In this document: positions 1 to 64,000 of the stretch, piece by piece
Position numbering within the stretch: the stretch's first letter is position 1
Layout of the letters: every line of letters begins with the position of its first letter
NCBI GenBank assembly: GCA_000317655.1
Contig: CP003940.1
Span: 2,427,547-2,491,546 of the forward strand
Direction: 5' to 3'
DNA: 64,000 bases
Source: Cyanobacterium stanieri PCC 7202
Lineage (GTDB): Bacteria > Cyanobacteriota > Cyanobacteriia > Cyanobacteriales > Cyanobacteriaceae
The notes under the pieces: model-generated
Told to the model about the DNA's origin: nothing
What the model saw: the letters and a program-made list of their open reading frames with translations, nothing else
Databases searched by the model: none
Position numbers and translations under genes: made by a program

Positions 1-1188
1 GTGTCCCTCGGAACTTCTGATCCTACTCGACAGGTAAATAATAATATCAATCTGACCAAAACAGTGTCGGGGGGAATGCTGGAAAAAACTCGCAATAAAT
101 TGATTATTGGCGGAGGGGTGGTAGTGTTGGCTCTTGTGTGGTTTTTGGGAGATTATAATCTTGGTTTTGGGTGGATAAGGGGTAATAGTGAGCAGGTGGG
201 GGAATTGGAAAATTCCGCTAGTGTGGGGGGCATAGAGAATGCGGGTAATACGGAAATTGAAACGGTGCAGAATGGTTCTGGTCAGGGGAATCAGAGCGGT
301 AATGGGGGGGATGCGAATGCTTATTATGAGCAGGGAAATTTGTATCGTGAGCAGGAGAATTATGAGAGTGCTATTGAGCAGTACACTCTAGCCGTTGAAA
401 TAAATCCTGATTTTGCCGATGCTTATTATAATCGTGGTTTGACTTATGCTGATTTGGGGCTGGATGATCAGGCGATCGCCGATTATACGAGAACCATTGA
501 GATCGATCCTGAGTATTTAGACGCTTATAATAACCGAGGTATTATTTTTGCTAATTTGCAAGAGTATGAAAAGGCGATCACCGATTATATGAAGGTGATT
601 AGCTCTGATCCTGATTATGTTTTGGCTCACAATAATTTGGGGGTGGCGTATGATAGTTTGGGGCGTTTTCGAGATGCGATCGCCAGTTATACTCGAGCCA
701 TTGAGCTAAATCCGGGGTATGGTTTGGCTTATAATAATCGAGCTATATCCCATGGTAGCTTGGAGCAGTATAATGAGGCGATTCGGGATCACACAAGAGC
801 CATTGAGTTTAACTTTGTTTCTGCGGATGTTTATTTTCGTCGGGGTAATGCTTATCGTAATCTAGGAAGTCATGAAAGCGCGATCGCAGATTACACAAGG
901 GCCATTGAACTAGAAGCCTCTCATGCCGACGCTTATAACAATCGGGGCATCTCCCATTATAGTCTAGGACAGAATCAAAGGGCGATCGCAGATTACACAA
1001 GGGCGATCGAACTTATCCCTGATTATGCCCACTCATTTTATAACCTAGGTTTGGTTTATCGAGATCAAGGGGATATTAATAACGCCCTAGAACATCTAGG
1101 TCAAGCAGCATTATTGTATCAACAGCAGGGGGATACTAACAGTTATCAAAATGCGATCGGGGAAATTGCCAAACTCTCTCTAAACTAG
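1..1188 (+). CDS. Membrane-anchored tetratricopeptide-repeat protein (5' end may lie outside the window)
   Basis: The reading frame is open from the first base, so the true start may be upstream. GTG at base 1 or ATG at base 76, which is preceded by a G-rich stretch, are the internal candidates. One hydrophobic segment (about residues 34-52) is followed by a Gly/Asn/Gln-rich linker. About eight TPR units then run from about residue 108 to 380, with the usual pattern A-Y-x-N-R-G and D-Y-T-R-A-I-E-L. TPRs mediate protein-protein contacts; the partner is unknown. The layout suggests a protein anchored by its N-terminus with the TPR domain on one side of the membrane. The repeats hold several GCGATCGC sites at equivalent positions. 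The stop codon shares the bases CTAG with the convergent gene. The family call is firm; the specific role is unknown. Confidence 0.85.
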   Translation: MSLGTSDPTRQVNNNINLTKTVSGGMLEKTRNKLIIGGGVVVLALVWFLGDYNLGFGWIRGNSEQVGELENSASVGGIENAGNTEIETVQNGSGQGNQSGNGGDANAYYEQGNLYREQENYESAIEQYTLAVEINPDFADAYYNRGLTYADLGLDDQAIADYTRTIEIDPEYLDAYNNRGIIFANLQEYEKAITDYMKVISSDPDYVLAHNNLGVAYDSLGRFRDAIASYTRAIELNPGYGLAYNNRAISHGSLEQYNEAIRDHTRAIEFNFVSADVYFRRGNAYRNLGSHESAIADYTRAIELEASHADAYNNRGISHYSLGQNQRAIADYTRAIELIPDYAHSFYNLGLVYRDQGDINNALEHLGQAALLYQQQGDTNSYQNAIGEIAKLSLN

Positions 1189-1637
1189 CCATTCTTGTAT
1201 AGCCATTTGCCAATCCATTCCCCCCCTCGAAATCTCCAGCTGGTAAACAAAAGACGCATCAACACCCATGCCGAAAGATAGATACTCAACCATACCAGTC
1301 CGTAATGGGCGATAAATATGCCCCCATCAAAACTATCCCCATCAATGCCCGGTAAACCCACCGTAGTAATTAATAACACCAAAAATAACCCCTCCACAAC
1401 CCCAGCGGCTAACTGCAAAATACCCGGCCAATCGTGATCCCAAAGGAACTTTTGTAAATAGTCATAAAGAATATCCCAAAAAATGCCAAAAATCGCCACA
1501 TATAACACCACCAAGAAAAAACTCACATCTCCCCCATGTCCACCCAAACCAAAATAAAAGGGTAGAGTAAAAACCACGCCCACGGTTGCTAAAAGAAATA
1601 ATCTCGTTTGCCAACGTCCAAACAATGTAGGTAACAT
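1185..1637 (-). CDS. Small multi-pass membrane protein, function unknown
   Basis: The 150-residue product has about four hydrophobic segments: residues 12-30, 38-58, 75-95 and 107-128. It contains a D-H-D-W motif in a loop and a basic, aromatic C-terminus. I do not recognise a characterised family; it looks like a conserved cyanobacterial hypothetical integral membrane protein. It starts at an ATG and converges on the TPR gene, the two stop codons overlapping in the palindrome CTAG. The gene is well supported by length, composition and tight packing, but no function can be assigned. Confidence 0.7.
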   Translation of the reverse strand: MLPTLFGRWQTRLFLLATVGVVFTLPFYFGLGGHGGDVSFFLVVLYVAIFGIFWDILYDYLQKFLWDHDWPGILQLAAGVVEGLFLVLLITTVGLPGIDGDSFDGGIFIAHYGLVWLSIYLSAWVLMRLLFTSWRFRGGEWIGKWLYKNG

Positions 1638-1677
1638 AATATTTCACCAAAAATAAAATTAACAATCAAAACAAAAA

Positions 1678-3708
1678 TTAAGGTTTTTCATTCCTCGCCC
1701 ACTTCAACCACTGAATCAAAGAATGTACCCCCGAAATATAATTAATATCTGGTGCATTTAGTAGTGCTAAACTCTCAATGATACGATGGGCAGAATATTG
1801 TAAACCCAAAAAAGTATCTACCCCCGCATAAGGCCCTCCTAAAGTAATAATGCCATTGGCGAAAACCTTACCATTTCCATTACGCATTTTTTTGATTTCA
1901 AAATCATTCTCCACATCAAGCCTACCCTGAATATTTAAAGATAATTGATAGTGATTAACCAAATCATTTAACAAAGGATTTTGTAAGGGATCAGAAACCA
2001 AGCCAGTACAATCAATAATAAAGTCGGCATGGATCGTATTTTCTCCCTTATTGGTTAATAAGGTACTAATTACCCCCCCATTAACATCAGGTTTTACCTC
2101 CTTCACCAATCCATAACGAATTTCATACCATCCTTCCTGTAAACCCTGTTTAACCAACCTACGCCAAGGCTTACGGCTACTGGTAGTGGTACCGCCCCAG
2201 ATTTGTAACAACTCCCGTCGTCGATGGGGTGTGGCTTCCTCGATCATTTTGCGCATATCTCCTCCCCACGTAGCCTTGGGCCAGTTGTAGGGTTGAAATT
2301 CCCAGTCATTTTCTACTGCTCTTTGGGCCATACCATATTTACTACCCTTCCTTGGTTCTCGATTCATGTGGATAATTTTTAACTTGGGATTTGCTTTATA
2401 AGCTAAATACAAGCGATCCATAATTTGTGAGGCAACAATGCCCGAACCTCGAATAATGACAGTTCCCCCCTTTCTTTCGAGTTGTTCATAAACATGATCG
2501 TGGGGTTCGTATCCTTGCACTACGGATTTTAAATCCCCTGTATCATCTCGGTAACGTTGTAAATCGGGAAGAAGTTTGAGGGCGGGATAACCTGTACAGA
2601 TATGGACAAAGTTGGTGATGATAAAACGGTGATCGGTTTGCCCCGGTTTACTGGCAGAGTAGGCGATACAATAGCGTCCATCTTCGGTTTTACGAATCGC
2701 TCTCACACTACCTTGATAAAACATTTTTTCCCAACCGATGCGTTTGCCTTCTCTGTCAATGGAGTTGAAAACATTATCGGCGATGGGGGTATAGGTATCT
2801 GCCAAGACGGGTTCGGCGAAAACTTGCCATAAGCAGGTAAAGGCTAGATTGAAATGTCCTGCAAAAAATTCTCGCCATGCTTCCCGTAGGGCATAGCCTG
2901 GCCATCCCCATAGGTTATCGGGACATGAATCGGAACCAGATCTAATTCTTTTGTAACGAAAAATTTGACAGTTACGTAATAATCGTTCGTATCTACCGTA
3001 GGGAATAGGATTTAAACCGACTACGGCAATTTTTTCCGCTTCTACCCCTGCAATGCGCAGATGATCGGCATAAACGAAGCTGCCTAAGCCACCCCCCACG
3101 GAGAGATAGGTTACTTCTTGGATGGGTAGGTTAGTTCTTTGGAGGGCGGAGAGGGATATTTTTTCGTCTTGGAAGATATGGGCAGGGGGGAAGGTATTTT
3201 GTGGTACGGCAGGGGTGGCGGTGAGGTTGGCCTGGGGTTGAATTAGGTCGGTTTCTGGGTCAAAAATAATGGTTGAGGTGCGATCGTCTTCTTGCTGTGA
3301 TTTTTGTGGGGAATAGGGTTGTAGATCAGGGCTTAGAATGGTGGAGGTACTGGTGGGCATTAATACGGTGGGAGGCAATCCCCAAGCAATGGTGATGCTA
3401 TAGTTACCGATGGTGATAATATCGCCGTTATTAAGGGGGTGGGATTGTTGGTGGATTCTTTGGTTACTGATAAAGGTGCCGTTACTGCTTCTATCTTCTA
3501 GGATAATCTCGTGGTTTGATTGTTTGATGGTGGCATGGAATCGAGAAATTAAGTTTTGGGAGTCTAGGAGGGTGATGGGGGTAGATTGTTGGTTATCAAT
3601 TTTGTCGGGGAGTTGGCTTCTGTCTCTACCGATGACGATGGGCAGGGAAAATATTTGTTCTTCTTGTTCTTCGGTGACGGGGTTTTCGGTGACTAATTTA
3701 ATTTCCAT
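1678..3708 (-). CDS. FHA-domain flavoprotein oxidoreductase-like protein
   Basis: Residues 20-108 form an FHA domain (GRD at 27-29, SRFH at 55-58, SNGTF at 75-79), a phosphothreonine-binding fold. A Pro/Thr/Ser-rich linker follows. A large oxidoreductase-like part starts at about residue 197 with a dinucleotide-binding turn (GGGLG at 205-209). A second Rossmann-type motif (RGSGIVAS) lies in the middle, and I-D-C-T-G near residue 570 resembles the late NAD(P)/FAD motif of flavin monooxygenases. I infer an FAD/NAD(P)H enzyme, of the lysine/ornithine N-monooxygenase or pyridine-nucleotide type, tethered to phosphoproteins; the substrate is unknown. I chose ATG at 3708. An in-frame TTG at 3729 directly follows the upstream stop and would add seven residues. 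It is the second gene of a two-gene FHA operon. Confidence 0.8.
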   Translation of the reverse strand: MEIKLVTENPVTEEQEEQIFSLPIVIGRDRSQLPDKIDNQQSTPITLLDSQNLISRFHATIKQSNHEIILEDRSSNGTFISNQRIHQQSHPLNNGDIITIGNYSITIAWGLPPTVLMPTSTSTILSPDLQPYSPQKSQQEDDRTSTIIFDPETDLIQPQANLTATPAVPQNTFPPAHIFQDEKISLSALQRTNLPIQEVTYLSVGGGLGSFVYADHLRIAGVEAEKIAVVGLNPIPYGRYERLLRNCQIFRYKRIRSGSDSCPDNLWGWPGYALREAWREFFAGHFNLAFTCLWQVFAEPVLADTYTPIADNVFNSIDREGKRIGWEKMFYQGSVRAIRKTEDGRYCIAYSASKPGQTDHRFIITNFVHICTGYPALKLLPDLQRYRDDTGDLKSVVQGYEPHDHVYEQLERKGGTVIIRGSGIVASQIMDRLYLAYKANPKLKIIHMNREPRKGSKYGMAQRAVENDWEFQPYNWPKATWGGDMRKMIEEATPHRRRELLQIWGGTTTSSRKPWRRLVKQGLQEGWYEIRYGLVKEVKPDVNGGVISTLLTNKGENTIHADFIIDCTGLVSDPLQNPLLNDLVNHYQLSLNIQGRLDVENDFEIKKMRNGNGKVFANGIITLGGPYAGVDTFLGLQYSAHRIIESLALLNAPDINYISGVHSLIQWLKWARNEKP

Positions 3709-3729
3709 GGTGTTTAATGATTGTTGCAA

Positions 3730-4227
3730 TTATTTGAGGGTGGTTCCTGTGAAGACGACATAACCGCAGTAGGGACAGTTTAAGCCTTCATATTCTGGGG
3801 TGAGAGTATGTTTTTTGGGGCCGGAGCATTTGATGATATATTCTCCTCGGTGATCTGGCAGTTCAATATTTCTGACTACCATGGTGATTTTTCCTAGTTT
3901 TATGATGGTGTTTTTATGTATTTCTGGGGTGTCGTAAATGATTTTTTTTCCATCAATAATCAAGGGGTTTGGTTTTTTGGGTGGTTGACGATTTTGGGTC
4001 AGGTTTTTGGCTAAAAATTTATTTTGTTCTTGGTCATAAAAAATTTCTAGGTGGGTTTTGGAAACTGTTCTGATGATCAGGGGATCTGAGTTTTTTAAAA
4101 CTATGTCGCATTCTTCTTCTGATCTACCAATAATGATTTTATGGGGTTGTATGGTGCGATCGCTCTGGGCGATGGTTCGAGTACGAATTTCTTTATTTTC
4201 TTGCCATGCAAGGGTGATTAGATACAT
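3730..4227 (-). CDS. FHA-domain protein with C-terminal zinc-ribbon remnant
   Basis: This 165-residue protein has a variant FHA core: I-I-G-R-S at about 32-36, S-K-T-H near 76-79 and a strand-rich remainder. The C-terminus carries a C-P-Y-C pair plus an earlier lone Cys, suggesting a small zinc-binding knuckle. FHA domains read phosphothreonine, so it probably acts as an adaptor in Ser/Thr-kinase signalling. The next gene on the strand, an FHA-flavoprotein, begins within 21 bases of this stop, so the two are very likely co-transcribed. The usual FHA 'NGT' is not obvious; the corresponding loop reads T-Q-N-R-Q. It starts at ATG 4227. I do not know a characterised homologue. Confidence 0.75.
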   Translation of the reverse strand: MYLITLAWQENKEIRTRTIAQSDRTIQPHKIIIGRSEEECDIVLKNSDPLIIRTVSKTHLEIFYDQEQNKFLAKNLTQNRQPPKKPNPLIIDGKKIIYDTPEIHKNTIIKLGKITMVVRNIELPDHRGEYIIKCSGPKKHTLTPEYEGLNCPYCGYVVFTGTTLK

Positions 4228-4637
4228 TTTTTTTAGGGCATTTTTATATAAATAGGGGATAGAAAATAATATTAAATTAGAATGATTAATAATAAAAAGT
4301 TATTATATTTTTGGCTTGAATGATGTATTTTTGATTGCTTTCTATTTAAAGATATTTATTGTAATTTATTATGGTTACTTGATTAGTTTGAGGTGAGGTT
4401 ATTGTTCCTAGATAACTATAGTTTATCTTTGTTTGATAATTCTAATTTTAATTATTACTAATAAAAAATAAAAAAGCGATTAACTTTTCTTAATATTTTC
4501 CTAAATGGATAAAAATACTAGAAAAATTAACCGCAGTGAATGGGTTGATTTAATTGGTCTCAAACCTTAATAGTCAGCTCATAAAATTATGTAGCAGTTT
4601 ACCTGAGTTGATTTCGGGAGACTTGAATAACAACTAT
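4228..4637. other. AT-rich intergenic region, no gene seen
   Basis: About 410 bases lie upstream of the FHA operon and downstream of the dienelactone hydrolase gene. I find no credible small ORF, tRNA or riboswitch. A near-palindrome (AGATAACTATAGTTTATCT, about 4410-4428) could be a protein-binding site. A sequence near 4600 resembles the ACCTGAGTTCGGGA ends of a dispersed repeat found elsewhere in the window. The promoter of the FHA operon should lie here. Confidence 0.4.
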
Positions 4638-5510
4638 TTATTGCAAGTGTCTTGCTAAAAATTCGGTGGTTTTTTCCCAAGCGTCTTCGGCTGCTTCGGG
4701 GTTGTATCGGGTACCTGATGAGTTGGAAAAGGCATGATCTGCGTTTTCGTAGATATGAATTTCCACGTCTTTATCAAGACTTTGTAAGACTTGTTCAAAT
4801 TCTCGGACGAGTTCGACGGAGGGATTTTGGTCTAGTTCTCCAAAAATACCAAGAATGGGCATTTCTAGGGTTGCTAGTTTTTCGGGATCGGTGGTAATGT
4901 TACCACCATAGTAGATGACTACTGCGTCTAATTCTGTGGGCAGGAGGAGGGCTGTATTTAACGACCATAGTCCACCGAAACACCAGCCCATAGAGGCTAT
5001 TTTAGGGGCGTTGGCTTGGTTTTTGAGGTAGTCATAGGCTTGTTTCAGGTTGTCTTCTAGTTCTGAGCTAGAGGCGATCGCCCTTTGTACCAATTCCATG
5101 GCATCATCGGGGTTATCGGCACTATCTCCTTTATACAAATCAACGGCTAGGGCGACATAACCTTCGGCGGCCATTTTGTCTGTCATGGCTTTGATATTAT
5201 CGTTTAATCCCCACCATTCATGGATTAAAATAACCCCCGGTAAGGGTTCTTCTACCCCCGCAGGACGAGAAATATAACCTGATACCATTTCACCGTCAAG
5301 ATTGGCATATTCCACCATTTCCCCTACTACCTCTATATCAGAAGATTGAGTGATGATTCCTGTGGGTATGGGGCGATCGCCCTTATGAGCTTCTGCCATA
5401 TACTGTACATAGTCGGAAACTTTGGCAGAGGTTGGCTGATTGACATTGAAAAATGCAAAGGATATTACTAAGAAAAAAGATGCTATCGCAAAATAAATAA
5501 ATTTACGCAT
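4638..5510 (-). CDS. Dienelactone hydrolase family protein, exported
   Basis: This is an alpha/beta-hydrolase of the dienelactone hydrolase family. The nucleophile elbow G-W-C-F-G-G gives the catalytic Cys, an Asp follows in G-E-L-D-Q-N, and the His is in N-A-D-H-A-F near the C-terminus. The N-terminus (MRKFIYFAIASFFLVISFAF, ending near Pro-Thr-Ser-Ala) is a clear signal peptide, so the enzyme should be periplasmic or membrane-bound. I chose ATG at 5510 because it puts the signal peptide at the start. An in-frame GTG at 5546 would add 12 residues. The natural substrate of cyanobacterial members is unknown; ester or lactone hydrolysis is inferred from the family. Confidence 0.85.
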   Translation of the reverse strand: MRKFIYFAIASFFLVISFAFFNVNQPTSAKVSDYVQYMAEAHKGDRPIPTGIITQSSDIEVVGEMVEYANLDGEMVSGYISRPAGVEEPLPGVILIHEWWGLNDNIKAMTDKMAAEGYVALAVDLYKGDSADNPDDAMELVQRAIASSSELEDNLKQAYDYLKNQANAPKIASMGWCFGGLWSLNTALLLPTELDAVVIYYGGNITTDPEKLATLEMPILGIFGELDQNPSVELVREFEQVLQSLDKDVEIHIYENADHAFSNSSGTRYNPEAAEDAWEKTTEFLARHLQ

Positions 5511-5587
5511 ATTTAAGGTTATGAGATGGTTCTTTTTAGTTACCACCTCTAATGATACTCGTTTTGATTAATTGTTAATGATGGATA

Positions 5588-6904
5588 ATGTGTAAACAAA
5601 TTATCACAGAGGCTTTATTGGCGGATATTTTATCCGTTTCTCGAGCCACCATAGAAAAATGGAAAATAATAGGTAAAATAAAACCATCAAAAAATGGTCA
5701 ATATTGTTTAGAAGATTTACAACATTTTGACCCCATAAAATGGATTATTAATTCTCAATGGGAAGAACAACAAAAAATAACTCCCATTAGAAAATACAAA
5801 TCCATAGAACTATTTGCAGGGGCGGGAGGTTTAGCTATTGGTTTGGAAAAAGCAGGTTTTCATAACATGGTACTTAATGAGTTGGATAAAGATTCGTGTA
5901 AAACTTTACGCTTTAATCGACCTCATTGGAATGTGATTGAAAAAGATATTAGTAAAGTTGATTTTTCTGATTATAGTCAATATAGTGTTGATTTGTTGTC
6001 AGGGGGTTTTCCTTGTCAAGCATTTTCCTATGCAGGAAATAAATTAGGTTTTGAAGATGTGAGAGGAACACTTTTTTTTGAGTTTGCTAGGGCTATAAAA
6101 GAATTGCAACCAAAAGTTTTTTTAGGAGAAAATGTAAGAGGTTTATTAAATCATGATCAAGGTAAAACCTTAGAAACAATTAAATCTATAATTGAAGAAT
6201 TAGGATATATTTTAATCAAACCTAAAGTTTTAAAAGCTATTTTTTATCGTGTACCTCAAAAACGAGAAAGATTATTTTTAATTGGTATTAGAAAAGATTT
6301 ATTTAAATATACAAATTTTAGATGGCCAGATCCTTTTTCAAAAATAATGACTTTAAGGGATGCTCTCAAAAAAGGAGATTTGTATGATCAAGATTGTCCT
6401 CCATCTTCGGGTCAAAATTATCCTACTAAAAAACAAAAAGTCATGGAAATGGTTCCTCCGGGGGGTTGTTGGATAGATCTACCTGAAGATGTAAAACGGG
6501 AGTATATGGGTAAGAGTTATTTTTTGGGAGGTGGAAAAACGGGTATTGCTAGAAGGTTATCTTTTGAACTTCCTAGTTTGACCTTAACCTGTTCTCCTGC
6601 ACAAAAACAAACGGAAAGATGTCACCCAGAAGAAACTAGACCTCTTACTATTCGAGAGTATGCTAGAGTCCAAACTTTTCCTGATGATTGGAATTTTATC
6701 GGTTCGATTAGTAGTCAATATCGCCAGATTGGGAATGCTGTACCTATTAATTTGGCTTGGGCTTTGGGTAATCAATTAGTGGCGGTGTTAAATCAAATTG
6801 AGAATAGGGTGGAAAATCATAGTATGAGAGTTAGCAATATAGAAAATAACCAACAAATGAATTTATTTGATTTTGATTTTTATGTTCAAAAAACTAAGAG
6901 TTAA
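5588..6904 (+). CDS. DNA (cytosine-5-)-methyltransferase with N-terminal HTH, solitary
   Basis: The protein transfers a methyl group from S-adenosylmethionine to C5 of cytosine. Motif I is E-L-F-A-G-A-G-G (74-81), motif IV is G-G-F-P-C-Q with catalytic Cys143, and motif VI is E-N-V (181-183). Motif VIII is Q-K-R-E-R-L-F (224-230), and motifs IX and X (R-E-Y-A-R-V-Q-T-F; Q-I-G-N-A-V-P) are intact. Residues 5-45 form a MerR/excisionase-like helix-turn-helix (S-R-A-T-I-E-K-W), unusual in bacterial C5 enzymes. No restriction endonuclease gene is adjacent, so it looks like an orphan enzyme. Cyanobacteria carry orphan C5 enzymes that methylate CGATCG, the core of HIP1 (M.Ssp6803I, Anabaena DmtC). 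This gene is a candidate for that role, but specificity cannot be read from the sequence. The last 40 residues are AT-rich and poorly conserved. Confidence 0.92.
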   Translation: MCKQIITEALLADILSVSRATIEKWKIIGKIKPSKNGQYCLEDLQHFDPIKWIINSQWEEQQKITPIRKYKSIELFAGAGGLAIGLEKAGFHNMVLNELDKDSCKTLRFNRPHWNVIEKDISKVDFSDYSQYSVDLLSGGFPCQAFSYAGNKLGFEDVRGTLFFEFARAIKELQPKVFLGENVRGLLNHDQGKTLETIKSIIEELGYILIKPKVLKAIFYRVPQKRERLFLIGIRKDLFKYTNFRWPDPFSKIMTLRDALKKGDLYDQDCPPSSGQNYPTKKQKVMEMVPPGGCWIDLPEDVKREYMGKSYFLGGGKTGIARRLSFELPSLTLTCSPAQKQTERCHPEETRPLTIREYARVQTFPDDWNFIGSISSQYRQIGNAVPINLAWALGNQLVAVLNQIENRVENHSMRVSNIENNQQMNLFDFDFYVQKTKS

Positions 6905-6940
6905 AATGATTAATATTATGAAAATTTACAGATTAAATTA

Positions 6941-8134
6941 ATGGATACTATTGTTAAAAATGCTCAGATTCGAGCAGAAATTCTTGATTTACAGCCCCAA
7001 TTAGTGGAATGGCGCAGGAGAATGCACCAGTATCCTGAGTTAGGTTTTAGAGAAAATTTAACGGCTGATTTTATTAGTTATAAGCTGACTGAATGGGGCA
7101 TCGATCACCAAAAAGGTGTGGCTAAAACGGGTATTGTTGCCACCATCAAAAGTGATGTGCCAGGGAAAGTTCTGGGGATTCGGGCAGATATGGATGCTTT
7201 GCCTGTATTTGAGTTGAACGAAGTTTCTTATAAGTCTCGTCATGAGGGGGTTATGCACGCTTGTGGTCATGATGGACACAGTGCGATCGCCCTTGGAATT
7301 GCCCATTATTTAGCCCATAACAAGGATAAATTCAAGGGAACGGTAAAAATCATCTTTCAACCTGCCGAAGAGGGACCAGGGGGCGCTAAACCGATGATTG
7401 AGGAAGGAGTATTAAAAAATCCTGATGTAGATGCGATCGTTGGTTTACACCTCTGGAACAACTTACCCCTCGGTACCATGGGCATCAGAGAAGGAGCATT
7501 AATGGCGGCGGTGGAATGTTTTAAATGTCAAATTTTTGGTAAAGGGGGACATGGGGCTATGCCCGATCAAACCATTGACTCCATTATGGTGGGCGCTCAA
7601 ATAGTCAACGGTTTACAAACCATTGTGAGTAGAAATATTAAACCCACTGATTCGGCGGTGGTAACTGTGGGAAAATTCCAAGGGGGAACAGCTTTGAATG
7701 TCATCGCTGACACCGTTAAAATGAGTGGCACCGTGCGCTATTTTAACCCCAAATATGAAAAATTTATCGGTGAAAGAATTGAAGCCATTATCAAAGGTAT
7801 TTGTGAGAGCCATGGGGCAACATACGACCTCGATTACTGGCAACTTTATCCCCCTGTGATCAATAATTCTCGGATTACTGAGTTGGTGAAAAGTGTTGCC
7901 CTTGATGTGGTAGAGACTCCCTTGGGAGTAGTACCAGAATGCCAAACCATGGGAGGGGAAGATATGTCCTTTTTCTTGCAACAAGTGCCGGGATGCTATT
8001 TCTTTTTAGGTTCAGCTAATGCTGAGAAAGGATTGGACTATCCGCACCATCACCCCCGTTTTGATTTTGATGAAACAGCCCTGAGTTTGGGGGTGGAAAT
8101 GTTTGCCCGTTGTGTGGAAAAAATTAATCGCTAA
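6941..8134 (+). CDS. M20D family amidohydrolase (N-acyl-amino-acid/hippurate hydrolase type)
   Basis: This is a zinc peptidase-family amidohydrolase of normal length (397 residues). Conserved metal-site motifs are R-A-D-M-D-A-L-P (81-88), H-A-C-G-H-D-G-H (106-113), Q-P-A-E-E-G-P-G-G-A (about 146-155) and a late H-H-H-P-R-F-D-F. Family members remove acyl groups from N-acyl amino acids, or process indole-3-acetyl or hippurate conjugates. Which substrate applies is unknown. It starts at ATG 6941, 37 bases after the methyltransferase stop, and could be co-transcribed with it, though a functional link is not expected. Confidence 0.92.
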   Translation: MDTIVKNAQIRAEILDLQPQLVEWRRRMHQYPELGFRENLTADFISYKLTEWGIDHQKGVAKTGIVATIKSDVPGKVLGIRADMDALPVFELNEVSYKSRHEGVMHACGHDGHSAIALGIAHYLAHNKDKFKGTVKIIFQPAEEGPGGAKPMIEEGVLKNPDVDAIVGLHLWNNLPLGTMGIREGALMAAVECFKCQIFGKGGHGAMPDQTIDSIMVGAQIVNGLQTIVSRNIKPTDSAVVTVGKFQGGTALNVIADTVKMSGTVRYFNPKYEKFIGERIEAIIKGICESHGATYDLDYWQLYPPVINNSRITELVKSVALDVVETPLGVVPECQTMGGEDMSFFLQQVPGCYFFLGSANAEKGLDYPHHHPRFDFDETALSLGVEMFARCVEKINR

Positions 8135-8138
8135 TTGA

Positions 8139-8528
8139 TCAGGCTAATGTTTCTGGACAATAGCCTAAACCGTTGGAAAATTGTAAACGAAATGCCTCTA
8201 TTTCTGTGGTGTCAGGAACACCATAGGAAACTATCGCCACTTGATAATCTTTCATGACTTGAGTGGGGGAATCTCCCATATCAAGGCTACAAAAAACTAA
8301 ATTCATTCTCACCTGTGGACGATAATGGAAACCAATTTCTTCCAAAAAAGCCCTTAAATCCCCATATTGTTCTTGGGTTAGGAGATAGGGTGCCTTGAGA
8401 CGAACCACCCAACCATCAATTTGATTGACCACGGTTAACTCACAATGTCTGAGCTTGGGTGCCTGAATCAAAAAATTAATGAGCCTAATCACGAGACTGG
8501 CTTTATCGATAAAATATATGTATTCCAT
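8139..8528 (-). CDS. Conserved hypothetical protein
   Basis: This 129-residue soluble protein has mixed alpha/beta character and no signal peptide or membrane segment. I see no catalytic motif. It converges on the amidohydrolase gene with a 4-base gap, which supports a real gene. Its N-terminus (M-E-Y-I-Y-F-I-D-K-A-S) begins at an ATG. I do not recognise the family. Confidence 0.65.
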   Translation of the reverse strand: MEYIYFIDKASLVIRLINFLIQAPKLRHCELTVVNQIDGWVVRLKAPYLLTQEQYGDLRAFLEEIGFHYRPQVRMNLVFCSLDMGDSPTQVMKDYQVAIVSYGVPDTTEIEAFRLQFSNGLGYCPETLA

Positions 8529-8657
8529 TACTTTCCCCTTGATGCCCTTTTTTTCTTTATCTTTTCTTTATGTTTACAGATATGGTGTCAATGGGGTAAG
8601 GGGTAAATCACCCTTTCTTAGTAGATTTATATGGGGGATATTACCCAGTTGACTTTT

Positions 8658-9362
8658 TTATTTGACCATGGCGTTTTCTGTGGTCCAGGCAGGATGGGCA
8701 AATAAGGCATCAATTTCCCTAACTCCTCTCAACTGATTAGAAAGGGGGAGATGTCCGAGGGGGGCGCTTAAATCCCAGATAAATTCTTGGGGATACTTTG
8801 TCCATCTATTGCCATTTTTCCATTTTAATTTTGTCCATAATTCGATAAAGTCTTTTCCTTGGGATAACCAAATTTTTCTTTGGACGCTGTAGCCAAATTT
8901 ACCTTCAGAATAAACATTCCAAAGTAGGTCAATAGTATGTAAATCACTGATGGGAAACTTGGAAATTTCGGTGAAATAAAGCCATTTTCTTTGTTGAGCT
9001 TTTTCCCCTGCTATTTCACATAGTTTTACCCTAGTTAGTACATCTGCTTTTTGGTATTCTTTATCTATTAATAGTTGCTGTAACTCTGAGTAGTCAATGT
9101 TTAGAGATGATTCTGGTTTGACGATTCCTTGGGGAATTTTATCATTAATAAAGTTTTGATAATCTTGATTATTGCTATGTTTTAATAATTGATATATTTT
9201 TCCTAAAACTGGAGTGGGGACATCTTGTTGGGATGAAAATAAAAACTCTCTTAAAAACTGGAATCCTTCTTCCCCTTTTTCGATTATATCGTCAACAAGT
9301 TTTAGTTTATTTTTATTAGAAGCCTGATTAAATTTTTCGATGAGAGTCTCTAATTCATTCAT
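8658..9362 (-). CDS. gun4: GUN4 tetrapyrrole-binding regulator of Mg-chelatase
   Basis: The 234-residue length matches cyanobacterial GUN4 (Synechocystis Sll0558). The N-terminal part (about 1-80) is the all-helical bundle typical of cyanobacterial forms. The C-terminal GUN4 core follows (about 88-230) with D-Y-S-E-L-Q-Q-L-L, E-I-S-K-F-P-I-S-D-L, F-G-Y-S-V-Q-R-K-I-W and G-H-L-P-L-S. GUN4 binds protoporphyrin IX and Mg-protoporphyrin and stimulates magnesium chelatase at the first committed step of chlorophyll synthesis. It lies 40 bases downstream of the rfaE2-like gene on the same strand, so it may be read from the zipN operon or its own promoter. Confidence 0.93.
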   Translation of the reverse strand: MNELETLIEKFNQASNKNKLKLVDDIIEKGEEGFQFLREFLFSSQQDVPTPVLGKIYQLLKHSNNQDYQNFINDKIPQGIVKPESSLNIDYSELQQLLIDKEYQKADVLTRVKLCEIAGEKAQQRKWLYFTEISKFPISDLHTIDLLWNVYSEGKFGYSVQRKIWLSQGKDFIELWTKLKWKNGNRWTKYPQEFIWDLSAPLGHLPLSNQLRGVREIDALFAHPAWTTENAMVK

Positions 9363-9402
9363 TTTTACTAAAGTTTAATTATCTATCTGCACTAAATTAT
9401 AT

Positions 9403-9894
9403 TTATTTATTTATATCTAAAATTTTATTGATAATTTTAGTGGTTGAAGTTGGGATTTCAATGTCAACCAATTCAATTTTACCACCATAGGCGAATACCG
9501 CCGGGGATTCGGGCAAAGTTTCAACTTGATAATCTCCTCCTTTGACATAGATGTCGGGATGGATAGTTTCAATGATTTTGGTGGCGGTGGTTTCATAAAA
9601 AATAACTACTCCATCGACACTCTCTAGGGCAGTCAAAAGTTCTGCTCTTTGGGCTTCTGGAATGATGGGGCGTTTTGGTTTGTCTTGGTTGGATGGTTTG
9701 ATTTGGGCTACGCTGCGATCGCCATTTACCCCCACAATCAAGGTTTTACCCTGAGCTTTAGCGGCTTGAAGATAACGAATATGCCCTACATGGAGTAAGT
9801 CAAAACAACCATTGGTAAACACAAGGGGGCGCCAATGGTCAGGATTGGCATCAATTAAGGATTTTAACTGTTCTAAAGAGTATACTTTGCCCAT
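9403..9894 (-). CDS. rfaE2: RfaE2-like cytidylyltransferase-fold nucleotidyltransferase
   Basis: This 163-residue protein of the cytidylyltransferase superfamily has the signature N-G-C-F-D-L-L-H-V-G-H (28-38). It also has G-V-N-G-D-R-S-V and the C-terminal helix motif T-S-T-T-K-I-I. It matches the C-terminal half of HldE/RfaE, D-glycero-beta-D-manno-heptose-1-phosphate adenylyltransferase. In cyanobacteria such stand-alone proteins may serve heptose or another sugar or glycerol phosphate; the substrate is inferred. Its ATG lies 4 bases after the zipN stop, indicating translational coupling. The neighbours (division protein and GUN4) do not explain its pathway. Confidence 0.82.
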   Translation of the reverse strand: MGKVYSLEQLKSLIDANPDHWRPLVFTNGCFDLLHVGHIRYLQAAKAQGKTLIVGVNGDRSVAQIKPSNQDKPKRPIIPEAQRAELLTALESVDGVVIFYETTATKIIETIHPDIYVKGGDYQVETLPESPAVFAYGGKIELVDIEIPTSTTKIINKILDINK

Positions 9895-9898
9895 AAAT

Positions 9899-12061
9899 TT
9901 AATTAATAATTTGAGTATTGCGAATTAACCAACGATTATTGACCCTGATTAAATCGTATCTAACCAAGAGATTTTCTTCATAGGAACGTTGATTATCCAA
10001 CACACCATTGTTAAAGTATTGGGAACGTTCCCTGACTCTGGCAGTAATATTTGCCTCCATATTATTTTGAGGATTAACATTAACCCCCTCAATGGTGACA
10101 TCATGCTCGTAGCGACGATAAGCGGCATCGTTGCGAAGAATACTAATATTACCTCGCCAAATGGACAGTAAAGGATCTGCCAAAACCCCTTCTAGCGCTC
10201 CCACATTGTAATCAGGACCAGTGGCGAGGGCTTTGGCTTCTAACCAACCATTGACTAATTCCAAAGCGGTTTGAGGAGAAAGAGGTTCTTCTGTAGTTGA
10301 TTCTTGATTGGGCAATTCTTCGGGTAGTTCGATTAATGATTCTCCTAAAGAAAGTTGTAAATCACCACTATCTGTTTGGTTGAAAACACGGTAAAGCAGG
10401 GTAGAAAAAATACCCAGTAAAACCACAACAATCAATAGTCCAATCAGGGATGATTTGAAGGAAGTGGAGGAAGGAATGTCCTCTTCATCGTTATCATCTT
10501 CCATGGATTCCATTGATGGGGAGGTTTCTTCTTCGGACTCTTCGGTATCTATTTCTGCTTCAAGGAAAGAGGATAAGTCTAATAATTCAGAGTCTTCATT
10601 GTCTTCTTCTGATGGTTCTGGTATTTTGGATAAATTTGGGGTGGGTAATGATGGGGTGGAGGTAGTTTCTTCCTCGGTTATGTCGTCGGTTTCTGGGGGA
10701 TAGTCTTTTAATAAGGATAGGGGATCTTCTTCATCCATGGGGGGCATTTCTGGAGGGGCTATTTGTTCGAGGGCTTTTTCTACCCTCGGATTATTAAAAT
10801 ACTCTTGGACAGAAAGGGATTCTCTATCTAGGTTTTTGAATTGAGGAAATATCTCATTTTTGAACCAGTTTTCGGTATAAAGAATCAAACCGGGAACTAA
10901 ATCTGGGGAACCTTGGGAGAGGTTTTTGATGTAGTCAACTTTTTCGGTTTCGTAGCTTTGATTGAGTAGGTTTTCTGCTTTGGTGATGTTGCCCAATAGT
11001 AAGGAACAGATGGACTGCTCAAGGTATACGTCTTGATATTGGTTGAGGTGAACTAAGATATTCTCTGCCTGAACGATTAGCTCTGGTTTTCTTTCCACAA
11101 AACCCCTTACAATCAGGGCGTTTACGGTTAGGTAGGTGGCGGCGAGGGAGGGGCGTTGGGATTCTTGTTTAAATAATTCTTCTTGCTCGAGGGGGCTTAG
11201 GTGGGTTCTCACTTCTTGCAGAAATCGCAAAAAGTCGTCGGTGGTTAGTCCTGATTGGTCTTGCTTTTGTCCTTCTATGCCTCCTCTGGAGTCTAACATT
11301 TTTTGTAAAAGGGCGATCGCCTTTTGTCGATCTACTAACTGACTGCGAGGTTTGGTCAAGAGTTCAATGATTTCGTAAGGACGAACTTTTTGTAAATCAC
11401 TATCTATCTCTTGGCGAATATGGTTAAATACGTTTTGCTGTTCGAGGATGGCATCGGCACTGAGAAGGTAAAGACTGGCATTTTCATATTCTTTTTGGTG
11501 CCATTTTTCCTTGGCAAGATCTAAATAAGCAGAAATGACTGTCAAAATTAAATCCTGCCACCATGATTGTAGTTCATTGGTATCAGAACTAATTTGCTCG
11601 AGGGGTTCTTTTCCTTCCAAAAAAGACTGGGCAATATTTAAGACTAATTCATATTCCCCTAATTCCTGTAACATCATCAAAGCACCAAGGAGCAAATCTC
11701 CATCTACATCAATGGTGGGGTTAGGGATTGATGTTTCCGATAAGGTCATGGCATCGTCAATGCTCATATCCATGTCTCCATCACCGTTGATAATGGCTTC
11801 GGCATTGGAGGGAAAAATTTGATCGTCATATTGTTGACGACTTTCTTCATTTTGGAGGACCGAATGAGCCAATTTGATTAGGTTTTGGCGAGAGGCGATC
11901 GCATATTGACTATATTCGCTACGGGGCATTTGCACCATACGATCTTCGAATGCTTGATTGATTAAGTCATCCTCTGCCTGAAGGGGTACACCAAGGATGC
12001 GGTAATAGTCTAGGGGTATTTGCACGGTTAACCTAACTTTAGATGATGAAGTTTTGCTCAC
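9899..12061 (-). CDS. zipN: ZipN/Ftn2 (ARC6-like) cell division protein
   Basis: An N-terminal J-like domain (about residues 15-90, beginning I-P-L-D-Y-Y-R-I-L-G) is followed by a long helical region (about 120-430). An acidic Ser/Glu-rich linker comes next, then one transmembrane helix (about 537-559). The C-terminal IMS/ARC6-like domain (about 595-720) ends W-L-I-R-N-T-Q-I. This is the full architecture of cyanobacterial ZipN/Ftn2 and plastid ARC6, the membrane anchor that recruits FtsZ. The J-domain lacks a clear H-P-D, as is known for cyanobacterial members. The start is GTG 12061; an in-frame GTG at 12025, closer to the conserved core, is an alternative. It heads a tight zipN-rfaE2-gun4 run. 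Confidence 0.93.
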   Translation of the reverse strand: MSKTSSSKVRLTVQIPLDYYRILGVPLQAEDDLINQAFEDRMVQMPRSEYSQYAIASRQNLIKLAHSVLQNEESRQQYDDQIFPSNAEAIINGDGDMDMSIDDAMTLSETSIPNPTIDVDGDLLLGALMMLQELGEYELVLNIAQSFLEGKEPLEQISSDTNELQSWWQDLILTVISAYLDLAKEKWHQKEYENASLYLLSADAILEQQNVFNHIRQEIDSDLQKVRPYEIIELLTKPRSQLVDRQKAIALLQKMLDSRGGIEGQKQDQSGLTTDDFLRFLQEVRTHLSPLEQEELFKQESQRPSLAATYLTVNALIVRGFVERKPELIVQAENILVHLNQYQDVYLEQSICSLLLGNITKAENLLNQSYETEKVDYIKNLSQGSPDLVPGLILYTENWFKNEIFPQFKNLDRESLSVQEYFNNPRVEKALEQIAPPEMPPMDEEDPLSLLKDYPPETDDITEEETTSTPSLPTPNLSKIPEPSEEDNEDSELLDLSSFLEAEIDTEESEEETSPSMESMEDDNDEEDIPSSTSFKSSLIGLLIVVVLLGIFSTLLYRVFNQTDSGDLQLSLGESLIELPEELPNQESTTEEPLSPQTALELVNGWLEAKALATGPDYNVGALEGVLADPLLSIWRGNISILRNDAAYRRYEHDVTIEGVNVNPQNNMEANITARVRERSQYFNNGVLDNQRSYEENLLVRYDLIRVNNRWLIRNTQIIN

Positions 12062-12238
12062 TTACATATAAATAACCATAAAGGTGATGAAGTGACAAGA
12101 GAATTTTAGCATTTTCGGGTATAATCATTGAGCAGATTTGGTCGCAAAAGTTTCTTTATTGATAGAGGTTTTGGTAATTGAAAAATTAGCTCAAGATTTT
12201 TTGCTTTATAATGAACATAGATGGTTTAATATATCCCT

Positions 12239-12538
12239 ATGAAATCTAAATTTCCCAAATCGTTGAAATCCCTTTATCGTCAAGAACCTATCTCCGCTTT
12301 TATTTTTACTTTTGGAGCGGTGGATTTAGCGATGGGAGCATTTAGTGAGCGCTGGAGTCTGATGTCTTTTGGACTTTTGTTGGCAATGGCAGGGTTAACC
12401 ATGCGTTGGTTACAAAATCAAACCCCCAAGAAAAAAATTAGTAGAAATATTCCCCGTCGTTATTTACCTCCGAGCGATCGCACTTTTGCCGAACCTTTAC
12501 CAGTCCTAAGAAAAAAACAAGACTATCGTGATTACTGA
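12239..12538 (+). CDS. Small two-helix membrane protein, cyanobacterial hypothetical
   Basis: The 99-residue protein has two probable membrane helices (about 18-36 and 38-58) followed by a basic tail rich in Lys, Arg and Pro. No enzymatic motif is visible. Its last 11 bases overlap the MerR gene in another frame, so the two are probably translated together. Function unknown. Confidence 0.65.
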   Translation: MKSKFPKSLKSLYRQEPISAFIFTFGAVDLAMGAFSERWSLMSFGLLLAMAGLTMRWLQNQTPKKKISRNIPRRYLPPSDRTFAEPLPVLRKKQDYRDY

Positions 12539-12959
12539 TACTCTCAGCCCAGAAAATCTCTTAAAAATTGGTGAGGTGGCATCAGTGAGTGGTATCCCCA
12601 TCAAAACAATCCGTTACTATGATGATTTAGGTTTATTAGGCAATAGTATTACTCGTAATCAGGCAGGTTATCGCTTGTTTGATTCTTCTATTTTTAATCG
12701 TCTCAGTTTTATAAAGCGATCGCAATCCTTGGGATTAAGTTTAAAAGAAATTGAAAATATTTTAAGTATTTATGACAAAGGAGAAATTCCTTGCGGTGTT
12801 GCTAAAGACGTTTTATTAGAAAGATTAGACAATATAGAGCAACAAATAGAGCAGTTACAAATTTTACAAACTGAATTAAAAGCTATTTTATCAGGGTGGA
12901 AATTTGCAGATAAACTCGACGGTAGTATTTGTCCGAATATTCAACCACCTATTAATTAA
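12528..12959 (+). CDS. MerR family transcriptional regulator
   Basis: The N-terminal MerR winged helix-turn-helix (about 11-80) has L-K-I-G-E-V-A, K-T-I-R-Y-Y-D-D-L-G-L-L and G-Y-R-L-F-D. A dimerisation coiled coil follows (about 100-125) and a short C-terminal effector region has two Cys (P-C-G-V-A-K; S-I-C-P-N). The Cys residues suggest metal or redox sensing, but that is inference. The likely start is GTG 12528, overlapping the preceding gene by 11 bases. No obvious target such as a metal pump lies next to it. Confidence 0.88.
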   Translation: MITDTLSPENLLKIGEVASVSGIPIKTIRYYDDLGLLGNSITRNQAGYRLFDSSIFNRLSFIKRSQSLGLSLKEIENILSIYDKGEIPCGVAKDVLLERLDNIEQQIEQLQILQTELKAILSGWKFADKLDGSICPNIQPPIN

Positions 12960-13070
12960 AGAGAATTATTGACCTTTTTTTCCTAATTTTCTGTTAATCT
13001 TAGTTAGCATAAACCCTAATTTTCAAATAGCAAATACAAGGGTTCATCATAGATCAAACGTGGGGGAAAA

Positions 13071-14306
13071 ATGGGTAATCCTTGGTTAAACAAGATTAGT
13101 AATAAAATCAAGTCTTTATTTGTCAAAAGTCAAACCCTTAATCAAGATGATGATGATTTATTAGAACTTCCTCAGTTTCTCAAAATCGACATTAAACAGT
13201 ATGTTGAATCCCTTGATTGTCCACAGGCTTATCAAGATAGTGTTCAAGAGGCGATCGCCCCTATTCTCAAAAAATGGCTGCAAGATCCCGAAGCAGACAA
13301 TAGCATCGTCCTTTTAGGGAATGCCGTAGAAAATATTGCCAAAATCATTGATAATAGTATCGAAAATTGGAAGGGCGATCGCTCCTCCCTCGAAATAATA
13401 ACCCCCTTACCCTTTCCACAACGTCCTCGTAATATCTTCACCATTACCGAACAAATCAAACAAAGTTTTGAACTCCATCCCCAAGTAGAAATAGAAAACC
13501 TTGAAGAAATAGACATAATACCCGACGAAGAATCCTTAGAAGACAGAACAACTATCATCGTTATACCCTGCCTCGACCAATTATTTTTAAGAGACATAGA
13601 AGGATGGGACGGAGTCATATTTTTACGAGAAATAATAATCCACAATCCCAACTGTTTTTGGATTATCGGCTGTAACCATCTCGCATGGGATTTTCTCGAC
13701 TATGTATGCCAAATCAAAGCCTACTTTAACACAATCCACTCCCTACCCCCCTTAGATGGAGAAATGTTGAAAAATTGGCTAGATCCCGTCATTAAAACCG
13801 TTGTGAGTAATAAATGGAAAAAAAATCAACCAAAAATTAATAACATTGCAGATCAAGACGATCATGATCAAAACTACTGGACATATCTAGCCGAAGAATC
13901 ATCAGGAGTTTCCAGTATAGCCCTTAACCTTTGGATTAATAGTTTAAGATTTAATAGAGACGATGTCGATGAAGAAAACATCTCTCAAATTACCTTTGAA
14001 CAAATTTTAGATACAGAATCAACCCATACCCTACATCAAATCACCCCATCTTTACCCGACTTACCATCCTTAACCATTGATGATCGTTATTTACTACACT
14101 CTGTTCTCATCCATGGACATATCAGTCGTCCCCATTTAGGTTTGAGTTTAGGAGAACCAGAAAGTCAAATTGAAGCTCAAATTCAACAACTGTTAAGAGA
14201 ATCTATTTTACAAAGGAAAAATGGAGCTTTATCCATTACCTTTGATCACTATCCAAAACTTAAAAACGAGTTAATTAACAATAATTTTTTTGTGGGAAAT
14301 GTATAA
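13071..14306 (+). CDS. Hypothetical protein, possible degenerate AAA+/STAND-type ATPase with winged-helix end
   Basis: I do not recognise a named family for this 411-residue protein. The middle holds a hydrophobic strand ending in acid (T-I-I-V-I-P-C-L-D-Q-L-F, about 162-173). Next comes F-W-I-I-G-C-N-H-L-A-W-D, resembling the Walker B and sensor strands of P-loop ATPases. A typical G-x-x-x-x-G-K-S/T is absent; S-I-V-L-L-G-N-A at about 79-86 is the only trace. Residues about 335-400 look like a winged helix (L-L-H-S-V-L-I-H-G-H-I-S-R then a basic wing). The protein is soluble and acidic. An inactive ATPase fold is inference. Confidence 0.7.
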   Translation: MGNPWLNKISNKIKSLFVKSQTLNQDDDDLLELPQFLKIDIKQYVESLDCPQAYQDSVQEAIAPILKKWLQDPEADNSIVLLGNAVENIAKIIDNSIENWKGDRSSLEIITPLPFPQRPRNIFTITEQIKQSFELHPQVEIENLEEIDIIPDEESLEDRTTIIVIPCLDQLFLRDIEGWDGVIFLREIIIHNPNCFWIIGCNHLAWDFLDYVCQIKAYFNTIHSLPPLDGEMLKNWLDPVIKTVVSNKWKKNQPKINNIADQDDHDQNYWTYLAEESSGVSSIALNLWINSLRFNRDDVDEENISQITFEQILDTESTHTLHQITPSLPDLPSLTIDDRYLLHSVLIHGHISRPHLGLSLGEPESQIEAQIQQLLRESILQRKNGALSITFDHYPKLKNELINNNFFVGNV

Positions 14307-14330
14307 CAACAATATCTATAATGAGGGGTG

Positions 14331-14476
14331 ATATTAAATTCGGATATTAGAATAGAAAGTCCCCCAATTCTAGGGGATTTAGGGGGCATTGGCGGTGATC
14401 CTTTTTATAACTAATTACTCGGACTTCATATAAAACAATAATTAACTTTTATAACTGATTACTTGGAATCGATATT
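14331..14476. repeat. Dispersed MITE-like element, family B, copy 2 (inverted)
   Basis: Read on the minus strand, this segment shares ordered blocks with the element at 53531-53676: an end resembling AATATC...AATCAGTTAT, then AAAAGG, then CCCCCTAAATCCCC, then GGGGGACTTTC, then a TCCGAATT-type end. The end block is present twice (around 14405-14430 and 14448-14476). It fills the gap between the 13071 gene and the solute-binding protein gene. Confidence 0.6.
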
Positions 14477-14487
14477 TTAAAATCTAA

Positions 14488-15345
14488 ATGTTTAGAACAA
14501 CCCTCACAAAACTTTTTACTATTAGTTTACTTTCAGGAATAAATTTATTTTCCCATTCCCTAGCAAGAGCAGAGACTGTATTAGAAAGAATAGAGTCAAG
14601 GGGTCTACTAAGAGTAGGAATAAGTGCCAATGAGATTCCTTTTAGTTATCGTGACAATAATCAAGAACTGAGGGGAATTTGTCTCGATTTAATTAACCTA
14701 ATTAAAAAAGAAATAAAAAATACCTTAAACCGTCAAATTATTACCATTCACTTTTATAACTCTAACTTGAATAATCGTTTTCAATTGGTGGGAGATGGCA
14801 TTGTTGACTTAGAATGTGGAGCCAATAGTATTAGAGAAATAGAAGAGTATGAAGTGTCTTTTTCAGAACCTTTTTTTGTCACAGGTATTCAATTTTTGGT
14901 GGTTAGAGATAAAGCAAATCAATTAATTAACGATACAGCCATTGAAGATGTAAGAATTGGAGTACTAAGTAATACCACCACAGAAGAATATGTCCGACAA
15001 AGATTTCCCCAAGCACAAATTAACTTATTTACAGGCATTAATGGCAGTGCTTTAGGGGTTCGGGCAGTGGAAAATGATCGGATAGATGCGTTTGCCGATG
15101 ATGGCATTCTTTTATTAGGAGCCGCCACCTCCTTGAATATGTCTTTGAATCGGGATTTTATTTTATTGCCACAAACCCCCGTAACTTGCGAAAAATATGG
15201 TTTAATATTGCCCAAAAATGATCCTGACTGGAAAGAATTAGTAGATAGGGTAATTATTTCTAACGAGGAAAGAGAAATAGTTGGTGATTGGTTTGCCGTT
15301 GCCAATAGATTTATTAATAATCGTGGTGATTGTACGATCAATTAA
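14488..15345 (+). CDS. Periplasmic solute-binding protein, family 3 (amino-acid type)
   Basis: A signal peptide (residues 1-28, ending S-L-A-R-A) is followed by a family 3 solute-binding domain. It begins V-L-E-R-I-E-S-R-G-L-L-R-V-G-I and includes P-F-S-Y-R-D, C-L-D-L-I, and G-V-L-S-N-T-T-T-E-E-Y. Members bind amino acids or other small polar ligands and deliver them to ABC permeases or sensor domains. No permease or ATPase gene is adjacent, so it may work with a distant transporter. A stem-loop downstream is shared with eno. Confidence 0.87.
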   Translation: MFRTTLTKLFTISLLSGINLFSHSLARAETVLERIESRGLLRVGISANEIPFSYRDNNQELRGICLDLINLIKKEIKNTLNRQIITIHFYNSNLNNRFQLVGDGIVDLECGANSIREIEEYEVSFSEPFFVTGIQFLVVRDKANQLINDTAIEDVRIGVLSNTTTEEYVRQRFPQAQINLFTGINGSALGVRAVENDRIDAFADDGILLLGAATSLNMSLNRDFILLPQTPVTCEKYGLILPKNDPDWKELVDRVIISNEEREIVGDWFAVANRFINNRGDCTIN

Positions 15346-15349
15346 CAAT

Positions 15350-15379
15350 CAGCTTCCTAAAACATTAATCAGGAAGCTG
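15350..15379. terminator. Bidirectional stem-loop between the solute-binding protein gene and eno
   Basis: A perfect 9 bp stem (CAGCTTCCT / AGGAAGCTG) with a 12-base loop lies in the 48-base gap between convergent stop codons. AT-rich flanks on both sides fit a two-way terminator. Confidence 0.7.
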
Positions 15380-15393
15380 AAAACCATCAAATT

Positions 15394-16683
<1,290 letters not shown>

Positions 16684-17053
16684 TTATTTATATACCTTCT
16701 GGATGACCTTGTCTATTATTAAATAAAATTAGCCTTTATGATAGTCAGTTAGGCAATTTTTTCGACATCTTGTCTTTAAGTTAGTGGAAATTTTCTTTGA
16801 TCGCTTGATCATGATGAACAAAATCTATGGAAATTGGGATTATTTTTTTCGATATTTTGTATGGTTAGCGAAAGAAAAATTCTTTTAACTTGAAATGTTG
16901 CTGAAATTCACCCGTCAAAATTTGCCCAAAAAGTACCCATTAAATTTGACGGGCGATGTAAAGCAACCAATAAAAAAAACATCCGTAGGATTCCATACAA
17001 AAAATGGAAATCTATGTTACAATTATTTTATCGTAAACAATAGTTTGTGACAA
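16684..17053. other. eno promoter region and left end of the tnpB element
   Basis: This gap has no gene. The eno promoter must lie in its first part. At 16911-16953 an imperfect hairpin (CCCGTCAAAATTT ... AAATTTGACGGG) precedes tnpB and could be the left-end structure of an IS200/IS605-type element. The exact left boundary and target motif cannot be fixed without an empty-site comparison. Confidence 0.5.
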
Positions 17054-18268
17054 ATGCTTAGAGCAATAAAGGTTAGGCTATATCCCCACAATCAGCAACA
17101 AGAAAAACTGTCTCAAGTTATGGGCAGTTGTAGATGGTTTTGGAATTATAGTCTCAATCTTTGCAATGAGACTTACAAACAAACTGGTAAAGGATTGGGT
17201 AGAACTGCAATCAATAAAGAGCTGCCAAGGCTAAAAAAAGCAGAAGATACCGCTTGGTTAGGAGAATGTTACTCACAATGTCTTCAGTCAACCACTCTTA
17301 ATCTGACTAAGGCTTTCAAAAACTTCTTTGAAGGTAGAGCAAAATATCCTCGATTCAAGTCATTTCATGGCAAACAATCTTGTCAATACCCCCAAAATGT
17401 CTCGATAGTTGATGGATGTCTCAAGATCCCACAACTAGGATTAGTCAGAGCATCTATTCATCGCATATTTGAAGGTGAGATTAAGACTGTAACAGTAAGT
17501 AAAACTCCTACGGGTAAATATTTTGCCAGTATCTTATTTGATACCCAACAAGAGCTACCTGAAGTAAATTTGACAGGTAAAATCTGCGGTATCGATTTGG
17601 GCATAAAAGATTTTGCTATTGTCCATGATGGAGAAAAAACCAGTAAATATGCTAACCCTAAACATATCAAGAAACATGAAAAAAACTTAGCAAGAAAACA
17701 ACAAAAGTTAGCCCGTAAGAAAAAAGGCTCTAAGAATAGAGAAAAAGCTCGTAAGCTAGTTGCGAAAGTCCACGAACGTACAAGCAATGCCCGTCACGAC
17801 TTTCTCCATAAACTCTCAAGAAAGATTGTGAATAATAATCAAGTGGTAGTCGTTGAACAACTGAATATCAAGGGTATGGTTCGGAATCACTGTTTAGCAA
17901 AAGCAATATCTGATGTCGGTTGGGGGACATTTATCAATTTCCTAGACTATAAGCTCAAAGAAAAAGGTGGGTTATTGGTTGAAATAGATAGATGGTTTCC
18001 TAGTTCTAAGACTTGCTCTCATTGCTTATATCAAATCTCAGAAATGCCACTAGATATAAGAGAATGGACTTGTCCTAGTTGTGGTACTCATCATGATAGG
18101 GATGAGAATGCTAGTAAGAATATTAGAGCGGAAGGCATTAGAAAAATACAGACGGATGGACTAGCCGTTTCTGCTAATGGAGGCACGGTAAGACCAAAAG
18201 GCGGACGCAAATCTGTCTTGAGGCACGAGCCTGTGAAGTTAGAAGCTCCCGTTATAGCGTCAGCTTAA
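17054..18268 (+). CDS. tnpB: TnpB RNA-guided nuclease of an IS200/IS605 (IS1341-type) element
   Basis: The 404-residue protein has the complete TnpB layout: an N-terminal WED/REC part (Y-x-L-Y-P-type start; C-R-W-F-W-N-Y near 26-31), then a RuvC-like nuclease. Likely catalytic residues are Asp181 (G-I-D-L-G), Glu268 (V-V-V-E-Q-L) and Asp350 (H-D-R-D-E-N-A-S). A zinc finger (Cys321, Cys324, Cys340, Cys343) sits between the last two. TnpB proteins cut DNA guided by an RNA from the right end of the element. No tnpA is present, so it is a stand-alone copy that would need a transposase supplied elsewhere. All catalytic residues look intact, so it may be active. Confidence 0.95.
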   Translation: MLRAIKVRLYPHNQQQEKLSQVMGSCRWFWNYSLNLCNETYKQTGKGLGRTAINKELPRLKKAEDTAWLGECYSQCLQSTTLNLTKAFKNFFEGRAKYPRFKSFHGKQSCQYPQNVSIVDGCLKIPQLGLVRASIHRIFEGEIKTVTVSKTPTGKYFASILFDTQQELPEVNLTGKICGIDLGIKDFAIVHDGEKTSKYANPKHIKKHEKNLARKQQKLARKKKGSKNREKARKLVAKVHERTSNARHDFLHKLSRKIVNNNQVVVVEQLNIKGMVRNHCLAKAISDVGWGTFINFLDYKLKEKGGLLVEIDRWFPSSKTCSHCLYQISEMPLDIREWTCPSCGTHHDRDENASKNIRAEGIRKIQTDGLAVSANGGTVRPKGGRKSVLRHEPVKLEAPVIASA

Positions 18269-18282
18269 CGGTGAGTAGTCAC
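18130..18282 (+). ncRNA. Probable omega (re)RNA scaffold overlapping the tnpB 3' end
   Basis: In IS605-type TnpB elements the guide RNA scaffold is encoded by the 3' part of tnpB and the right end, with the guide taken from adjoining host DNA. Here the final 150 bases include complementary stretches (for example CCGTTATAGCGTCAGCTTAACGG, an interrupted CCGTTA/TAACGG stem at about 18249-18271) and end at GTGAGTAGTCAC. The guide would then read into the end of aarF. This is inference from the family. Confidence 0.45.
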
Positions 18283-18284
18283 TG

Positions 18285-19979
18285 TTATTCTGTCTTAACC
18301 AAATCAAAAGAAAAATTCTTCACCGCATTGACAGCTACATCAAACAGTTTACGGGGTTTGAGATCCGCTTGTACCAACTGCCACAACCGTTGTACTTCCT
18401 CGGTATGTAACCTATCATCTTCCACCAAGGCAGAAATTATTTGACGGCGTAAATAATCCCCCTCCTCCGATACCAAATATTGAAAACCTAATCCTGCGGT
18501 GGGTAAAAGATCAAACTTATGATCTGACTTGGCAATTTGAATCATATTTTCTAATCTTTGCCACTGGAATTTATCATCTTTAAATAACACCTCCAAGAGA
18601 CGACGACGCATGGCAGGGGATTCCTCGGTTAGTAGACGACGAGAGATATAAGGAAAAGAAACCTCGACAATTTTAAAGTCAGGATTGAGACTGAGGGCTA
18701 AACCTTCTTGGGTAACCAAGGAACGGATAATGAGGGCAAATTTTGCTGGTACACGGAAAGGATATTCATACATCAACTCGGAAAAGTCATCGGTGATGGT
18801 TTTAAAGTTGAAACTGCCCACACTCTGCCCTACGGCATTGCCTAATACCTTCTCTAGGGCTGGAATAATGGGGGTAATATCGGTTTCGGGGGTGAGGAAA
18901 CCTAACTCGACAAAGTCTCTGGCAAGGGCTTCATAGTCGCCGTTAATCAACTGTACCACGGAGGAGGCGATGGTTTCTTTGGTATGCTCATCTAGTTGAT
19001 CCATCATGCCAAAGTCGATGTATGCCATTCTACCATCAGGCATGGCGAAAAGGTTGCCGGGGTGGGGATCTGCGTGAAAAAAGCCATGTTCTAATAGTTG
19101 CCTTAAACCAGAGGTGACACCCACTTTAATGACATCGTTGGGATCTAATCCTGCGGCACGGATGCTTTCAAAGTCGTTGAGTTTACAGCCGTTAATCCAT
19201 TCTAGGGTTAAAACTTTGTGGCTGGTGTAACGCCAATAGATATGGGGTACTTTGACATCATCATCATCTCTGAAGTTGGCGGCAAATTTTTCGGCGTTTC
19301 TACCTTCGTTGACGTAGTCGATTTCTTCAAATAGCTTGATCCCAAATTCATCGACGATGAGGGTTAAGTCATGACCAAGATTGAGGGGTAAAAAAGGGGC
19401 TACCCATTTTGAACCTAATCTTAATAAGTATAAGTCTAAAGTGATGACTGGTAAAAGTTTTGGTCGTTGTACTTTGACGGCTACGGCTTCCCCTGTGTGT
19501 AGGGTGGCTCGATATACTTGCCCTAAACTGGCGGCGGCGACGGGATTGGGTGAAATTTCTTTGTATGCTTGATCTACTGGCATATCAAGCTCTCTTTCGA
19601 TTATCTCAAAGGCTGTCTCGTTGTCGAAGGGGGGCAGTTGATCTTGTAGTTTGATTAATTCTTCGAGAAAGTCTGGTTTGATTAAGTCTGGGCGGGTGGA
19701 TAGGGCTTGTCCTACTTTGATGAAGGTGGCACCTAGGGAGGTGAGGATTTTCCTTAGTCTTTCTGCTCTTTTTAATTTGTTTTTTTCTTCTTGTTTAAAA
19801 AATTTATCGAGGTATAGTTGAATTACGAAAACTACAAATAGGGTGATGATTTTTAGGCTACGGAATATTCCTAGCCAAGGACGATTATTATAATAACGTG
19901 CGATCGCCCTTGGATCATATTTTAGGATGGAATCAGATTCTTGCCCCCGTTGTGAGGCGATAAATGATGAATATGTCAC
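18285..19979 (-). CDS. AarF/ABC1/UbiB family protein kinase-like protein
   Basis: The 564-residue protein has the ABC1 core. It includes the K-x-G-Q-type motif (I-K-V-G-Q-A-L-S-T-R, about 90-99), an A-x-x-S-L-G-Q-V-Y-R-A loop replacing the P-loop, and A-V-K-V-Q-R-P with the ATP-binding Lys. L-E-W-I-N-G-C-K, F-H-A-D-P-H-P-G-N (catalytic loop) and D-F-G-M-M (metal-binding) follow. UbiB/ABC1 proteins act in quinone or isoprenoid-lipid metabolism; cyanobacteria have several paralogues and this one's client is unknown. A hydrophobic segment lies near residues 45-60. The start is GTG 19979. The tnpB element ends almost at its stop codon, so the last few residues could have been altered by insertion. 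Confidence 0.92.
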   Translation of the reverse strand: MTYSSFIASQRGQESDSILKYDPRAIARYYNNRPWLGIFRSLKIITLFVVFVIQLYLDKFFKQEEKNKLKRAERLRKILTSLGATFIKVGQALSTRPDLIKPDFLEELIKLQDQLPPFDNETAFEIIERELDMPVDQAYKEISPNPVAAASLGQVYRATLHTGEAVAVKVQRPKLLPVITLDLYLLRLGSKWVAPFLPLNLGHDLTLIVDEFGIKLFEEIDYVNEGRNAEKFAANFRDDDDVKVPHIYWRYTSHKVLTLEWINGCKLNDFESIRAAGLDPNDVIKVGVTSGLRQLLEHGFFHADPHPGNLFAMPDGRMAYIDFGMMDQLDEHTKETIASSVVQLINGDYEALARDFVELGFLTPETDITPIIPALEKVLGNAVGQSVGSFNFKTITDDFSELMYEYPFRVPAKFALIIRSLVTQEGLALSLNPDFKIVEVSFPYISRRLLTEESPAMRRRLLEVLFKDDKFQWQRLENMIQIAKSDHKFDLLPTAGLGFQYLVSEEGDYLRRQIISALVEDDRLHTEEVQRLWQLVQADLKPRKLFDVAVNAVKNFSFDLVKTE

Positions 19980-20184
19980 AGGTGCTGATGTTTTTATTAA
20001 ATTTTTTTATACTTGTTACCCATTATACAAAGAAAATATACCTATCAAAAAAAAGAAGAGAGGGCATTAGTTAATGGATAACGGACTATTAAATTCAAAA
20101 ACTACTGACCATTTGTTATTGCCCACCTTCATAAATACACTTTCTTGAGTGAGTGTAAATAGAGATATTTATTAGTTCAATTGA

Positions 20185-20532
20185 TTAGTCTTTTGTATCA
20201 AAAAATGTACCTAAAAATCCACTGACAAAGGATACAATAATTGACCCAAAAAGGGCGTCAAAAAAACCATCCACACTAAATCCGGGGGTAAAATAACCCA
20301 CCAAAGAAAAGCAAATAGCATTAATAATGAATAAGAACAAACCAAGGGTAAGAATGGTAAAAGGTAGGGTAAACAGGATCAAAATGGGTCGGATAATCGC
20401 ATTGATGATACCAAAAACCGCAGCACCAATGAGGGCGGCTAAGGTGGTATCAATGGATATACCGGGCAATAATATTTCAGCAACTAGCATCGATACTGCT
20501 GTTACTACTAGGGTGATTATAAACTGGGGCAT
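20185..20532 (-). CDS. Phage holin family (4-TM, superfamily IV-like) membrane protein
   Basis: The 115-residue protein has about four hydrophobic helices and the patterns I-I-N-A-I-I-R-P-I-L and L-T-L-P-F-T-I-L-T-L-G-L. These are typical of the small membrane family annotated as 'phage holin family' in many bacteria. Nothing here suggests a prophage, and in cyanobacteria this family appears chromosomal with unknown function. It starts at ATG 20532. Confidence 0.85.
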   Translation of the reverse strand: MPQFIITLVVTAVSMLVAEILLPGISIDTTLAALIGAAVFGIINAIIRPILILFTLPFTILTLGLFLFIINAICFSLVGYFTPGFSVDGFFDALFGSIIVSFVSGFLGTFFDTKD

Positions 20533-20673
20533 AATATTTTATTTTTATTATTTTCCTCTATTATAATATCAGCTACTAATGAATATATACTAATAAGTGC
20601 TAAATAATAATATTTTATTTATAATTAAGTGCTTATTTTTTTCCTATTATTTATGTTTTTAAAATACTTTTGA

Positions 20674-21609
20674 TTAATTTTTATTGCTCATATTATGCTG
20701 TTTATATTCTGAAATAATTACCCCTGTTAATAAAATAATTGCACCTATTAAAACTGTAATCGGTGGTATTTCTTGGAATAGTAGAAAAGCCAAAATAGTA
20801 GAACCCACAGGCTCTAATAAAATTACTAATGATACTGTGGTGGGGCTAAGGTGACGTAGTGACCAATTGAAGCTGGTATGTCCGATGACTTGAGAAACGA
20901 TCGCCATTAATACCAAATAGATATATACTAAAGGAGAATAACCTGCATATCCCGTGCCAAAAATGAAAGGTAAAGGCAGTAAACAAAGGGCGGATGTTAA
21001 ATAGGCGATCGCCACATATTCCCCAATTTTTAATCCCCGTTGCTGTGCCTGATTGCCCAAAAGTATATAACCACTGGCAAACCAACTCCCCAAAAGGGCA
21101 AGAAATGCCCCCAAAAGAGGATTACTCCCCGCCATATCTCCACTATTCCCACCAAAAGCAATTATTACACTACCCCCAAGGGCGACAAAAATTCCCAACC
21201 AGTTACGCCCCTTCAATTTAACTCCCCACAACCACCAAGACAACAAACTAACCCAGAGAGGATTTGTCGTAACAATGGTCACCGAAGCCGCCACTGAAGT
21301 AAAACTAAGGGAGGTTATCCACGTACTAAAATGTAGGGCGAGACAAATTCCCGCCCCCACCGCCATCAAAATCGTTCGAAAATCTGCCTTAATATATCTT
21401 AAATTGCCATAGGTAGGAGTAAAAATAATCGCCGTAATTAATAAGCGTGAAGAAGCAATAAAAACACTGAAACCCACATCACTAAATATTCCCGTTTCCT
21501 GTTGACAAAGTCTAACAAAAATTGCTGCGGTTGAAACAGCAAAAACTCCAATGGTCAAAATTATTCTGACTTGCCAAATACTAGGTATTTGTTTCAATTT
21601 GGATAGCAT
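20674..21609 (-). CDS. EamA/DMT family transporter (drug/metabolite exporter type)
   Basis: The 311-residue product has about ten hydrophobic helices in two EamA halves: roughly 15-140 with S-T-W-I-T-S-L-S-F-T-S-V-A, and 165-300 with L-S-P-T-T-V-S-L-V-I-L-L-E-P-V. It is an inner-membrane permease for small metabolites; the substrate is unknown. Its ATG lies inside the end of the upstream gene (29-base overlap), indicating co-translation. Confidence 0.9.
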   Translation of the reverse strand: MLSKLKQIPSIWQVRIILTIGVFAVSTAAIFVRLCQQETGIFSDVGFSVFIASSRLLITAIIFTPTYGNLRYIKADFRTILMAVGAGICLALHFSTWITSLSFTSVAASVTIVTTNPLWVSLLSWWLWGVKLKGRNWLGIFVALGGSVIIAFGGNSGDMAGSNPLLGAFLALLGSWFASGYILLGNQAQQRGLKIGEYVAIAYLTSALCLLPLPFIFGTGYAGYSPLVYIYLVLMAIVSQVIGHTSFNWSLRHLSPTTVSLVILLEPVGSTILAFLLFQEIPPITVLIGAIILLTGVIISEYKQHNMSNKN

Positions 21610-22123
21610 TAATATTTATTATTTCTCTTAATTTTTCACAAGAAGCCGAGGAAACTATCAAACAAGGATACATTGCCCTACCCCAGTGGGGATGACTTAA
21701 TCCACAACAATTATCTACCCTTTTAATTTTATTTAAATAACGTTCAATGAGTAAAGGTAAACTAAAAAAATCTGTTCCTTTTTTACTATAAATGGGTAAT
21801 CCTGTATCGGAGGAAATAACTTCAATAAAAGTTTTATTTAGTTGACAATCATTATATATTTTTCGCCCAATCAGTAGAAACACCCTTAATAATCTTTCTT
21901 TTTCTTGCTCTTCTGCTAAGGAATTATTAACTAAATTTACTTGAGATTTAAACAAAAAAAATCCTAAACTTTTAATCTTTTGCTCCCAACTTGGTAAAAG
22001 GTTTTTCTGATTAATAATTAAATAATCATCGAAATTAATATCCCTAAAATAAATTTCTAAATCTTCTGCCAAATAATCTTTAATCAAAATATTTCTCACA
22101 TCACCATCGTATATGGTGGGCAT
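21581..22123 (-). CDS. Hypothetical protein (possible MMADHC-like family)
   Basis: The 180-residue soluble protein has a Cys/His-containing segment near the C-terminus (N-C-C-G-L-S-H-P-H-W-G-R-A-M-Y-P-C). The pattern recalls cyanobacterial proteins annotated as methylmalonic aciduria and homocystinuria type D (cobalamin trafficking) homologues, but I hold that only loosely. The first ATG (22123) lies inside a dispersed 17 bp palindrome, so the true start may be downstream, for example the GTG of residue 9. The 3' end overlaps the DMT transporter start by 29 bases. Confidence 0.6.
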   Translation of the reverse strand: MPTIYDGDVRNILIKDYLAEDLEIYFRDINFDDYLIINQKNLLPSWEQKIKSLGFFLFKSQVNLVNNSLAEEQEKERLLRVFLLIGRKIYNDCQLNKTFIEVISSDTGLPIYSKKGTDFFSLPLLIERYLNKIKRVDNCCGLSHPHWGRAMYPCLIVSSASCEKLREIININAIQIETNT

Positions 22124-22131
22124 TGCCCACC
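22115..22131. repeat. 17 bp dispersed palindrome, copy 1
   Basis: GGTGGGCATTGCCCACC, nearly perfect two-fold symmetry. It is one of four copies in the window (others at 33921, 47866 and 62698). Here it contains the apparent start codon of the minus-strand hypothetical gene. Confidence 0.85.
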
Positions 22132-22155
22132 TGACAAAATTATGACACCGACATC

Positions 22156-24342
<2,187 letters not shown>

Positions 24343-25542
24343 ATGGATACTAAAACTTTTAAACGTAATTTACAGCAATCAAAAAACTATCATCGTAAAG
24401 GCTTTGGGCATCAAGAAGAAGTAGCAGGAGTTTTAAACAGTGAATATGAAAGCAGTTTAATCAAAACTATCCGAGAAAATAATTATCAAATTACCAAAGG
24501 AGAAGTTACCATTCGTTTAGCCGAAGCCTTTGGTTTTTGTTGGGGTGTGGAAAGGGCTGTGGCAATGGCCTATGAAACTCGTACCCATTTTCCCACCGAA
24601 AAAATTTGGATTACCAATGAAATTATCCATAATCCCTCAGTGAATGAGCGTTTACGGGAGATGAATGTGGGTTTTATCCCCGTCATTGATGGGGATAAAG
24701 ATTTTTCTGTGGTGGATAGTGGGGAGGTGGTAATCTTACCTGCCTTTGGTGCCAGTGTACAGGAAATGGAGTTGTTAAATAACAAGGGTTGCACCATTGT
24801 GGATACCACTTGCCCTTGGGTATCGAAGGTATGGAATTCGGTGGAAAAACACAAAAAACGTAGTTACACCTCTATTATCCATGGTAAATATAACCATGAG
24901 GAAACCATCGCTACCAGTTCTTTTGCCAATACTTATTTGGTAGTATTAAACATGGATCAAGCTAATTATGTGAGTGATTATATCCTTCATGGTGGTGATA
25001 AAGAAGAATTTTTGAATATCTTTAAAAATGCTCATTCTCAAGGATTTGATCCTGATAAGGATTTAGAAAGGGTAGGTATTGCCAATCAAACCACCATGTT
25101 AAAAACTGAAACCGAGGAAATTGGGCGTTTATTTCAACAAACTATGCTCAAAAAATATGGCCCTACGGAATTAAATGAGCATTTTATGAGTTTTAACACT
25201 ATCTGCGATGCTACCCAAGAAAGACAGGATGCCATGTTAGATTTAGTCAAGGAAAAATTAGATTTGATGGTGGTAATCGGTGGTTTTAACTCCTCTAATA
25301 CAACCCATCTACAGGAAATTGCCATCGACTATAATATTCCTTCTTATCATATCGACAGTGCCAGTCGTATCGATGATAATAACAATATTGAATATAAACC
25401 CCTGAAAAAAGATTTAGAAATCAAGTCTGGTTGGCTTCCCAAAGGTAAAATTACCGTGGGGGTTACTTCAGGTGCTTCCACTCCTGATAAGGTTGTGGAG
25501 GATATTATTGAAAAAATCTTTGCCCTAAAAACTATGGTTTAA
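24343..25542 (+). CDS. ispH: 4-Hydroxy-3-methylbut-2-enyl diphosphate reductase (IspH/LytB)
   Basis: This is the last enzyme of the MEP isoprenoid pathway, making IPP and DMAPP. The 399-residue length is the long cyanobacterial/plant form. The three Fe-S cysteines are present at Cys66 (F-G-F-C-W-G-V), Cys157 (D-T-T-C-P-W-V) and Cys288 (N-T-I-C-D-A-T-Q). The substrate-binding T-x-E motif region ([10 protein letters not shown]) is also present. Electrons would come from ferredoxin. The stop overlaps the convergent MFS gene. Confidence 0.97.
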
Positions 25543-26771
25543 AAATAGTGGGGTTTTTTCTTTTGCATATTTCTTTGTAAAAATAACAGTATCATAATTC
25601 CAATAGATACACTGGCAGAAGAAATTAACCAAAAACTGTGGGCAAAATTTGCCCCTTTATCTAGTACAAACCCCCCCAAGGGTGGCCCAATTAAGTTACC
25701 TATGGCCCAACACTGAGAGTTGATGGCGAAATAGATTCCTCTTAGGGATGGGGGGGCTAGTTTGACAATAAATCCAGAGGCAGGGGGATTGTAGGTGGCA
25801 AGGGCGATCGCACTTATCAACACTGCTAAAATAGCAGTTATAAAGGCATACTCTGTCAAATTTCCTGCCAACCAGATAAACACAAAACCCACTGCCCAAA
25901 AAAGAAACGATAAAATTAACCCTTGAATGTGGCTTAGACGATTGAGAATTTTAACCACGGGTAATTGAAATAAGGCAGCAAAAGCAATATGGAGACTAAA
26001 TAACCCACTGATACGAGTAATGGAAAAATCATCAGGATTAACCGCAAAATTAGTTAAATAAAGGGGCAAAGTGGACTGTAACTGCATGATATAGGTAGTA
26101 AACATAATATTCACCACACAAAAAATCCATAGATTATAATCCCCCAACGTCTGGCGCCATCCTTGCCAAAAAGATTGACTGATTCTTTCGGTTTCCCCCG
26201 ACTCCCGAATGACGAAAAAAATCACCCCATAAAAAATAACAAAAGAAATACCATCAATGATAAATAACAGTCGATAACTACCCGTTAGCGCAATTAAAGC
26301 CCCCCCGATAGCCACCCCAAAACCCAAACCCACACTATCTCCTAGACGATTGAGGGCGAAGGCAAAATTTCTTTGCTCAGGGGTAGTTAAATCCGCTATC
26401 ATCGCCTCGGCGGGGGGCCAATAAAAACCGATACCTAATCCCATCAATAAATTACCAATCAAGAGGGTAGGATAATTGTAGGTAGAAGCGAGGAAGACAT
26501 CGGCAAAGGCAGAGATAAAAGCAGATAAAAGCAAGGTTTTTTTTCTACCCCATGCGGGGGAATCGCTCCAACTGCCCCCCAAAAAACGTCCTACAATACC
26601 CGATATAGAAGCACTACCAAGGGCAATACCCACCGATGTGGGGGAAAAGCCCAATTCATTTACAAAGAAAATAGGGGCATAAAACAGGGTGAATCCCGTA
26701 CCAAATTGTAATAACATCCTGCCCCCTGCCAGTATCCATACTTGTCTATCGAGGGGAGTTTTATCTGTCAT
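25539..26771 (-). CDS. Major facilitator superfamily transporter
   Basis: About twelve membrane helices span 410 residues. The MFS loop motif is seen after helix 2 ([18 protein letters not shown], about 61-78). The call is an inner-membrane secondary transporter, probably a drug/metabolite efflux type; the substrate is unknown. It converges on ispH with a 3-base stop overlap. ATG 26771 is supported by the position of helix 1. Confidence 0.9.
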
Positions 26772-26783
26772 TACGGTGGATTA

Positions 26784-26818
26784 TAGGTTTCAGGTTGCAG
26801 GTTACAGGTTGCGGGTTG
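26784..26818. repeat. Heptanucleotide tandem array (CAGGTTG type)
   Basis: Five consecutive 7-mers (TAGGTTT, CAGGTTG, CAGGTTA, CAGGTTG, CGGGTTG) lie upstream of the MFS gene. This matches the short tandemly repeated repetitive class known in cyanobacteria. A complementary array is at 26964-26991. Confidence 0.75.
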
Positions 26819-26963
26819 AAAATGCGACTAGCCGTAAGAGATTGGATAGAAAAGGCTAGATAATATTACATTATCCTAAATTTATAGTAACTGTGCCAAG
26901 CCCTTATCAGTGTATCAAACAAGTAAAAACAAAAAATCAATTAAGATATAATTTTTTAAGCTA

Positions 26964-26991
26964 ATACCTGATACCCGACACCTGATACCTA
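26964..26991. repeat. Heptanucleotide tandem array (ATACCTG type), inverted relative to 26784
   Basis: Four consecutive 7-mers (ATACCTG, ATACCCG, ACACCTG, ATACCTA). Their reverse complement is of the CAGGTAT type, so this array and the one at 26784 are inverted partners about 145 bases apart, between the MFS and thiO-thiG promoters. The rest of the gap (26772-27070) is non-coding; no TPP riboswitch was recognised. Confidence 0.7.
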
Positions 26992-27070
26992 ACTCAATCG
27001 AAGCACTTTTGAGCGCACCCTAGCCCCCCAAGTGAGTTATCCTATTAGATAGGTATAAAGTATTTGAGCG

Positions 27071-29029
27071 ATGAATATAAGGGAAAATATTATTATCGGT
27101 GGTGGTATTATTGGCTTGGCGATCGCCCTTGAGCTAAAATTAAGAAATAAACAAGTTACCATCCTCAGTCGTAATTTTAAACAAGCGGCCACCCATGCCG
27201 CCGCAGGAATGTTAGCCCCTCGGGCAGAAAATTTGACGGGGGAGATGTTAAATCTTGCCTTGCAATCCCTCGCCCTTTATCCTCAGTGGATTGAGAAATT
27301 ATCCCACCTTGGCGGGGAGGATGTGGATTATAATCCCTGTGGTATCATCGCCCCTGTGTATGAAACCCCCGACAATACCTCCCATGATGGGGGATTGTGG
27401 TTAGACAAAAAAAATTTAGCCCACTATCAACCTGATTTAGGTGAAGATGTGGTAGGTGGTTGGTGGTATCCCGAAGAAGGACAAGTAGATCCTCGTCGTC
27501 TTGGCACGGTATTATTAAGTATCGCTCAATCCCTCGGTGTAGAAATTTTGGAGGGGGTAAGTGCGATCGCTTTTACCCGCAGTCAAGGTAAAATAAAAGA
27601 TGTCATCACCCCATCAGGCACACTAACAGCGGATAACTATATTTTAGCGGGAGGCTCATGGTCAGGAAAACTGCAACCCCTCCCCGTGCGCCCCATAAAA
27701 GGGCAAATGCTCAGTTTAAAAATGCCCTCTGATAAACCCCTCGAAAGGGTAATTTTTGGCGAAAATACCTACCTAGTACCCAAAAAAGATGGACGCTTAA
27801 TTGTGGGTGCCACCGTAGAAGACATCGGCTGGGTAAAAGGCACCACCGCCCAGGGAGTCAATACCCTACTTAATAACGCCATCAGACTTTATCCCCCCCT
27901 TGCCCAGTGGAAACTCGAAGAAATCTGGTACGGCTATCGCCCCGGCACCCCCGACGAAATGCCCATCCTCGGTTATGGAGATGCCGAAAATCTCATCCTT
28001 GCCACGGGGCATCATCGCAACGGCATTTTACTCGCCCCCATCACCGCCAAAATCATTAGTAACCTAGTAGAAGGTAAAACAGATTCCTTTTTACCATCTT
28101 TCAGCTACCTTCGCTTTAATTCCCCCGAAAATCCACCCTTACCCCCCCTTGTGAAAAACAGTAATAAAAATCAAATTATGAATTATCCTACTCCCCAACA
28201 AAATAACGGCTACCATGCCTATAGCCATGATGTCAGTGATGATGGTTTAGTCATTGCCGGGCGCAAATTTAAATCCCGTCTGATGACAGGCACGGGGAAA
28301 TATCCTACCATGGAATCCATGCAACAAAGCGTTATGGCCAGTGGTTGCGAAATCGTCACCGTAGCGGTGCGCAGAGTGCAAAATAACGCCCCTGGCCATG
28401 AAGGATTAGCCGAAGCCCTCGACTGGTCAAAAATTTGGATGTTACCCAATACCGCAGGTTGTACCAATGCGGAAGAAGCGATTCGGGTTGCCCGTTTGGG
28501 TAGGGAAATGGCGAAATTATTGGGGCAAGAGGATAATAATTTTGTCAAATTAGAAGTTATCCCCGATAGTAAGTATTTACTACCAGATCCCATCGGTACT
28601 TTACAAGCCGCCGAACAGTTGGTAAAAGAAGGTTTTGCGGTGTTACCTTATGTAAACGCAGATCCCTTACTCTGTAAGCGTTTGGAGGAGGTGGGTTGTG
28701 CCACCGTAATGCCCCTTGGTTCTCCCATTGGTTCGGGTCAGGGTATCCAAAATGTTGCTAATATTAAGATTATCATTGAGCAATCTAAGGTGCCTGTGGT
28801 CATTGATGCGGGTATTGGTAGTCCTTCAGAGGCTGCCTACGGTATGGAATTAGGAGCCGATGCTTTATTAATAAACAGTGCGATCGCCCTTGCCGAAAAT
28901 CCTGTTATAATGGCTCAATCCATGGGATTGGCAACCCAAGCAGGAAGACTCGCTTATAAGGCAGGAAGAATCCCCATCAAAAATTATGCCAGTGCTAGTT
29001 CACCTTTAACGGGAGTTGTAACCAAATAA
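27071..29029 (+). CDS. thiO-thiG: Bifunctional glycine oxidase ThiO / thiazole synthase ThiG
   Basis: Two enzymes of thiamine thiazole synthesis are fused. Residues about 5-345 are FAD-dependent glycine oxidase ([11 protein letters not shown] near the start; A-G-G-S-W-S; late A-T-G-H-H-R-N-G-I), making dehydroglycine. A linker of about 35 residues follows. Residues about 385-640 are ThiG ([44 protein letters not shown]). ThiG condenses dehydroglycine, deoxyxylulose phosphate and ThiS-thiocarboxylate. The fusion channels the product and is known in cyanobacteria. No ThiS gene is adjacent. Confidence 0.96.
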
Positions 29030-29037
29030 TTAACTGC

Positions 29038-30504
29038 CTAAAATGCTTGAATATTTTTAAACTCTGCTTTCTTAGCATTGGCGGCCTCCCCACAAGTGCG
29101 AGGGGTGGGGAATATTTTTTCAGGATTAGCCAATCCTTTGGGATTAAAAGCACTTCTGACATATTGCATGGTTTCTAAGTCGGCTTCGGTGAACATATCT
29201 GCCATGTAGCATTTTTTGTCGCTACCAATGCCATGCTCTCCTGATATACTACCCCCCACTCTTACACAAAGTTTGAGAATTTCTCCCCCCAATTCCTCCA
29301 CTTTTTCAAAACTTCCTTCTTCGGCTTGGTTATATAAAATTAAAGGATGCAAGTTTCCATCTCCTGCATGGAAAACATTGGCGATGCGGTAGCCATATTG
29401 TTCTCCCAATGCACTTATTTCGCTCAATACCGAGGCTAACTGCGATCGAGGTACTACCCCATCCTGTACGAAGTAATTAGGGCTAATTTTGCCCATTGCG
29501 GCAAAAGCAGCTTTTCTGCCCTTCCACAATTTAAGACGGGTGGGAGCATCTTTAGCAGAGGTAATATTTCTGGCACCGCACCGTAAACAAATTTCCCCTA
29601 CTTTTTCCTTGTAGTTTGTCACTTCCACCTCTAAGCCGTCTAATTCTACCAAAAGAATGGCTTGGGCATCTCGGGGATAACATTGGGTGGCGACAATATC
29701 TTCCACGGCGTTGATACTAAAATTGTCCATCATTTCCATTCCTGCGGGGATAATTCCCGAGCGGATAATTTCAGCAACGGCATTTCCTGCTTCTTCGATA
29801 CTATTAAAATCTGCTAAAACCACACAAATGGAATCGGGGGTTTTAAGGATTTTGAGGGTAATTTCTGTGGCAATGCCGAGGGTACCTTCTGAGCCGACAA
29901 ATAAGCCCGTAAGGTCATATCCGGGGGTTTCTGGTACTTTACCGCCTATTTTAACTATATCCCCTTCTGGGGTGACGATGGTTAAACCCAATACATGGTT
30001 AGTGGTGGTGCCATATTTGAGGCAGTGGACACCCCCTGAGTTTTCGGCTACATTGCCCCCAATAGAACAAATGATCTGACTGGAGGGATCAGGGGCATAA
30101 TAAAACCCTGCACCGCTAACAGTTTGAGTTACCCAGTTATTGATAATGCCGGGTTGTACGACAATTCTTTGGTTTTCGTAATCTACTTCCAAGACTTCGC
30201 GCATTCTGGCGGTGACGATTAAAACGCAGTCTTCTACGGGTAATGCACCCCCTGATAATCCTGTACCTGCCCCCCTTGCAATCCATGGGATGTCGTTTTC
30301 ATGGCAAATACGGGCGATCGCACTTACTTCTTCGGTAGTTTTCGGTAGGGTTACGAGGGCAGGGCGTTGACGGTATTGGGGCAAACCATCACACTCGTAG
30401 GTGAGTAATTCTTCTTTACGTTTGATGACCCCTTTTTTTCCTAAAACTGCTTCTAGCTGTTTAATAATCGGTTGCCACTTATCACGGATAACACTGAAAA
30501 CCAT
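29038..30504 (-). CDS. glcD: FAD-linked glycolate dehydrogenase subunit GlcD-like oxidase
   Basis: This is a flavoprotein of the GlcD/D-lactate dehydrogenase type. The PCMH FAD-binding domain (about 45-225) includes R-G-A-G-T-G-L-S-G-G-A-L-P and G-Y-D-L-T-G-L-F-V-G-S-E-G-T-L-G. The C-terminal FAD-oxidase domain has H-A-G-D-G-N-L-H-P and S-G-E-H-G-I-G. In cyanobacteria it oxidises glycolate to glyoxylate in photorespiration, or D-lactate. The two activities cannot be told apart here. It converges on thiO-thiG with an 8-base gap. Confidence 0.9.
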   Translation of the reverse strand: MVFSVIRDKWQPIIKQLEAVLGKKGVIKRKEELLTYECDGLPQYRQRPALVTLPKTTEEVSAIARICHENDIPWIARGAGTGLSGGALPVEDCVLIVTARMREVLEVDYENQRIVVQPGIINNWVTQTVSGAGFYYAPDPSSQIICSIGGNVAENSGGVHCLKYGTTTNHVLGLTIVTPEGDIVKIGGKVPETPGYDLTGLFVGSEGTLGIATEITLKILKTPDSICVVLADFNSIEEAGNAVAEIIRSGIIPAGMEMMDNFSINAVEDIVATQCYPRDAQAILLVELDGLEVEVTNYKEKVGEICLRCGARNITSAKDAPTRLKLWKGRKAAFAAMGKISPNYFVQDGVVPRSQLASVLSEISALGEQYGYRIANVFHAGDGNLHPLILYNQAEEGSFEKVEELGGEILKLCVRVGGSISGEHGIGSDKKCYMADMFTEADLETMQYVRSAFNPKGLANPEKIFPTPRTCGEAANAKKAEFKNIQAF

Positions 30505-30845
30505 TAATTACTGTTTATTTTTCAATGACTTATACGAGTATCATAACATTAATGGGGCTGAATATCTTTTTTGTTACGAATTTTAGTGATTTTAAGACTA
30601 TCTTTAATTTAAAAATATAAACATTTAATATAAGGTAATAAAGTTTTATTAAGTTAAATAAATAATTATATTTATAATGACAAATAAAGATTGTTTTTAA
30701 GTTATTCTAAAATCAGAAAAATAAAGTATGTTTATGTAGTTGTATAAAGTGCTTAATTTCTTAAAAAATATCAATGCTCTTATACCTAGTTAATTATACT
30801 GAAACTAAATAAATTAGTTCATTAATACATTCGAGGATAAATACT
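30505..30845. other. AT-rich divergent promoter region, no gene seen
   Basis: About 340 bases between glcD and the secreted protein gene. It is strongly AT-rich with no ORF of note. GAGGA at 30833-30837, eight bases before ATG 30846, is a good ribosome binding site for the secreted protein. Confidence 0.5.
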
Positions 30846-31319
30846 ATGATTCGTCCTTTTTTAACTACCATTGTGGTGCTAGGTGCGATCGCCCTGAGAG
30901 CATCAGCCCAAGACTACGGTTATGACCCCATTTACGGTACTGTCACACTATCAGGTGGATTTTCCCCAGATCCCCATACCGTCTCCTTACAAGCAGGAGG
31001 AAGCGTAGATGTAGGAAATACCCTAGGGGGTTCCTGTGTCGGCATCATTGCCGAAGCCCCCGACTACCGCATCAATTTCACTGCAGGTTCATATCCCCTA
31101 ATTATTTCCGTTGATTCAGCCTACGATACAACCCTCGTAATCAATAATCCTAGTGGGGATTGGTATTGTGATGATGATAGCGGAGAATATAGAGGTCACA
31201 ACCCTTCCATCCGTTTTGATAACCCTCAATCAGGGCAATATGATATTTGGGTAGGCACTTATAGTTCAGGAACAAATCCAGATGCCATATTACATATCTC
31301 AGAAGTAAGTAGTAAATAA
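30846..31319 (+). CDS. Small secreted protein, pre-peptidase C-terminal-like fold
   Basis: A signal peptide (about 1-21, ending R-A-S-A-Q) is followed by an acidic beta-rich domain. Its segments S-Y-P-L-I-I-S-V-D-S-A-Y-D-T-T-L-V-I and S-G-Q-Y-D-I-W-V-G-T-Y are reminiscent of bacterial pre-peptidase C-terminal domains. Two or three Cys (S-C-V; W-Y-C-D-D-D) may form a disulfide, and D-D-D-S-G-E could bind calcium. It is presumably periplasmic or extracellular. The GAGGA ribosome binding site supports the start. The role is unknown. Confidence 0.8.
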   Translation: MIRPFLTTIVVLGAIALRASAQDYGYDPIYGTVTLSGGFSPDPHTVSLQAGGSVDVGNTLGGSCVGIIAEAPDYRINFTAGSYPLIISVDSAYDTTLVINNPSGDWYCDDDSGEYRGHNPSIRFDNPQSGQYDIWVGTYSSGTNPDAILHISEVSSK

Positions 31320-31641
31320 CCTTGAGGATAAAACTTTTGCTCTTGGTAAAGATAATAAAAACGGAGCAGAATAAGTCGGTATAAATACAGATATTTACCT
31401 GCACTTTATACCATTATTAAACAATGCTCACAAACAAAAATTATTAACCCATAAAAAGAGGATATTAGCTCAATCAAACCTTTCTAAGAAATAATCTCTT
31501 TTAGCCCCACAAATTAAAAATTATCCTCAGTCTTGAACGGCAAATAATTTACAAAAATAAATGATCGCCCTTATAAGCAACAAAGTATAATAGTAAGTAA
31601 GGAGGACTAGCTACCAAAAGCAAAAAGCTAGATCACAACTT
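31320..31641. other. Leader/promoter region of pflB
   Basis: No gene is seen in these 320 bases. Near the end, GGAGG at 31601-31605 lies 36 bases before the pflB ATG, too far for normal use. Between them sits a 6 bp inverted repeat (CTAGCT 31607-31612, AGCTAG 31626-31631). Folding of this stem would bring GGAGG closer to the start, but this is only a possibility. Confidence 0.45.
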
Positions 31642-33912
31642 ATGGTCATGATGACAGACAAAACCGCCTCCAACCCTACAGCAAAATTTCCCATCTGGGA
31701 AGAATTTGAAGGCGGAAAATGGCAACAAAAAATTAACGTCCGAGACTTTATCCAACGCAATTATACCCCCTATGACGGTGACGAATCATTTTTAAGCGAT
31801 GCAACCCCCACCACCCACAACCTGTGGACAGAGGTTAAATTGCTGATGAAACAAGAAAGGGAAAAAGGCGTATTAGACGCAGAAACCAAAATACCCTCTA
31901 GTATAACCGCCTACGGTGCAGGTTATATCAAAAAAGACTTAGAAAAAATTGTCGGCTTACAAACCGATAAACCCCTCAAACGTGCCATTATGCCCAATGG
32001 TGGTATTAGGGTAGTGGAAAAATCCCTCGAGGCTTATGGTTATACCATCGATCCCTTAGTCCATGATATATTCAACAAATATCGTAAAACCCACAACGAT
32101 GGCGTATTCTCTGCCTACACCACCGAGATGAGAAAAGCCCGTAAATCGGGGATTATTACAGGTTTACCCGATGCCTACGGTAGGGGAAGAATCATCGGCG
32201 ATTATCGTCGAGTAGCATTGTATGGGGTGGATTTCCTCATAGAAGATAAACAAAATCAATTACTCTCCCTCGAAATGGATTTGATGGATGAAGACACCAT
32301 CCGCCTACGGGAAGAAATCACCGAACAAATCAAAGCCCTCCATGAATTAAAAGAGATGGCAGGTAGTTATGGCTTTGATATAAGTCGCCCTGCCGAAAAC
32401 GCCACCGAAGCCCTACAATGGCTCTATTTTGGCTATCTGGGAGCAGTAAAAGAACAAAATGGCGCTGCCATGTCTTTGGGGCGTGTATCTACTTTCCTCG
32501 ACATTTATATTAAAAGGGATTTAGACAAAGGGTTAATCAGTGAAAGCGAAGCCCAAGAATTAATCGATCAATTCGTGATCAAATTGCGCATGGTAAGATT
32601 TCTCCGTGCTCCTGAGTATAACCAATTATTCGCCGCAGATCCAGTGTGGGTAACGGAAGTCATTGGCGGTGTGGGTTTAGATGGGCGCCCCTTGGTGACG
32701 AAAACCAGTTTCCGCTTCCTCCATACCCTTTATAACCTAGGCCCTGCCCCTGAGCCGAATTTAACCATTTTATGGTCTGAAAAATTGCCCCTAGCCTTTA
32801 AACGTTATGTGGCTAAAGTTTCCATCGATACCAGTTCGATTCAATATGAAAACGATGACTTGATGCGCCACGAATATGGGGATGATTATGGCATTGCTTG
32901 TTGTGTGTCAGCGATGCGTATCGGTAAACAAATGCAGTTTTTCGGTGCGAGGGTAAACCTTGCCAAGGCTTTGTTATATGCCATCAACGGTGGTAAGGAT
33001 GAAAATACAGCGATGCAAGTCGCCCCTGCCTATGCGCCTATAACTTCGGAATATCTTGATTATGAAGAGGTAACGGCAAAATTTGATCTCCTCATCGATT
33101 GGTTAGCCAAGTTATATGTTAATACTTTGAATGTCATCCATTATATGCACGATAAGTATTCTTACGAACGTATTGAGATGGCATTACATGATCGAGATGT
33201 TTATCGTACCATGGCTTGTGGTATTGCTGGTTTGTCGGTGGTGGGGGATGCCCTCTCGGCGATGAAATATAGCAGGGTGAAAGTTATCCGTAATGAGGCT
33301 GGTTTGGCAGTAGATTACGAGGTGGAGGGTGATTATCCCAAGTTTGGTAATAATGATGATCGGGTGGACGGCATCACTGCTAATATTATGACTACCTTTA
33401 TGAATAAGGTACGCAAAAATAAAACCTATCGTAATGCTGTACCTACTCAGTCGGTGTTAACTATCACTTCTAATGTGGTGTATGGTAAAAAAACTGGTAG
33501 CACTCCCGATGGCAGAAAAGCAGGTGAACCTTTTGCACCGGGGGCAAACCCCATGCACGGCAGGGATACCAACGGTGCGATCGCATCTATGGCTTCTGTG
33601 GCAAAATTGCCCTACGAAGATGCCCAAGATGGTATTTCTTATACCTTCTCCATTGTACCCGAGGCACTGGGTAAAACCGCTGACACAAGGATTAATAACC
33701 TTGCAGGAATGTTAGATGGTTATTTCCACGATACAGGACACCATATTAATATTAACGTCCTCAATCGAGAAACGCTCCTTGATGCCATGGATCATCCTGA
33801 ACAATATCCTCAGCTTACCATCAGAGTATCAGGTTATGCCGTCAACTTTATTAAACTTACCCGTGAGCAACAGTTAGACGTAATTAATCGTACTTTCCAC
33901 GCTCAGTTATAA
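31642..33912 (+). CDS. pflB: Pyruvate formate-lyase (formate C-acetyltransferase)
   Basis: This glycyl-radical enzyme converts pyruvate and CoA to acetyl-CoA and formate under anoxia. The 756-residue length is close to E. coli PflB (760). The catalytic Cys-Cys pair is Cys420-Cys421 (G-I-A-C-C-V-S-A-M). The glycyl-radical loop R-V-S-G-Y-A-V has Gly731, in the expected place near the C-terminus. Activation needs a radical-SAM activase (PflA), which is not in the flanking genes. ATG 31642 is the first of three nearby in-frame ATGs (31642, 31648, 31651). A strong terminator follows. PFL occurs in only some cyanobacteria and implies dark mixed-acid fermentation. Confidence 0.97.
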
Positions 33913-33920
33913 ATCGGTAG

Positions 33921-33937
33921 GGTGGGCATCGCCCACC
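33921..33937. repeat. 17 bp dispersed palindrome, copy 2
   Basis: GGTGGGCATCGCCCACC, just after the pflB stop codon. Same family as at 22115, 47866 and 62698. Confidence 0.85.
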
Positions 33938-33953
33938 GTAGATTGTGAAACAG

Positions 33954-33995
33954 AAAATCCCCCACTTTCTTAGTTGAAAATGAGGGATTTTTTTT
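33954..33995 (+). terminator. Rho-independent-type terminator of pflB
   Basis: AAATCCCCCA pairs with TGAGGGATTT (one mismatch) and is followed by a run of eight T's. It sits about 40 bases after the pflB stop. Confidence 0.8.
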
Positions 33996-34047
33996 GTGTA
34001 AATTAACCTGAGTTTTGAATGATCAAAACTGACGTTAATCTGAGACA

Positions 34048-34203
34048 TTAACGGATTCTCCTGCCTGTTAAGAGATTGTATATGATGCCAATTAGTGCTA
34101 AAACTAACAGCAAATGAATTAAACCTCCACCAACATTAATTGAGAAACCTAGTAACCAGAGAATAATTAATATTCCTGCGATACCCCAAATAAAATTGAC
34201 CAT
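34048..34203 (-). CDS. Small membrane protein, Lmo0937/DUF5670-like
   Basis: A 51-residue product begins at ATG 34203 and ends with TAA at 34048-34050. The sequence is mostly two hydrophobic helices around a G-G-G-L-I-H turn, with a basic tail G-R-R-I-R. This matches the short membrane proteins called Lmo0937 family, often stress-induced. It lies downstream of a CsbD-like gene on the same strand, so the two probably form a small stress-response unit. Confidence 0.78.
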   Translation of the reverse strand: MVNFIWGIAGILIILWLLGFSINVGGGLIHLLLVLALIGIIYNLLTGRRIR

Positions 34204-34269
34204 ATTATATTCCGATTGATTATACAAAAGATGATTAAAGTTTGAGAAAATAACTAATATAAATTAAAA

Positions 34270-34452
34270 TTAGTCAATGATTTCTTTTGCTTTATCTTTT
34301 ACATCCTCAACGTTTTTACGGGCTTCGGCCTCGGCTTGTTTGGCTTTTCCTTTTACTTGGGCTTCTTTATTATCAGCCATTTTTCCTGCGGCTTCCTGCA
34401 CTTTTCCCTCAACATCTTTAGCTGCTGCTTTTACTTTATCTTCTAGTCCCAT
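34270..34452 (-). CDS. CsbD family stress-response protein
   Basis: The 60-residue, highly charged, Ala/Lys/Glu-rich helical protein has the CsbD pattern (G-L-E-D-K-V-K-A-A-A-K-D-V-E-G-K-V-Q-E-A-A-G). CsbD-like proteins are general-stress proteins of unknown mechanism, often induced by osmotic or desiccation stress. It lies 66 bases upstream of the small Lmo0937-like gene on the same strand. Confidence 0.88.
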   Translation of the reverse strand: MGLEDKVKAAAKDVEGKVQEAAGKMADNKEAQVKGKAKQAEAEARKNVEDVKDKAKEIID

Positions 34453-34955
34453 AATGGTTTTATTCCTAAATTTTGTTGTTCATTTTAATGACAAAACTAT
34501 TTTGATATAAATAGCTTTGTGTATAGACTCATTATAACTTTTTCATATTAATTGATTGTCGAAATGACCGAACTTTACAAAGATTTTTGCTATGTAAAAA
34601 ATATTTTTTTGAATGTTTAAATGTTACTTTTTTATTTTAATATATCCAAACATAGACTAAATAGATTTATACGCTTACTTTATTGATGTATTTGTTAATT
34701 TTAAAAATATATTGCAGAATATTAAGTTATATTTTGTTCTGTAAAAACATGATAGTTGATAATAATGAGAATAAATTATTTACTATTTTTCCTAAATAAA
34801 TTAGGGGAGAATGGGGAATAGTTTTTGACCGTTCAAGGGTTTTGTATTTCTAGTTTGAATCACCCCTGTAGGGGTTTTGGGTGACTTTTATGGTAACGGT
34901 TTATGCGAACCTGATATAAAATCGTAATACAAACCTGTTATTGTCCGAAACGTAG
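34453..34955. other. AT-rich intergenic region with a repeat-family remnant
   Basis: About 500 bases without a credible gene. At about 34877-34920 a block (ACTTTTATGGTAACGG, then TTTATGCGAACCTGATAT) closely resembles the right end of the element at 53531-53676. An internal dyad (ACCCCTGTAGGGGT) lies at about 34862-34875. This looks like a degenerate copy of that family placed before tldD. The CsbD promoter should lie in the first 100 bases. Confidence 0.5.
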
Positions 34956-36398
34956 ATGAATATTGACTTAGAGAAAACCATTGCAAATTTAGACATTAAA
35001 GCTGATTGGATAGGATTGAGGTATATTACGGAAAAAAGTCAGACTCATAATTTTCGAGACAGTAAACCTCAATACCATGGCAAAAAGATAAATAGGGGCA
35101 TTATGGTAGAGGTGTTGGTGGATGGACAGATGGGTTATTGTGCTACTAATCGCCTTGATTTTGATAGTGTTCAAAGGGCGGCAGAAAATGCTCGACAACA
35201 GGCAATGATGGCGAAACCGTGGGGGATTTTTTCCTTTGATAGTGGTATTCGCCCTCCGAGTCGGGGGGTTTATCAGTCGGCGATGAAAAAACCTCTTGAG
35301 GTGTTGACGGCAAAGGATATAAATGATTTGTTAATTCAAGTGTGTGATAACTTGAGGGTGTCTGACAAGGTGGTGAAAACCACTGCTTTGGCGGTGGTGA
35401 ATGAAATGGACTATTATTTTGTCAGTAGTAATGGTGCTAATATTGAGCAACATTTTTCCATGGTCTTTTCTGATTATAGTGCGATCGCCCAGAATGGTAA
35501 TATTATCCAGAAACGTAGTGATCATGGGATGTTGGCACGGTGTTATCAGGGTGGTGCGGAGATGATCAACCCCTCTTTTATTTTACAACGGGCGCAAGAA
35601 ATTGGGGAAGGTGCGATCGCCCTTACGGAGGCAGAAGAATGTCCAAACACCAGAACAAACCTAGTATTAGCCCCAGATCAGATGATGTTACAAATCCATG
35701 AAAGTGTGGGACACCCCCTCGAATTGGATCGTATTTTGGGGGATGAAAGAAACTATGCAGGTAGTAGCTTTGTAAAATTAGCTGACTTTGGCAACCTTGC
35801 CTATGGTTCAGACAAAATGAATATAACTTTTGACCCTACCTTTGAGGGGGAATTGGCCAGTTATGGTTTTGATGATACAGGTATCAAAGCGACAAAAGAA
35901 TATTTAATCAAAGAAGGAATGTTATTAAGGGGGTTGGGAAGCCTTGAAAGCCAAGCTAGGGCAAAGGTTGAAGGAGTTGCCAATGCCCGTGCAAGTTCTT
36001 GGAATCGTCCTCCCATTGATCGCATGGCGAATTTAAACTTAGAATCAGGGGAGGGTAGTTTTAACCACATCATTAGCAACATAGAACATGGCGTTTATAT
36101 GGAGTCTAACCTATCTTGGTCCATTGATGATTATCGAAACAAATTCCAGTTTGGCTGTGAATATGCCCGTCTGATTGAAAATGGTCAACTTACCAAAGTT
36201 TTGCGTAATCCCAACTATAGGGGAGTAACTCAACACTTTTGGCATAATCTGGTGGCAGTGGGGGATGAGTCTACCAAAGGGGTTTTTGGCACTCCTATCT
36301 GCGGAAAAGGGGAACCAAATCAGATGATTCGGGTGGGCCATGCTTCCCCTGTGTGTGTTTTTGCAGATATAGAAGTTTTTGGGGGTAATGGAGGATAG
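34956..36398 (+). CDS. tldD: TldD/PmbA family metalloprotease (TldD type)
   Basis: The 480-residue protein has the zinc-binding H-E-S-V-G-H motif (I-H-E-S-V-G-H-P-L-E-L-D, about residues 248-259), matching H-E-x-x-x-H of TldD. It also has the TldD C-terminal G-x-x-C-G-K-G segment (P-I-C-G-K-G-E-P-N-Q). TldD with TldE/PmbA degrades unfolded peptides and processes modified peptides in other bacteria. No partner gene is adjacent. The stop lies 3 bases from the convergent gene. Confidence 0.92.
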   Translation: MNIDLEKTIANLDIKADWIGLRYITEKSQTHNFRDSKPQYHGKKINRGIMVEVLVDGQMGYCATNRLDFDSVQRAAENARQQAMMAKPWGIFSFDSGIRPPSRGVYQSAMKKPLEVLTAKDINDLLIQVCDNLRVSDKVVKTTALAVVNEMDYYFVSSNGANIEQHFSMVFSDYSAIAQNGNIIQKRSDHGMLARCYQGGAEMINPSFILQRAQEIGEGAIALTEAEECPNTRTNLVLAPDQMMLQIHESVGHPLELDRILGDERNYAGSSFVKLADFGNLAYGSDKMNITFDPTFEGELASYGFDDTGIKATKEYLIKEGMLLRGLGSLESQARAKVEGVANARASSWNRPPIDRMANLNLESGEGSFNHIISNIEHGVYMESNLSWSIDDYRNKFQFGCEYARLIENGQLTKVLRNPNYRGVTQHFWHNLVAVGDESTKGVFGTPICGKGEPNQMIRVGHASPVCVFADIEVFGGNGG

Positions 36399-36401
36399 TG
36401 T

Positions 36402-37382
36402 TTATCTTTGGGTAACGATCATTTTGTCGCCGATGACGGCATTTCTAGCGACCAAATTTTCCTGACTATCTTGGAAGTTAATTTTATTAAAATAGAGTAG
36501 TTTGGCTCGTTGATAAACATCATTAACAAAGTTATCCTGTTCGCTACTACTCATTTGATACCAATATTGAGTGAGGGTAACGAGGAGATAATTATCACTA
36601 AAATTGGCTCTCAAATTAATAATCAGATTTTTGCCATATTTATCGGTAATTTGATCGATTTGTTCTTGAATATTGTTTAATAATGTTTGTTCCATGGTAA
36701 GGGCGCTAACGGTTTTTTCCTCGATAATTATTTCTACTTCCTTATCTGGAATAGTTGGTGCTTCTTTTTCTGAGGAAACATCTTCATCTATGGAGGGAGG
36801 GGAGATTTGGGTTGATTCTTTTGGTTTGGGGGGTTGATTGTCTTCTGGTATTATTTCTGTTTCCCCTTGGTTATCGGTTTCTGTATCTAAGTTGTCTGGG
36901 GTTATATTTTCTACGGATGGCACTTCGGGGGGGGTTTTATCTTCTTCTTCGGGGGTTTCAACTGCAACAATGGCGGTATTATCTTGATTGTTATCGGTGA
37001 TTTCTGGGGTGGGGTTAATAATTGCCCAGCATATACCTACGATAATGATAAGTGACCCGAGGGCGATCGCCCCTAGACGAAAATCGAAGGAAAATCTTTT
37101 TTTGGTTGAGGGTTTGGGAATACTATTATCGGGGGTGTCAGCAGGTAAAGACTCGGACTCTGTTTTTACTTGGAAACGGGGAGCAAGTTTGATATTATCA
37201 ATTAAATCATTACTTGACTCGAGAAAGATATTAGTAATTTCTGGGGAAGGAAATTCCTCAATTTCTGATTTGTCTATTTTGTCTAGGGTTAATTGTAATT
37301 TTTTGATAGTCTTTTTTAAATTAATAATTGTTTCTTTTCTATCAATTTCTGATTGTTTTTTATCTATTTCTTGATTGTCCAT
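36402..37382 (-). CDS. Single-pass membrane protein with coiled coil and acidic linker, unknown
   Basis: The N-terminal 45 residues are heptad-like Lys/Glu-rich coiled coil. A basic stretch precedes one transmembrane helix (about 104-122, L-G-A-I-A-L-G-S-L-I-I-I-V-G-I). A long Pro/Glu/Asp/Thr-rich linker runs from about 130 to 225. A C-terminal folded domain of about 95 residues has N-L-I-I-N-L-R-A-N-F and Y-L-L-V-T-L-T-Q-Y-W-Y. The layout suggests a cytoplasmic coiled coil with a periplasmic domain on a flexible stalk, or the reverse. I do not recognise the family. Confidence 0.75.
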   Translation of the reverse strand: MDNQEIDKKQSEIDRKETIINLKKTIKKLQLTLDKIDKSEIEEFPSPEITNIFLESSNDLIDNIKLAPRFQVKTESESLPADTPDNSIPKPSTKKRFSFDFRLGAIALGSLIIIVGICWAIINPTPEITDNNQDNTAIVAVETPEEEDKTPPEVPSVENITPDNLDTETDNQGETEIIPEDNQPPKPKESTQISPPSIDEDVSSEKEAPTIPDKEVEIIIEEKTVSALTMEQTLLNNIQEQIDQITDKYGKNLIINLRANFSDNYLLVTLTQYWYQMSSSEQDNFVNDVYQRAKLLYFNKINFQDSQENLVARNAVIGDKMIVTQR

Positions 37383-37468
37383 AAAAATAATAAATGTATA
37401 TCTTGTTTTACTAAAAACGTTTCTTATATTAGATAATAGTTTGATTTTAATACCATTATAGTTAAACC

Positions 37469-37893
37469 ATGAAAAAGGTTATTCAATTTCTTTTTATTAA
37501 TTTATCACTAATTTTTCTTACTGTGGGTTGTGCCACTACTTCTGCACCCCTAGAATTTGCTCCTCCTCCTTCGGTAGTTGAAAAGGCGATCGCTTTTACC
37601 CTCCAATCTAATTATGATAATTTGAGCAATCAATTGCAGACAAAATCACCTACATTTGAGATTAGTAAAATAGACATAAAAAAATAAAACCCATAGTAAT
37701 CTATAACTTTCCTGTCTATCATTTAGAAGGAATTTATCAAATTAAACTAAAACTAAATAGAAATAGAACCAAAACTATTAAAAATAAATTTCAAGTTGAT
37801 GTACAAAGAAATACAAAAGGCGAAACATGGAAGGTATTACGTACGTATAAAGAAGGAGGAAAAGAAAAATATTTCGCCCATCAAATATTATAA
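37469..37893 (+). pseudogene. Small lipoprotein gene interrupted by a frameshift at a run of A's
   Basis: The first frame (37469-37687, 72 residues) opens with a lipoprotein signal peptide (L-T-V-G-C, lipid-attached Cys21) and stops at TAA 37685. Immediately after, the -1 frame from 37684 continues for 69 codons (K-P-I-V-I-Y-N-F-P-V-Y-H-L-E-G-I-Y ... F-A-H-Q-I-L) to TAA 37891. The switch lies at seven A's (37678-37684); one extra A would join both parts into a 141-residue lipoprotein. It may be a true mutation, a sequencing error, or expression by polymerase slippage or -1 frameshifting. The function of the intact protein is unknown. Confidence 0.75.
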
Positions 37894-38002
37894 AATGTAA
37901 GCAATTTTACATCACTGATAAAATTACCAGCCTAAGATGAAATTAATGATAATAATTCTTTACCATTAACGAAAAATAACATCCACCTTACCGAGAAAAA
38001 TC

Positions 38003-38539
38003 ATGGAAATATTATCCCTCGATAACTTACAAAATTATGGAGTAAACCCAGCAGAAGTACAAAAAGCCCTCAAAATTGAATGTTTTGGTAAAAGTTTTCT
38101 ACGAAAATCGGATGTTCCCAAAAAATTTAAAGAAAAAGCTCTCTTTCTCGCTTCAGAATTACTAACCAAAGGAGAACAAAGTTTCGTTACCGAAACCAAT
38201 TTTTCTTATACTGTGTGGGCAGAAGAAAAGATAGCCCCCCCAGCGAAAAAAGTCATTGCCCAACCCTCCAACATTCCTCCCCAAACTTCCCTTAGAAAGA
38301 CAGTTGTTAGACAAGCAGAAACTCCTGTCATCGAGAGTGTCCAAGAAAAAGAAAATAATGTCCAGTGGAATATTAGTATTCGTGATAATAATCCTTCTGT
38401 CGTAAGCCAAGATTCCCCTGCCCCAGAAAAATATCAAACCTATAGAGGGGTAGCTTTTACTGTGGAAACCAAAGAAGAAGAAAAGCAAAATGTCAGAAGC
38501 AAAAAGAAACCGAGAACATATCGAGGAGTGGCTTATTAA
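38003..38539 (+). CDS. Hypothetical protein with two T-Y-R-G-V-A-F/Y motifs
   Basis: The 178-residue protein has a conserved-looking N-terminal helical part (1-60), a Pro/Gln/Val-rich linker and a C-terminus with two copies of T-Y-R-G-V-A-(F/Y), one ending the protein. The motif recalls the short Y-R-G-x-x-Y motif of the cyanobacterial DUF4278 domain, which occurs in many small proteins of unknown function. A linear docking motif is a reasonable inference. It converges on murT with a 4-base overlap of stop codons. Confidence 0.7.
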   Translation: MEILSLDNLQNYGVNPAEVQKALKIECFGKSFLRKSDVPKKFKEKALFLASELLTKGEQSFVTETNFSYTVWAEEKIAPPAKKVIAQPSNIPPQTSLRKTVVRQAETPVIESVQEKENNVQWNISIRDNNPSVVSQDSPAPEKYQTYRGVAFTVETKEEEKQNVRSKKKPRTYRGVAY

Positions 38540-39864
38540 AGGATACTTCTGCCCACCAAAATCTTGCGCACTTCCAACATAGCGGAATAGGTGGGAATAA
38601 TATATAAGGTTTGATGTTCGGGGGTAATTTTTAAGGCTTCGTCAATGGCCTCTGAGAGGTTTTCTTTGACAATTAAATTCAGGTTATTCTCAAGACTATC
38701 TAAGCTATATTTTAGTCTGAGTGCCATGTCATAAACCCTATCACCACTGACGACAATATTACCCCCCAACTCTACCAGTTTCTCTGTGTCCACATCCCAA
38801 ATCCATGATACATCTGTACCATCTGGAGTGCGATCGTTTAAAATCATCATAGTGGTACAGTGGGGATTAATTTTTTTGAGGTCATTAACTGCCCTAATGG
38901 TTTCATTCATACCCACAGGATTTTTTGATAGGAGAATGCGGATATTTTTGTTATTAATAGTTAATTCTTCTGCCCTACCAAAAGCGGCTTTAAAATTAGT
39001 AATAGTTTTATTTATGACCTCTTTTTCTACCCCCACAGATTGAGCTAATAATCCTGCGGCGAGGGTATTATATTTATTATAAACTCCGATTAATATTTGT
39101 TCCCATTCTTGGCTATTCACATCCAATTTACTCTTAGTAAAATCACATTTTGGGCAGTCATAATCTCCAAGGTGAGATAGATAAACTCCTTGATAGTCCA
39201 AAGGATGACCACACTTTGGGCAGTAAATAGAATCCACCGCATGGGGTATTTCTTCTAAATATAAATCTGTTTCATTTAAGCCAAAAAACAGAACTTTTTT
39301 ATCGATATTTTGACCTAAATAACAGAGGGTAGGATCATCTCCATTTAACACAATTGTGGTTGCTTGGGATAAAGGTGCGATCGCCCCTTGCCAACGATGA
39401 CTAATGGTATCAACTTCCCCATAACGATCCAATTGATCTCGGAACAAATTGAGAGCTAAAATATGACTAGGATTACACTCTTTTAATACCAAAGGTAAAA
39501 CATTCTCATCTACCTCCAAAATGGCATAATCCGCCTCAATTTTGCCCCAAAGGTTACTATTCTCAATCAAACAAGTAACCAACCCATTAATTAAATTTGC
39601 CCCCGTAGAATTATGAATTACCCCATAACCAGCATTCTGCAAAATTTCCTTTAATAACAAAGACGTGGTAGTTTTCCCATTGGTGCCAACCACCAAAATA
39701 ACCCCTTCCTTAATTTGCTTTGACAACACCGCCAACAAACGAGGATGAAAACGTCTCGCAATGGCACCCGGTAAAACACTTGCCGCACCCAAACCCAACA
39801 TACGCACCGTGCCAGTAACAATTTTCGCCGTTGCCACCGCCAAAGCCAAAGGAAACTTTATCAT
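38536..39864 (-). CDS. murT: MurT-like Mur ligase (lipid II isoglutaminyl synthase subunit family)
   Basis: The Mur ligase central domain has V-V-G-T-N-G-K-T-T-T (about 56-65) and A-I-L-E-V-D-E-N. An inserted Cys4 zinc ribbon (C-P-K-C near 214 and C-P-K-C about 20 residues later) and the C-terminal DUF1727 domain are the marks of MurT. With the glutamine amidotransferase GatD, MurT amidates D-Glu of lipid II in Gram-positives. In cyanobacteria the role is inferred, and no gatD gene is adjacent. I used ATG 39864; a TTG at 39891 would add nine residues. Confidence 0.87.
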   Translation of the reverse strand: MIKFPLALAVATAKIVTGTVRMLGLGAASVLPGAIARRFHPRLLAVLSKQIKEGVILVVGTNGKTTTSLLLKEILQNAGYGVIHNSTGANLINGLVTCLIENSNLWGKIEADYAILEVDENVLPLVLKECNPSHILALNLFRDQLDRYGEVDTISHRWQGAIAPLSQATTIVLNGDDPTLCYLGQNIDKKVLFFGLNETDLYLEEIPHAVDSIYCPKCGHPLDYQGVYLSHLGDYDCPKCDFTKSKLDVNSQEWEQILIGVYNKYNTLAAGLLAQSVGVEKEVINKTITNFKAAFGRAEELTINNKNIRILLSKNPVGMNETIRAVNDLKKINPHCTTMMILNDRTPDGTDVSWIWDVDTEKLVELGGNIVVSGDRVYDMALRLKYSLDSLENNLNLIVKENLSEAIDEALKITPEHQTLYIIPTYSAMLEVRKILVGRSIL

Positions 39865-39947
39865 TAATATTACTCTACTTTCCAAGCTCAAAATTTAATA
39901 AAAACACCTAACACCTACCACCATCACCAATCAAATTCTAAAACAGA

Positions 39948-40400
39948 TTAGCTATTAGTAGGAATCATATCAAGATAAGCATCAAAATCCTTAATGGCCT
40001 CAAAATATTGAGCCTGTGCCGCATTATAATTTCTTTCCTTAGCGGCTGCATCAATTCTTTCAAAATGAGTAAATAGCTCTCTGGCTAGGCTTTGGGCTGT
40101 TTTTTGATCTTTTTGTAGTAAACGAGTAGAGGCGCTCGCCATAGACTGACGTAAGCCTCCTAAAGGACCATGAATAAAGGTTCTGGTATCCACCCAGTTT
40201 TCATTTTGTATCAACTCTTCAAGGGTAGCCATTTTTTCCCGTGCCTCAGCAATAGGGGCGCGATACATTTGTAACTGTTCAATTTTTTCGGGGGTGTAAA
40301 CAGTGGGGATTTTTGCCTTGGTTGGGCTACTACAGCTTACTAACAAAGTAGTCACTAAAACGAGGACTAGGGAAAGAATAGGACGTAATTTTTTCATCAT
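39948..40400 (-). CDS. psbQ: Photosystem II lipoprotein PsbQ (CyanoQ)
   Basis: The 150-residue protein has a lipoprotein signal peptide (L-V-S-C-S-S, lipid-attached Cys near 23) and a four-helix bundle body. Segments such as A-R-E-K-M-A-T-L-E-E-L-I-Q-N-E-N-W and H-G-P-L-G-G-L-R-Q-S-M are typical. These agree with CyanoQ (Synechocystis Sll1638), a lumenal extrinsic subunit that stabilises the oxygen-evolving complex. The start is one of two adjacent ATGs (40400 or 40397). Confidence 0.92.
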   Translation of the reverse strand: MMKKLRPILSLVLVLVTTLLVSCSSPTKAKIPTVYTPEKIEQLQMYRAPIAEAREKMATLEELIQNENWVDTRTFIHGPLGGLRQSMASASTRLLQKDQKTAQSLARELFTHFERIDAAAKERNYNAAQAQYFEAIKDFDAYLDMIPTNS

Positions 40401-40600
40401 GTTATTTTAATTGACCTTCATAAAAATTTTGTTCTCTGACTATTTTCTCAGAATTGCTACGATTAGCCAACTTTATTTAGGGATTAACAATTAAGATGAA
40501 ATTTTGGTGATCATCTGTAGAAAAAAGCTCGGTTTTACCCCCTCAACCCTCTCATTTTGCATAACTTTGATCATGATTTATCCCAAATTAATATTATCTT

Positions 40601-40628
40601 TTGCCTCTTGCCTCTTGCCTCTTGCCAT
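40601..40628. repeat. Heptanucleotide tandem array (TTGCCTC)
   Basis: Three perfect TTGCCTC units and a fourth partial unit lie immediately after the plsC stop codon. Cyanobacterial STRR type. Confidence 0.8.
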
Positions 40629-40629
40629 T

Positions 40630-41328
40630 TTACAGAGAAATCAATGATTGTTCTAAATCCTGAGTTAAATTAATGCTGTTTTGCTTGGCACTGTGGGCAG
40701 GAGAATTATAATCTTTAACAGTAAAAGGCTTACCAATATTAACCGTTACACTAGAACCTCGTTGAGGAATTTCTTGATCATAAGTAATTTTTACAGGTAA
40801 AATTCTGGTTTCTACCTCTGGCTTCACCTCCTCTGTGTCTAGGGCAATCTTGGCAACTCCTCTTTTTAGAGGTTGTACTTCATCGGTACGAAAAATGCCC
40901 CCCTCGGGAAAAATCACCACCATTCTCCCCTGACATAATAATTCAAAACTATGTTTTAAACTCTCAATCCCAGGGCGATCAGTATTTACAGGAAATCCTC
41001 CCAAACGGCGAATAAACCAGCCTTGAATGCCCTTCATTTCATCGGCAGAAACCATAAAATGGGGATCCCTACCACTAGACAATCTACCCACCGCATAAGG
41101 CACAATGAGGGCATCCCAACGAGAGCGATGGGTAGGGGCTACGATTACCGCCCCACTACGGGGAATATTTTCCTGTCCAGTGACACTAATTTTTTTAAAG
41201 AAAAAGGGTAAGATTAATCTTTTTCCCAAAGGATAAGCGATTTTACTCAACCATGGAGCGATTTGAGATTTAATGTCAGAGGATTCATGTTCGGCTAAAA
41301 GGTTAGCTTGTTTTTGATTCGTAATCAT
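40630..41328 (-). CDS. plsC: 1-Acyl-sn-glycerol-3-phosphate acyltransferase (PlsC family)
   Basis: The acyltransferase H-x4-D motif is T-H-R-S-R-W-D (about 66-72), and the glycerol-phosphate-binding motif is F-P-E-G-G (about 139-143). The 232-residue protein also has the P-I-K-I-T-Y-type strand. It makes phosphatidic acid in membrane lipid synthesis, at the membrane surface. The C-terminus abuts a heptamer repeat array. It lies downstream of a porin terminator and has its own promoter region. Confidence 0.9.
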   Translation of the reverse strand: MITNQKQANLLAEHESSDIKSQIAPWLSKIAYPLGKRLILPFFFKKISVTGQENIPRSGAVIVAPTHRSRWDALIVPYAVGRLSSGRDPHFMVSADEMKGIQGWFIRRLGGFPVNTDRPGIESLKHSFELLCQGRMVVIFPEGGIFRTDEVQPLKRGVAKIALDTEEVKPEVETRILPVKITYDQEIPQRGSSVTVNIGKPFTVKDYNSPAHSAKQNSINLTQDLEQSLISL

Positions 41329-41443
41329 AGTTATTTTAATGATAGTTATTTATTGATTGCTATATCTAGCTTAAACCTACTATTCATTGCCATTAAAAAT
41401 TATAGTGACAGTTTTTTGATTGTCAAAAAATAATTTCCCAATA

Positions 41444-41475
41444 AAAAGCCCACACCATGGGAATGATAGTGTGGG
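41444..41475 (-). terminator. Rho-independent-type terminator of the porin gene
   Basis: Read on the minus strand, a perfect 7 bp stem (CCCACAC / GTGTGGG, 13-base loop) is followed by CTTTTTATT. It lies between the porin stop (41619) and plsC. Confidence 0.75.
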
Positions 41476-41618
41476 GAAAAGTCACGGATTAATCATCACA
41501 GAAAATAAATAAGGGTTATTTTTTTTCGTGAAAACTATGGATAATTCATCATAAGATATTCTACCGCCATTTACGTAGTTAGTTATACGTAAGTATGCAA
41601 TTCTTTCAAGATAATTGA

Positions 41619-43226
41619 TCAAAAAGAGAATGTGGTGCGAATGGCTCCGATGACAAGGGTTGAATTATTATTGTTGTTGTTAGGATTGGTGACAATGACG
41701 ACTCCGGGGGTAATGGAAATATTGTCGGAAATGGAATGTTGATAAAACGCCTCAATATGAAAAGAGTTATCATCGGTGGTTAAACCAACATCATTAGTGG
41801 CAAAGTTGACACTAGACAGGGTTGGCAGTTGTCCCACAACAATACCGCCGAGGTTTCCTTCTTTAAACAAATCGGGGAATCCAAGGGTAGCCGCCCAGTA
41901 ATATAGTTCTGCACTACCTCGGGATAGTTCATTACCACTCAAATCAAAGGCATTATTGAGGGTAGAAACTTTGGAATATCCACCCCAGCCCCCAAGGGTA
42001 AATCCGGGGGTAACACGCCAAGACATGGATAAACTATAGGTATTATGAACGTTATTGATATTCTCGGCTATATCTTTAAATTGTCCACTATAAGCACCAA
42101 TAACAGAGGTATTGTAACCGTGACCATAGGCAAAGGCAAGGGTAAAATCTTCACTAGGATAAAATCCAATTTGTCCTAAAATGCCATAACCACCATTGAA
42201 TAAACCTGCTCCTTGGGCTGGATTTCCACCATCAGAAGCTAGGTAACCGACACTCCAACCGAAGTTATTACCTAAACTACCTTCTAGGGCCAAACCTGCT
42301 CCTTCTCCTTGATAGTAAACTAGGTTACGGGTACCAAAGGCGGATAAGGCACCACTGCCTCCATCTCCATCAAGAATATTAACGGTATCAGTGAAATCAT
42401 CGAATGCACCCCCTGCGGCTTCTAGCCATACGGTGGTACTACCAATGGGAAAACTGTAGTTTAATACTTGTAAATCGATATTGTTGCCATCAGGTTGGGC
42501 AAAGGCGAGGGTGGCTTGGGCGGTGTCGGCAATGTCGGCATAGTCAGGAAAGTTACCTGTACCTAGACGGATGAATAATTCATCTTCTCCTGTGAAACTG
42601 GAAGTTAAGTCAAGGCGGGTACGATGTCCGAATACTGGCACCCTATCAATACGATTTCCGCCATCGGTTTCCCCTGCCAAAATACTACCGAGTCCGAAAA
42701 CCACTTCTCCGTGTAATTTGGTGGTGGTAGAGAATTGATTGTCTTCGAGGAATGCTACTCTGCCCTCTAGGTTATCCACTCTAGCACCTAGGGCGGCTAG
42801 TTCACTTTCAAATTCCGCAATGAGTCTTCTTAAAACTATCAAGTCTTCTTCGGTGATTCCTCCTGGCCCGCCTAAACGCTCGATGGCTTGTAAACAGGAG
42901 TTTAACCCTGCGGCAAATTCATAACGGCTTAAGGCTCTGTTTCCGCGGAAGGTGCGATCGGGATAACCGACAATACAGCCATATCTTTCCACTAGGTTGC
43001 GGAGGGCTTCATAGGCCCAATCGGTGGGTGATACGTCACTTAGTTGGGAAACGGAGGTAACTTGGCTTTGGCTATCGGGGAGTTGATAGTTACTAATTTG
43101 CTCTAAAATGTCGTCGTTAGGAAGGGCCCGGACACTGTTGTTAAAAGCAATACCGAAGGGATCTAAGATGCAGGATATGCTTAACACTCCAGTAATTCCA
43201 GCCCACTTCACTTGATTTGGCTTCAT
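41619..43226 (-). CDS. SLH-domain outer-membrane porin (OprB/iron-uptake porin type)
   Basis: After an N-terminal export sequence, an SLH domain is seen (about 55-120) with S-P-T-D-W-A-Y-E-A-L-R-N-L-V-E-R-Y-G-C-I-V-G-Y-P-D. A short coiled coil comes next (R-R-L-I-A-E-F-E-S-E-L). A long beta-barrel (about 165-535) ends I-G-A-I-R-T-T-F-S-F, with the terminal Phe usual for outer-membrane proteins. It resembles cyanobacterial SLH/OprB porins, some linked to iron or inorganic ion uptake. I chose ATG 43226; ATG 43256 and TTG 43286 are upstream in frame. A CobW GTPase gene lies directly upstream on the same strand. Confidence 0.9.
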   Translation of the reverse strand: MKPNQVKWAGITGVLSISCILDPFGIAFNNSVRALPNDDILEQISNYQLPDSQSQVTSVSQLSDVSPTDWAYEALRNLVERYGCIVGYPDRTFRGNRALSRYEFAAGLNSCLQAIERLGGPGGITEEDLIVLRRLIAEFESELAALGARVDNLEGRVAFLEDNQFSTTTKLHGEVVFGLGSILAGETDGGNRIDRVPVFGHRTRLDLTSSFTGEDELFIRLGTGNFPDYADIADTAQATLAFAQPDGNNIDLQVLNYSFPIGSTTVWLEAAGGAFDDFTDTVNILDGDGGSGALSAFGTRNLVYYQGEGAGLALEGSLGNNFGWSVGYLASDGGNPAQGAGLFNGGYGILGQIGFYPSEDFTLAFAYGHGYNTSVIGAYSGQFKDIAENINNVHNTYSLSMSWRVTPGFTLGGWGGYSKVSTLNNAFDLSGNELSRGSAELYYWAATLGFPDLFKEGNLGGIVVGQLPTLSSVNFATNDVGLTTDDNSFHIEAFYQHSISDNISITPGVVIVTNPNNNNNNSTLVIGAIRTTFSF

Positions 43227-43318
43227 GGTTTGATAATTTTTTTCTAAGGGTATCATTATATTAATTAAGAATATATTGATATTCAATCCCCCAGATCAGT
43301 ATATTAAGAAAAAATTAC

Positions 43319-44347
43319 TTAAAAATTAGTATTTATGCTTTTTTCTTCTAATTTTCTGCCAATTACCACCAATTTTGTCTTTCTTTCTTCTTTTTCTTGC
43401 CACAGACGATCGTAAAAGGTATCGATGCGATCGCCCACACCCTGTAATACCATCCGCATCGGTTTATGTTCTACATTCACAAAACCCTTGATACGATAAA
43501 TATCATCATGACTGAGCATTTTTTCTAACCTAGTAATCAAATCTGGAATAGCAATCGGTTCTTTAAAACTAAGTTCGATAGAATTTATATCATCATCATG
43601 ATCATGCTCTTCCTCCGTATCATGATGGGAAGGACGATTAACCAAATCATCTTCCACCGCAGCGTTAAATCCTAGCAAAATTTCAGGGTTAATTTCCCCT
43701 TGATGACAAGGAATAGTCTTAATTTTTGGTCTTAACTCCCCCTCTAACCATGTTTTAACCTGATCTAGTTGCGCATCATCAATTAAATCTGTTTTTGTCA
43801 ACAATACCAAATCTGCACAGGCCAACTGATCCTCGAACAACTCTTCTATGGGAGTCTCATGATCTAAACTATCATCTTCTGCCCTTTGTTGTTCCAAGGC
43901 AGCCAAATCTCCCACCAAATCACCCTTTGCCAAGGCTTGGGCATCTACTACCGTAATCACTCCATCCACCGTGGCATGGTTGCGAATCTCTTGCCACCTA
44001 AAAGCCTGTACTAAGGGTTTTGGCAAGGCTAAACCAGAAGTTTCAATGACGATATTATCAATGCTCTCCTTACGTTTCAATAACTCTTGCATGGTAGGGT
44101 AAAATTCCTCTTGAACAGTACAGCACAAACAACCGTTATTTAATTCAATAATATTATTGTTTACTTCTCCATCCTCATCACATACCTGACAACCTTTGAG
44201 GATTTCTCCATCGATACCAACTTCCCCAAATTCATTGACAACCACCGCAATTTTTTTTCCTTGACTATTTTGTAACAAATTGCGTAAAAGGGTTGTTTTT
44301 CCTGCTCCTAAAAATCCTGTGATAATGGTTACGGGTATCTTGTGCAT
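43319..44347 (-). CDS. CobW/COG0523 family GTP-binding metallochaperone
   Basis: This is a G3E-family GTPase: Walker A is G-F-L-G-A-G-K-T-T (11-19), the metal motif G-C-L-C-C has Cys73, Cys75 and Cys76, and a T-K-x-D element (L-T-K-T-D-L) follows. A His/Asp-rich loop (E-E-E-H-D-H-D-D-D, about 245) and a CobW C-terminal domain complete it. Members insert or traffic metals such as zinc or cobalt. Its position before an SLH porin gene suggests a shared metal-uptake function, which is inferred. I see no clear Zur box. Confidence 0.92.
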   Translation of the reverse strand: MHKIPVTIITGFLGAGKTTLLRNLLQNSQGKKIAVVVNEFGEVGIDGEILKGCQVCDEDGEVNNNIIELNNGCLCCTVQEEFYPTMQELLKRKESIDNIVIETSGLALPKPLVQAFRWQEIRNHATVDGVITVVDAQALAKGDLVGDLAALEQQRAEDDSLDHETPIEELFEDQLACADLVLLTKTDLIDDAQLDQVKTWLEGELRPKIKTIPCHQGEINPEILLGFNAAVEDDLVNRPSHHDTEEEHDHDDDINSIELSFKEPIAIPDLITRLEKMLSHDDIYRIKGFVNVEHKPMRMVLQGVGDRIDTFYDRLWQEKEERKTKLVVIGRKLEEKSINTNF

Positions 44348-44396
44348 TCAGTTTTTTTGTTTATTTGAACATCTCCCATTTTAGCCAAAATCATAG

Positions 44397-44672
44397 GGCT
44401 GATTCATCCTAAAATGTTCTCATGGGGGTAGGCAATGGGCAATAGGCAATAGTTTTTAATGGCTTATGGTTATAAATTGATAATCCAAACATTTTTAACT
44501 ACTTCTTAATTCTAAAATTTCCAAAATGCTGTATTCTTTTACTGGCAAAGGTTTAAACGTTTTCGTCTTCCTACTTTGAATCGCATCTCCCCTTTCAAGG
44601 GGAGATGTCGAAGACAACAGGGGTAGGGATTTAGGGAGCGAAAAAGTGAAAAATGTTATCCCGAACTGAAGT
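44397..44672. repeat. MITE-like element, family A, copy 3, with an internal palindrome
   Basis: The left part shares TTCATCCTAAAAT...TGGGGG...GGCAATGGGC and AGGCAAT repeats with the element at 24024. The right end TTATCCCGAACTGAAGT matches its right inverted repeat. A 24-base near-palindrome centred on CATCTCCCC/GGGGAGATG (44584-44607) is shared with the 47463 and 53612 palindromes. It fills most of the gap between the CobW and radical SAM genes (44348-44686). Confidence 0.6.
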
Positions 44673-44686
44673 TATGATAGATGGCT

Positions 44687-47320
44687 TTACTGAGTAATAT
44701 GATCAGTGAGGGTGATGATTTCCCGATGGGCTTTAACGATGGTTAATTTTGCTGAACTAACTTGTTCTAACATATAGCAAATATGATCAGGGGTTAACAA
44801 AGAACCATCATTTTTTGCACTACCGATGTATTTTAAAGCTACAGTTTCTGACGGTGCAACATTAGGATTAAGCAAAGACAAATCATATAAATTGGCTCTT
44901 AAATTGACCATTTTTTTCTTTCTATTTTTGGCTGTTTTTTCCATTAATATTTCAGAAGAATTATTAATTTCATTTACCCAATTTTGCCACTGTTCAAGAC
45001 TGATATTTTCCTCTGCACAAATATCTACTACATACTCGGCAGTATCTAATATTTGCGTTGCTTTAGGAGATTTTAGGGGTAATTCTTCTACTTTGATTAA
45101 GGGTAATTCGGGGGGGAGTTGAGCCTGTAATTTTTCTACAAACTCATCAATATCGATGCGGGTATGGTTTTCAAAATCGACAATTTCACCATTACTTGTC
45201 ATGCCCAAGGATAAGGCGAGGGCGATGGAAATTTTGGGGCCAGGGTGAAATCCTCCTGTGTAGGAAATGGGCAGACTTGCCCGTCTGACGGCGCGATCAA
45301 ACAGGCGTACTAAGTCCAGATGGCTAACCAATGCCATGTCGCCCTGTTTACCAAACCAGACTCGAATCTTTTGGGCTTTTTCTTGGTTGGGTTTGAAGTT
45401 GCCCACATAGTCGGGGATGGGGGGAGGGGTAACCACGATATTATGACCAAAATCGGGGCTACAGACACCGCAACTACTACAACCATCAAAGGCACAATCT
45501 GGCACGGTGGCTTCTGCCAAGGCTCTTTCTAAGTCTTCTTTGAGCCATTCTTTATCAATACCTGTATCTAAATGATCCCATGGTAGGGGTGCATAATAGT
45601 TGATGGTGTTCTGATTTTCTTCTGGGTTTTGGGCATCAAAGATATTCCATTCACCGCTTTCTACTTTGCGATATTTCCATGTTAATCCTGCTTCGTCGAT
45701 CGCCCTTTCCCACGCCTGATAAGCCTTGTCGATGCTTTCCCACCAAGAATCCATCCCCGCTCCTAATTCCCACGCACGACGGACTACAGGGGCTAGGGTG
45801 CGATCGCCCCTACCCACAAAATCCTCAATGGCAGAGATGCGCACATCGGTATAATTTACCTTCACACCCCGAACAGGATAAAAAGCATCTTTGAGTAAAT
45901 CCCGTTTACGCAAAAATTCTGAGGTAGAAACAGAATGCCACTGGAAAGGGGTATGGGGTTTGGGGGTAAAGTTGGAGATGGTAATATTAAAATTAAGACG
46001 TTTATTGCTTAGGTGACGGCATTCTTGACGCAACCATTTCACCGTTTCCACAATGCCTAATACATCCTCATCGGTTTCCCCGGGTAAACCAATCATGAAA
46101 TAAAGTTTTACCTGATTCCAGCCTTCCCTCACGGCGGTTTGAATCCCCCGCAATAACTCCTCGTTGGTTAAACCCTTGTTGATAATATCCCGCATTCGTT
46201 GAGTACCTGCTTCGGGGGCAAAGGTTAACCCAGTTTTGCGAGTACCACCGATAATATTAGCAATGTTTTCATCAAAACGATCCACCCTCTGACTAGGTAA
46301 GGAAAGGGAAATATTTTCGTCCTTGAGACGGTTTTTGATTTCGATACCCACGGAAGGTAAGGAAAGATAATCGGAACAACTCAGGGAGAGTAGGGAAAAT
46401 TCATTAAAACCCGTAGCTTTCATACCATCGACAATACTATCAACCACCGCCTCGGGTTCCACATCCCTAGCAGGGCGAGTTAACATTCCGGGTTGACAAA
46501 AGCGACATCCCCTCGTACAACCTCTGCGGATTTCCACTGTGAGGCGATCGTGGACGGTTTGCACATAGGGAACTAAACCGATAGAATAGGCTGGGATGGG
46601 GGTGGCTACCCTCCGCAAAACCCTCTCGGGTACATCATCACGGTTAGGCTTGACACTGCCATCGGGTTGCATATCATAAAATTGTGGCACATACACCCCC
46701 GGCACTTGGGCAAGGTCTAGTAGTAATTCTGTTCTGGTTAAACCGTCTTTTTTCCCTTCTTCAATTACTAAACCAATTTCGGGTAATAATTCCTCTCCGT
46801 CGCCCAATGCCACAAAGTCGAAGAAATCGGCGTAGGGTTCGGGGTTGGAGGTGGCGGTTTGCCCCCCTGCAAAGATGAGGGGATAATCGGTGTCTTTTCT
46901 TTCTTGCCAAGTGAGGGGAATATGGGCAAGACTAAGCATTTCGAGGATGTTGGTGGCACCTAGTTCGTAACTGAGGCTAAATCCTAATATATCGTATTCT
47001 TTGACATCTCTTTTGGTTTCTAGCCCGAAGAGGGGGGTATGGGTATCCCTCATTTTTTGGGATAAGTCGGGGGCGGGAAGGTAGGCGCGATCGCACATTT
47101 GCCGTGGTTGAGCATTAATAATATTGTAGAGAATAATATGCCCAAGGTTTGACGCTCCCACTTCGTACACTTCGGGGTATGTCAACACCCAGCGCACCGA
47201 CGCGCTTTGCCAATCTTTATGTTTTGAACCCAATTCGTTACCTAAATAACGGGCTGGTTTAAAGATGTCTGGGGTGATTAAATTTTCTGCTTTAATACTG
47301 GTACTAGGTGCGATCGGCAT
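44687..47320 (-). CDS. B12-binding-type radical SAM protein with C-terminal DUF2344 (TIGR03960/TIGR03936 fusion)
   Basis: The 877-residue protein has three parts. First is an N-terminal cobalamin-binding-like fold (about 60-200). A radical SAM core follows, with its cluster motif C-x3-C-x2-C in R-R-G-C-T-R-G-C-R-F-C-Q (about 265-276). The C-terminal DUF2344 domain (about 650-870) contains S-H-L-D-L-V-R-L-F-D-R-A and Y-T-G-G-F-H-P-G-P-K-I. Two further Cys clusters (C-A-F-D-G-C-S-S-C-G-V-C, about 612-623) may hold a second cluster. The fused form is common in cyanobacteria; the reaction is not established as far as I know. Confidence 0.92.
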   Translation of the reverse strand: MPIAPSTSIKAENLITPDIFKPARYLGNELGSKHKDWQSASVRWVLTYPEVYEVGASNLGHIILYNIINAQPRQMCDRAYLPAPDLSQKMRDTHTPLFGLETKRDVKEYDILGFSLSYELGATNILEMLSLAHIPLTWQERKDTDYPLIFAGGQTATSNPEPYADFFDFVALGDGEELLPEIGLVIEEGKKDGLTRTELLLDLAQVPGVYVPQFYDMQPDGSVKPNRDDVPERVLRRVATPIPAYSIGLVPYVQTVHDRLTVEIRRGCTRGCRFCQPGMLTRPARDVEPEAVVDSIVDGMKATGFNEFSLLSLSCSDYLSLPSVGIEIKNRLKDENISLSLPSQRVDRFDENIANIIGGTRKTGLTFAPEAGTQRMRDIINKGLTNEELLRGIQTAVREGWNQVKLYFMIGLPGETDEDVLGIVETVKWLRQECRHLSNKRLNFNITISNFTPKPHTPFQWHSVSTSEFLRKRDLLKDAFYPVRGVKVNYTDVRISAIEDFVGRGDRTLAPVVRRAWELGAGMDSWWESIDKAYQAWERAIDEAGLTWKYRKVESGEWNIFDAQNPEENQNTINYYAPLPWDHLDTGIDKEWLKEDLERALAEATVPDCAFDGCSSCGVCSPDFGHNIVVTPPPIPDYVGNFKPNQEKAQKIRVWFGKQGDMALVSHLDLVRLFDRAVRRASLPISYTGGFHPGPKISIALALSLGMTSNGEIVDFENHTRIDIDEFVEKLQAQLPPELPLIKVEELPLKSPKATQILDTAEYVVDICAEENISLEQWQNWVNEINNSSEILMEKTAKNRKKKMVNLRANLYDLSLLNPNVAPSETVALKYIGSAKNDGSLLTPDHICYMLEQVSSAKLTIVKAHREIITLTDHITQ

Positions 47321-47603
47321 TATTATATAAGGTTACAATAAAATTAGTTTCCCTTTTGATTATAAAACTTTTCCTATCCTATGTATTTCTCCACCCAAAT
47401 TTGGCAGGGGGGCTTATATAGTTGGTTTTGCCCCCTAAATCCTCTAACCCTCTGTCTTCGACATCTCCCCTTGAAAGGGGAGAGGGAGAGGAGGACTTTT
47501 GCTAATAATTGAATAAGGTACGCGCTGCTTCGCAGATACCCTCGCGATCGCCTTTATGATAAATATATCAATATAAAATTAATAATAATTCATCTAAGTG
47601 ACA
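47321..47603. other. Intergenic region with a family B-like repeat and palindrome
   Basis: The block GCCCCCTAAATCC followed by CATCTCCCCTT and GGGGAGAGGG (about 47431-47502) is shared with the element at 53531-53676. A further hairpin (GCGCTGCTTCGCAG, about 47522-47535) follows. No gene is seen except the start of the small ORF at 47604. Confidence 0.5.
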
Positions 47604-47825
47604 ATGAATATAGAAGAAATTTTAATTCATAAATGGCGGTTATTACCCCCAGAAAAACAAGCAGAAGTCATCGATTTTATTTCATTTTTAGAACAAAAAT
47701 ATTCTGAAGAACAGAAACAATTAGGAAAGAAAAGCAATCTGTTAAATTCTTTAGAAGGAACATTGACTTATTATGAAGATCCTTATAAACCTGTAGCGAT
47801 TAATGATTGGGAGGCAATGATGTGA
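47604..47825 (+). CDS. DUF2281/antitoxin-like small protein
   Basis: The 73-residue acidic protein has the pattern L-P-P-E-K-Q-A-E-V-I-D-F-I-S-F-L-E-Q-K-Y, typical of DUF2281-type proteins often annotated as antitoxins. A C-terminal N-D-W-E-A-M-M follows. No toxin gene lies within reach on either side, so it is either a solitary antitoxin or not a TA component. I use ATG 47604 rather than GTG 47598. Confidence 0.72.
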   Translation: MNIEEILIHKWRLLPPEKQAEVIDFISFLEQKYSEEQKQLGKKSNLLNSLEGTLTYYEDPYKPVAINDWEAMM

Positions 47826-47865
47826 TAATCATGAATACTCACAACTTCCTAACGTCAATTATGGT

Positions 47866-47882
47866 GGTGGGCATTGCCCACC
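47866..47882. repeat. 17 bp dispersed palindrome, copy 3
   Basis: GGTGGGCATTGCCCACC, identical to copy 1, between the DUF2281-like gene and glyQ. It is followed by two copies of TGTGTTAATTTACCATGAG overlapping the glyQ 3' end (about 47887-47925). Confidence 0.85.
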
Positions 47883-47912
47883 CTACTTGTGTTAATTTAC
47901 CATGAGCTTGTG

Positions 47913-48788
47913 TTAATTTACCATGAGGGGGAAGTTTAAACCTTCCCTTTGGGCGAGGTATTGATGGGCTACTTCACGAGCTAAATTCCTAATTCTACCG
48001 ATATAACGGGTTCTTTCGGCAACGGCAATGACACCCCTAGCATCGAGAAGATTAAAACAATGGGAGCATTTGAGGACATAGTCAAGGGCTGGTAAGACCA
48101 GATTTTTGTCGATCAATTGTTTGGCTTCTTCCTCGTATAAAGTAAAGAGTTTAAAGAGTAAATCAGGATTGGAGGCTTCAAAGTTGTAGGTACATTGTTC
48201 GATTTCTCCTTGCAAAAATATATCTCCATACTTGAGGTTGTCATTCCATTGAATGTCATAAATACTATCCACATCCTGCAGATACATGGCTAAACGCTCT
48301 AAACCGTAGGTAATTTCGATCGCCACGGGTTTACAATCAATACCGCCACATTGTTGAAAATAGGTAAACTGAGTAATTTCCATGCCATCTAACCACACTT
48401 CCCAACCTACCCCCCAAGCACCGAGGGTGGGAGATTCCCAGTTATCTTCTACAAAACGAATATCATGGTCTTCTGGATGAATGCCTAGTGCTTGGAGGGA
48501 TTCGAGGTAAATTTCTTGAATATTATCGGGGGAGGGTTTGACTAATACTTGATATTGATAATAGTGTTGTACACGGTTAGGATTTTCGCCATAACGTCCG
48601 TCTGTGGGGCGCCGACAGGGTTCTACATAAGCCACAGCCCAAGGTTCAGGCCCTATTGCCCTTAAAAAAGTATGATGGTTCATGGTACCTGCCCCTTTTT
48701 CTGTATCGTAGGGTTGGGCAATCATACAGCCTCTTTGGCTCCAAAAATCATTTAAAGTGGCGATAATATTTTGAAAGTTAATAGTCAT
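47913..48788 (-). CDS. glyQ: Glycyl-tRNA synthetase alpha subunit
   Basis: This 291-residue class II synthetase subunit has [10 protein letters not shown] near the start, [22 protein letters not shown] (motif 2 region) and [10 protein letters not shown] (motif 3 region). It forms the alpha2beta2 enzyme with GlyS, whose gene is not in this window. The last codons lie within a short direct repeat (TGTGTTAATTTACCATGAG twice), so the C-terminus may have been changed slightly. Confidence 0.97.
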
Positions 48789-48911
48789 GAATTACAATAA
48801 AATTTATTAAAATAAAACTCAAAATTTTGCTGAACTGATTAAACTGATTAGGAGTATAAGACTATACTAGGATCAGTAAAAATCGCTCAGCATACATATA
48901 ATTTATCACTA

Positions 48912-50093
48912 ATGGATACGCCCCCAACTGAAAACTATAGTGTCCCCATAAAAGGGTTTGTCGCTTCAAAGCAGACTTATTTATTTAACACCCTTAAAAA
49001 ACATCAATTTACAGGGGAATTAATTTTAAGTTATCCGGGCAATCTGGAATGGAAGTTTTACATATACCTTGGCAGAATAGTATATGGTACTGGGGGAGAG
49101 CATTCTGTGCGCAGGTGGCGCCGTAATTTGGGGGCTTATTTACCCGAGATTGCTAGTGATCAAGGTTTTTTGGAACGGGAGTTGCAATGGATTGCGGATC
49201 AAGAAATTAAGATCTGTTGGGAGTATGATTTGTTAAAGCGTTGGTTATCTTTGGAAAAAACTTCGAGAAATCAGGTTTTGGATATGATCAATGCTATTTT
49301 AATGGAAATATTTTTTGACCTCAACCAAGTTCCAGAAATTACTTTTCTTCTTAATAATGATGTGGACGTGCCTTTTTCAGAACAACTTTTTTTGATTGAT
49401 AGTAATAAAATAATCACCCCTGCGTGGAAGTTGTGGCAACAATGGTTAGGGGCAGAACTTGGCGATCGTTCTCCTAACAAGGCTTTAGTAATCAAAACCC
49501 CCCAAGAACTAAAGTTGAGATGTCCGCCCAAAGTATATCAAGTTTTCACAAAATTAATCAATGGTCGTAATACGATTCGGGATTTGGCATGGCAACTAAA
49601 ACGAGATTTAAATCAAGTGGGTAAGTTACTGTTACCCTATATCCAAGAGGGTTATATCAGTCTTAATTCCATTGCTGATTTACAACCTCCTGTTTCCCAA
49701 AGTACCATCTTCCAACCTGAAAAAACTCGTCTTGTGGCTTGTATTGATGATAGCCCTGCCATCTGTCAAACTATGAATGGCATTGTTAAACCTGCGGGGT
49801 ATCGTTTTTTAGCCATCACCGACCCCATAAAGGCGATCGCCACTATCCTAGCATCAAAACCAGATATAATATTCCTTGATTTGGTGATGCCCAATGCTAA
49901 CGGGTATGAAATTTGTGCTAGTGTACGCAAACTTTCTTTTTTTCGCAACACACCCATTATTGTTTTGACATCTAATGATGGCATGGTGGAAAGAATGCGT
50001 ACGAAAATAGTTGGCGCCACAGATTTTCTTTCTAAACCCATACAACCTGATGAGGTTTTACAGATGATTAGTAAATATTGCCCTTTAACTTAA
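48912..50093 (+). CDS. PatA-type response regulator
   Basis: The 393-residue protein has an N-terminal PatA/DUF4388-like region (about 10-140; F-x-G-E-L, Y-L-G-R-I-V-Y-G-T-G-G), a middle helical part (about 180-255) and a C-terminal receiver domain (about 270-390). The receiver is complete: acidic I-D-D-S, phospho-acceptor Asp323 (F-L-D-L-V-M-P), and the Lys in F-L-S-K-P-I. PatA-type regulators act in pilus motility, phototaxis or heterocyst patterning. The usual partner genes (PilH/CheW/CheA-like) do not follow here. Confidence 0.9.
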   Translation: MDTPPTENYSVPIKGFVASKQTYLFNTLKKHQFTGELILSYPGNLEWKFYIYLGRIVYGTGGEHSVRRWRRNLGAYLPEIASDQGFLERELQWIADQEIKICWEYDLLKRWLSLEKTSRNQVLDMINAILMEIFFDLNQVPEITFLLNNDVDVPFSEQLFLIDSNKIITPAWKLWQQWLGAELGDRSPNKALVIKTPQELKLRCPPKVYQVFTKLINGRNTIRDLAWQLKRDLNQVGKLLLPYIQEGYISLNSIADLQPPVSQSTIFQPEKTRLVACIDDSPAICQTMNGIVKPAGYRFLAITDPIKAIATILASKPDIIFLDLVMPNANGYEICASVRKLSFFRNTPIIVLTSNDGMVERMRTKIVGATDFLSKPIQPDEVLQMISKYCPLT

Positions 50094-50103
50094 ATAATTG
50101 ACA

Positions 50104-50622
50104 ATGAATATCAACATAAGTGAGTTAAAATATCAACTTTTTTCGGAAGAAACTCAAATTAGAAAAAACCATAAACAATTAAAAGAAAAATTAAAAGCTC
50201 TTTCTCAAGAATTACAACTAACGATTTTTACCAGTCGTAAACTTGCCATTATGAATGAGATGGATGATATAGAAAAAAAAATTAAAAATGATCTATTGGA
50301 AATAAAGAAGAAAAAAGAAATAATCGAAAAGAAAAAAACACAATCAAATATTAAACAAAATATTAATGAAACTCTGATTTATCGAGAGCAAGAAAAAAAG
50401 ATAAAAGAGAAGGAAAAAATAATTCAAGAGACGAAGAAAATATTTAATAACCATAAAATAGAGCTAAATAATCATAACTTAGATGTTATTGATATAGAGA
50501 TTATTGATAGCAATGAAAATGATTTTGATTATTTATATAAAGAAATAATATCCAAATTAGATAAGAAAGAAAAATTAAAATTAGCAAAAATGTTGTTAGA
50601 CAATATTTTGCCAGAAATATAA
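50104..50622 (+). CDS. Lys-rich coiled-coil protein, unknown
   Basis: The 172-residue protein is almost entirely charged helix (about 20-130, Lys/Glu/Ile-rich), ending in a short segment (L-D-K-K-E-K-L-K-L-A-K-M-L-L-D). Base composition is more AT-rich than its neighbours. It starts at ATG 50104, 11 bases after the PatA-type gene, and may be in its operon. No family recognised. Confidence 0.65.
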   Translation: MNINISELKYQLFSEETQIRKNHKQLKEKLKALSQELQLTIFTSRKLAIMNEMDDIEKKIKNDLLEIKKKKEIIEKKKTQSNIKQNINETLIYREQEKKIKEKEKIIQETKKIFNNHKIELNNHNLDVIDIEIIDSNENDFDYLYKEIISKLDKKEKLKLAKMLLDNILPEI

Positions 50623-50701
50623 AAATATCAGTATTTTTTACAAAAACTGATACTCAATTTATTAATTATCAATTATCAACTATCAATTATAAATTTTTGA
50701 C

Positions 50702-53536
50702 ATGGATTCTTTATTTCTCCTCATTGACGGACATTCCCTCGCTTATCGTGCCTATTATGCCTTTGCCAAAGCCAGAAAAGGGGCATTGCGTACCTCCACA
50801 GGTATTCCCACTAGCGTTTGTTTTGGCTTCCTTAACTCCCTTTTTCAATTAATTGATAGTTATCAACCAAAGTTAGTGGCGATCGCATTTGACCTAAAAG
50901 AAGCAACTTTTCGCCATACTGCTGATGCTAATTATAAGGGCGATCGAGCGGAAACTCCCGATGATTTTATTGAGGATTTGTACAACCTTCAGCAACTTTT
51001 ACAAGCCCTCAATATCAGTATTGTTACTGCCTCTGGTTATGAAGCTGATGACGTTTTAGGGACCCTTGCCCTTCAAGCCGCCCAAGAAAATTATACGGTC
51101 AAAATAGTAAGTGGCGATCGTGATTTATTTCAATTAGTAGATGATCACCGTAAAATTAGCGTTCTCTATCCCGACAAAAACTTCGGTAAATACAACGAAT
51201 TTACAGAAAATGAAGTTTTTGACAAAATGCAGGTAAAAACCAAGCAAATAGTGGATTTTAAAGCCCTCTGCGGTGATAAATCAGATAGTATACCAGGGGT
51301 GTTAGGTATCGGTGAAAAAACCGCTGCCAAACTATTACAAGAGTACAATAATTTAGAGAATATTTATAGCAACATTGATAATATAAAAGGGGCTATTCAA
51401 AAAAAATTAATTAATGGAGAAAAAGATGCTTTGCATTCCCAGTATTTAGCTAAAATTGTCACTGACATAAAATTAGAAAATAGCTTAAAAGACTATCAAT
51501 TAACAGGTATAAATCAAGAACAAACCATAACTTTATTAGAACAACTAGAGTTAAAAACTTTCATTACTCAAATCAATAAAATTCAAGACAAATTAGGTGG
51601 TCAAGAATTTAAACTAACCTCCCCAAATGAGCCTCAAGAAAGTGAGCAGTTATCATTGTTTAATACTCCTACTCAACAAGAAAAAATTAACCCTATCATT
51701 GTTGATACTGAAGAAAAATTAACTGATTTAATTGCTACCCTAAAACAAAAAACAAATAGTAAAACTCCTCCCGCTTGGGATACCGAAACCAACTCCCTCG
51801 ATACTCAACAAGCCGATTTAGTGGGCATTGGTTGTTGTTGGGGTGAAAGCGAAAAAGAAACTGCCTATATTCCCCTCAAACATACCCAAGGGAAACAGTT
51901 AAATTCTGATATGGTTTTGGCAAAACTAAAACTGATTCTTGAGGATGAAATATATCCAAAAACCTTTCAAAACGCAAAATTTGATCGCCTAGTTTTTGCC
52001 CATCAAGGAATAGAATTAAGAGGGGTTGTATTTGATACTATGTTAGCTAGTTATGTATTACAACCCGAACAAAGTCACAAATTAAGTAGTCTTTGTTTGC
52101 AATATCTTAGTGATACTGTATCCCAAGACTATGATGATTTAGAACTCAAAAAAGGGGAAACCATTGCTGATTTGTCCATTGAAACCGCAGCTTCTTATGG
52201 AGCCTTAGATGCGATCGCCACTTATAAATTAACCTTAATTTTAGCAGAAGAATTAAATAAAATTCCAGAACTAAAAGAAGTATTTGAGCTTGAATTAAAA
52301 CTAGAGCCAATTTTGGCACAAATGGAAAGAGATGGTATCAAAATTGATAGAGAATATTTAGAACCATTATCCCAAGAAATTGGTAAAAATTTAGAAGAGA
52401 TTGAACAAAAAGCATACGAATTAGCAGGAGAAAAAATTAACCTCGCTTCTCCCAAACAATTAAGTGAATTATTATTTGAAAAACTAGGACTAGACACCCG
52501 TAAAAGTAAAAAAACAAAAACAGGATATTCCACCAATCAAGTAATATTAGAAAAACTAGAAAAAGATCATCCCATAATTCCCCAAATTCTACAACATCGC
52601 ACCTTATCAAAACTAAAATCAACCTACATAGATAGTTTACCAACCCTCATCAATCCCGACACCCAAAGAATTCATACCAATTATAATCAAACCGTTACCG
52701 CCACAGGTAGACTCTCATCATCCAATCCCAACTTACAAAATATTCCCATTCGTTCAGAATTTTCTCGGCAAATTCGGAGGGCTTTTATTCCCCAAGAAAA
52801 TTGGTTATTTTTGGGTGCGGACTATTCCCAAATAGAATTAAGAATTTTAGCCCATCTTAGTCAGGAACCTATTTTAATAGAAGCCTATCAAAATAATCGA
52901 GATATTCATACTGTTACTGCCCAATTACTATTAGATAAAAAAGAGATTAATTCCTATGAAAGAAACCTAGGAAAAACCATTAATTTTGGAGTTATTTATG
53001 GCATGGGCGCCCAAAAATTTTCCCGCACAACGGGGGTAAGTGTCAAAGAAGCTCAACAATTTATTGAAATTTACCATGAAAAATATGCAGGGATTTTTAA
53101 TTATTTAGAAAGGATGAAAAAAGAGGCTCTTGGCAATGGTTTTGTAACTACTATTTTAGGAAGGAGAAGATATTTTAATTTTAGTAGTAGCACTTTAAAC
53201 TCCTTAAGAGAAAAAGAACCAAACTCCATTAATTTAGAGGAGTTAAAATTAAATAATTACGACGCTCAAGCCCTCAGAGCGGCTGCCAATGCTCCTATTC
53301 AGGGTTCTAGTGCCGATATTATTAAAATGGCAATGGTCAAAATTCATGATTTATTATCCAGCTATGAAAGTAAATTGTTATTACAGGTTCATGATGAATT
53401 AGTATTTGAAATCCCCCCCCATGAGGTGGAGGAATTAACAGCTAAAGTAAAACATATTATGGAAAATGTTGTTAATTTGTCTGTGCCTTTAACTGTTGAT
53501 ATTCATACAGGAAAAAACTGGATGGAAACAAAATAA
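50702..53536 (+). CDS. polA: DNA polymerase I
   Basis: The 944-residue protein has all three domains. The 5' nuclease (about 1-290) has D-G-H-S-L-A-Y-R-A-Y-Y and G-V-L-G-I-G-E-K-T-A. The 3'-5' exonuclease (about 330-520) has an apparently intact W-D-T-E-T-N. The polymerase (about 550-940) has D-Y-S-Q-I-E-L-R-I (motif A), K-T-I-N-F-G-V-I-Y-G (motif B) and V-H-D-E-L-V-F (motif C). It acts in lagging-strand processing and repair. The last codons and TAA fall in the left inverted end of a repeat element. Confidence 0.97.
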   Translation: MDSLFLLIDGHSLAYRAYYAFAKARKGALRTSTGIPTSVCFGFLNSLFQLIDSYQPKLVAIAFDLKEATFRHTADANYKGDRAETPDDFIEDLYNLQQLLQALNISIVTASGYEADDVLGTLALQAAQENYTVKIVSGDRDLFQLVDDHRKISVLYPDKNFGKYNEFTENEVFDKMQVKTKQIVDFKALCGDKSDSIPGVLGIGEKTAAKLLQEYNNLENIYSNIDNIKGAIQKKLINGEKDALHSQYLAKIVTDIKLENSLKDYQLTGINQEQTITLLEQLELKTFITQINKIQDKLGGQEFKLTSPNEPQESEQLSLFNTPTQQEKINPIIVDTEEKLTDLIATLKQKTNSKTPPAWDTETNSLDTQQADLVGIGCCWGESEKETAYIPLKHTQGKQLNSDMVLAKLKLILEDEIYPKTFQNAKFDRLVFAHQGIELRGVVFDTMLASYVLQPEQSHKLSSLCLQYLSDTVSQDYDDLELKKGETIADLSIETAASYGALDAIATYKLTLILAEELNKIPELKEVFELELKLEPILAQMERDGIKIDREYLEPLSQEIGKNLEEIEQKAYELAGEKINLASPKQLSELLFEKLGLDTRKSKKTKTGYSTNQVILEKLEKDHPIIPQILQHRTLSKLKSTYIDSLPTLINPDTQRIHTNYNQTVTATGRLSSSNPNLQNIPIRSEFSRQIRRAFIPQENWLFLGADYSQIELRILAHLSQEPILIEAYQNNRDIHTVTAQLLLDKKEINSYERNLGKTINFGVIYGMGAQKFSRTTGVSVKEAQQFIEIYHEKYAGIFNYLERMKKEALGNGFVTTILGRRRYFNFSSSTLNSLREKEPNSINLEELKLNNYDAQALRAAANAPIQGSSADIIKMAMVKIHDLLSSYESKLLLQVHDELVFEIPPHEVEELTAKVKHIMENVVNLSVPLTVDIHTGKNWMETK

Positions 53537-53676
53537 TATCAAGTTCGACGAATCAGTTATGAAAAGGAATCCTGTTTTGCCCCCTAAATCCCCACCCCTC
53601 TGCCTTCGGCATCTCCCCTTGCAAGGGGAGAGGGGGGACTTTCATTGTAACAATTTATCCGAACTTGATATTATTT
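53531..53676. repeat. MITE-like element, family B, copy 1, spanning the polA/phr stop codons
   Basis: The ends are a perfect 17 bp inverted repeat, AAATAATATCAAGTTCG at 53531-53547 and its complement at 53660-53676. The centre has CCCCCTAAATCCCC and a 20 bp perfect palindrome (53612-53631). Each inverted end supplies the TAA stop of one convergent gene (polA at 53534-53536, phr at 53671-53673). The central hairpin could also terminate transcription from both sides. Confidence 0.75.
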
Positions 53677-55101
53677 CTTCACCTGAGCATATAACGCCTT
53701 AAATTTTCTTTGTTGTTCTTTATGATCTACAATGGGGGTTACATATCCGCAACTCTGAGCCTCCATAGGGAGGATTTTCCCCGTCACTAAATCCCCCGTA
53801 TCTAAAGAACTAATTTCGGGCAACCATTGGCGAATATACTGGGCTTCTGGGTCGAATTTTTGGGCTTGGGAAGCGGGGTTAAAAATTCTCAGGGGTTTGG
53901 GATCCATTCCACTGGATGCGCTCCACTGCCATCCCCCATTATTAGCGGCTAAATCGCCATCATAGAGTTTTTGCATAAAATATTTTTCTCCCCAACGCCA
54001 ATCAATAATTAAATCTTTGGTGAGGAAACTGGCGACAATCATTCGACATCGATTGTGCATCCATCCTGTTTCGTTAAGTTGACGCATGGCAGCATCGACG
54101 ATGGGATAACCTGTTTTACCTTCGCACCATGCCTGAAATTTTTTCTCATCATTTTCCCAAGGAAATTCCTTGAAATGTTCTCGATATGGCCCTTGGGCTA
54201 ACTCAGGAAAGAAATATAAACAATGTTGATAAAATTCTCGCCATGCCAATTCCTTGCGCCAGGCGGTGATATTTTCCCTCGCCTCATCACTCTGACAGTT
54301 TTCCCATTCTTCTACGGTTTTTTGCCATATAGTTCTAGGTGCGATCGCCCCAAATTTCAGAGCCGCACTTAACAGGGAAGTGCCATCAATGGCAGGAAAA
54401 TTGCGATTATCGTCATAGTATAGCAATAAATCGGAACAAAAATATTCAAGTCTTTCTAGGGCAGATTTTTCTCCCGGTGCCAATATCAAATCCCCTTGCC
54501 ATTCATATCCCAAATTTTCCGCCTTTGGTAAATTAATTGCTCCTAATTGATCAACAATTTTTTGCTCATTTTCATCTAAACTAATTAAAGAAGAAGGGGC
54601 AGGAAAAGGAGCTACTTTTTCTAACTTTTCCCAACTACGCCAAAAAGGGCCATAAACTGTATAGGGGGTATTATTACTTTTGGTTAAAACATCTCCGGGA
54701 GGGTGCATTAACTGATCCCAAAAAGCATGATAATTGATGTTCTTTTCTTTTAAAGTTTTAGCTAATTCCCTATCTCTATTTCTGCTATAGGGTTCTACAT
54801 CTTTATTCCAATAAATAGAATTAGCTTTTAAATTATGAGCAAGTTTAAGAATAATATTTTGAGGACTATCTTTAAATACTAAAAATGTTCCTCCTCTTTC
54901 TTGATATTTTTTTCTCAATTCTTCTAAACAACCAAGCATATAAGTTACTCTGGCAGGGGCGATGTCATCCCGACTCAAAATATCAGGATCTAAACAAAAA
55001 AAGCCAATAATTTTTTTACTGTTTTGATAGGCTTCATGTAACCCTAAATTATCGGTTATTCTTAGGTCTTTCCTGTGCCAAAATAAAATTAAGTTATCCA
55101 T
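53671..55101 (-). CDS. phr: Deoxyribodipyrimidine photolyase (class I cryptochrome/photolyase family)
   Basis: This light-driven enzyme repairs UV pyrimidine dimers in DNA. An N-terminal antenna-binding domain (about 1-130; W-H-R-K-D-L-R-I-T-D-N) is followed by the FAD domain. The FAD domain has A-W-R-E-F-Y-Q-H, W-x-x-G-x-T-G-Y-P-I-V-D-A-A-M-R-Q-L, W-M-H-N-R-C-R-M and N-N-G-G-W-Q-W-S-A-S. The 476-residue length resembles the deazaflavin-type photolyase of Synechococcus. The TAA stop lies in the repeat element. Confidence 0.95.
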   Translation of the reverse strand: MDNLILFWHRKDLRITDNLGLHEAYQNSKKIIGFFCLDPDILSRDDIAPARVTYMLGCLEELRKKYQERGGTFLVFKDSPQNIILKLAHNLKANSIYWNKDVEPYSRNRDRELAKTLKEKNINYHAFWDQLMHPPGDVLTKSNNTPYTVYGPFWRSWEKLEKVAPFPAPSSLISLDENEQKIVDQLGAINLPKAENLGYEWQGDLILAPGEKSALERLEYFCSDLLLYYDDNRNFPAIDGTSLLSAALKFGAIAPRTIWQKTVEEWENCQSDEARENITAWRKELAWREFYQHCLYFFPELAQGPYREHFKEFPWENDEKKFQAWCEGKTGYPIVDAAMRQLNETGWMHNRCRMIVASFLTKDLIIDWRWGEKYFMQKLYDGDLAANNGGWQWSASSGMDPKPLRIFNPASQAQKFDPEAQYIRQWLPEISSLDTGDLVTGKILPMEAQSCGYVTPIVDHKEQQRKFKALYAQVKK

Positions 55102-55528
55102 ATTATTATTTTTTAATTTAGTTAATTATTATATTATTTTTTCTTGCTATTTGTAGATAAAATGTTGTCATTTATTTTTTTTATTTTTAATGTTCAGTAA
55201 TTTATTTAAATTTACCTTGGCTACAAAAATTAATTATCTATGACCATTGCATCATAATTATGGCGTTGCTTAATCATTGTATGAAATATAATTGAATGAC
55301 ACGAGAAATTAAGACTTTAAAATATCAGAGTAAAATATATTGCCCTGAGCAAAACCATTGATTATTAAAAGCATTACCACTATTGCCTGTTGTCCATTCC
55401 CGGCCGACCTCAAAAAATCTTATCTCGAACTCAGGTTAATTATATATTTGAATTCTAAATCGTATTAAAATTGATATACTCAAAAACAACTTTAGAACTA
55501 CAATAGTTTAGTTTTTATTATCAATATC
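55102..55528. other. Intergenic region with MITE-like element family A, copy 2 (inverted)
   Basis: From about 55435 leftwards to about 55248, the minus strand reads ACCTGAGTTCGAGATAAGATTTT, then GGGAATGGACAACAGGC, AATAGTGGTAAT, CAATGGTTTTG, TCAGGGCA and ATTAAGCAAC. These blocks occur in the same order as in the element at 24024-24228. The far end has no clear inverted repeat, so this copy is damaged or longer. No gene is seen. The rest should hold the promoters of phr and the 55529 gene. Confidence 0.6.
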
Positions 55529-58500
55529 ATGAATCCTAGTAATAATTATTTATTTAGTATCGATTTTAACCTTTATCAAAAAATGAATGATTTGCCTGTG
55601 AGTTTACGGGCAGATTTACTAGGATATTTTGAGACTATCATCGATAATCCGACTTTTAATAAAGCGGTGAATAAAAAAGCGGAAGATGGATTAAATATTA
55701 TTTATCGTATTAATTATAATTATCGTCTCGAATTAATTGCCATTTCTGTTTATCAAGATGAACAAAAAATAATTAAATTCTTAAGCATTTCTGATAAAAC
55801 TAAACTAAAACAAGCTGTTGTTATTAAAAATAATTTTGCCCATCGCATTATTGATATTGATATTAATTTAGAACAAAAAAATATTAAGCTAAAACCCGAG
55901 CATCTCAAAAAATTTCAAGGCAAAGGTAGTATCAAAATTGGATTAAAAGATTTTCAAGTTCAGGTCAATGATTTTTATCCTTATGTCATTGGTAATGAAG
56001 AGAGTAATATTAGTTTGTCTTCTTTGGTGTCCGCCGAACAAATTGAAGTCATCGAGAGACAGTTACCATTATTATTGAAGGGTAATGGTAAGATGGGCAA
56101 GACAAAAAATTTACTTTTAAAGGCTTTAAAAGAGAGTTTAGATAACCCTTATCAAGATTTGGCAGTAATTAGCACTGATAGCATTAGTCAGTATCGTTTA
56201 CAAAATAGTTATCAACAATTAACAGAAAAATCTAGTCATAATTTACTAATTAATAATTATATTAATGTGATTCGAGCTACTGCTAATAAACTACAATTAA
56301 TTTCTGAAAATAGTTATAGGCGATCGCACCTAATTGATTATAATAAATTTAGGCAATTATTTGTCAGTGATTGGGATTTACCAGAAATCGAAATCATTTA
56401 TTTATGGAACGAAATCCAGTTTATTTTAAAAGGAACAATTAATTATCCCCATGAAAATAACGGATTAATATCCCTAAACAACTACTACCAAGAAATTCCT
56501 CCAGAAAATAAAAGAGTATCTAATCTCGAAGCAGATAATATCTATCGTATAGCCGAAAAATATCAAGACTGGCTCAAAGAAAATCAATACTGGGATATGG
56601 TCGACTTAACCCAAAAAGTTTTAAAAAATTTACCTCCTTATTTTAGAGGGGAATATGACATCATTTTTGCAGATGATATTCATAACCTCAGTGACTTATC
56701 CCTACAACTTCTTTTGCGTTTAGTAAAAATAAATCCAGAGCAAACAAAACCTAACATTGTCTTTACTTACGATGAAGCACAACTACATCATAGTCAGCCC
56801 ACTATTCCAGAAAAACTCAATCAAATATTTAGCCAAATTTTAGAGCAACTAAAACTAAACTCTCTAACGGACAACTTTTCCTCTCCTCTCACCCTAACTG
56901 TTGCCCAAACAGAAAATCAAGAATTAATTGAATTAGAAAAAACTATCGTTGATTTAGAGAAAAAATTAGCATATCAACCAAAAATTAATCACATTATCAG
57001 TACCATTGAAAACTGCCATTGGTTAGTGGCACCCCATGAAAATATTATCGCTGCCCTAGAAGAATTACAACCCGATACCGTCATCATTGTAGCCAACTTA
57101 GAAGAAAAAGAAACCTTCTTACAAGAAGTTGCCAAATCAGACAAAAAAACTGCCCAAATCCTCACAATCCATCAGGTAAATAACTACGAATTTGATAATG
57201 TTATAATCTGGAATTTCTTTAGCTACTTTAATGAAATTAATCCCCAATCCCTACCCCAACTCATTCAACGATACCTATACCCCTGTTTGAATGCCGTAAA
57301 AGATAAAGTATTCTTCTATGAAAAAGACTATGATATTTTTGAACATTATCCCATCCTTACTAACTATATCCATAAATCAGGCATAAAGGCGATCGCCCCT
57401 ATCCTCAATCAAAAAAATAGAGAAGAAATAGAAAAACTAGCCCATAACTATAGCCAACAAGGTGCATGGGAAATCGCCCAACAATGTTACAAAATCCTAG
57501 GCAACCATAAACAAATCAAATATTTAGATACCCCCATCGCCGAATTAATAGGGGAATGGGATAGTGCAGGAGACTTATGGAATCAATGGCAAGAATGGGA
57601 TAAAGCTATCTTGGCATGGCAAGAAATCCATCCCCATCTCTGGCTAGAAAAATGGGCAGAATTAACCCCTAACCAATGGCAAGAAAAAGCAGACTACCTC
57701 GCCCAAAAACATCAATATACCCTCGCAGGAATCTGTTATCAAAAATGTGAAAACACCGAAGGATACCTCAAATGTTTACAAGAAAATAGACAATGGGAAA
57801 CCATCGCCGACATCTATCAACAAAATAACCACCTAGAAAAAGCCCAAGAAAACTATCTCCTTGCCCAAGAATACTACCTGCAACAAAAAAATCTCACCGC
57901 CGCAGGAAAAATGTGGGAAAAACTAGCACAATGGGAAAAAGCCGCCCTCATCTGGGAAAAACTAGGTGCCTGGGAAACCGCTGCCGAAAATTGGATAAAA
58001 GAAAACAACCCAGAAAAAACAGCCCAATGTTACGAAAAAAGTCACCATTGGCATAAAGCCGAAATTTATTGGCGACAACTAAATAAACAACCCCAAATAG
58101 CCCTTGCCTGTGAAAAACAAAAAAAGTGGAAAACCGCTGCCCATCTCTGGCAAAAATTAGAAGCATGGGAGAAAGCCGCCCATTGTTTCACCCAAGCCGA
58201 CGATATTCAAGCCGCCGCCCAATGTTATCAACATGGTATGGCATGGGCAAAAGCCGAAGCCTGTTGGCGACAATTAAATAATCCTCAAAAAGTAGCCATC
58301 ACCTGTGAATGTCAAAATAAATGGTTAGAGGCAGGGGAGATTTGGCAACAATTAGGAGAATGGGTAAGGGCAGGATTTGCTTGGGAAATGGGTACACAAA
58401 TCCAGAAAGCTGCCCAATGTTACGAAAAATCCCAACAATGGGCAAAAGCAGAAGATTGTTGGCGACAATTAAATAATCCCCAAAAAGTAGCCGTCACCTG

Positions 58501-60697
58501 TGAATATCAAAATAAATGGTTAGAAGCAGGAGATATTTGGCAAACCATAGCAGAAACCGAAAAAGCGGCCCTCGCCTACGAAAAAGCAAAAGCATGGCAA
58601 CAGGCTTTGGAATTATGGCAACAACTCCACAACCCCCAAAAAGTAGCCTTTACTTGTTATCAACTAGGCAAATATGAAACTGCCGCCCAAATTTGGCAAA
58701 CCCTCCATCAATGGCAACTAGCAGGGGAAGCATGGGAAAAACAAGGGGATATGGAAAAAGCTATCATGGCTTATGAAAAGGGAGAATATTGGCAAGAGAG
58801 CGAAAACATTTATCGTCATCAACAAAAATGGGCAAAAGTAGCCATAACCTGTGAAAAACAACAAAAATGGTCAGAAGCAGGAGATATTTGGCGAGAATTA
58901 GAGCAAATACCCAACGCTTCCCGTTGTTATGAATTAGCTAGAGACTGGCAAAAAGCCGAAACAGGATGGCGACAACTAAAACAATGGGCTTGTGTAGCCG
59001 TCTGTTGTGAAAGACAAGGCAAATGGTTAGAAGCTGCCCAAGCATGGGAAGAAGTAAACCCCCTCATCAAATCTGCCCTTTGTTACGAAAAAGTAGAAGA
59101 CTGGGAAAAAGCCGAGGCATTGTGGAGACAAGAATCTAACTGGGTGAAAGTAGCAAGGGTATGTGAAGCCCAAGAAAAATGGGCAGAAGCCGCCCAAATT
59201 TGGCAAGATGTGGAAGAATGGGAAAGGTCTGCTAAGATATGGGCAAAAATTAATCAGTTAGAATTAGCCGCCCCCTGTTATGAAAAAGCCCAATTGTGGC
59301 AAGAGGCAGAATACTGTTGGCAACAGGTAGGCAACATCGAAAATTTAGCCCGAATGGCAGAGTCTCGGGGAGACTGGCAAAAAGCCGCCCACATTTGGGA
59401 AGAAGAAAACCAATGGTTTAATGCAGGAAAGGCTTGGGAAAAAGCTGAGGAAATAAAAAAAGCGGCCCTCTGTTTTCAGCAGGATGATAGTTGGCAGGAG
59501 GCACAAAATTGTTGGGCAAAATTAAAAGATTTTCGTCAAGTGGCAATTTGTTGTGAAAAACAAAAGGCTTGGCAACAGGCAGGAGATGCTTGGATAAAGG
59601 TAGGGGAAATCGAAAAGGCGGCCCTTTGTTTTCAACAGGGGGGCAGTTGGCAAGATGCCCAAGATTGTTGGCAGAAGTTACAAAATTATCCCAAGGTGGC
59701 AATCTGTTGTGAAAAACAGAAGGCTTGGCAACAGGCAGGGGAGGCTTGGTTAAAAGCTGATGATGTGGAAAAGGCGGCCCTTTGTTTTCAACAGGGGGGC
59801 AGTTGGCAAGATGCCCAAGATTGTTGGCAGAAGTTACAAAATTATCCCAAGGTGGCAATTTGTTTACAAAAACAGGATATGTGGGCGCAGGCGGCACAAA
59901 CTTGGGAGTCGTTGCAAAATTGGCAAAAGGCGGGAGATGCTTGGTTACAAGCAGGAAATAAGGAAAAATCTGCTCTATCTTATGAAAATTGCGGTTTTTG
60001 GGAAAGGGCAGAAGGCCTCTGGGAAGAATTAGAAAATTGGGAGAAATTGGCTTATATCTGTGAGAAACAGAAAAAATGGCAAAAAGTTGGTTACGCCTAT
60101 CAACAAGCCCAAGAATGGGCAAAATCTGCCCAAATCTATGAACAAATTTCGGCTTATGCAGAGGCGGAAATTTGTTGGCGAGAGTTAAAGGATTGGCGCA
60201 AGGTTGCCTATGCCTGTGAACAACAGTCGAAATGGCAGGAGGCAGGAGAGGCATGGAGTCAGGCTCAAAATTGGTCATCCTCTGCCCTTGCCTATGAAAG
60301 GGGAGCAAATTGGCTTCAGGCTTTTGATGCTTGGGCAAAGATTGATAATTGGCAACAGGGGGCGATCGCCCTTGAACAAGGACAAATGTATTATAAAGCA
60401 GCAGAGATATGGTTAAAAACTGAATTAGAAAATAAAGAAGAAAAAGCAGGATTAAATTATGAACAAGCCCAAGAGTGGCAACTAGCCGAAGAATGTTGGC
60501 GTACAATCTCCCGTTGGGATAAAATCGCTCACTGTTGCGAACAACAGGGAGATGAAAAACTAGATTTAGCCATCGAAGCATGGTTAAATGCAGGGAATAA
60601 ACTCAAAGCAGCAGATTTATTACGTCGTGCAGGTAGATGGAAAGAAGCCGCCCTCGTCATCACAGGTAGAAAAACCGTGATAGTTGAAGGTAAATAA
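55529..60697 (+). CDS. RelE-like / SF1 (UvrD-like) helicase-type protein with long Trp-rich tandem helical repeats
   Basis: The 1722-residue protein appears to have three parts. Residues 1-95 resemble a RelE/ParE-type fold (G-L-N-I-I-Y-R-I-N-Y-N-Y-R, K-I-I-K-F-L-S-I). Residues about 165-630 resemble a UvrD-like SF1 helicase. An intact Walker A is at 185-192 (G-N-G-K-M-G-K-T). A Walker B-like strand ends Asp382-Asp383 (I-I-F-A-D-D-I-H-N-L) where UvrD has D-E. A late motif T-I-H-Q-V-N-N-Y-E-F-D-N-V-I-I (about 546-560) matches helicase motif V. From about 645 to 1700 run short TPR-like helical repeats (A-x-C-Y-E-K-x-x-x-W-x-x-A-E-x-C-W-x-x-L), very rich in Trp, Gln, Ala and Lys. I know of UvrD-like plus TPR combinations (animal TRANK1) and RelE-UvrD fusions, but not this exact protein. 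Helicase activity is uncertain. Confidence 0.88.
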   Translation: MNPSNNYLFSIDFNLYQKMNDLPVSLRADLLGYFETIIDNPTFNKAVNKKAEDGLNIIYRINYNYRLELIAISVYQDEQKIIKFLSISDKTKLKQAVVIKNNFAHRIIDIDINLEQKNIKLKPEHLKKFQGKGSIKIGLKDFQVQVNDFYPYVIGNEESNISLSSLVSAEQIEVIERQLPLLLKGNGKMGKTKNLLLKALKESLDNPYQDLAVISTDSISQYRLQNSYQQLTEKSSHNLLINNYINVIRATANKLQLISENSYRRSHLIDYNKFRQLFVSDWDLPEIEIIYLWNEIQFILKGTINYPHENNGLISLNNYYQEIPPENKRVSNLEADNIYRIAEKYQDWLKENQYWDMVDLTQKVLKNLPPYFRGEYDIIFADDIHNLSDLSLQLLLRLVKINPEQTKPNIVFTYDEAQLHHSQPTIPEKLNQIFSQILEQLKLNSLTDNFSSPLTLTVAQTENQELIELEKTIVDLEKKLAYQPKINHIISTIENCHWLVAPHENIIAALEELQPDTVIIVANLEEKETFLQEVAKSDKKTAQILTIHQVNNYEFDNVIIWNFFSYFNEINPQSLPQLIQRYLYPCLNAVKDKVFFYEKDYDIFEHYPILTNYIHKSGIKAIAPILNQKNREEIEKLAHNYSQQGAWEIAQQCYKILGNHKQIKYLDTPIAELIGEWDSAGDLWNQWQEWDKAILAWQEIHPHLWLEKWAELTPNQWQEKADYLAQKHQYTLAGICYQKCENTEGYLKCLQENRQWETIADIYQQNNHLEKAQENYLLAQEYYLQQKNLTAAGKMWEKLAQWEKAALIWEKLGAWETAAENWIKENNPEKTAQCYEKSHHWHKAEIYWRQLNKQPQIALACEKQKKWKTAAHLWQKLEAWEKAAHCFTQADDIQAAAQCYQHGMAWAKAEACWRQLNNPQKVAITCECQNKWLEAGEIWQQLGEWVRAGFAWEMGTQIQKAAQCYEKSQQWAKAEDCWRQLNNPQKVAVTCEYQNKWLEAGDIWQTIAETEKAALAYEKAKAWQQALELWQQLHNPQKVAFTCYQLGKYETAAQIWQTLHQWQLAGEAWEKQGDMEKAIMAYEKGEYWQESENIYRHQQKWAKVAITCEKQQKWSEAGDIWRELEQIPNASRCYELARDWQKAETGWRQLKQWACVAVCCERQGKWLEAAQAWEEVNPLIKSALCYEKVEDWEKAEALWRQESNWVKVARVCEAQEKWAEAAQIWQDVEEWERSAKIWAKINQLELAAPCYEKAQLWQEAEYCWQQVGNIENLARMAESRGDWQKAAHIWEEENQWFNAGKAWEKAEEIKKAALCFQQDDSWQEAQNCWAKLKDFRQVAICCEKQKAWQQAGDAWIKVGEIEKAALCFQQGGSWQDAQDCWQKLQNYPKVAICCEKQKAWQQAGEAWLKADDVEKAALCFQQGGSWQDAQDCWQKLQNYPKVAICLQKQDMWAQAAQTWESLQNWQKAGDAWLQAGNKEKSALSYENCGFWERAEGLWEELENWEKLAYICEKQKKWQKVGYAYQQAQEWAKSAQIYEQISAYAEAEICWRELKDWRKVAYACEQQSKWQEAGEAWSQAQNWSSSALAYERGANWLQAFDAWAKIDNWQQGAIALEQGQMYYKAAEIWLKTELENKEEKAGLNYEQAQEWQLAEECWRTISRWDKIAHCCEQQGDEKLDLAIEAWLNAGNKLKAADLLRRAGRWKEAALVITGRKTVIVEGK
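59618..59860 (+). repeat. Near-identical 156 bp tandem units inside the giant gene
   Basis: The stretch coding A-A-L-C-F-Q-Q-G-G-S-W-Q-D-A-Q-D-C-W starts at 59618 and again at 59774, period 156 bp (52 residues), with almost identical DNA. A more diverged unit starts near 59462. This indicates recent duplication within the array. Confidence 0.8.
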
Positions 60698-60720
60698 CCT
60701 CGGTTCGGAATAATGGTTGT

Positions 60721-60746
60721 TAGCATGGCAGGGACGTACCATGCTA
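60721..60746. terminator. Stem-loop between convergent genes
   Basis: A perfect 8 bp stem (TAGCATGG / CCATGCTA) with a 10-base loop lies between the giant gene and the small minus-strand gene. There is no T-run, so it may be a repeat rather than a terminator. Confidence 0.45.
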
Positions 60747-60763
60747 CCTCCTTACAGGTGACT

Positions 60764-60970
60764 TCAAAAAACTTGATCTTCTATTCCCTGCCACCATTCC
60801 CCTAAATTCATTAAATCATCATATATCTGAGCCAAATTTTGCTCATACTCCTCGGGGGGAATATTATCCCTATCCTCCTGCAATTTTTTGAGTCTCAATT
60901 GTACCAACAACCAAGGTTTAGAAATCCCCTCAGTTTGCTCGATATAGTGGGCTAATTCTTTACTGTCCAT
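60764..60970 (-). CDS. Small acidic hypothetical protein
   Basis: A 68-residue helical protein (M-D-S-K-E-L-A-H-Y-I-E-Q-T-E-G-I-S ... G-E-W-W-Q-G-I-E-D) starting at ATG 60970. It is acidic, with no membrane segment, and looks like a conserved cyanobacterial hypothetical protein. Function unknown. Its codon pattern and isolation between intergenic sequences support a real gene. Confidence 0.6.
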   Translation of the reverse strand: MDSKELAHYIEQTEGISKPWLLVQLRLKKLQEDRDNIPPEEYEQNLAQIYDDLMNLGEWWQGIEDQVF

Positions 60971-61060
60971 AGTTATTTTGTTTTATACCAAATCCGATTA
61001 GTAAAGTTTACTATTATCCACTGTGTAACAATTGACAATAAACAATTGTTATCTTTTGCC

Positions 61061-61087
61061 TGTTCCCCGTTCCCTGTTCCCCGCCCT
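61061..61087. repeat. Heptanucleotide tandem array (TGTTCCC)
   Basis: Three consecutive units (TGTTCCC, CGTTCCC, TGTTCCC) and a partial fourth lie in the 200-base gap upstream of the HIT gene. Confidence 0.65.
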
Positions 61088-61175
61088 AATTAGTATATTA
61101 TTCAAACAGGATCTAGTATTAGTCAAATGATAGGATAAATTCACATAGTCTCAAAAATAAATGGTAACTATATAA

Positions 61176-61520
<345 letters not shown>

Positions 61521-61646
61521 TTTGAGAGCCATAACCTTTATGATATAGACAGTTTCACCCATAGCCCAAAACCTGACAACTAATAGCACATCCTTGAGAA
61601 AAGGACAAAAAATGATAAGATTAGATCTGCTATAGCTAGAATTAAT

Positions 61647-61655
61647 AAAGGAAAA
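61647..61655 (+). promoter_or_regulatory. Ribosome binding site of pdhB
   Basis: AAAGGAAAA ends about four bases before ATG 61659, a better-than-average site for this window, fitting a highly expressed gene. Confidence 0.55.
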
Positions 61656-61658
61656 TAA

Positions 61659-62642
61659 ATGGCAGAAACTTTGATGTTTAACGCTTTGCGTGAAGCTATT
61701 GACGAAGAAATGGCAAGAGACGAAAGCGTATTTGTCCTCGGAGAAGACGTAGGACATTATGGCGGCTCTTACAAAGTTACTAAAGGACTATACGAAAAAT
61801 ACGGTGAATTTAGAGTATTAGACACCCCCATCGCCGAAAATAGTTTTACAGGTATGGCAGTAGGTGCCGCCATGACAGGATTACGCCCCATCATAGAAGG
61901 GATGAACATGGGCTTTTTACTCCTTGCCTTCAACCAAATTTCCAACAACGCAGGAATGATGCGCTATACCTCTGGGGGAAACTTTAAAATTCCTACCGTT
62001 ATCAGAGGACCAGGGGGCGTAGGTAGACAATTAGGCGCCGAACATTCCCAAAGATTAGAAGCCTATTTCCAAGCCGTACCCGGTCTAAAAATTGTTGCTT
62101 GTTCCACTGCTTATAACGCCAAAGGATTATTAAAATCAGCTATTAGAGACGATAACCCCGTTCTATTTTTTGAACACGTTTTATTATATAATCATAAAGA
62201 GAATTTACCCGAAGACGAATACACCTTACCTTTAGATAAGGCAGAAATTGTCCGTAAAGGAAAAGATGTCACCATTTTGACCTATTCGAGAATGAGGCAC
62301 CATTGCACCCAAGCCCTCAAACAACTAGAAAAAGAAGGTTATGATCCCGAAATTATTGATTTAATTTCCCTCAAACCCCTTGACATGGAAACCATCGGCG
62401 AATCCATCCGTAAAACCCACAAGGTTATCATCGTCGAAGAATGTATGAAGAGTGGCGGTATTGGTGCAGAATTAACCGCATCCATCAACGATCAACTTTT
62501 TGATGAATTAGACGCCCCCGTAGTGCGTTTAGCTTCCCAAGATATTCCTACTCCTTATAACGGCACTTTAGAAAGATTAACCATTGTTCAACCCAATCAG
62601 ATTGTCGAAGCCGTACAAAAAATTATGAATAATAAAATTTAA
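61659..62642 (+). CDS. pdhB: Pyruvate dehydrogenase E1 component beta subunit
   Basis: The 327-residue protein is a thiamine-diphosphate enzyme subunit: [12 protein letters not shown] near residue 28, D-T-P-I-A-E-N-S-F near 56-64 and [16 protein letters not shown]. With the alpha subunit it decarboxylates pyruvate and passes acetyl to E2. The alpha, E2 and E3 genes are not in the window. It is followed by secD on the same strand, with a repeat palindrome in between. Confidence 0.96.
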
Positions 62643-62697
62643 CATCAATTCCCCTAGGGCAATATAGATAAACTACAAGCAATAATTGTCATTGTAG

Positions 62698-62714
62698 GGT
62701 GGGCAATGCCCACC
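62698..62714. repeat. 17 bp dispersed palindrome, copy 4
   Basis: GGTGGGCAATGCCCACC in the pdhB-secD gap; reverse complement of copies 1 and 3. Confidence 0.85.
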
Positions 62715-62767
62715 ATTGCCCATGTCATAACGCTATATTAAAAAAAACTTTTATTTAAAATTTTATT

Positions 62768-64000
62768 GTGGAAAGACAAAGAGCTTTTATCATACTAATT
62801 ATAGTTTTGGTGGTAACAGCGATCATCACCCTTGTTAATTTACCCCTACAACTAGGGTTAGACTTGAGGGGAGGATCTCAGTTAACTATTCAACTAGAAA
62901 CTACCGACGAAGTACCAGAGATTACGAGCGATCGCCTCGAGGCGGTAAGACAAGTAATTGATCGTCGGGTCAACGGATTGGGGGTTTCCGAGGCGATCGT
63001 GCAGAGTGTCGGAGATGATCGTATCCTTGTACAACTACCGGGGGTAAGCGACCCCCAAGAAGCCGAGAGAGTCCTTGGAGGCACCGCCCAACTAGACTTT
63101 AGGGTTCAGACCGATGATGCTCAAATACAGGCTCAAATCAATGTGCGTCAGCAAGAATTACAGCAACTGATTATTGAAGCCCAAGGCATTGAAGATGCCC
63201 AAGAAAGAGAAAATCAACTCAATCTGATTGAAGAAAAACAAGCAGAAATTGCCGATCTATCCCAAGGATTATATGTCAGAAGTGAGCTAAACGGTGAAAA
63301 ACTGCGTCGTGCCAGTTATCAACCCACCCAACAACCCAACGTTTGGGAAGTAGTATTAGAATTTGATAACGAAGGAGGACAACTCTTCGCTGAATTAACC
63401 AGAGATATAGCAGGGACAGGTAGAACATTGGGAATCTTCCTCGATGGAGAATTGATCAGCGCCCCTAGCGTCAGCGCAGAATATCGTAATACAGGAATTA
63501 TGGGGGGAAGAGCTAGTATTTCTGGAGGAAGTCCCGGATTTACCCTCGAAAGTGCCAGAGAATTAGCCCTACAACTCGAAGGGGGTGCATTACCCGTACC
63601 TGTGGAAATTGTGGAAAATCGTACCGTAGGCGCCACTTTAGGACAAGATAGTATTCGCCGTAGTATCATCGCCGCTTTGTCTGGTTTGGTATTAGTATTA
63701 GTATATATGGGAGTTTACTATCGCCTACCCGGACTATTAGCCGATTTTGCCCTCATCATTTACGGTTTACTTACCCTTGCTTGTTTTTCCCTCGCAGGAG
63801 TAACCCTGACTTTACCGGGGATTGCTGGTTTTATCCTCAGTATTGGTATGGCAGTAGATGCCAACGTGCTAATTTTCGAGCGCACCCGAGAAGAATTAAG
63901 AAGTGGTAAAACCTTATATCGTGCCGTGGAATCAGGATTTTCTCGGGCTTTTTCTAGTATCTTGGATAGTAACGTAACTACCTTAATCGCCTGTGCGGCT
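62768..64000 (+). CDS. secD: Protein translocase subunit SecD (3' end outside the window)
   Basis: Translation from GTG 62768 gives 411 residues open to the window end. A first transmembrane helix (about 6-22) leads to L-G-L-D-L-R-G-G-S-Q-L (SecD motif), then a periplasmic domain (about 30-270). Further membrane helices start near 300, with G-M-A-V-D-A-N-V-L-I-F-E-R (about 360-372). SecD with SecF uses the proton motive force to help Sec-dependent export. SecF is expected downstream but not visible. Confidence 0.94.
   Translation, partial: MERQRAFIILIIVLVVTAIITLVNLPLQLGLDLRGGSQLTIQLETTDEVPEITSDRLEAVRQVIDRRVNGLGVSEAIVQSVGDDRILVQLPGVSDPQEAERVLGGTAQLDFRVQTDDAQIQAQINVRQQELQQLIIEAQGIEDAQERENQLNLIEEKQAEIADLSQGLYVRSELNGEKLRRASYQPTQQPNVWEVVLEFDNEGGQLFAELTRDIAGTGRTLGIFLDGELISAPSVSAEYRNTGIMGGRASISGGSPGFTLESARELALQLEGGALPVPVEIVENRTVGATLGQDSIRRSIIAALSGLVLVLVYMGVYYRLPGLLADFALIIYGLLTLACFSLAGVTLTLPGIAGFILSIGMAVDANVLIFERTREELRSGKTLYRAVESGFSRAFSSILDSNVTTLIACAA

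What the first reader, a model, noticed from the sequence alone, without database searches (positions are those of the whole stretch)
55529..60697. A 1722-residue RelE-like + UvrD-like + tandem-repeat protein
Seen: an N-terminal segment with a RelE/ParE-like pattern, a helicase-like module with intact Walker A (185-192) but D-D for D-E in motif II, then about 1,000 residues of Trp-rich helical repeats. Known: RelE-like plus UvrD fusions occur in bacteria, and UvrD plus TPR occurs in animal TRANK1. Inference: this protein may sense or remodel nucleic acid or RNP complexes and scaffold partners through the repeats; a role in stress or phage response is possible but not shown. Nothing nearby gives a function.
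Basis: partly seen in the sequence, partly recalled or inferred. Interest (0 to 1): 0.78.

Follow-up and report, generated by a model that had tools for sequence, protein, structure and literature searches.

The report
Apparently inactive helicase on helical scaffold
This cyanobacterial protein looks like a toxin-helicase fusion that has lost most of the residues needed for catalysis in both parts but has kept a nucleotide-binding loop and a very regular helical tail of nearly fixed length, so it probably works as a scaffold rather than an enzyme.

Summary
The ORF and its three segments are real. The N-terminal half is homologous end to end to RelE-UvrD fusion proteins that keep all SF1 motifs in other branches (profile-profile E 2.9e-60). 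In the focal clade (10 proteins) motif II Glu, motif IV Arg, both motif VI Arg and the RelE-module Arg/Arg/His are replaced, while the Walker A loop and the Asp of motifs II and III stay invariant. The clade groups (96/97) with a second degenerate paralogue found in 15 of 15 family genomes, so loss of catalysis probably began before that duplication. The tail is not ordinary TPR: it is a gap-free lattice of 13-residue modules, 65 here, 69 in most complete orthologues and about 40 in the paralogue, with module order nearly conserved across genera. dN/dS of 0.14-0.20 argues against decay. No neighbour family is shared by all nine loci. Best reading: a nucleotide-binding, hydrolysis-dead RelE-UvrD module anchoring a fixed-length helical scaffold. 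Partner and ligand are unknown, RelE kinship rests on two weak-to-moderate links, and the structure models were too poor to serve as proof.

The parts
55529..60697 (+). the 1722-aa ORF
   Evidence: dN/dS 0.14-0.20 against two same-genus orthologues
55529..55828 (+). RelE-like N-terminal module (residues 1-100); Arg/Arg/His of the active relatives replaced
   Evidence: hhalign to active relatives' N-termini E 7.4e-7 (probability 91.8%) and from those to YoeB-like N-termini E 0.0017 (probability 15.5%); 0 of 150 shuffles reach either score; residue table
56024..57343 (+). UvrD-like SF1 core, degenerate (about residues 166-605)
56081..56104 (+). Walker A loop GNGKMGKT (residues 185-192)
   Evidence: G185, G190, K191 in 10 of 10 focal-clade rows; T192 in 9, S in 1
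56672..56677 (+). motif II D382 D383 in place of D-E
   Evidence: first Asp 10 of 10; Glu 0 of 10 (D5 N5)
57278..57307 (+). motif VI region (residues 584-593), both Arg lost
   Evidence: Arg 0 of 10 at both positions, 9 of 9 in active relatives
57875..60409 (+). gap-free lattice of 65 thirteen-residue modules (residues 783-1627)
59423..59875 (+). tandem 156-bp (52-aa, four-module) units; place where copy number differs between orthologues
   Evidence: 2.9 copies, 84% matches; two units 91.7% identical in DNA
60410..60694 (+). conserved C-terminal cap (residues 1628-1722)

Best explanation
The gene encodes a double pseudoenzyme scaffold. SHOWN by sequence: its N-terminal half is homologous to RelE-UvrD fusions that are intact in other cyanobacterial branches; the residues for ATP hydrolysis and unwinding, and the Arg/Arg/His of the RelE-like module, are replaced, yet the Walker A loop and the Asp of motifs II and III are invariant in the clade and the gene is under purifying selection. 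SHOWN: the tail is a very regular array of 13-residue modules whose number and order are nearly fixed between genera, with one irregular outlier. INFERRED: the modules are helices, the dead core binds ATP (or another NTP) without productive turnover, and it acts as a nucleotide-dependent clamp or anchor, perhaps still on RNA, ssDNA or a ribosome/RNP. INFERRED: the solenoid, about 33 helical hairpins, is a fixed-length scaffold that holds partners at set positions. INFERRED: it works alongside the second degenerate paralogue (about 40 modules), which is present in every family genome searched.
For: Homology over residues 9-645 to active relatives, E 2.9e-60. Motif II Glu, motif IV Arg and both motif VI Arg in 0 of 10 focal-clade rows and 9 of 9 active rows; G185, G190, K191, D382 and D415 in 10 of 10. 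No Arg column at 90% or more in the UvrD part of the clade, four in the active set (L040 residues 299, 463, 598, 600). Focal clade plus degenerate paralogue form one branch, 96/97. dN/dS against L035 and L036: 0.199 and 0.189 for the N-half, 0.147 and 0.142 for the repeats. Main run of 69 modules in 5 of 8 complete tails (focal included), 68 called in a sixth, 65 in the focal, 61 in one; paralogue 39-40 modules in 12 of 12, two of them split 27+13. Module order nearly the same between genera. The paralogue is also degenerate and present in 15 of 15 family genomes.
Against: No ATP-binding data. Both structure models are of low confidence (mean pLDDT 38.5 and 36.8). The RelE assignment of the focal clade has no direct profile link to YoeB-like N-termini (10 of 150 shuffles reach the direct score), and PDB profile searches with the relatives' N-termini found no RelE structure. 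A basic residue (R66 or K) two places before the lost second Arg is present in 10 of 10 rows, so that loss could be a shift. Some motif positions survive: motif V Thr in 10 of 10, motif III Gln in 2, motif V Gly in 5. One genome (G010) has only a remnant of the focal-type gene and 4 of 15 lack it. One orthologue (L037) has an expanded, irregular tail of about 100 modules. Non-lattice positions of the tail are no better conserved (0.32) than the N-half (0.24-0.36). In the third pair, L035 against L036, dN/dS of tail and N-half is the same (0.161, 0.157).
Confidence: 0.5

Rival explanations
1. A purely structural protein: the N-half is a folded relic with no ligand, and only the helical tail matters.
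For: Most helicase motifs are degenerate; tail dN/dS is lower than that of the N-half in two of three pairs; the tail has nearly fixed length and order.
Against: G185, G190, K191 and D382 are invariant over 10 rows as little as 32% identical to the focal, which a mere relic would not need; N-half dN/dS is 0.16-0.20.
Confidence: 0.2
2. Still an active NTPase or translocase that uses other catalytic residues.
For: Walker A and two motif Asp (D382, D415) are invariant in the clade; other acidic columns are invariant, E295, E526 and E598 among them.
Against: No arginine-finger candidate: no Arg column at 90% or more in the UvrD part; motif IV and VI Arg lost in 10 of 10.
Confidence: 0.1
3. An anti-phage or stress effector descended from defence-type UvrD proteins.
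For: The relatives L038, L040 and L062 match GajB-like UvrD models in PADLOC, and L040 matches a phage helicase family (phrog_1967, 5.5e-22); RelE-type toxins are common in conflict systems (passage seen).
Against: Focal protein and own paralogue match no PADLOC model; no neighbour family shared by all loci; module order and number vary little; the N-half of L040 has no match in the phage records.
Confidence: 0.15
4. A gene in decay.
For: Catalytic residues lost; a remnant in G010.
Against: Open reading frame intact in the focal genome and in 8 further genomes, with one more cut by a contig end; dN/dS 0.14-0.20.
Confidence: 0.03

Closest known systems
RelE-like + UvrD + TPR fusion proteins of cyanobacteria (here L060, L062; L117 has the fusion with few repeats)
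   Same: order of domains; homology of the N-half through the active relatives L038, L039, L040, L056
   Different: those keep all SF1 motifs and the RelE-module Arg/Arg/His; L060 and L062 carry ordinary 34-residue TPRs
UvrD/Rep SF1A helicases (PF00580, PF13361)
   Same: homology of residues about 166-605, by relatives; Walker A loop
   Different: motif II Glu, motif III Gly, motif IV Arg and motif VI Arg absent in 10 of 10; no direct Pfam hit
YoeB/HigB branch of the RelE superfamily
   Same: N-terminal module, by two profile links
   Different: R, R, H of the active relatives are N (10), E (10), K (9; R 1) in the clade
IFT-A and clathrin-leg alpha-solenoids
   Same: short-helix repeats; Pfam Clathrin 5e-15, above cut-off; PDB sequence match to WDR19 at 0.00032, level with a designed repeat protein; IFT-A chains lead the Foldseek list from the weak model
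   Different: strict 13-residue period, no WD40 match; TM-scores for IFT-A about 0.1; likeness may be composition or convergence

Membership tests
UvrD/SF1A helicase | sequence homology to the UvrD core | tested here: met
   through relatives; own paralogue over the PF00580 cut-off
UvrD/SF1A helicase | Walker A (motif I) | tested here: met
   GxxxxGK[TS] in 10 of 10
UvrD/SF1A helicase | motif II D-E | tested here: not met
   Glu 0 of 10
UvrD/SF1A helicase | motif IV and VI arginines | tested here: not met
   0 of 10
UvrD/SF1A helicase | SF1 fold in a reliable model | tested here: inconclusive
   model pLDDT 38.5; weak hits to HelD and 3dmn
RelE superfamily | sequence homology to RelE/YoeB | tested here: inconclusive
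   two-step links above shuffles, direct link not; no RelE structure by PDB profile search
RelE superfamily | conserved Arg and His of the active relatives (taken as catalytic by analogy with YoeB, recalled) | tested here: not met
   N, E, K in the clade; a nearby basic residue remains
RelE superfamily | antitoxin partner gene | tested here: inconclusive
   no neighbour family shared by all nine loci, but only ORFs of 80 aa or more were compared
TPR repeats | 34-residue period | tested here: not met
   periods are multiples of 13, 52 and 65 strongest; Pfam TPR_2 below cut-off
Clathrin/IFT solenoid | Pfam Clathrin score | tested here: met
   55.9 bits against cut-off 29.6; a repetitive sequence, so not proof of kinship
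Clathrin/IFT solenoid | structural match | tested here: inconclusive
Gabija GajB-type defence helicase | match to GajB models | tested here: not met
   no PADLOC hit for the focal protein
Gabija GajB-type defence helicase | GajA partner gene | not tested
   no search for GajA was made
TRANK1-like | orthology to animal TRANK1 | not tested

The most novel reading that the evidence does not exclude
Geminocystaceae cyanobacteria carry a pair of nucleotide-gated molecular rulers: two related double-dead RelE-UvrD pseudoenzymes, each tied to a solenoid of single 13-residue helices of quantised, conserved length (69 and 40 modules, changing in steps of four), which together build an intracellular scaffold comparable in kind to eukaryotic IFT/coat solenoids.
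Probability: 0.2. Interest if true: 0.78.

Novelty: new variant of a known kind. Interest (0 to 1): 0.55.

Why it matters
Loss of catalysis in both enzymatic modules of a toxin-helicase fusion, with two copies kept under selection, would be a clear bacterial case of a helicase turned into a nucleotide-binding scaffold. A module array whose unit count stays nearly fixed while its non-lattice positions drift to about a third identity points to a length-dependent function that can be tested by removing one 52-residue unit.

Tried and rejected
A pattern scan of genome contigs with the focal N-half found no relative. A tblastn of plasmids gave one weak match, a UvrD-helicase protein of Euhalothece. 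Pfam, NCBIfam, PADLOC and PHROGs do not name the N-half of the focal protein. AlphaFold2 with 3 and 2 aligned sequences gave low confidence, so the Foldseek lists are weak hints only. PDB profile searches with the relatives' N-termini gave no RelE structure. Neighbourhoods: of the nine focal-class loci compared no neighbour family is in all. The photolyase gene is in three (window, L035, L036). L035/L036 and L051/L054 share longer stretches. One family (number 6) recurs in five loci of two genera, and another (number 2) in three loci, at varying places; I did not identify them. The 16 loci of the relatives likewise share no neighbour in common. A first impression that the tail is simply better conserved than the N-half was dropped: the gain is in the lattice positions (0.67); the others are at 0.32 (six tails, eight pairs).

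Rows left out of the 31-row table and tree: of 38 related ORFs, one remnant (L042) and nine proteins with a longer N-terminal region (L050, L061, L063, L064, L065, L066, L067, L068, L069), whose helicase motifs look intact. L059 entered as L117, the same protein; L116 and L118 were added. L037 (irregular) and L070 (cut) are not among the 8 tails counted as complete and comparable.

Literature, search listings with starts of abstracts: 4 of 4 listed; 15 of 1,218; 14 of 14; 8 of 1,038; 0; 6 of 6; 2 of 2; 4 of 4. None of the listed titles is about a RelE-UvrD-repeat protein of this kind; searches show only a small part. Passages of PMC3710099 and PMC5512222 were seen, no whole paper. Subscription papers are not covered.

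Full report
What is there. The ORF at 55529-60697 (+) encodes 1722 residues from an ATG. The window lies at 2427547-2491546 of a 3.16-Mb genome.

What the N-half is. Pfam, NCBIfam and PHROGs give nothing for it. A search of 60 relatives found matches in 30, and 15 of 15 genomes of the family match. Aligning the 38 related ORFs found in the fetched stretches showed several classes. Active relatives (L038, L039, L040, L056) keep DE[IV]QDL, GDxAQ, NFRS, KGLE[FY] and TRAR. Another set (L060, L062, L117; L118 and L116 added) has YoeB-like N-termini and intact motifs. A degenerate paralogue class (12 proteins, one in the window's own genome near 2032954) and the focal class (10 proteins) do not keep them. 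Three of the four active relatives were scanned with Pfam and all three exceed the PF00580 cut-off. L040's N-half matches the focal gene at E 6.8e-40, and 35 of 292 genomes of the phylum in all. The profile of the focal class aligns to that of 9 active proteins almost end to end with E 2.9e-60. The degenerate paralogue in the own genome is itself over the PF00580 cut-off (34.1 bits).

RelE-like module. Four YoeB-like N-termini hit YoeB_toxin at E 0.00026-0.021 and HigB at 0.0064-0.074, all under the curated cut-offs. The active relatives' N-termini align with a set of five of these at E 0.0017, hhalign probability 15.5%, and the focal class aligns with the active relatives at E 7.4e-7, probability 91.8%. 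0 of 150 column shuffles reach either score. The direct comparison of the focal class with the YoeB-like set fails, and PDB profile searches found no RelE structure. The module is probably RelE-derived, by two links, the second of them weak.

Loss of catalysis. On one alignment of 31 proteins, active rows (9 of 9) have motif II Glu, motif III Gly-Asp and Gln, motif IV Arg, motif V Lys-Gly and both motif VI Arg. In the focal class motif II Glu is 0 of 10 (D5 N5), motif III Gly 0 of 10, motif III Gln 2, motif IV Arg 0, motif V Lys 1 and Gly 5, motif VI Arg 0 and 0. It keeps G185, G190, K191, D382, D415 and T546 in 10 of 10 and T/S192. The three RelE-module residues invariant in active rows, R, R and H, are N (10), E (10) and K (9; R 1); a basic residue at position 66 (R5 K5) leaves open a shift of the second. 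No column of the focal class's UvrD part has Arg in 90% or more of rows; the active set has four. The paralogue class (12 rows) has motif IV Arg 0, first motif VI Arg 0, second motif VI Arg 4, motif II Glu 1, and variable letters at the RelE-module residues. A maximum-likelihood tree of the helicase part puts the focal class (100/100) and the paralogue (93/94) together at 96/97, apart from the active relatives, which are not resolved as one group; L037 is flagged as a long branch. So the motif IV and first motif VI Arg may have been lost once, before the duplication. The single motif II Glu and the four Arg left in the paralogue class say that other losses came later or separately.

The tail. 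There are 90 Trp in the last 1078 residues against 6 in the first 644. Self-identity peaks at multiples of 13 (52, 65, 117, 26...), 0.283 at lag 52 against a maximum of 0.117 in 200 shuffles. From residue 783 to 1627 the sequence is 65 thirteen-residue modules without an insertion or deletion. The modules fall mostly into units that run Y-W-C-W or Y-W-C-W-W at module position 1, hence spacings of 52 and 65. The weak AlphaFold2 model draws them mostly as 10-residue helices with 3-residue turns. Tails: 69 modules in L035, L036, L051, L052, L053; 68 called in L055; 65 in the focal; 61 in L054; L037 is an irregular outlier of about 100 modules and L070 is cut by a contig end. The paralogue has 39-40 modules in 12 of 12, split 27+13 in two. 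The order of module types is nearly the same across genera, and the focal tail differs from the 69-module form by one four-module unit at a place where neighbouring units are near copies. At E 1e-10 the module set is found in 9 of 292 phylum genomes, seven of them of this family. In the own genome only the focal gene and its paralogue match.

Selection and spread. dN/dS (Nei-Gojobori) of the focal gene against L035 and L036 is 0.199 and 0.189 for the N-half and 0.147 and 0.142 for the tail; L035 against L036 gives 0.157 and 0.161. The focal-type gene is in 10 of 15 family genomes; G010 has an interrupted remnant 89% identical over 296 residues to the L055 copy, and four lack it, one of these only 67% complete. 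The paralogue is in 15 of 15; of these the copies in G001 and G012 run to a contig end, G012's covering only the first 180 residues or so, and the G005 copy has internal stops. No neighbour family is shared by all loci.

Mechanism. The catalytic residues are gone but the nucleotide-binding loop is held, the gene is selected, and the tail nearly keeps its length. The most economical reading is a nucleotide-binding, non-hydrolysing anchor on a fixed-length solenoid scaffold. Which ligand and which partners it has is not known. The likeness of the tail to IFT-A and clathrin solenoids is a lead only: repeats of this kind score against one another by composition, the model is poor, and TM-scores for IFT-A are about 0.1.

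Limits. Homology of the focal N-half to UvrD and RelE is transitive. Structure models are of low confidence. The module model was trained on the focal tail. Counts of catalytic residues depend on the alignment. No experiment was available.

Noticed in passing
L144 (G010:C1:1136000-1145000): A remnant of the focal-type gene, interrupted by stops and lacking most of its length, 89% identical over 296 residues to the copy in G007.
   Followed up: partly
L037 3590-10111 (-): An orthologue of 2173 aa with an insertion of about 100 residues inside the helicase-like part and an expanded, irregular tail of about 100 modules.
   Followed up: no
L061 and eight similar loci (L050, L063-L069): A further class of UvrD-like proteins with motifs that look intact and an N-terminal region about 140 residues longer, found in several families of the order; not characterised.
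   Followed up: no
59418-60581 (-) and 59760-60032 (+): ORFs overlapping the repeat region in other frames, most likely a by-product of its composition.
   Followed up: no
50098-50622 (+): A 174-aa lysine- and glutamate-rich ORF with a TTG start and no Pfam match next to a response regulator with a DUF4388 domain.
   Followed up: no
G000:C1:1128010-1129158: A further UvrD-like match (26.1 bits, open frame 1125 aa) in the own genome, not examined.
   Followed up: no
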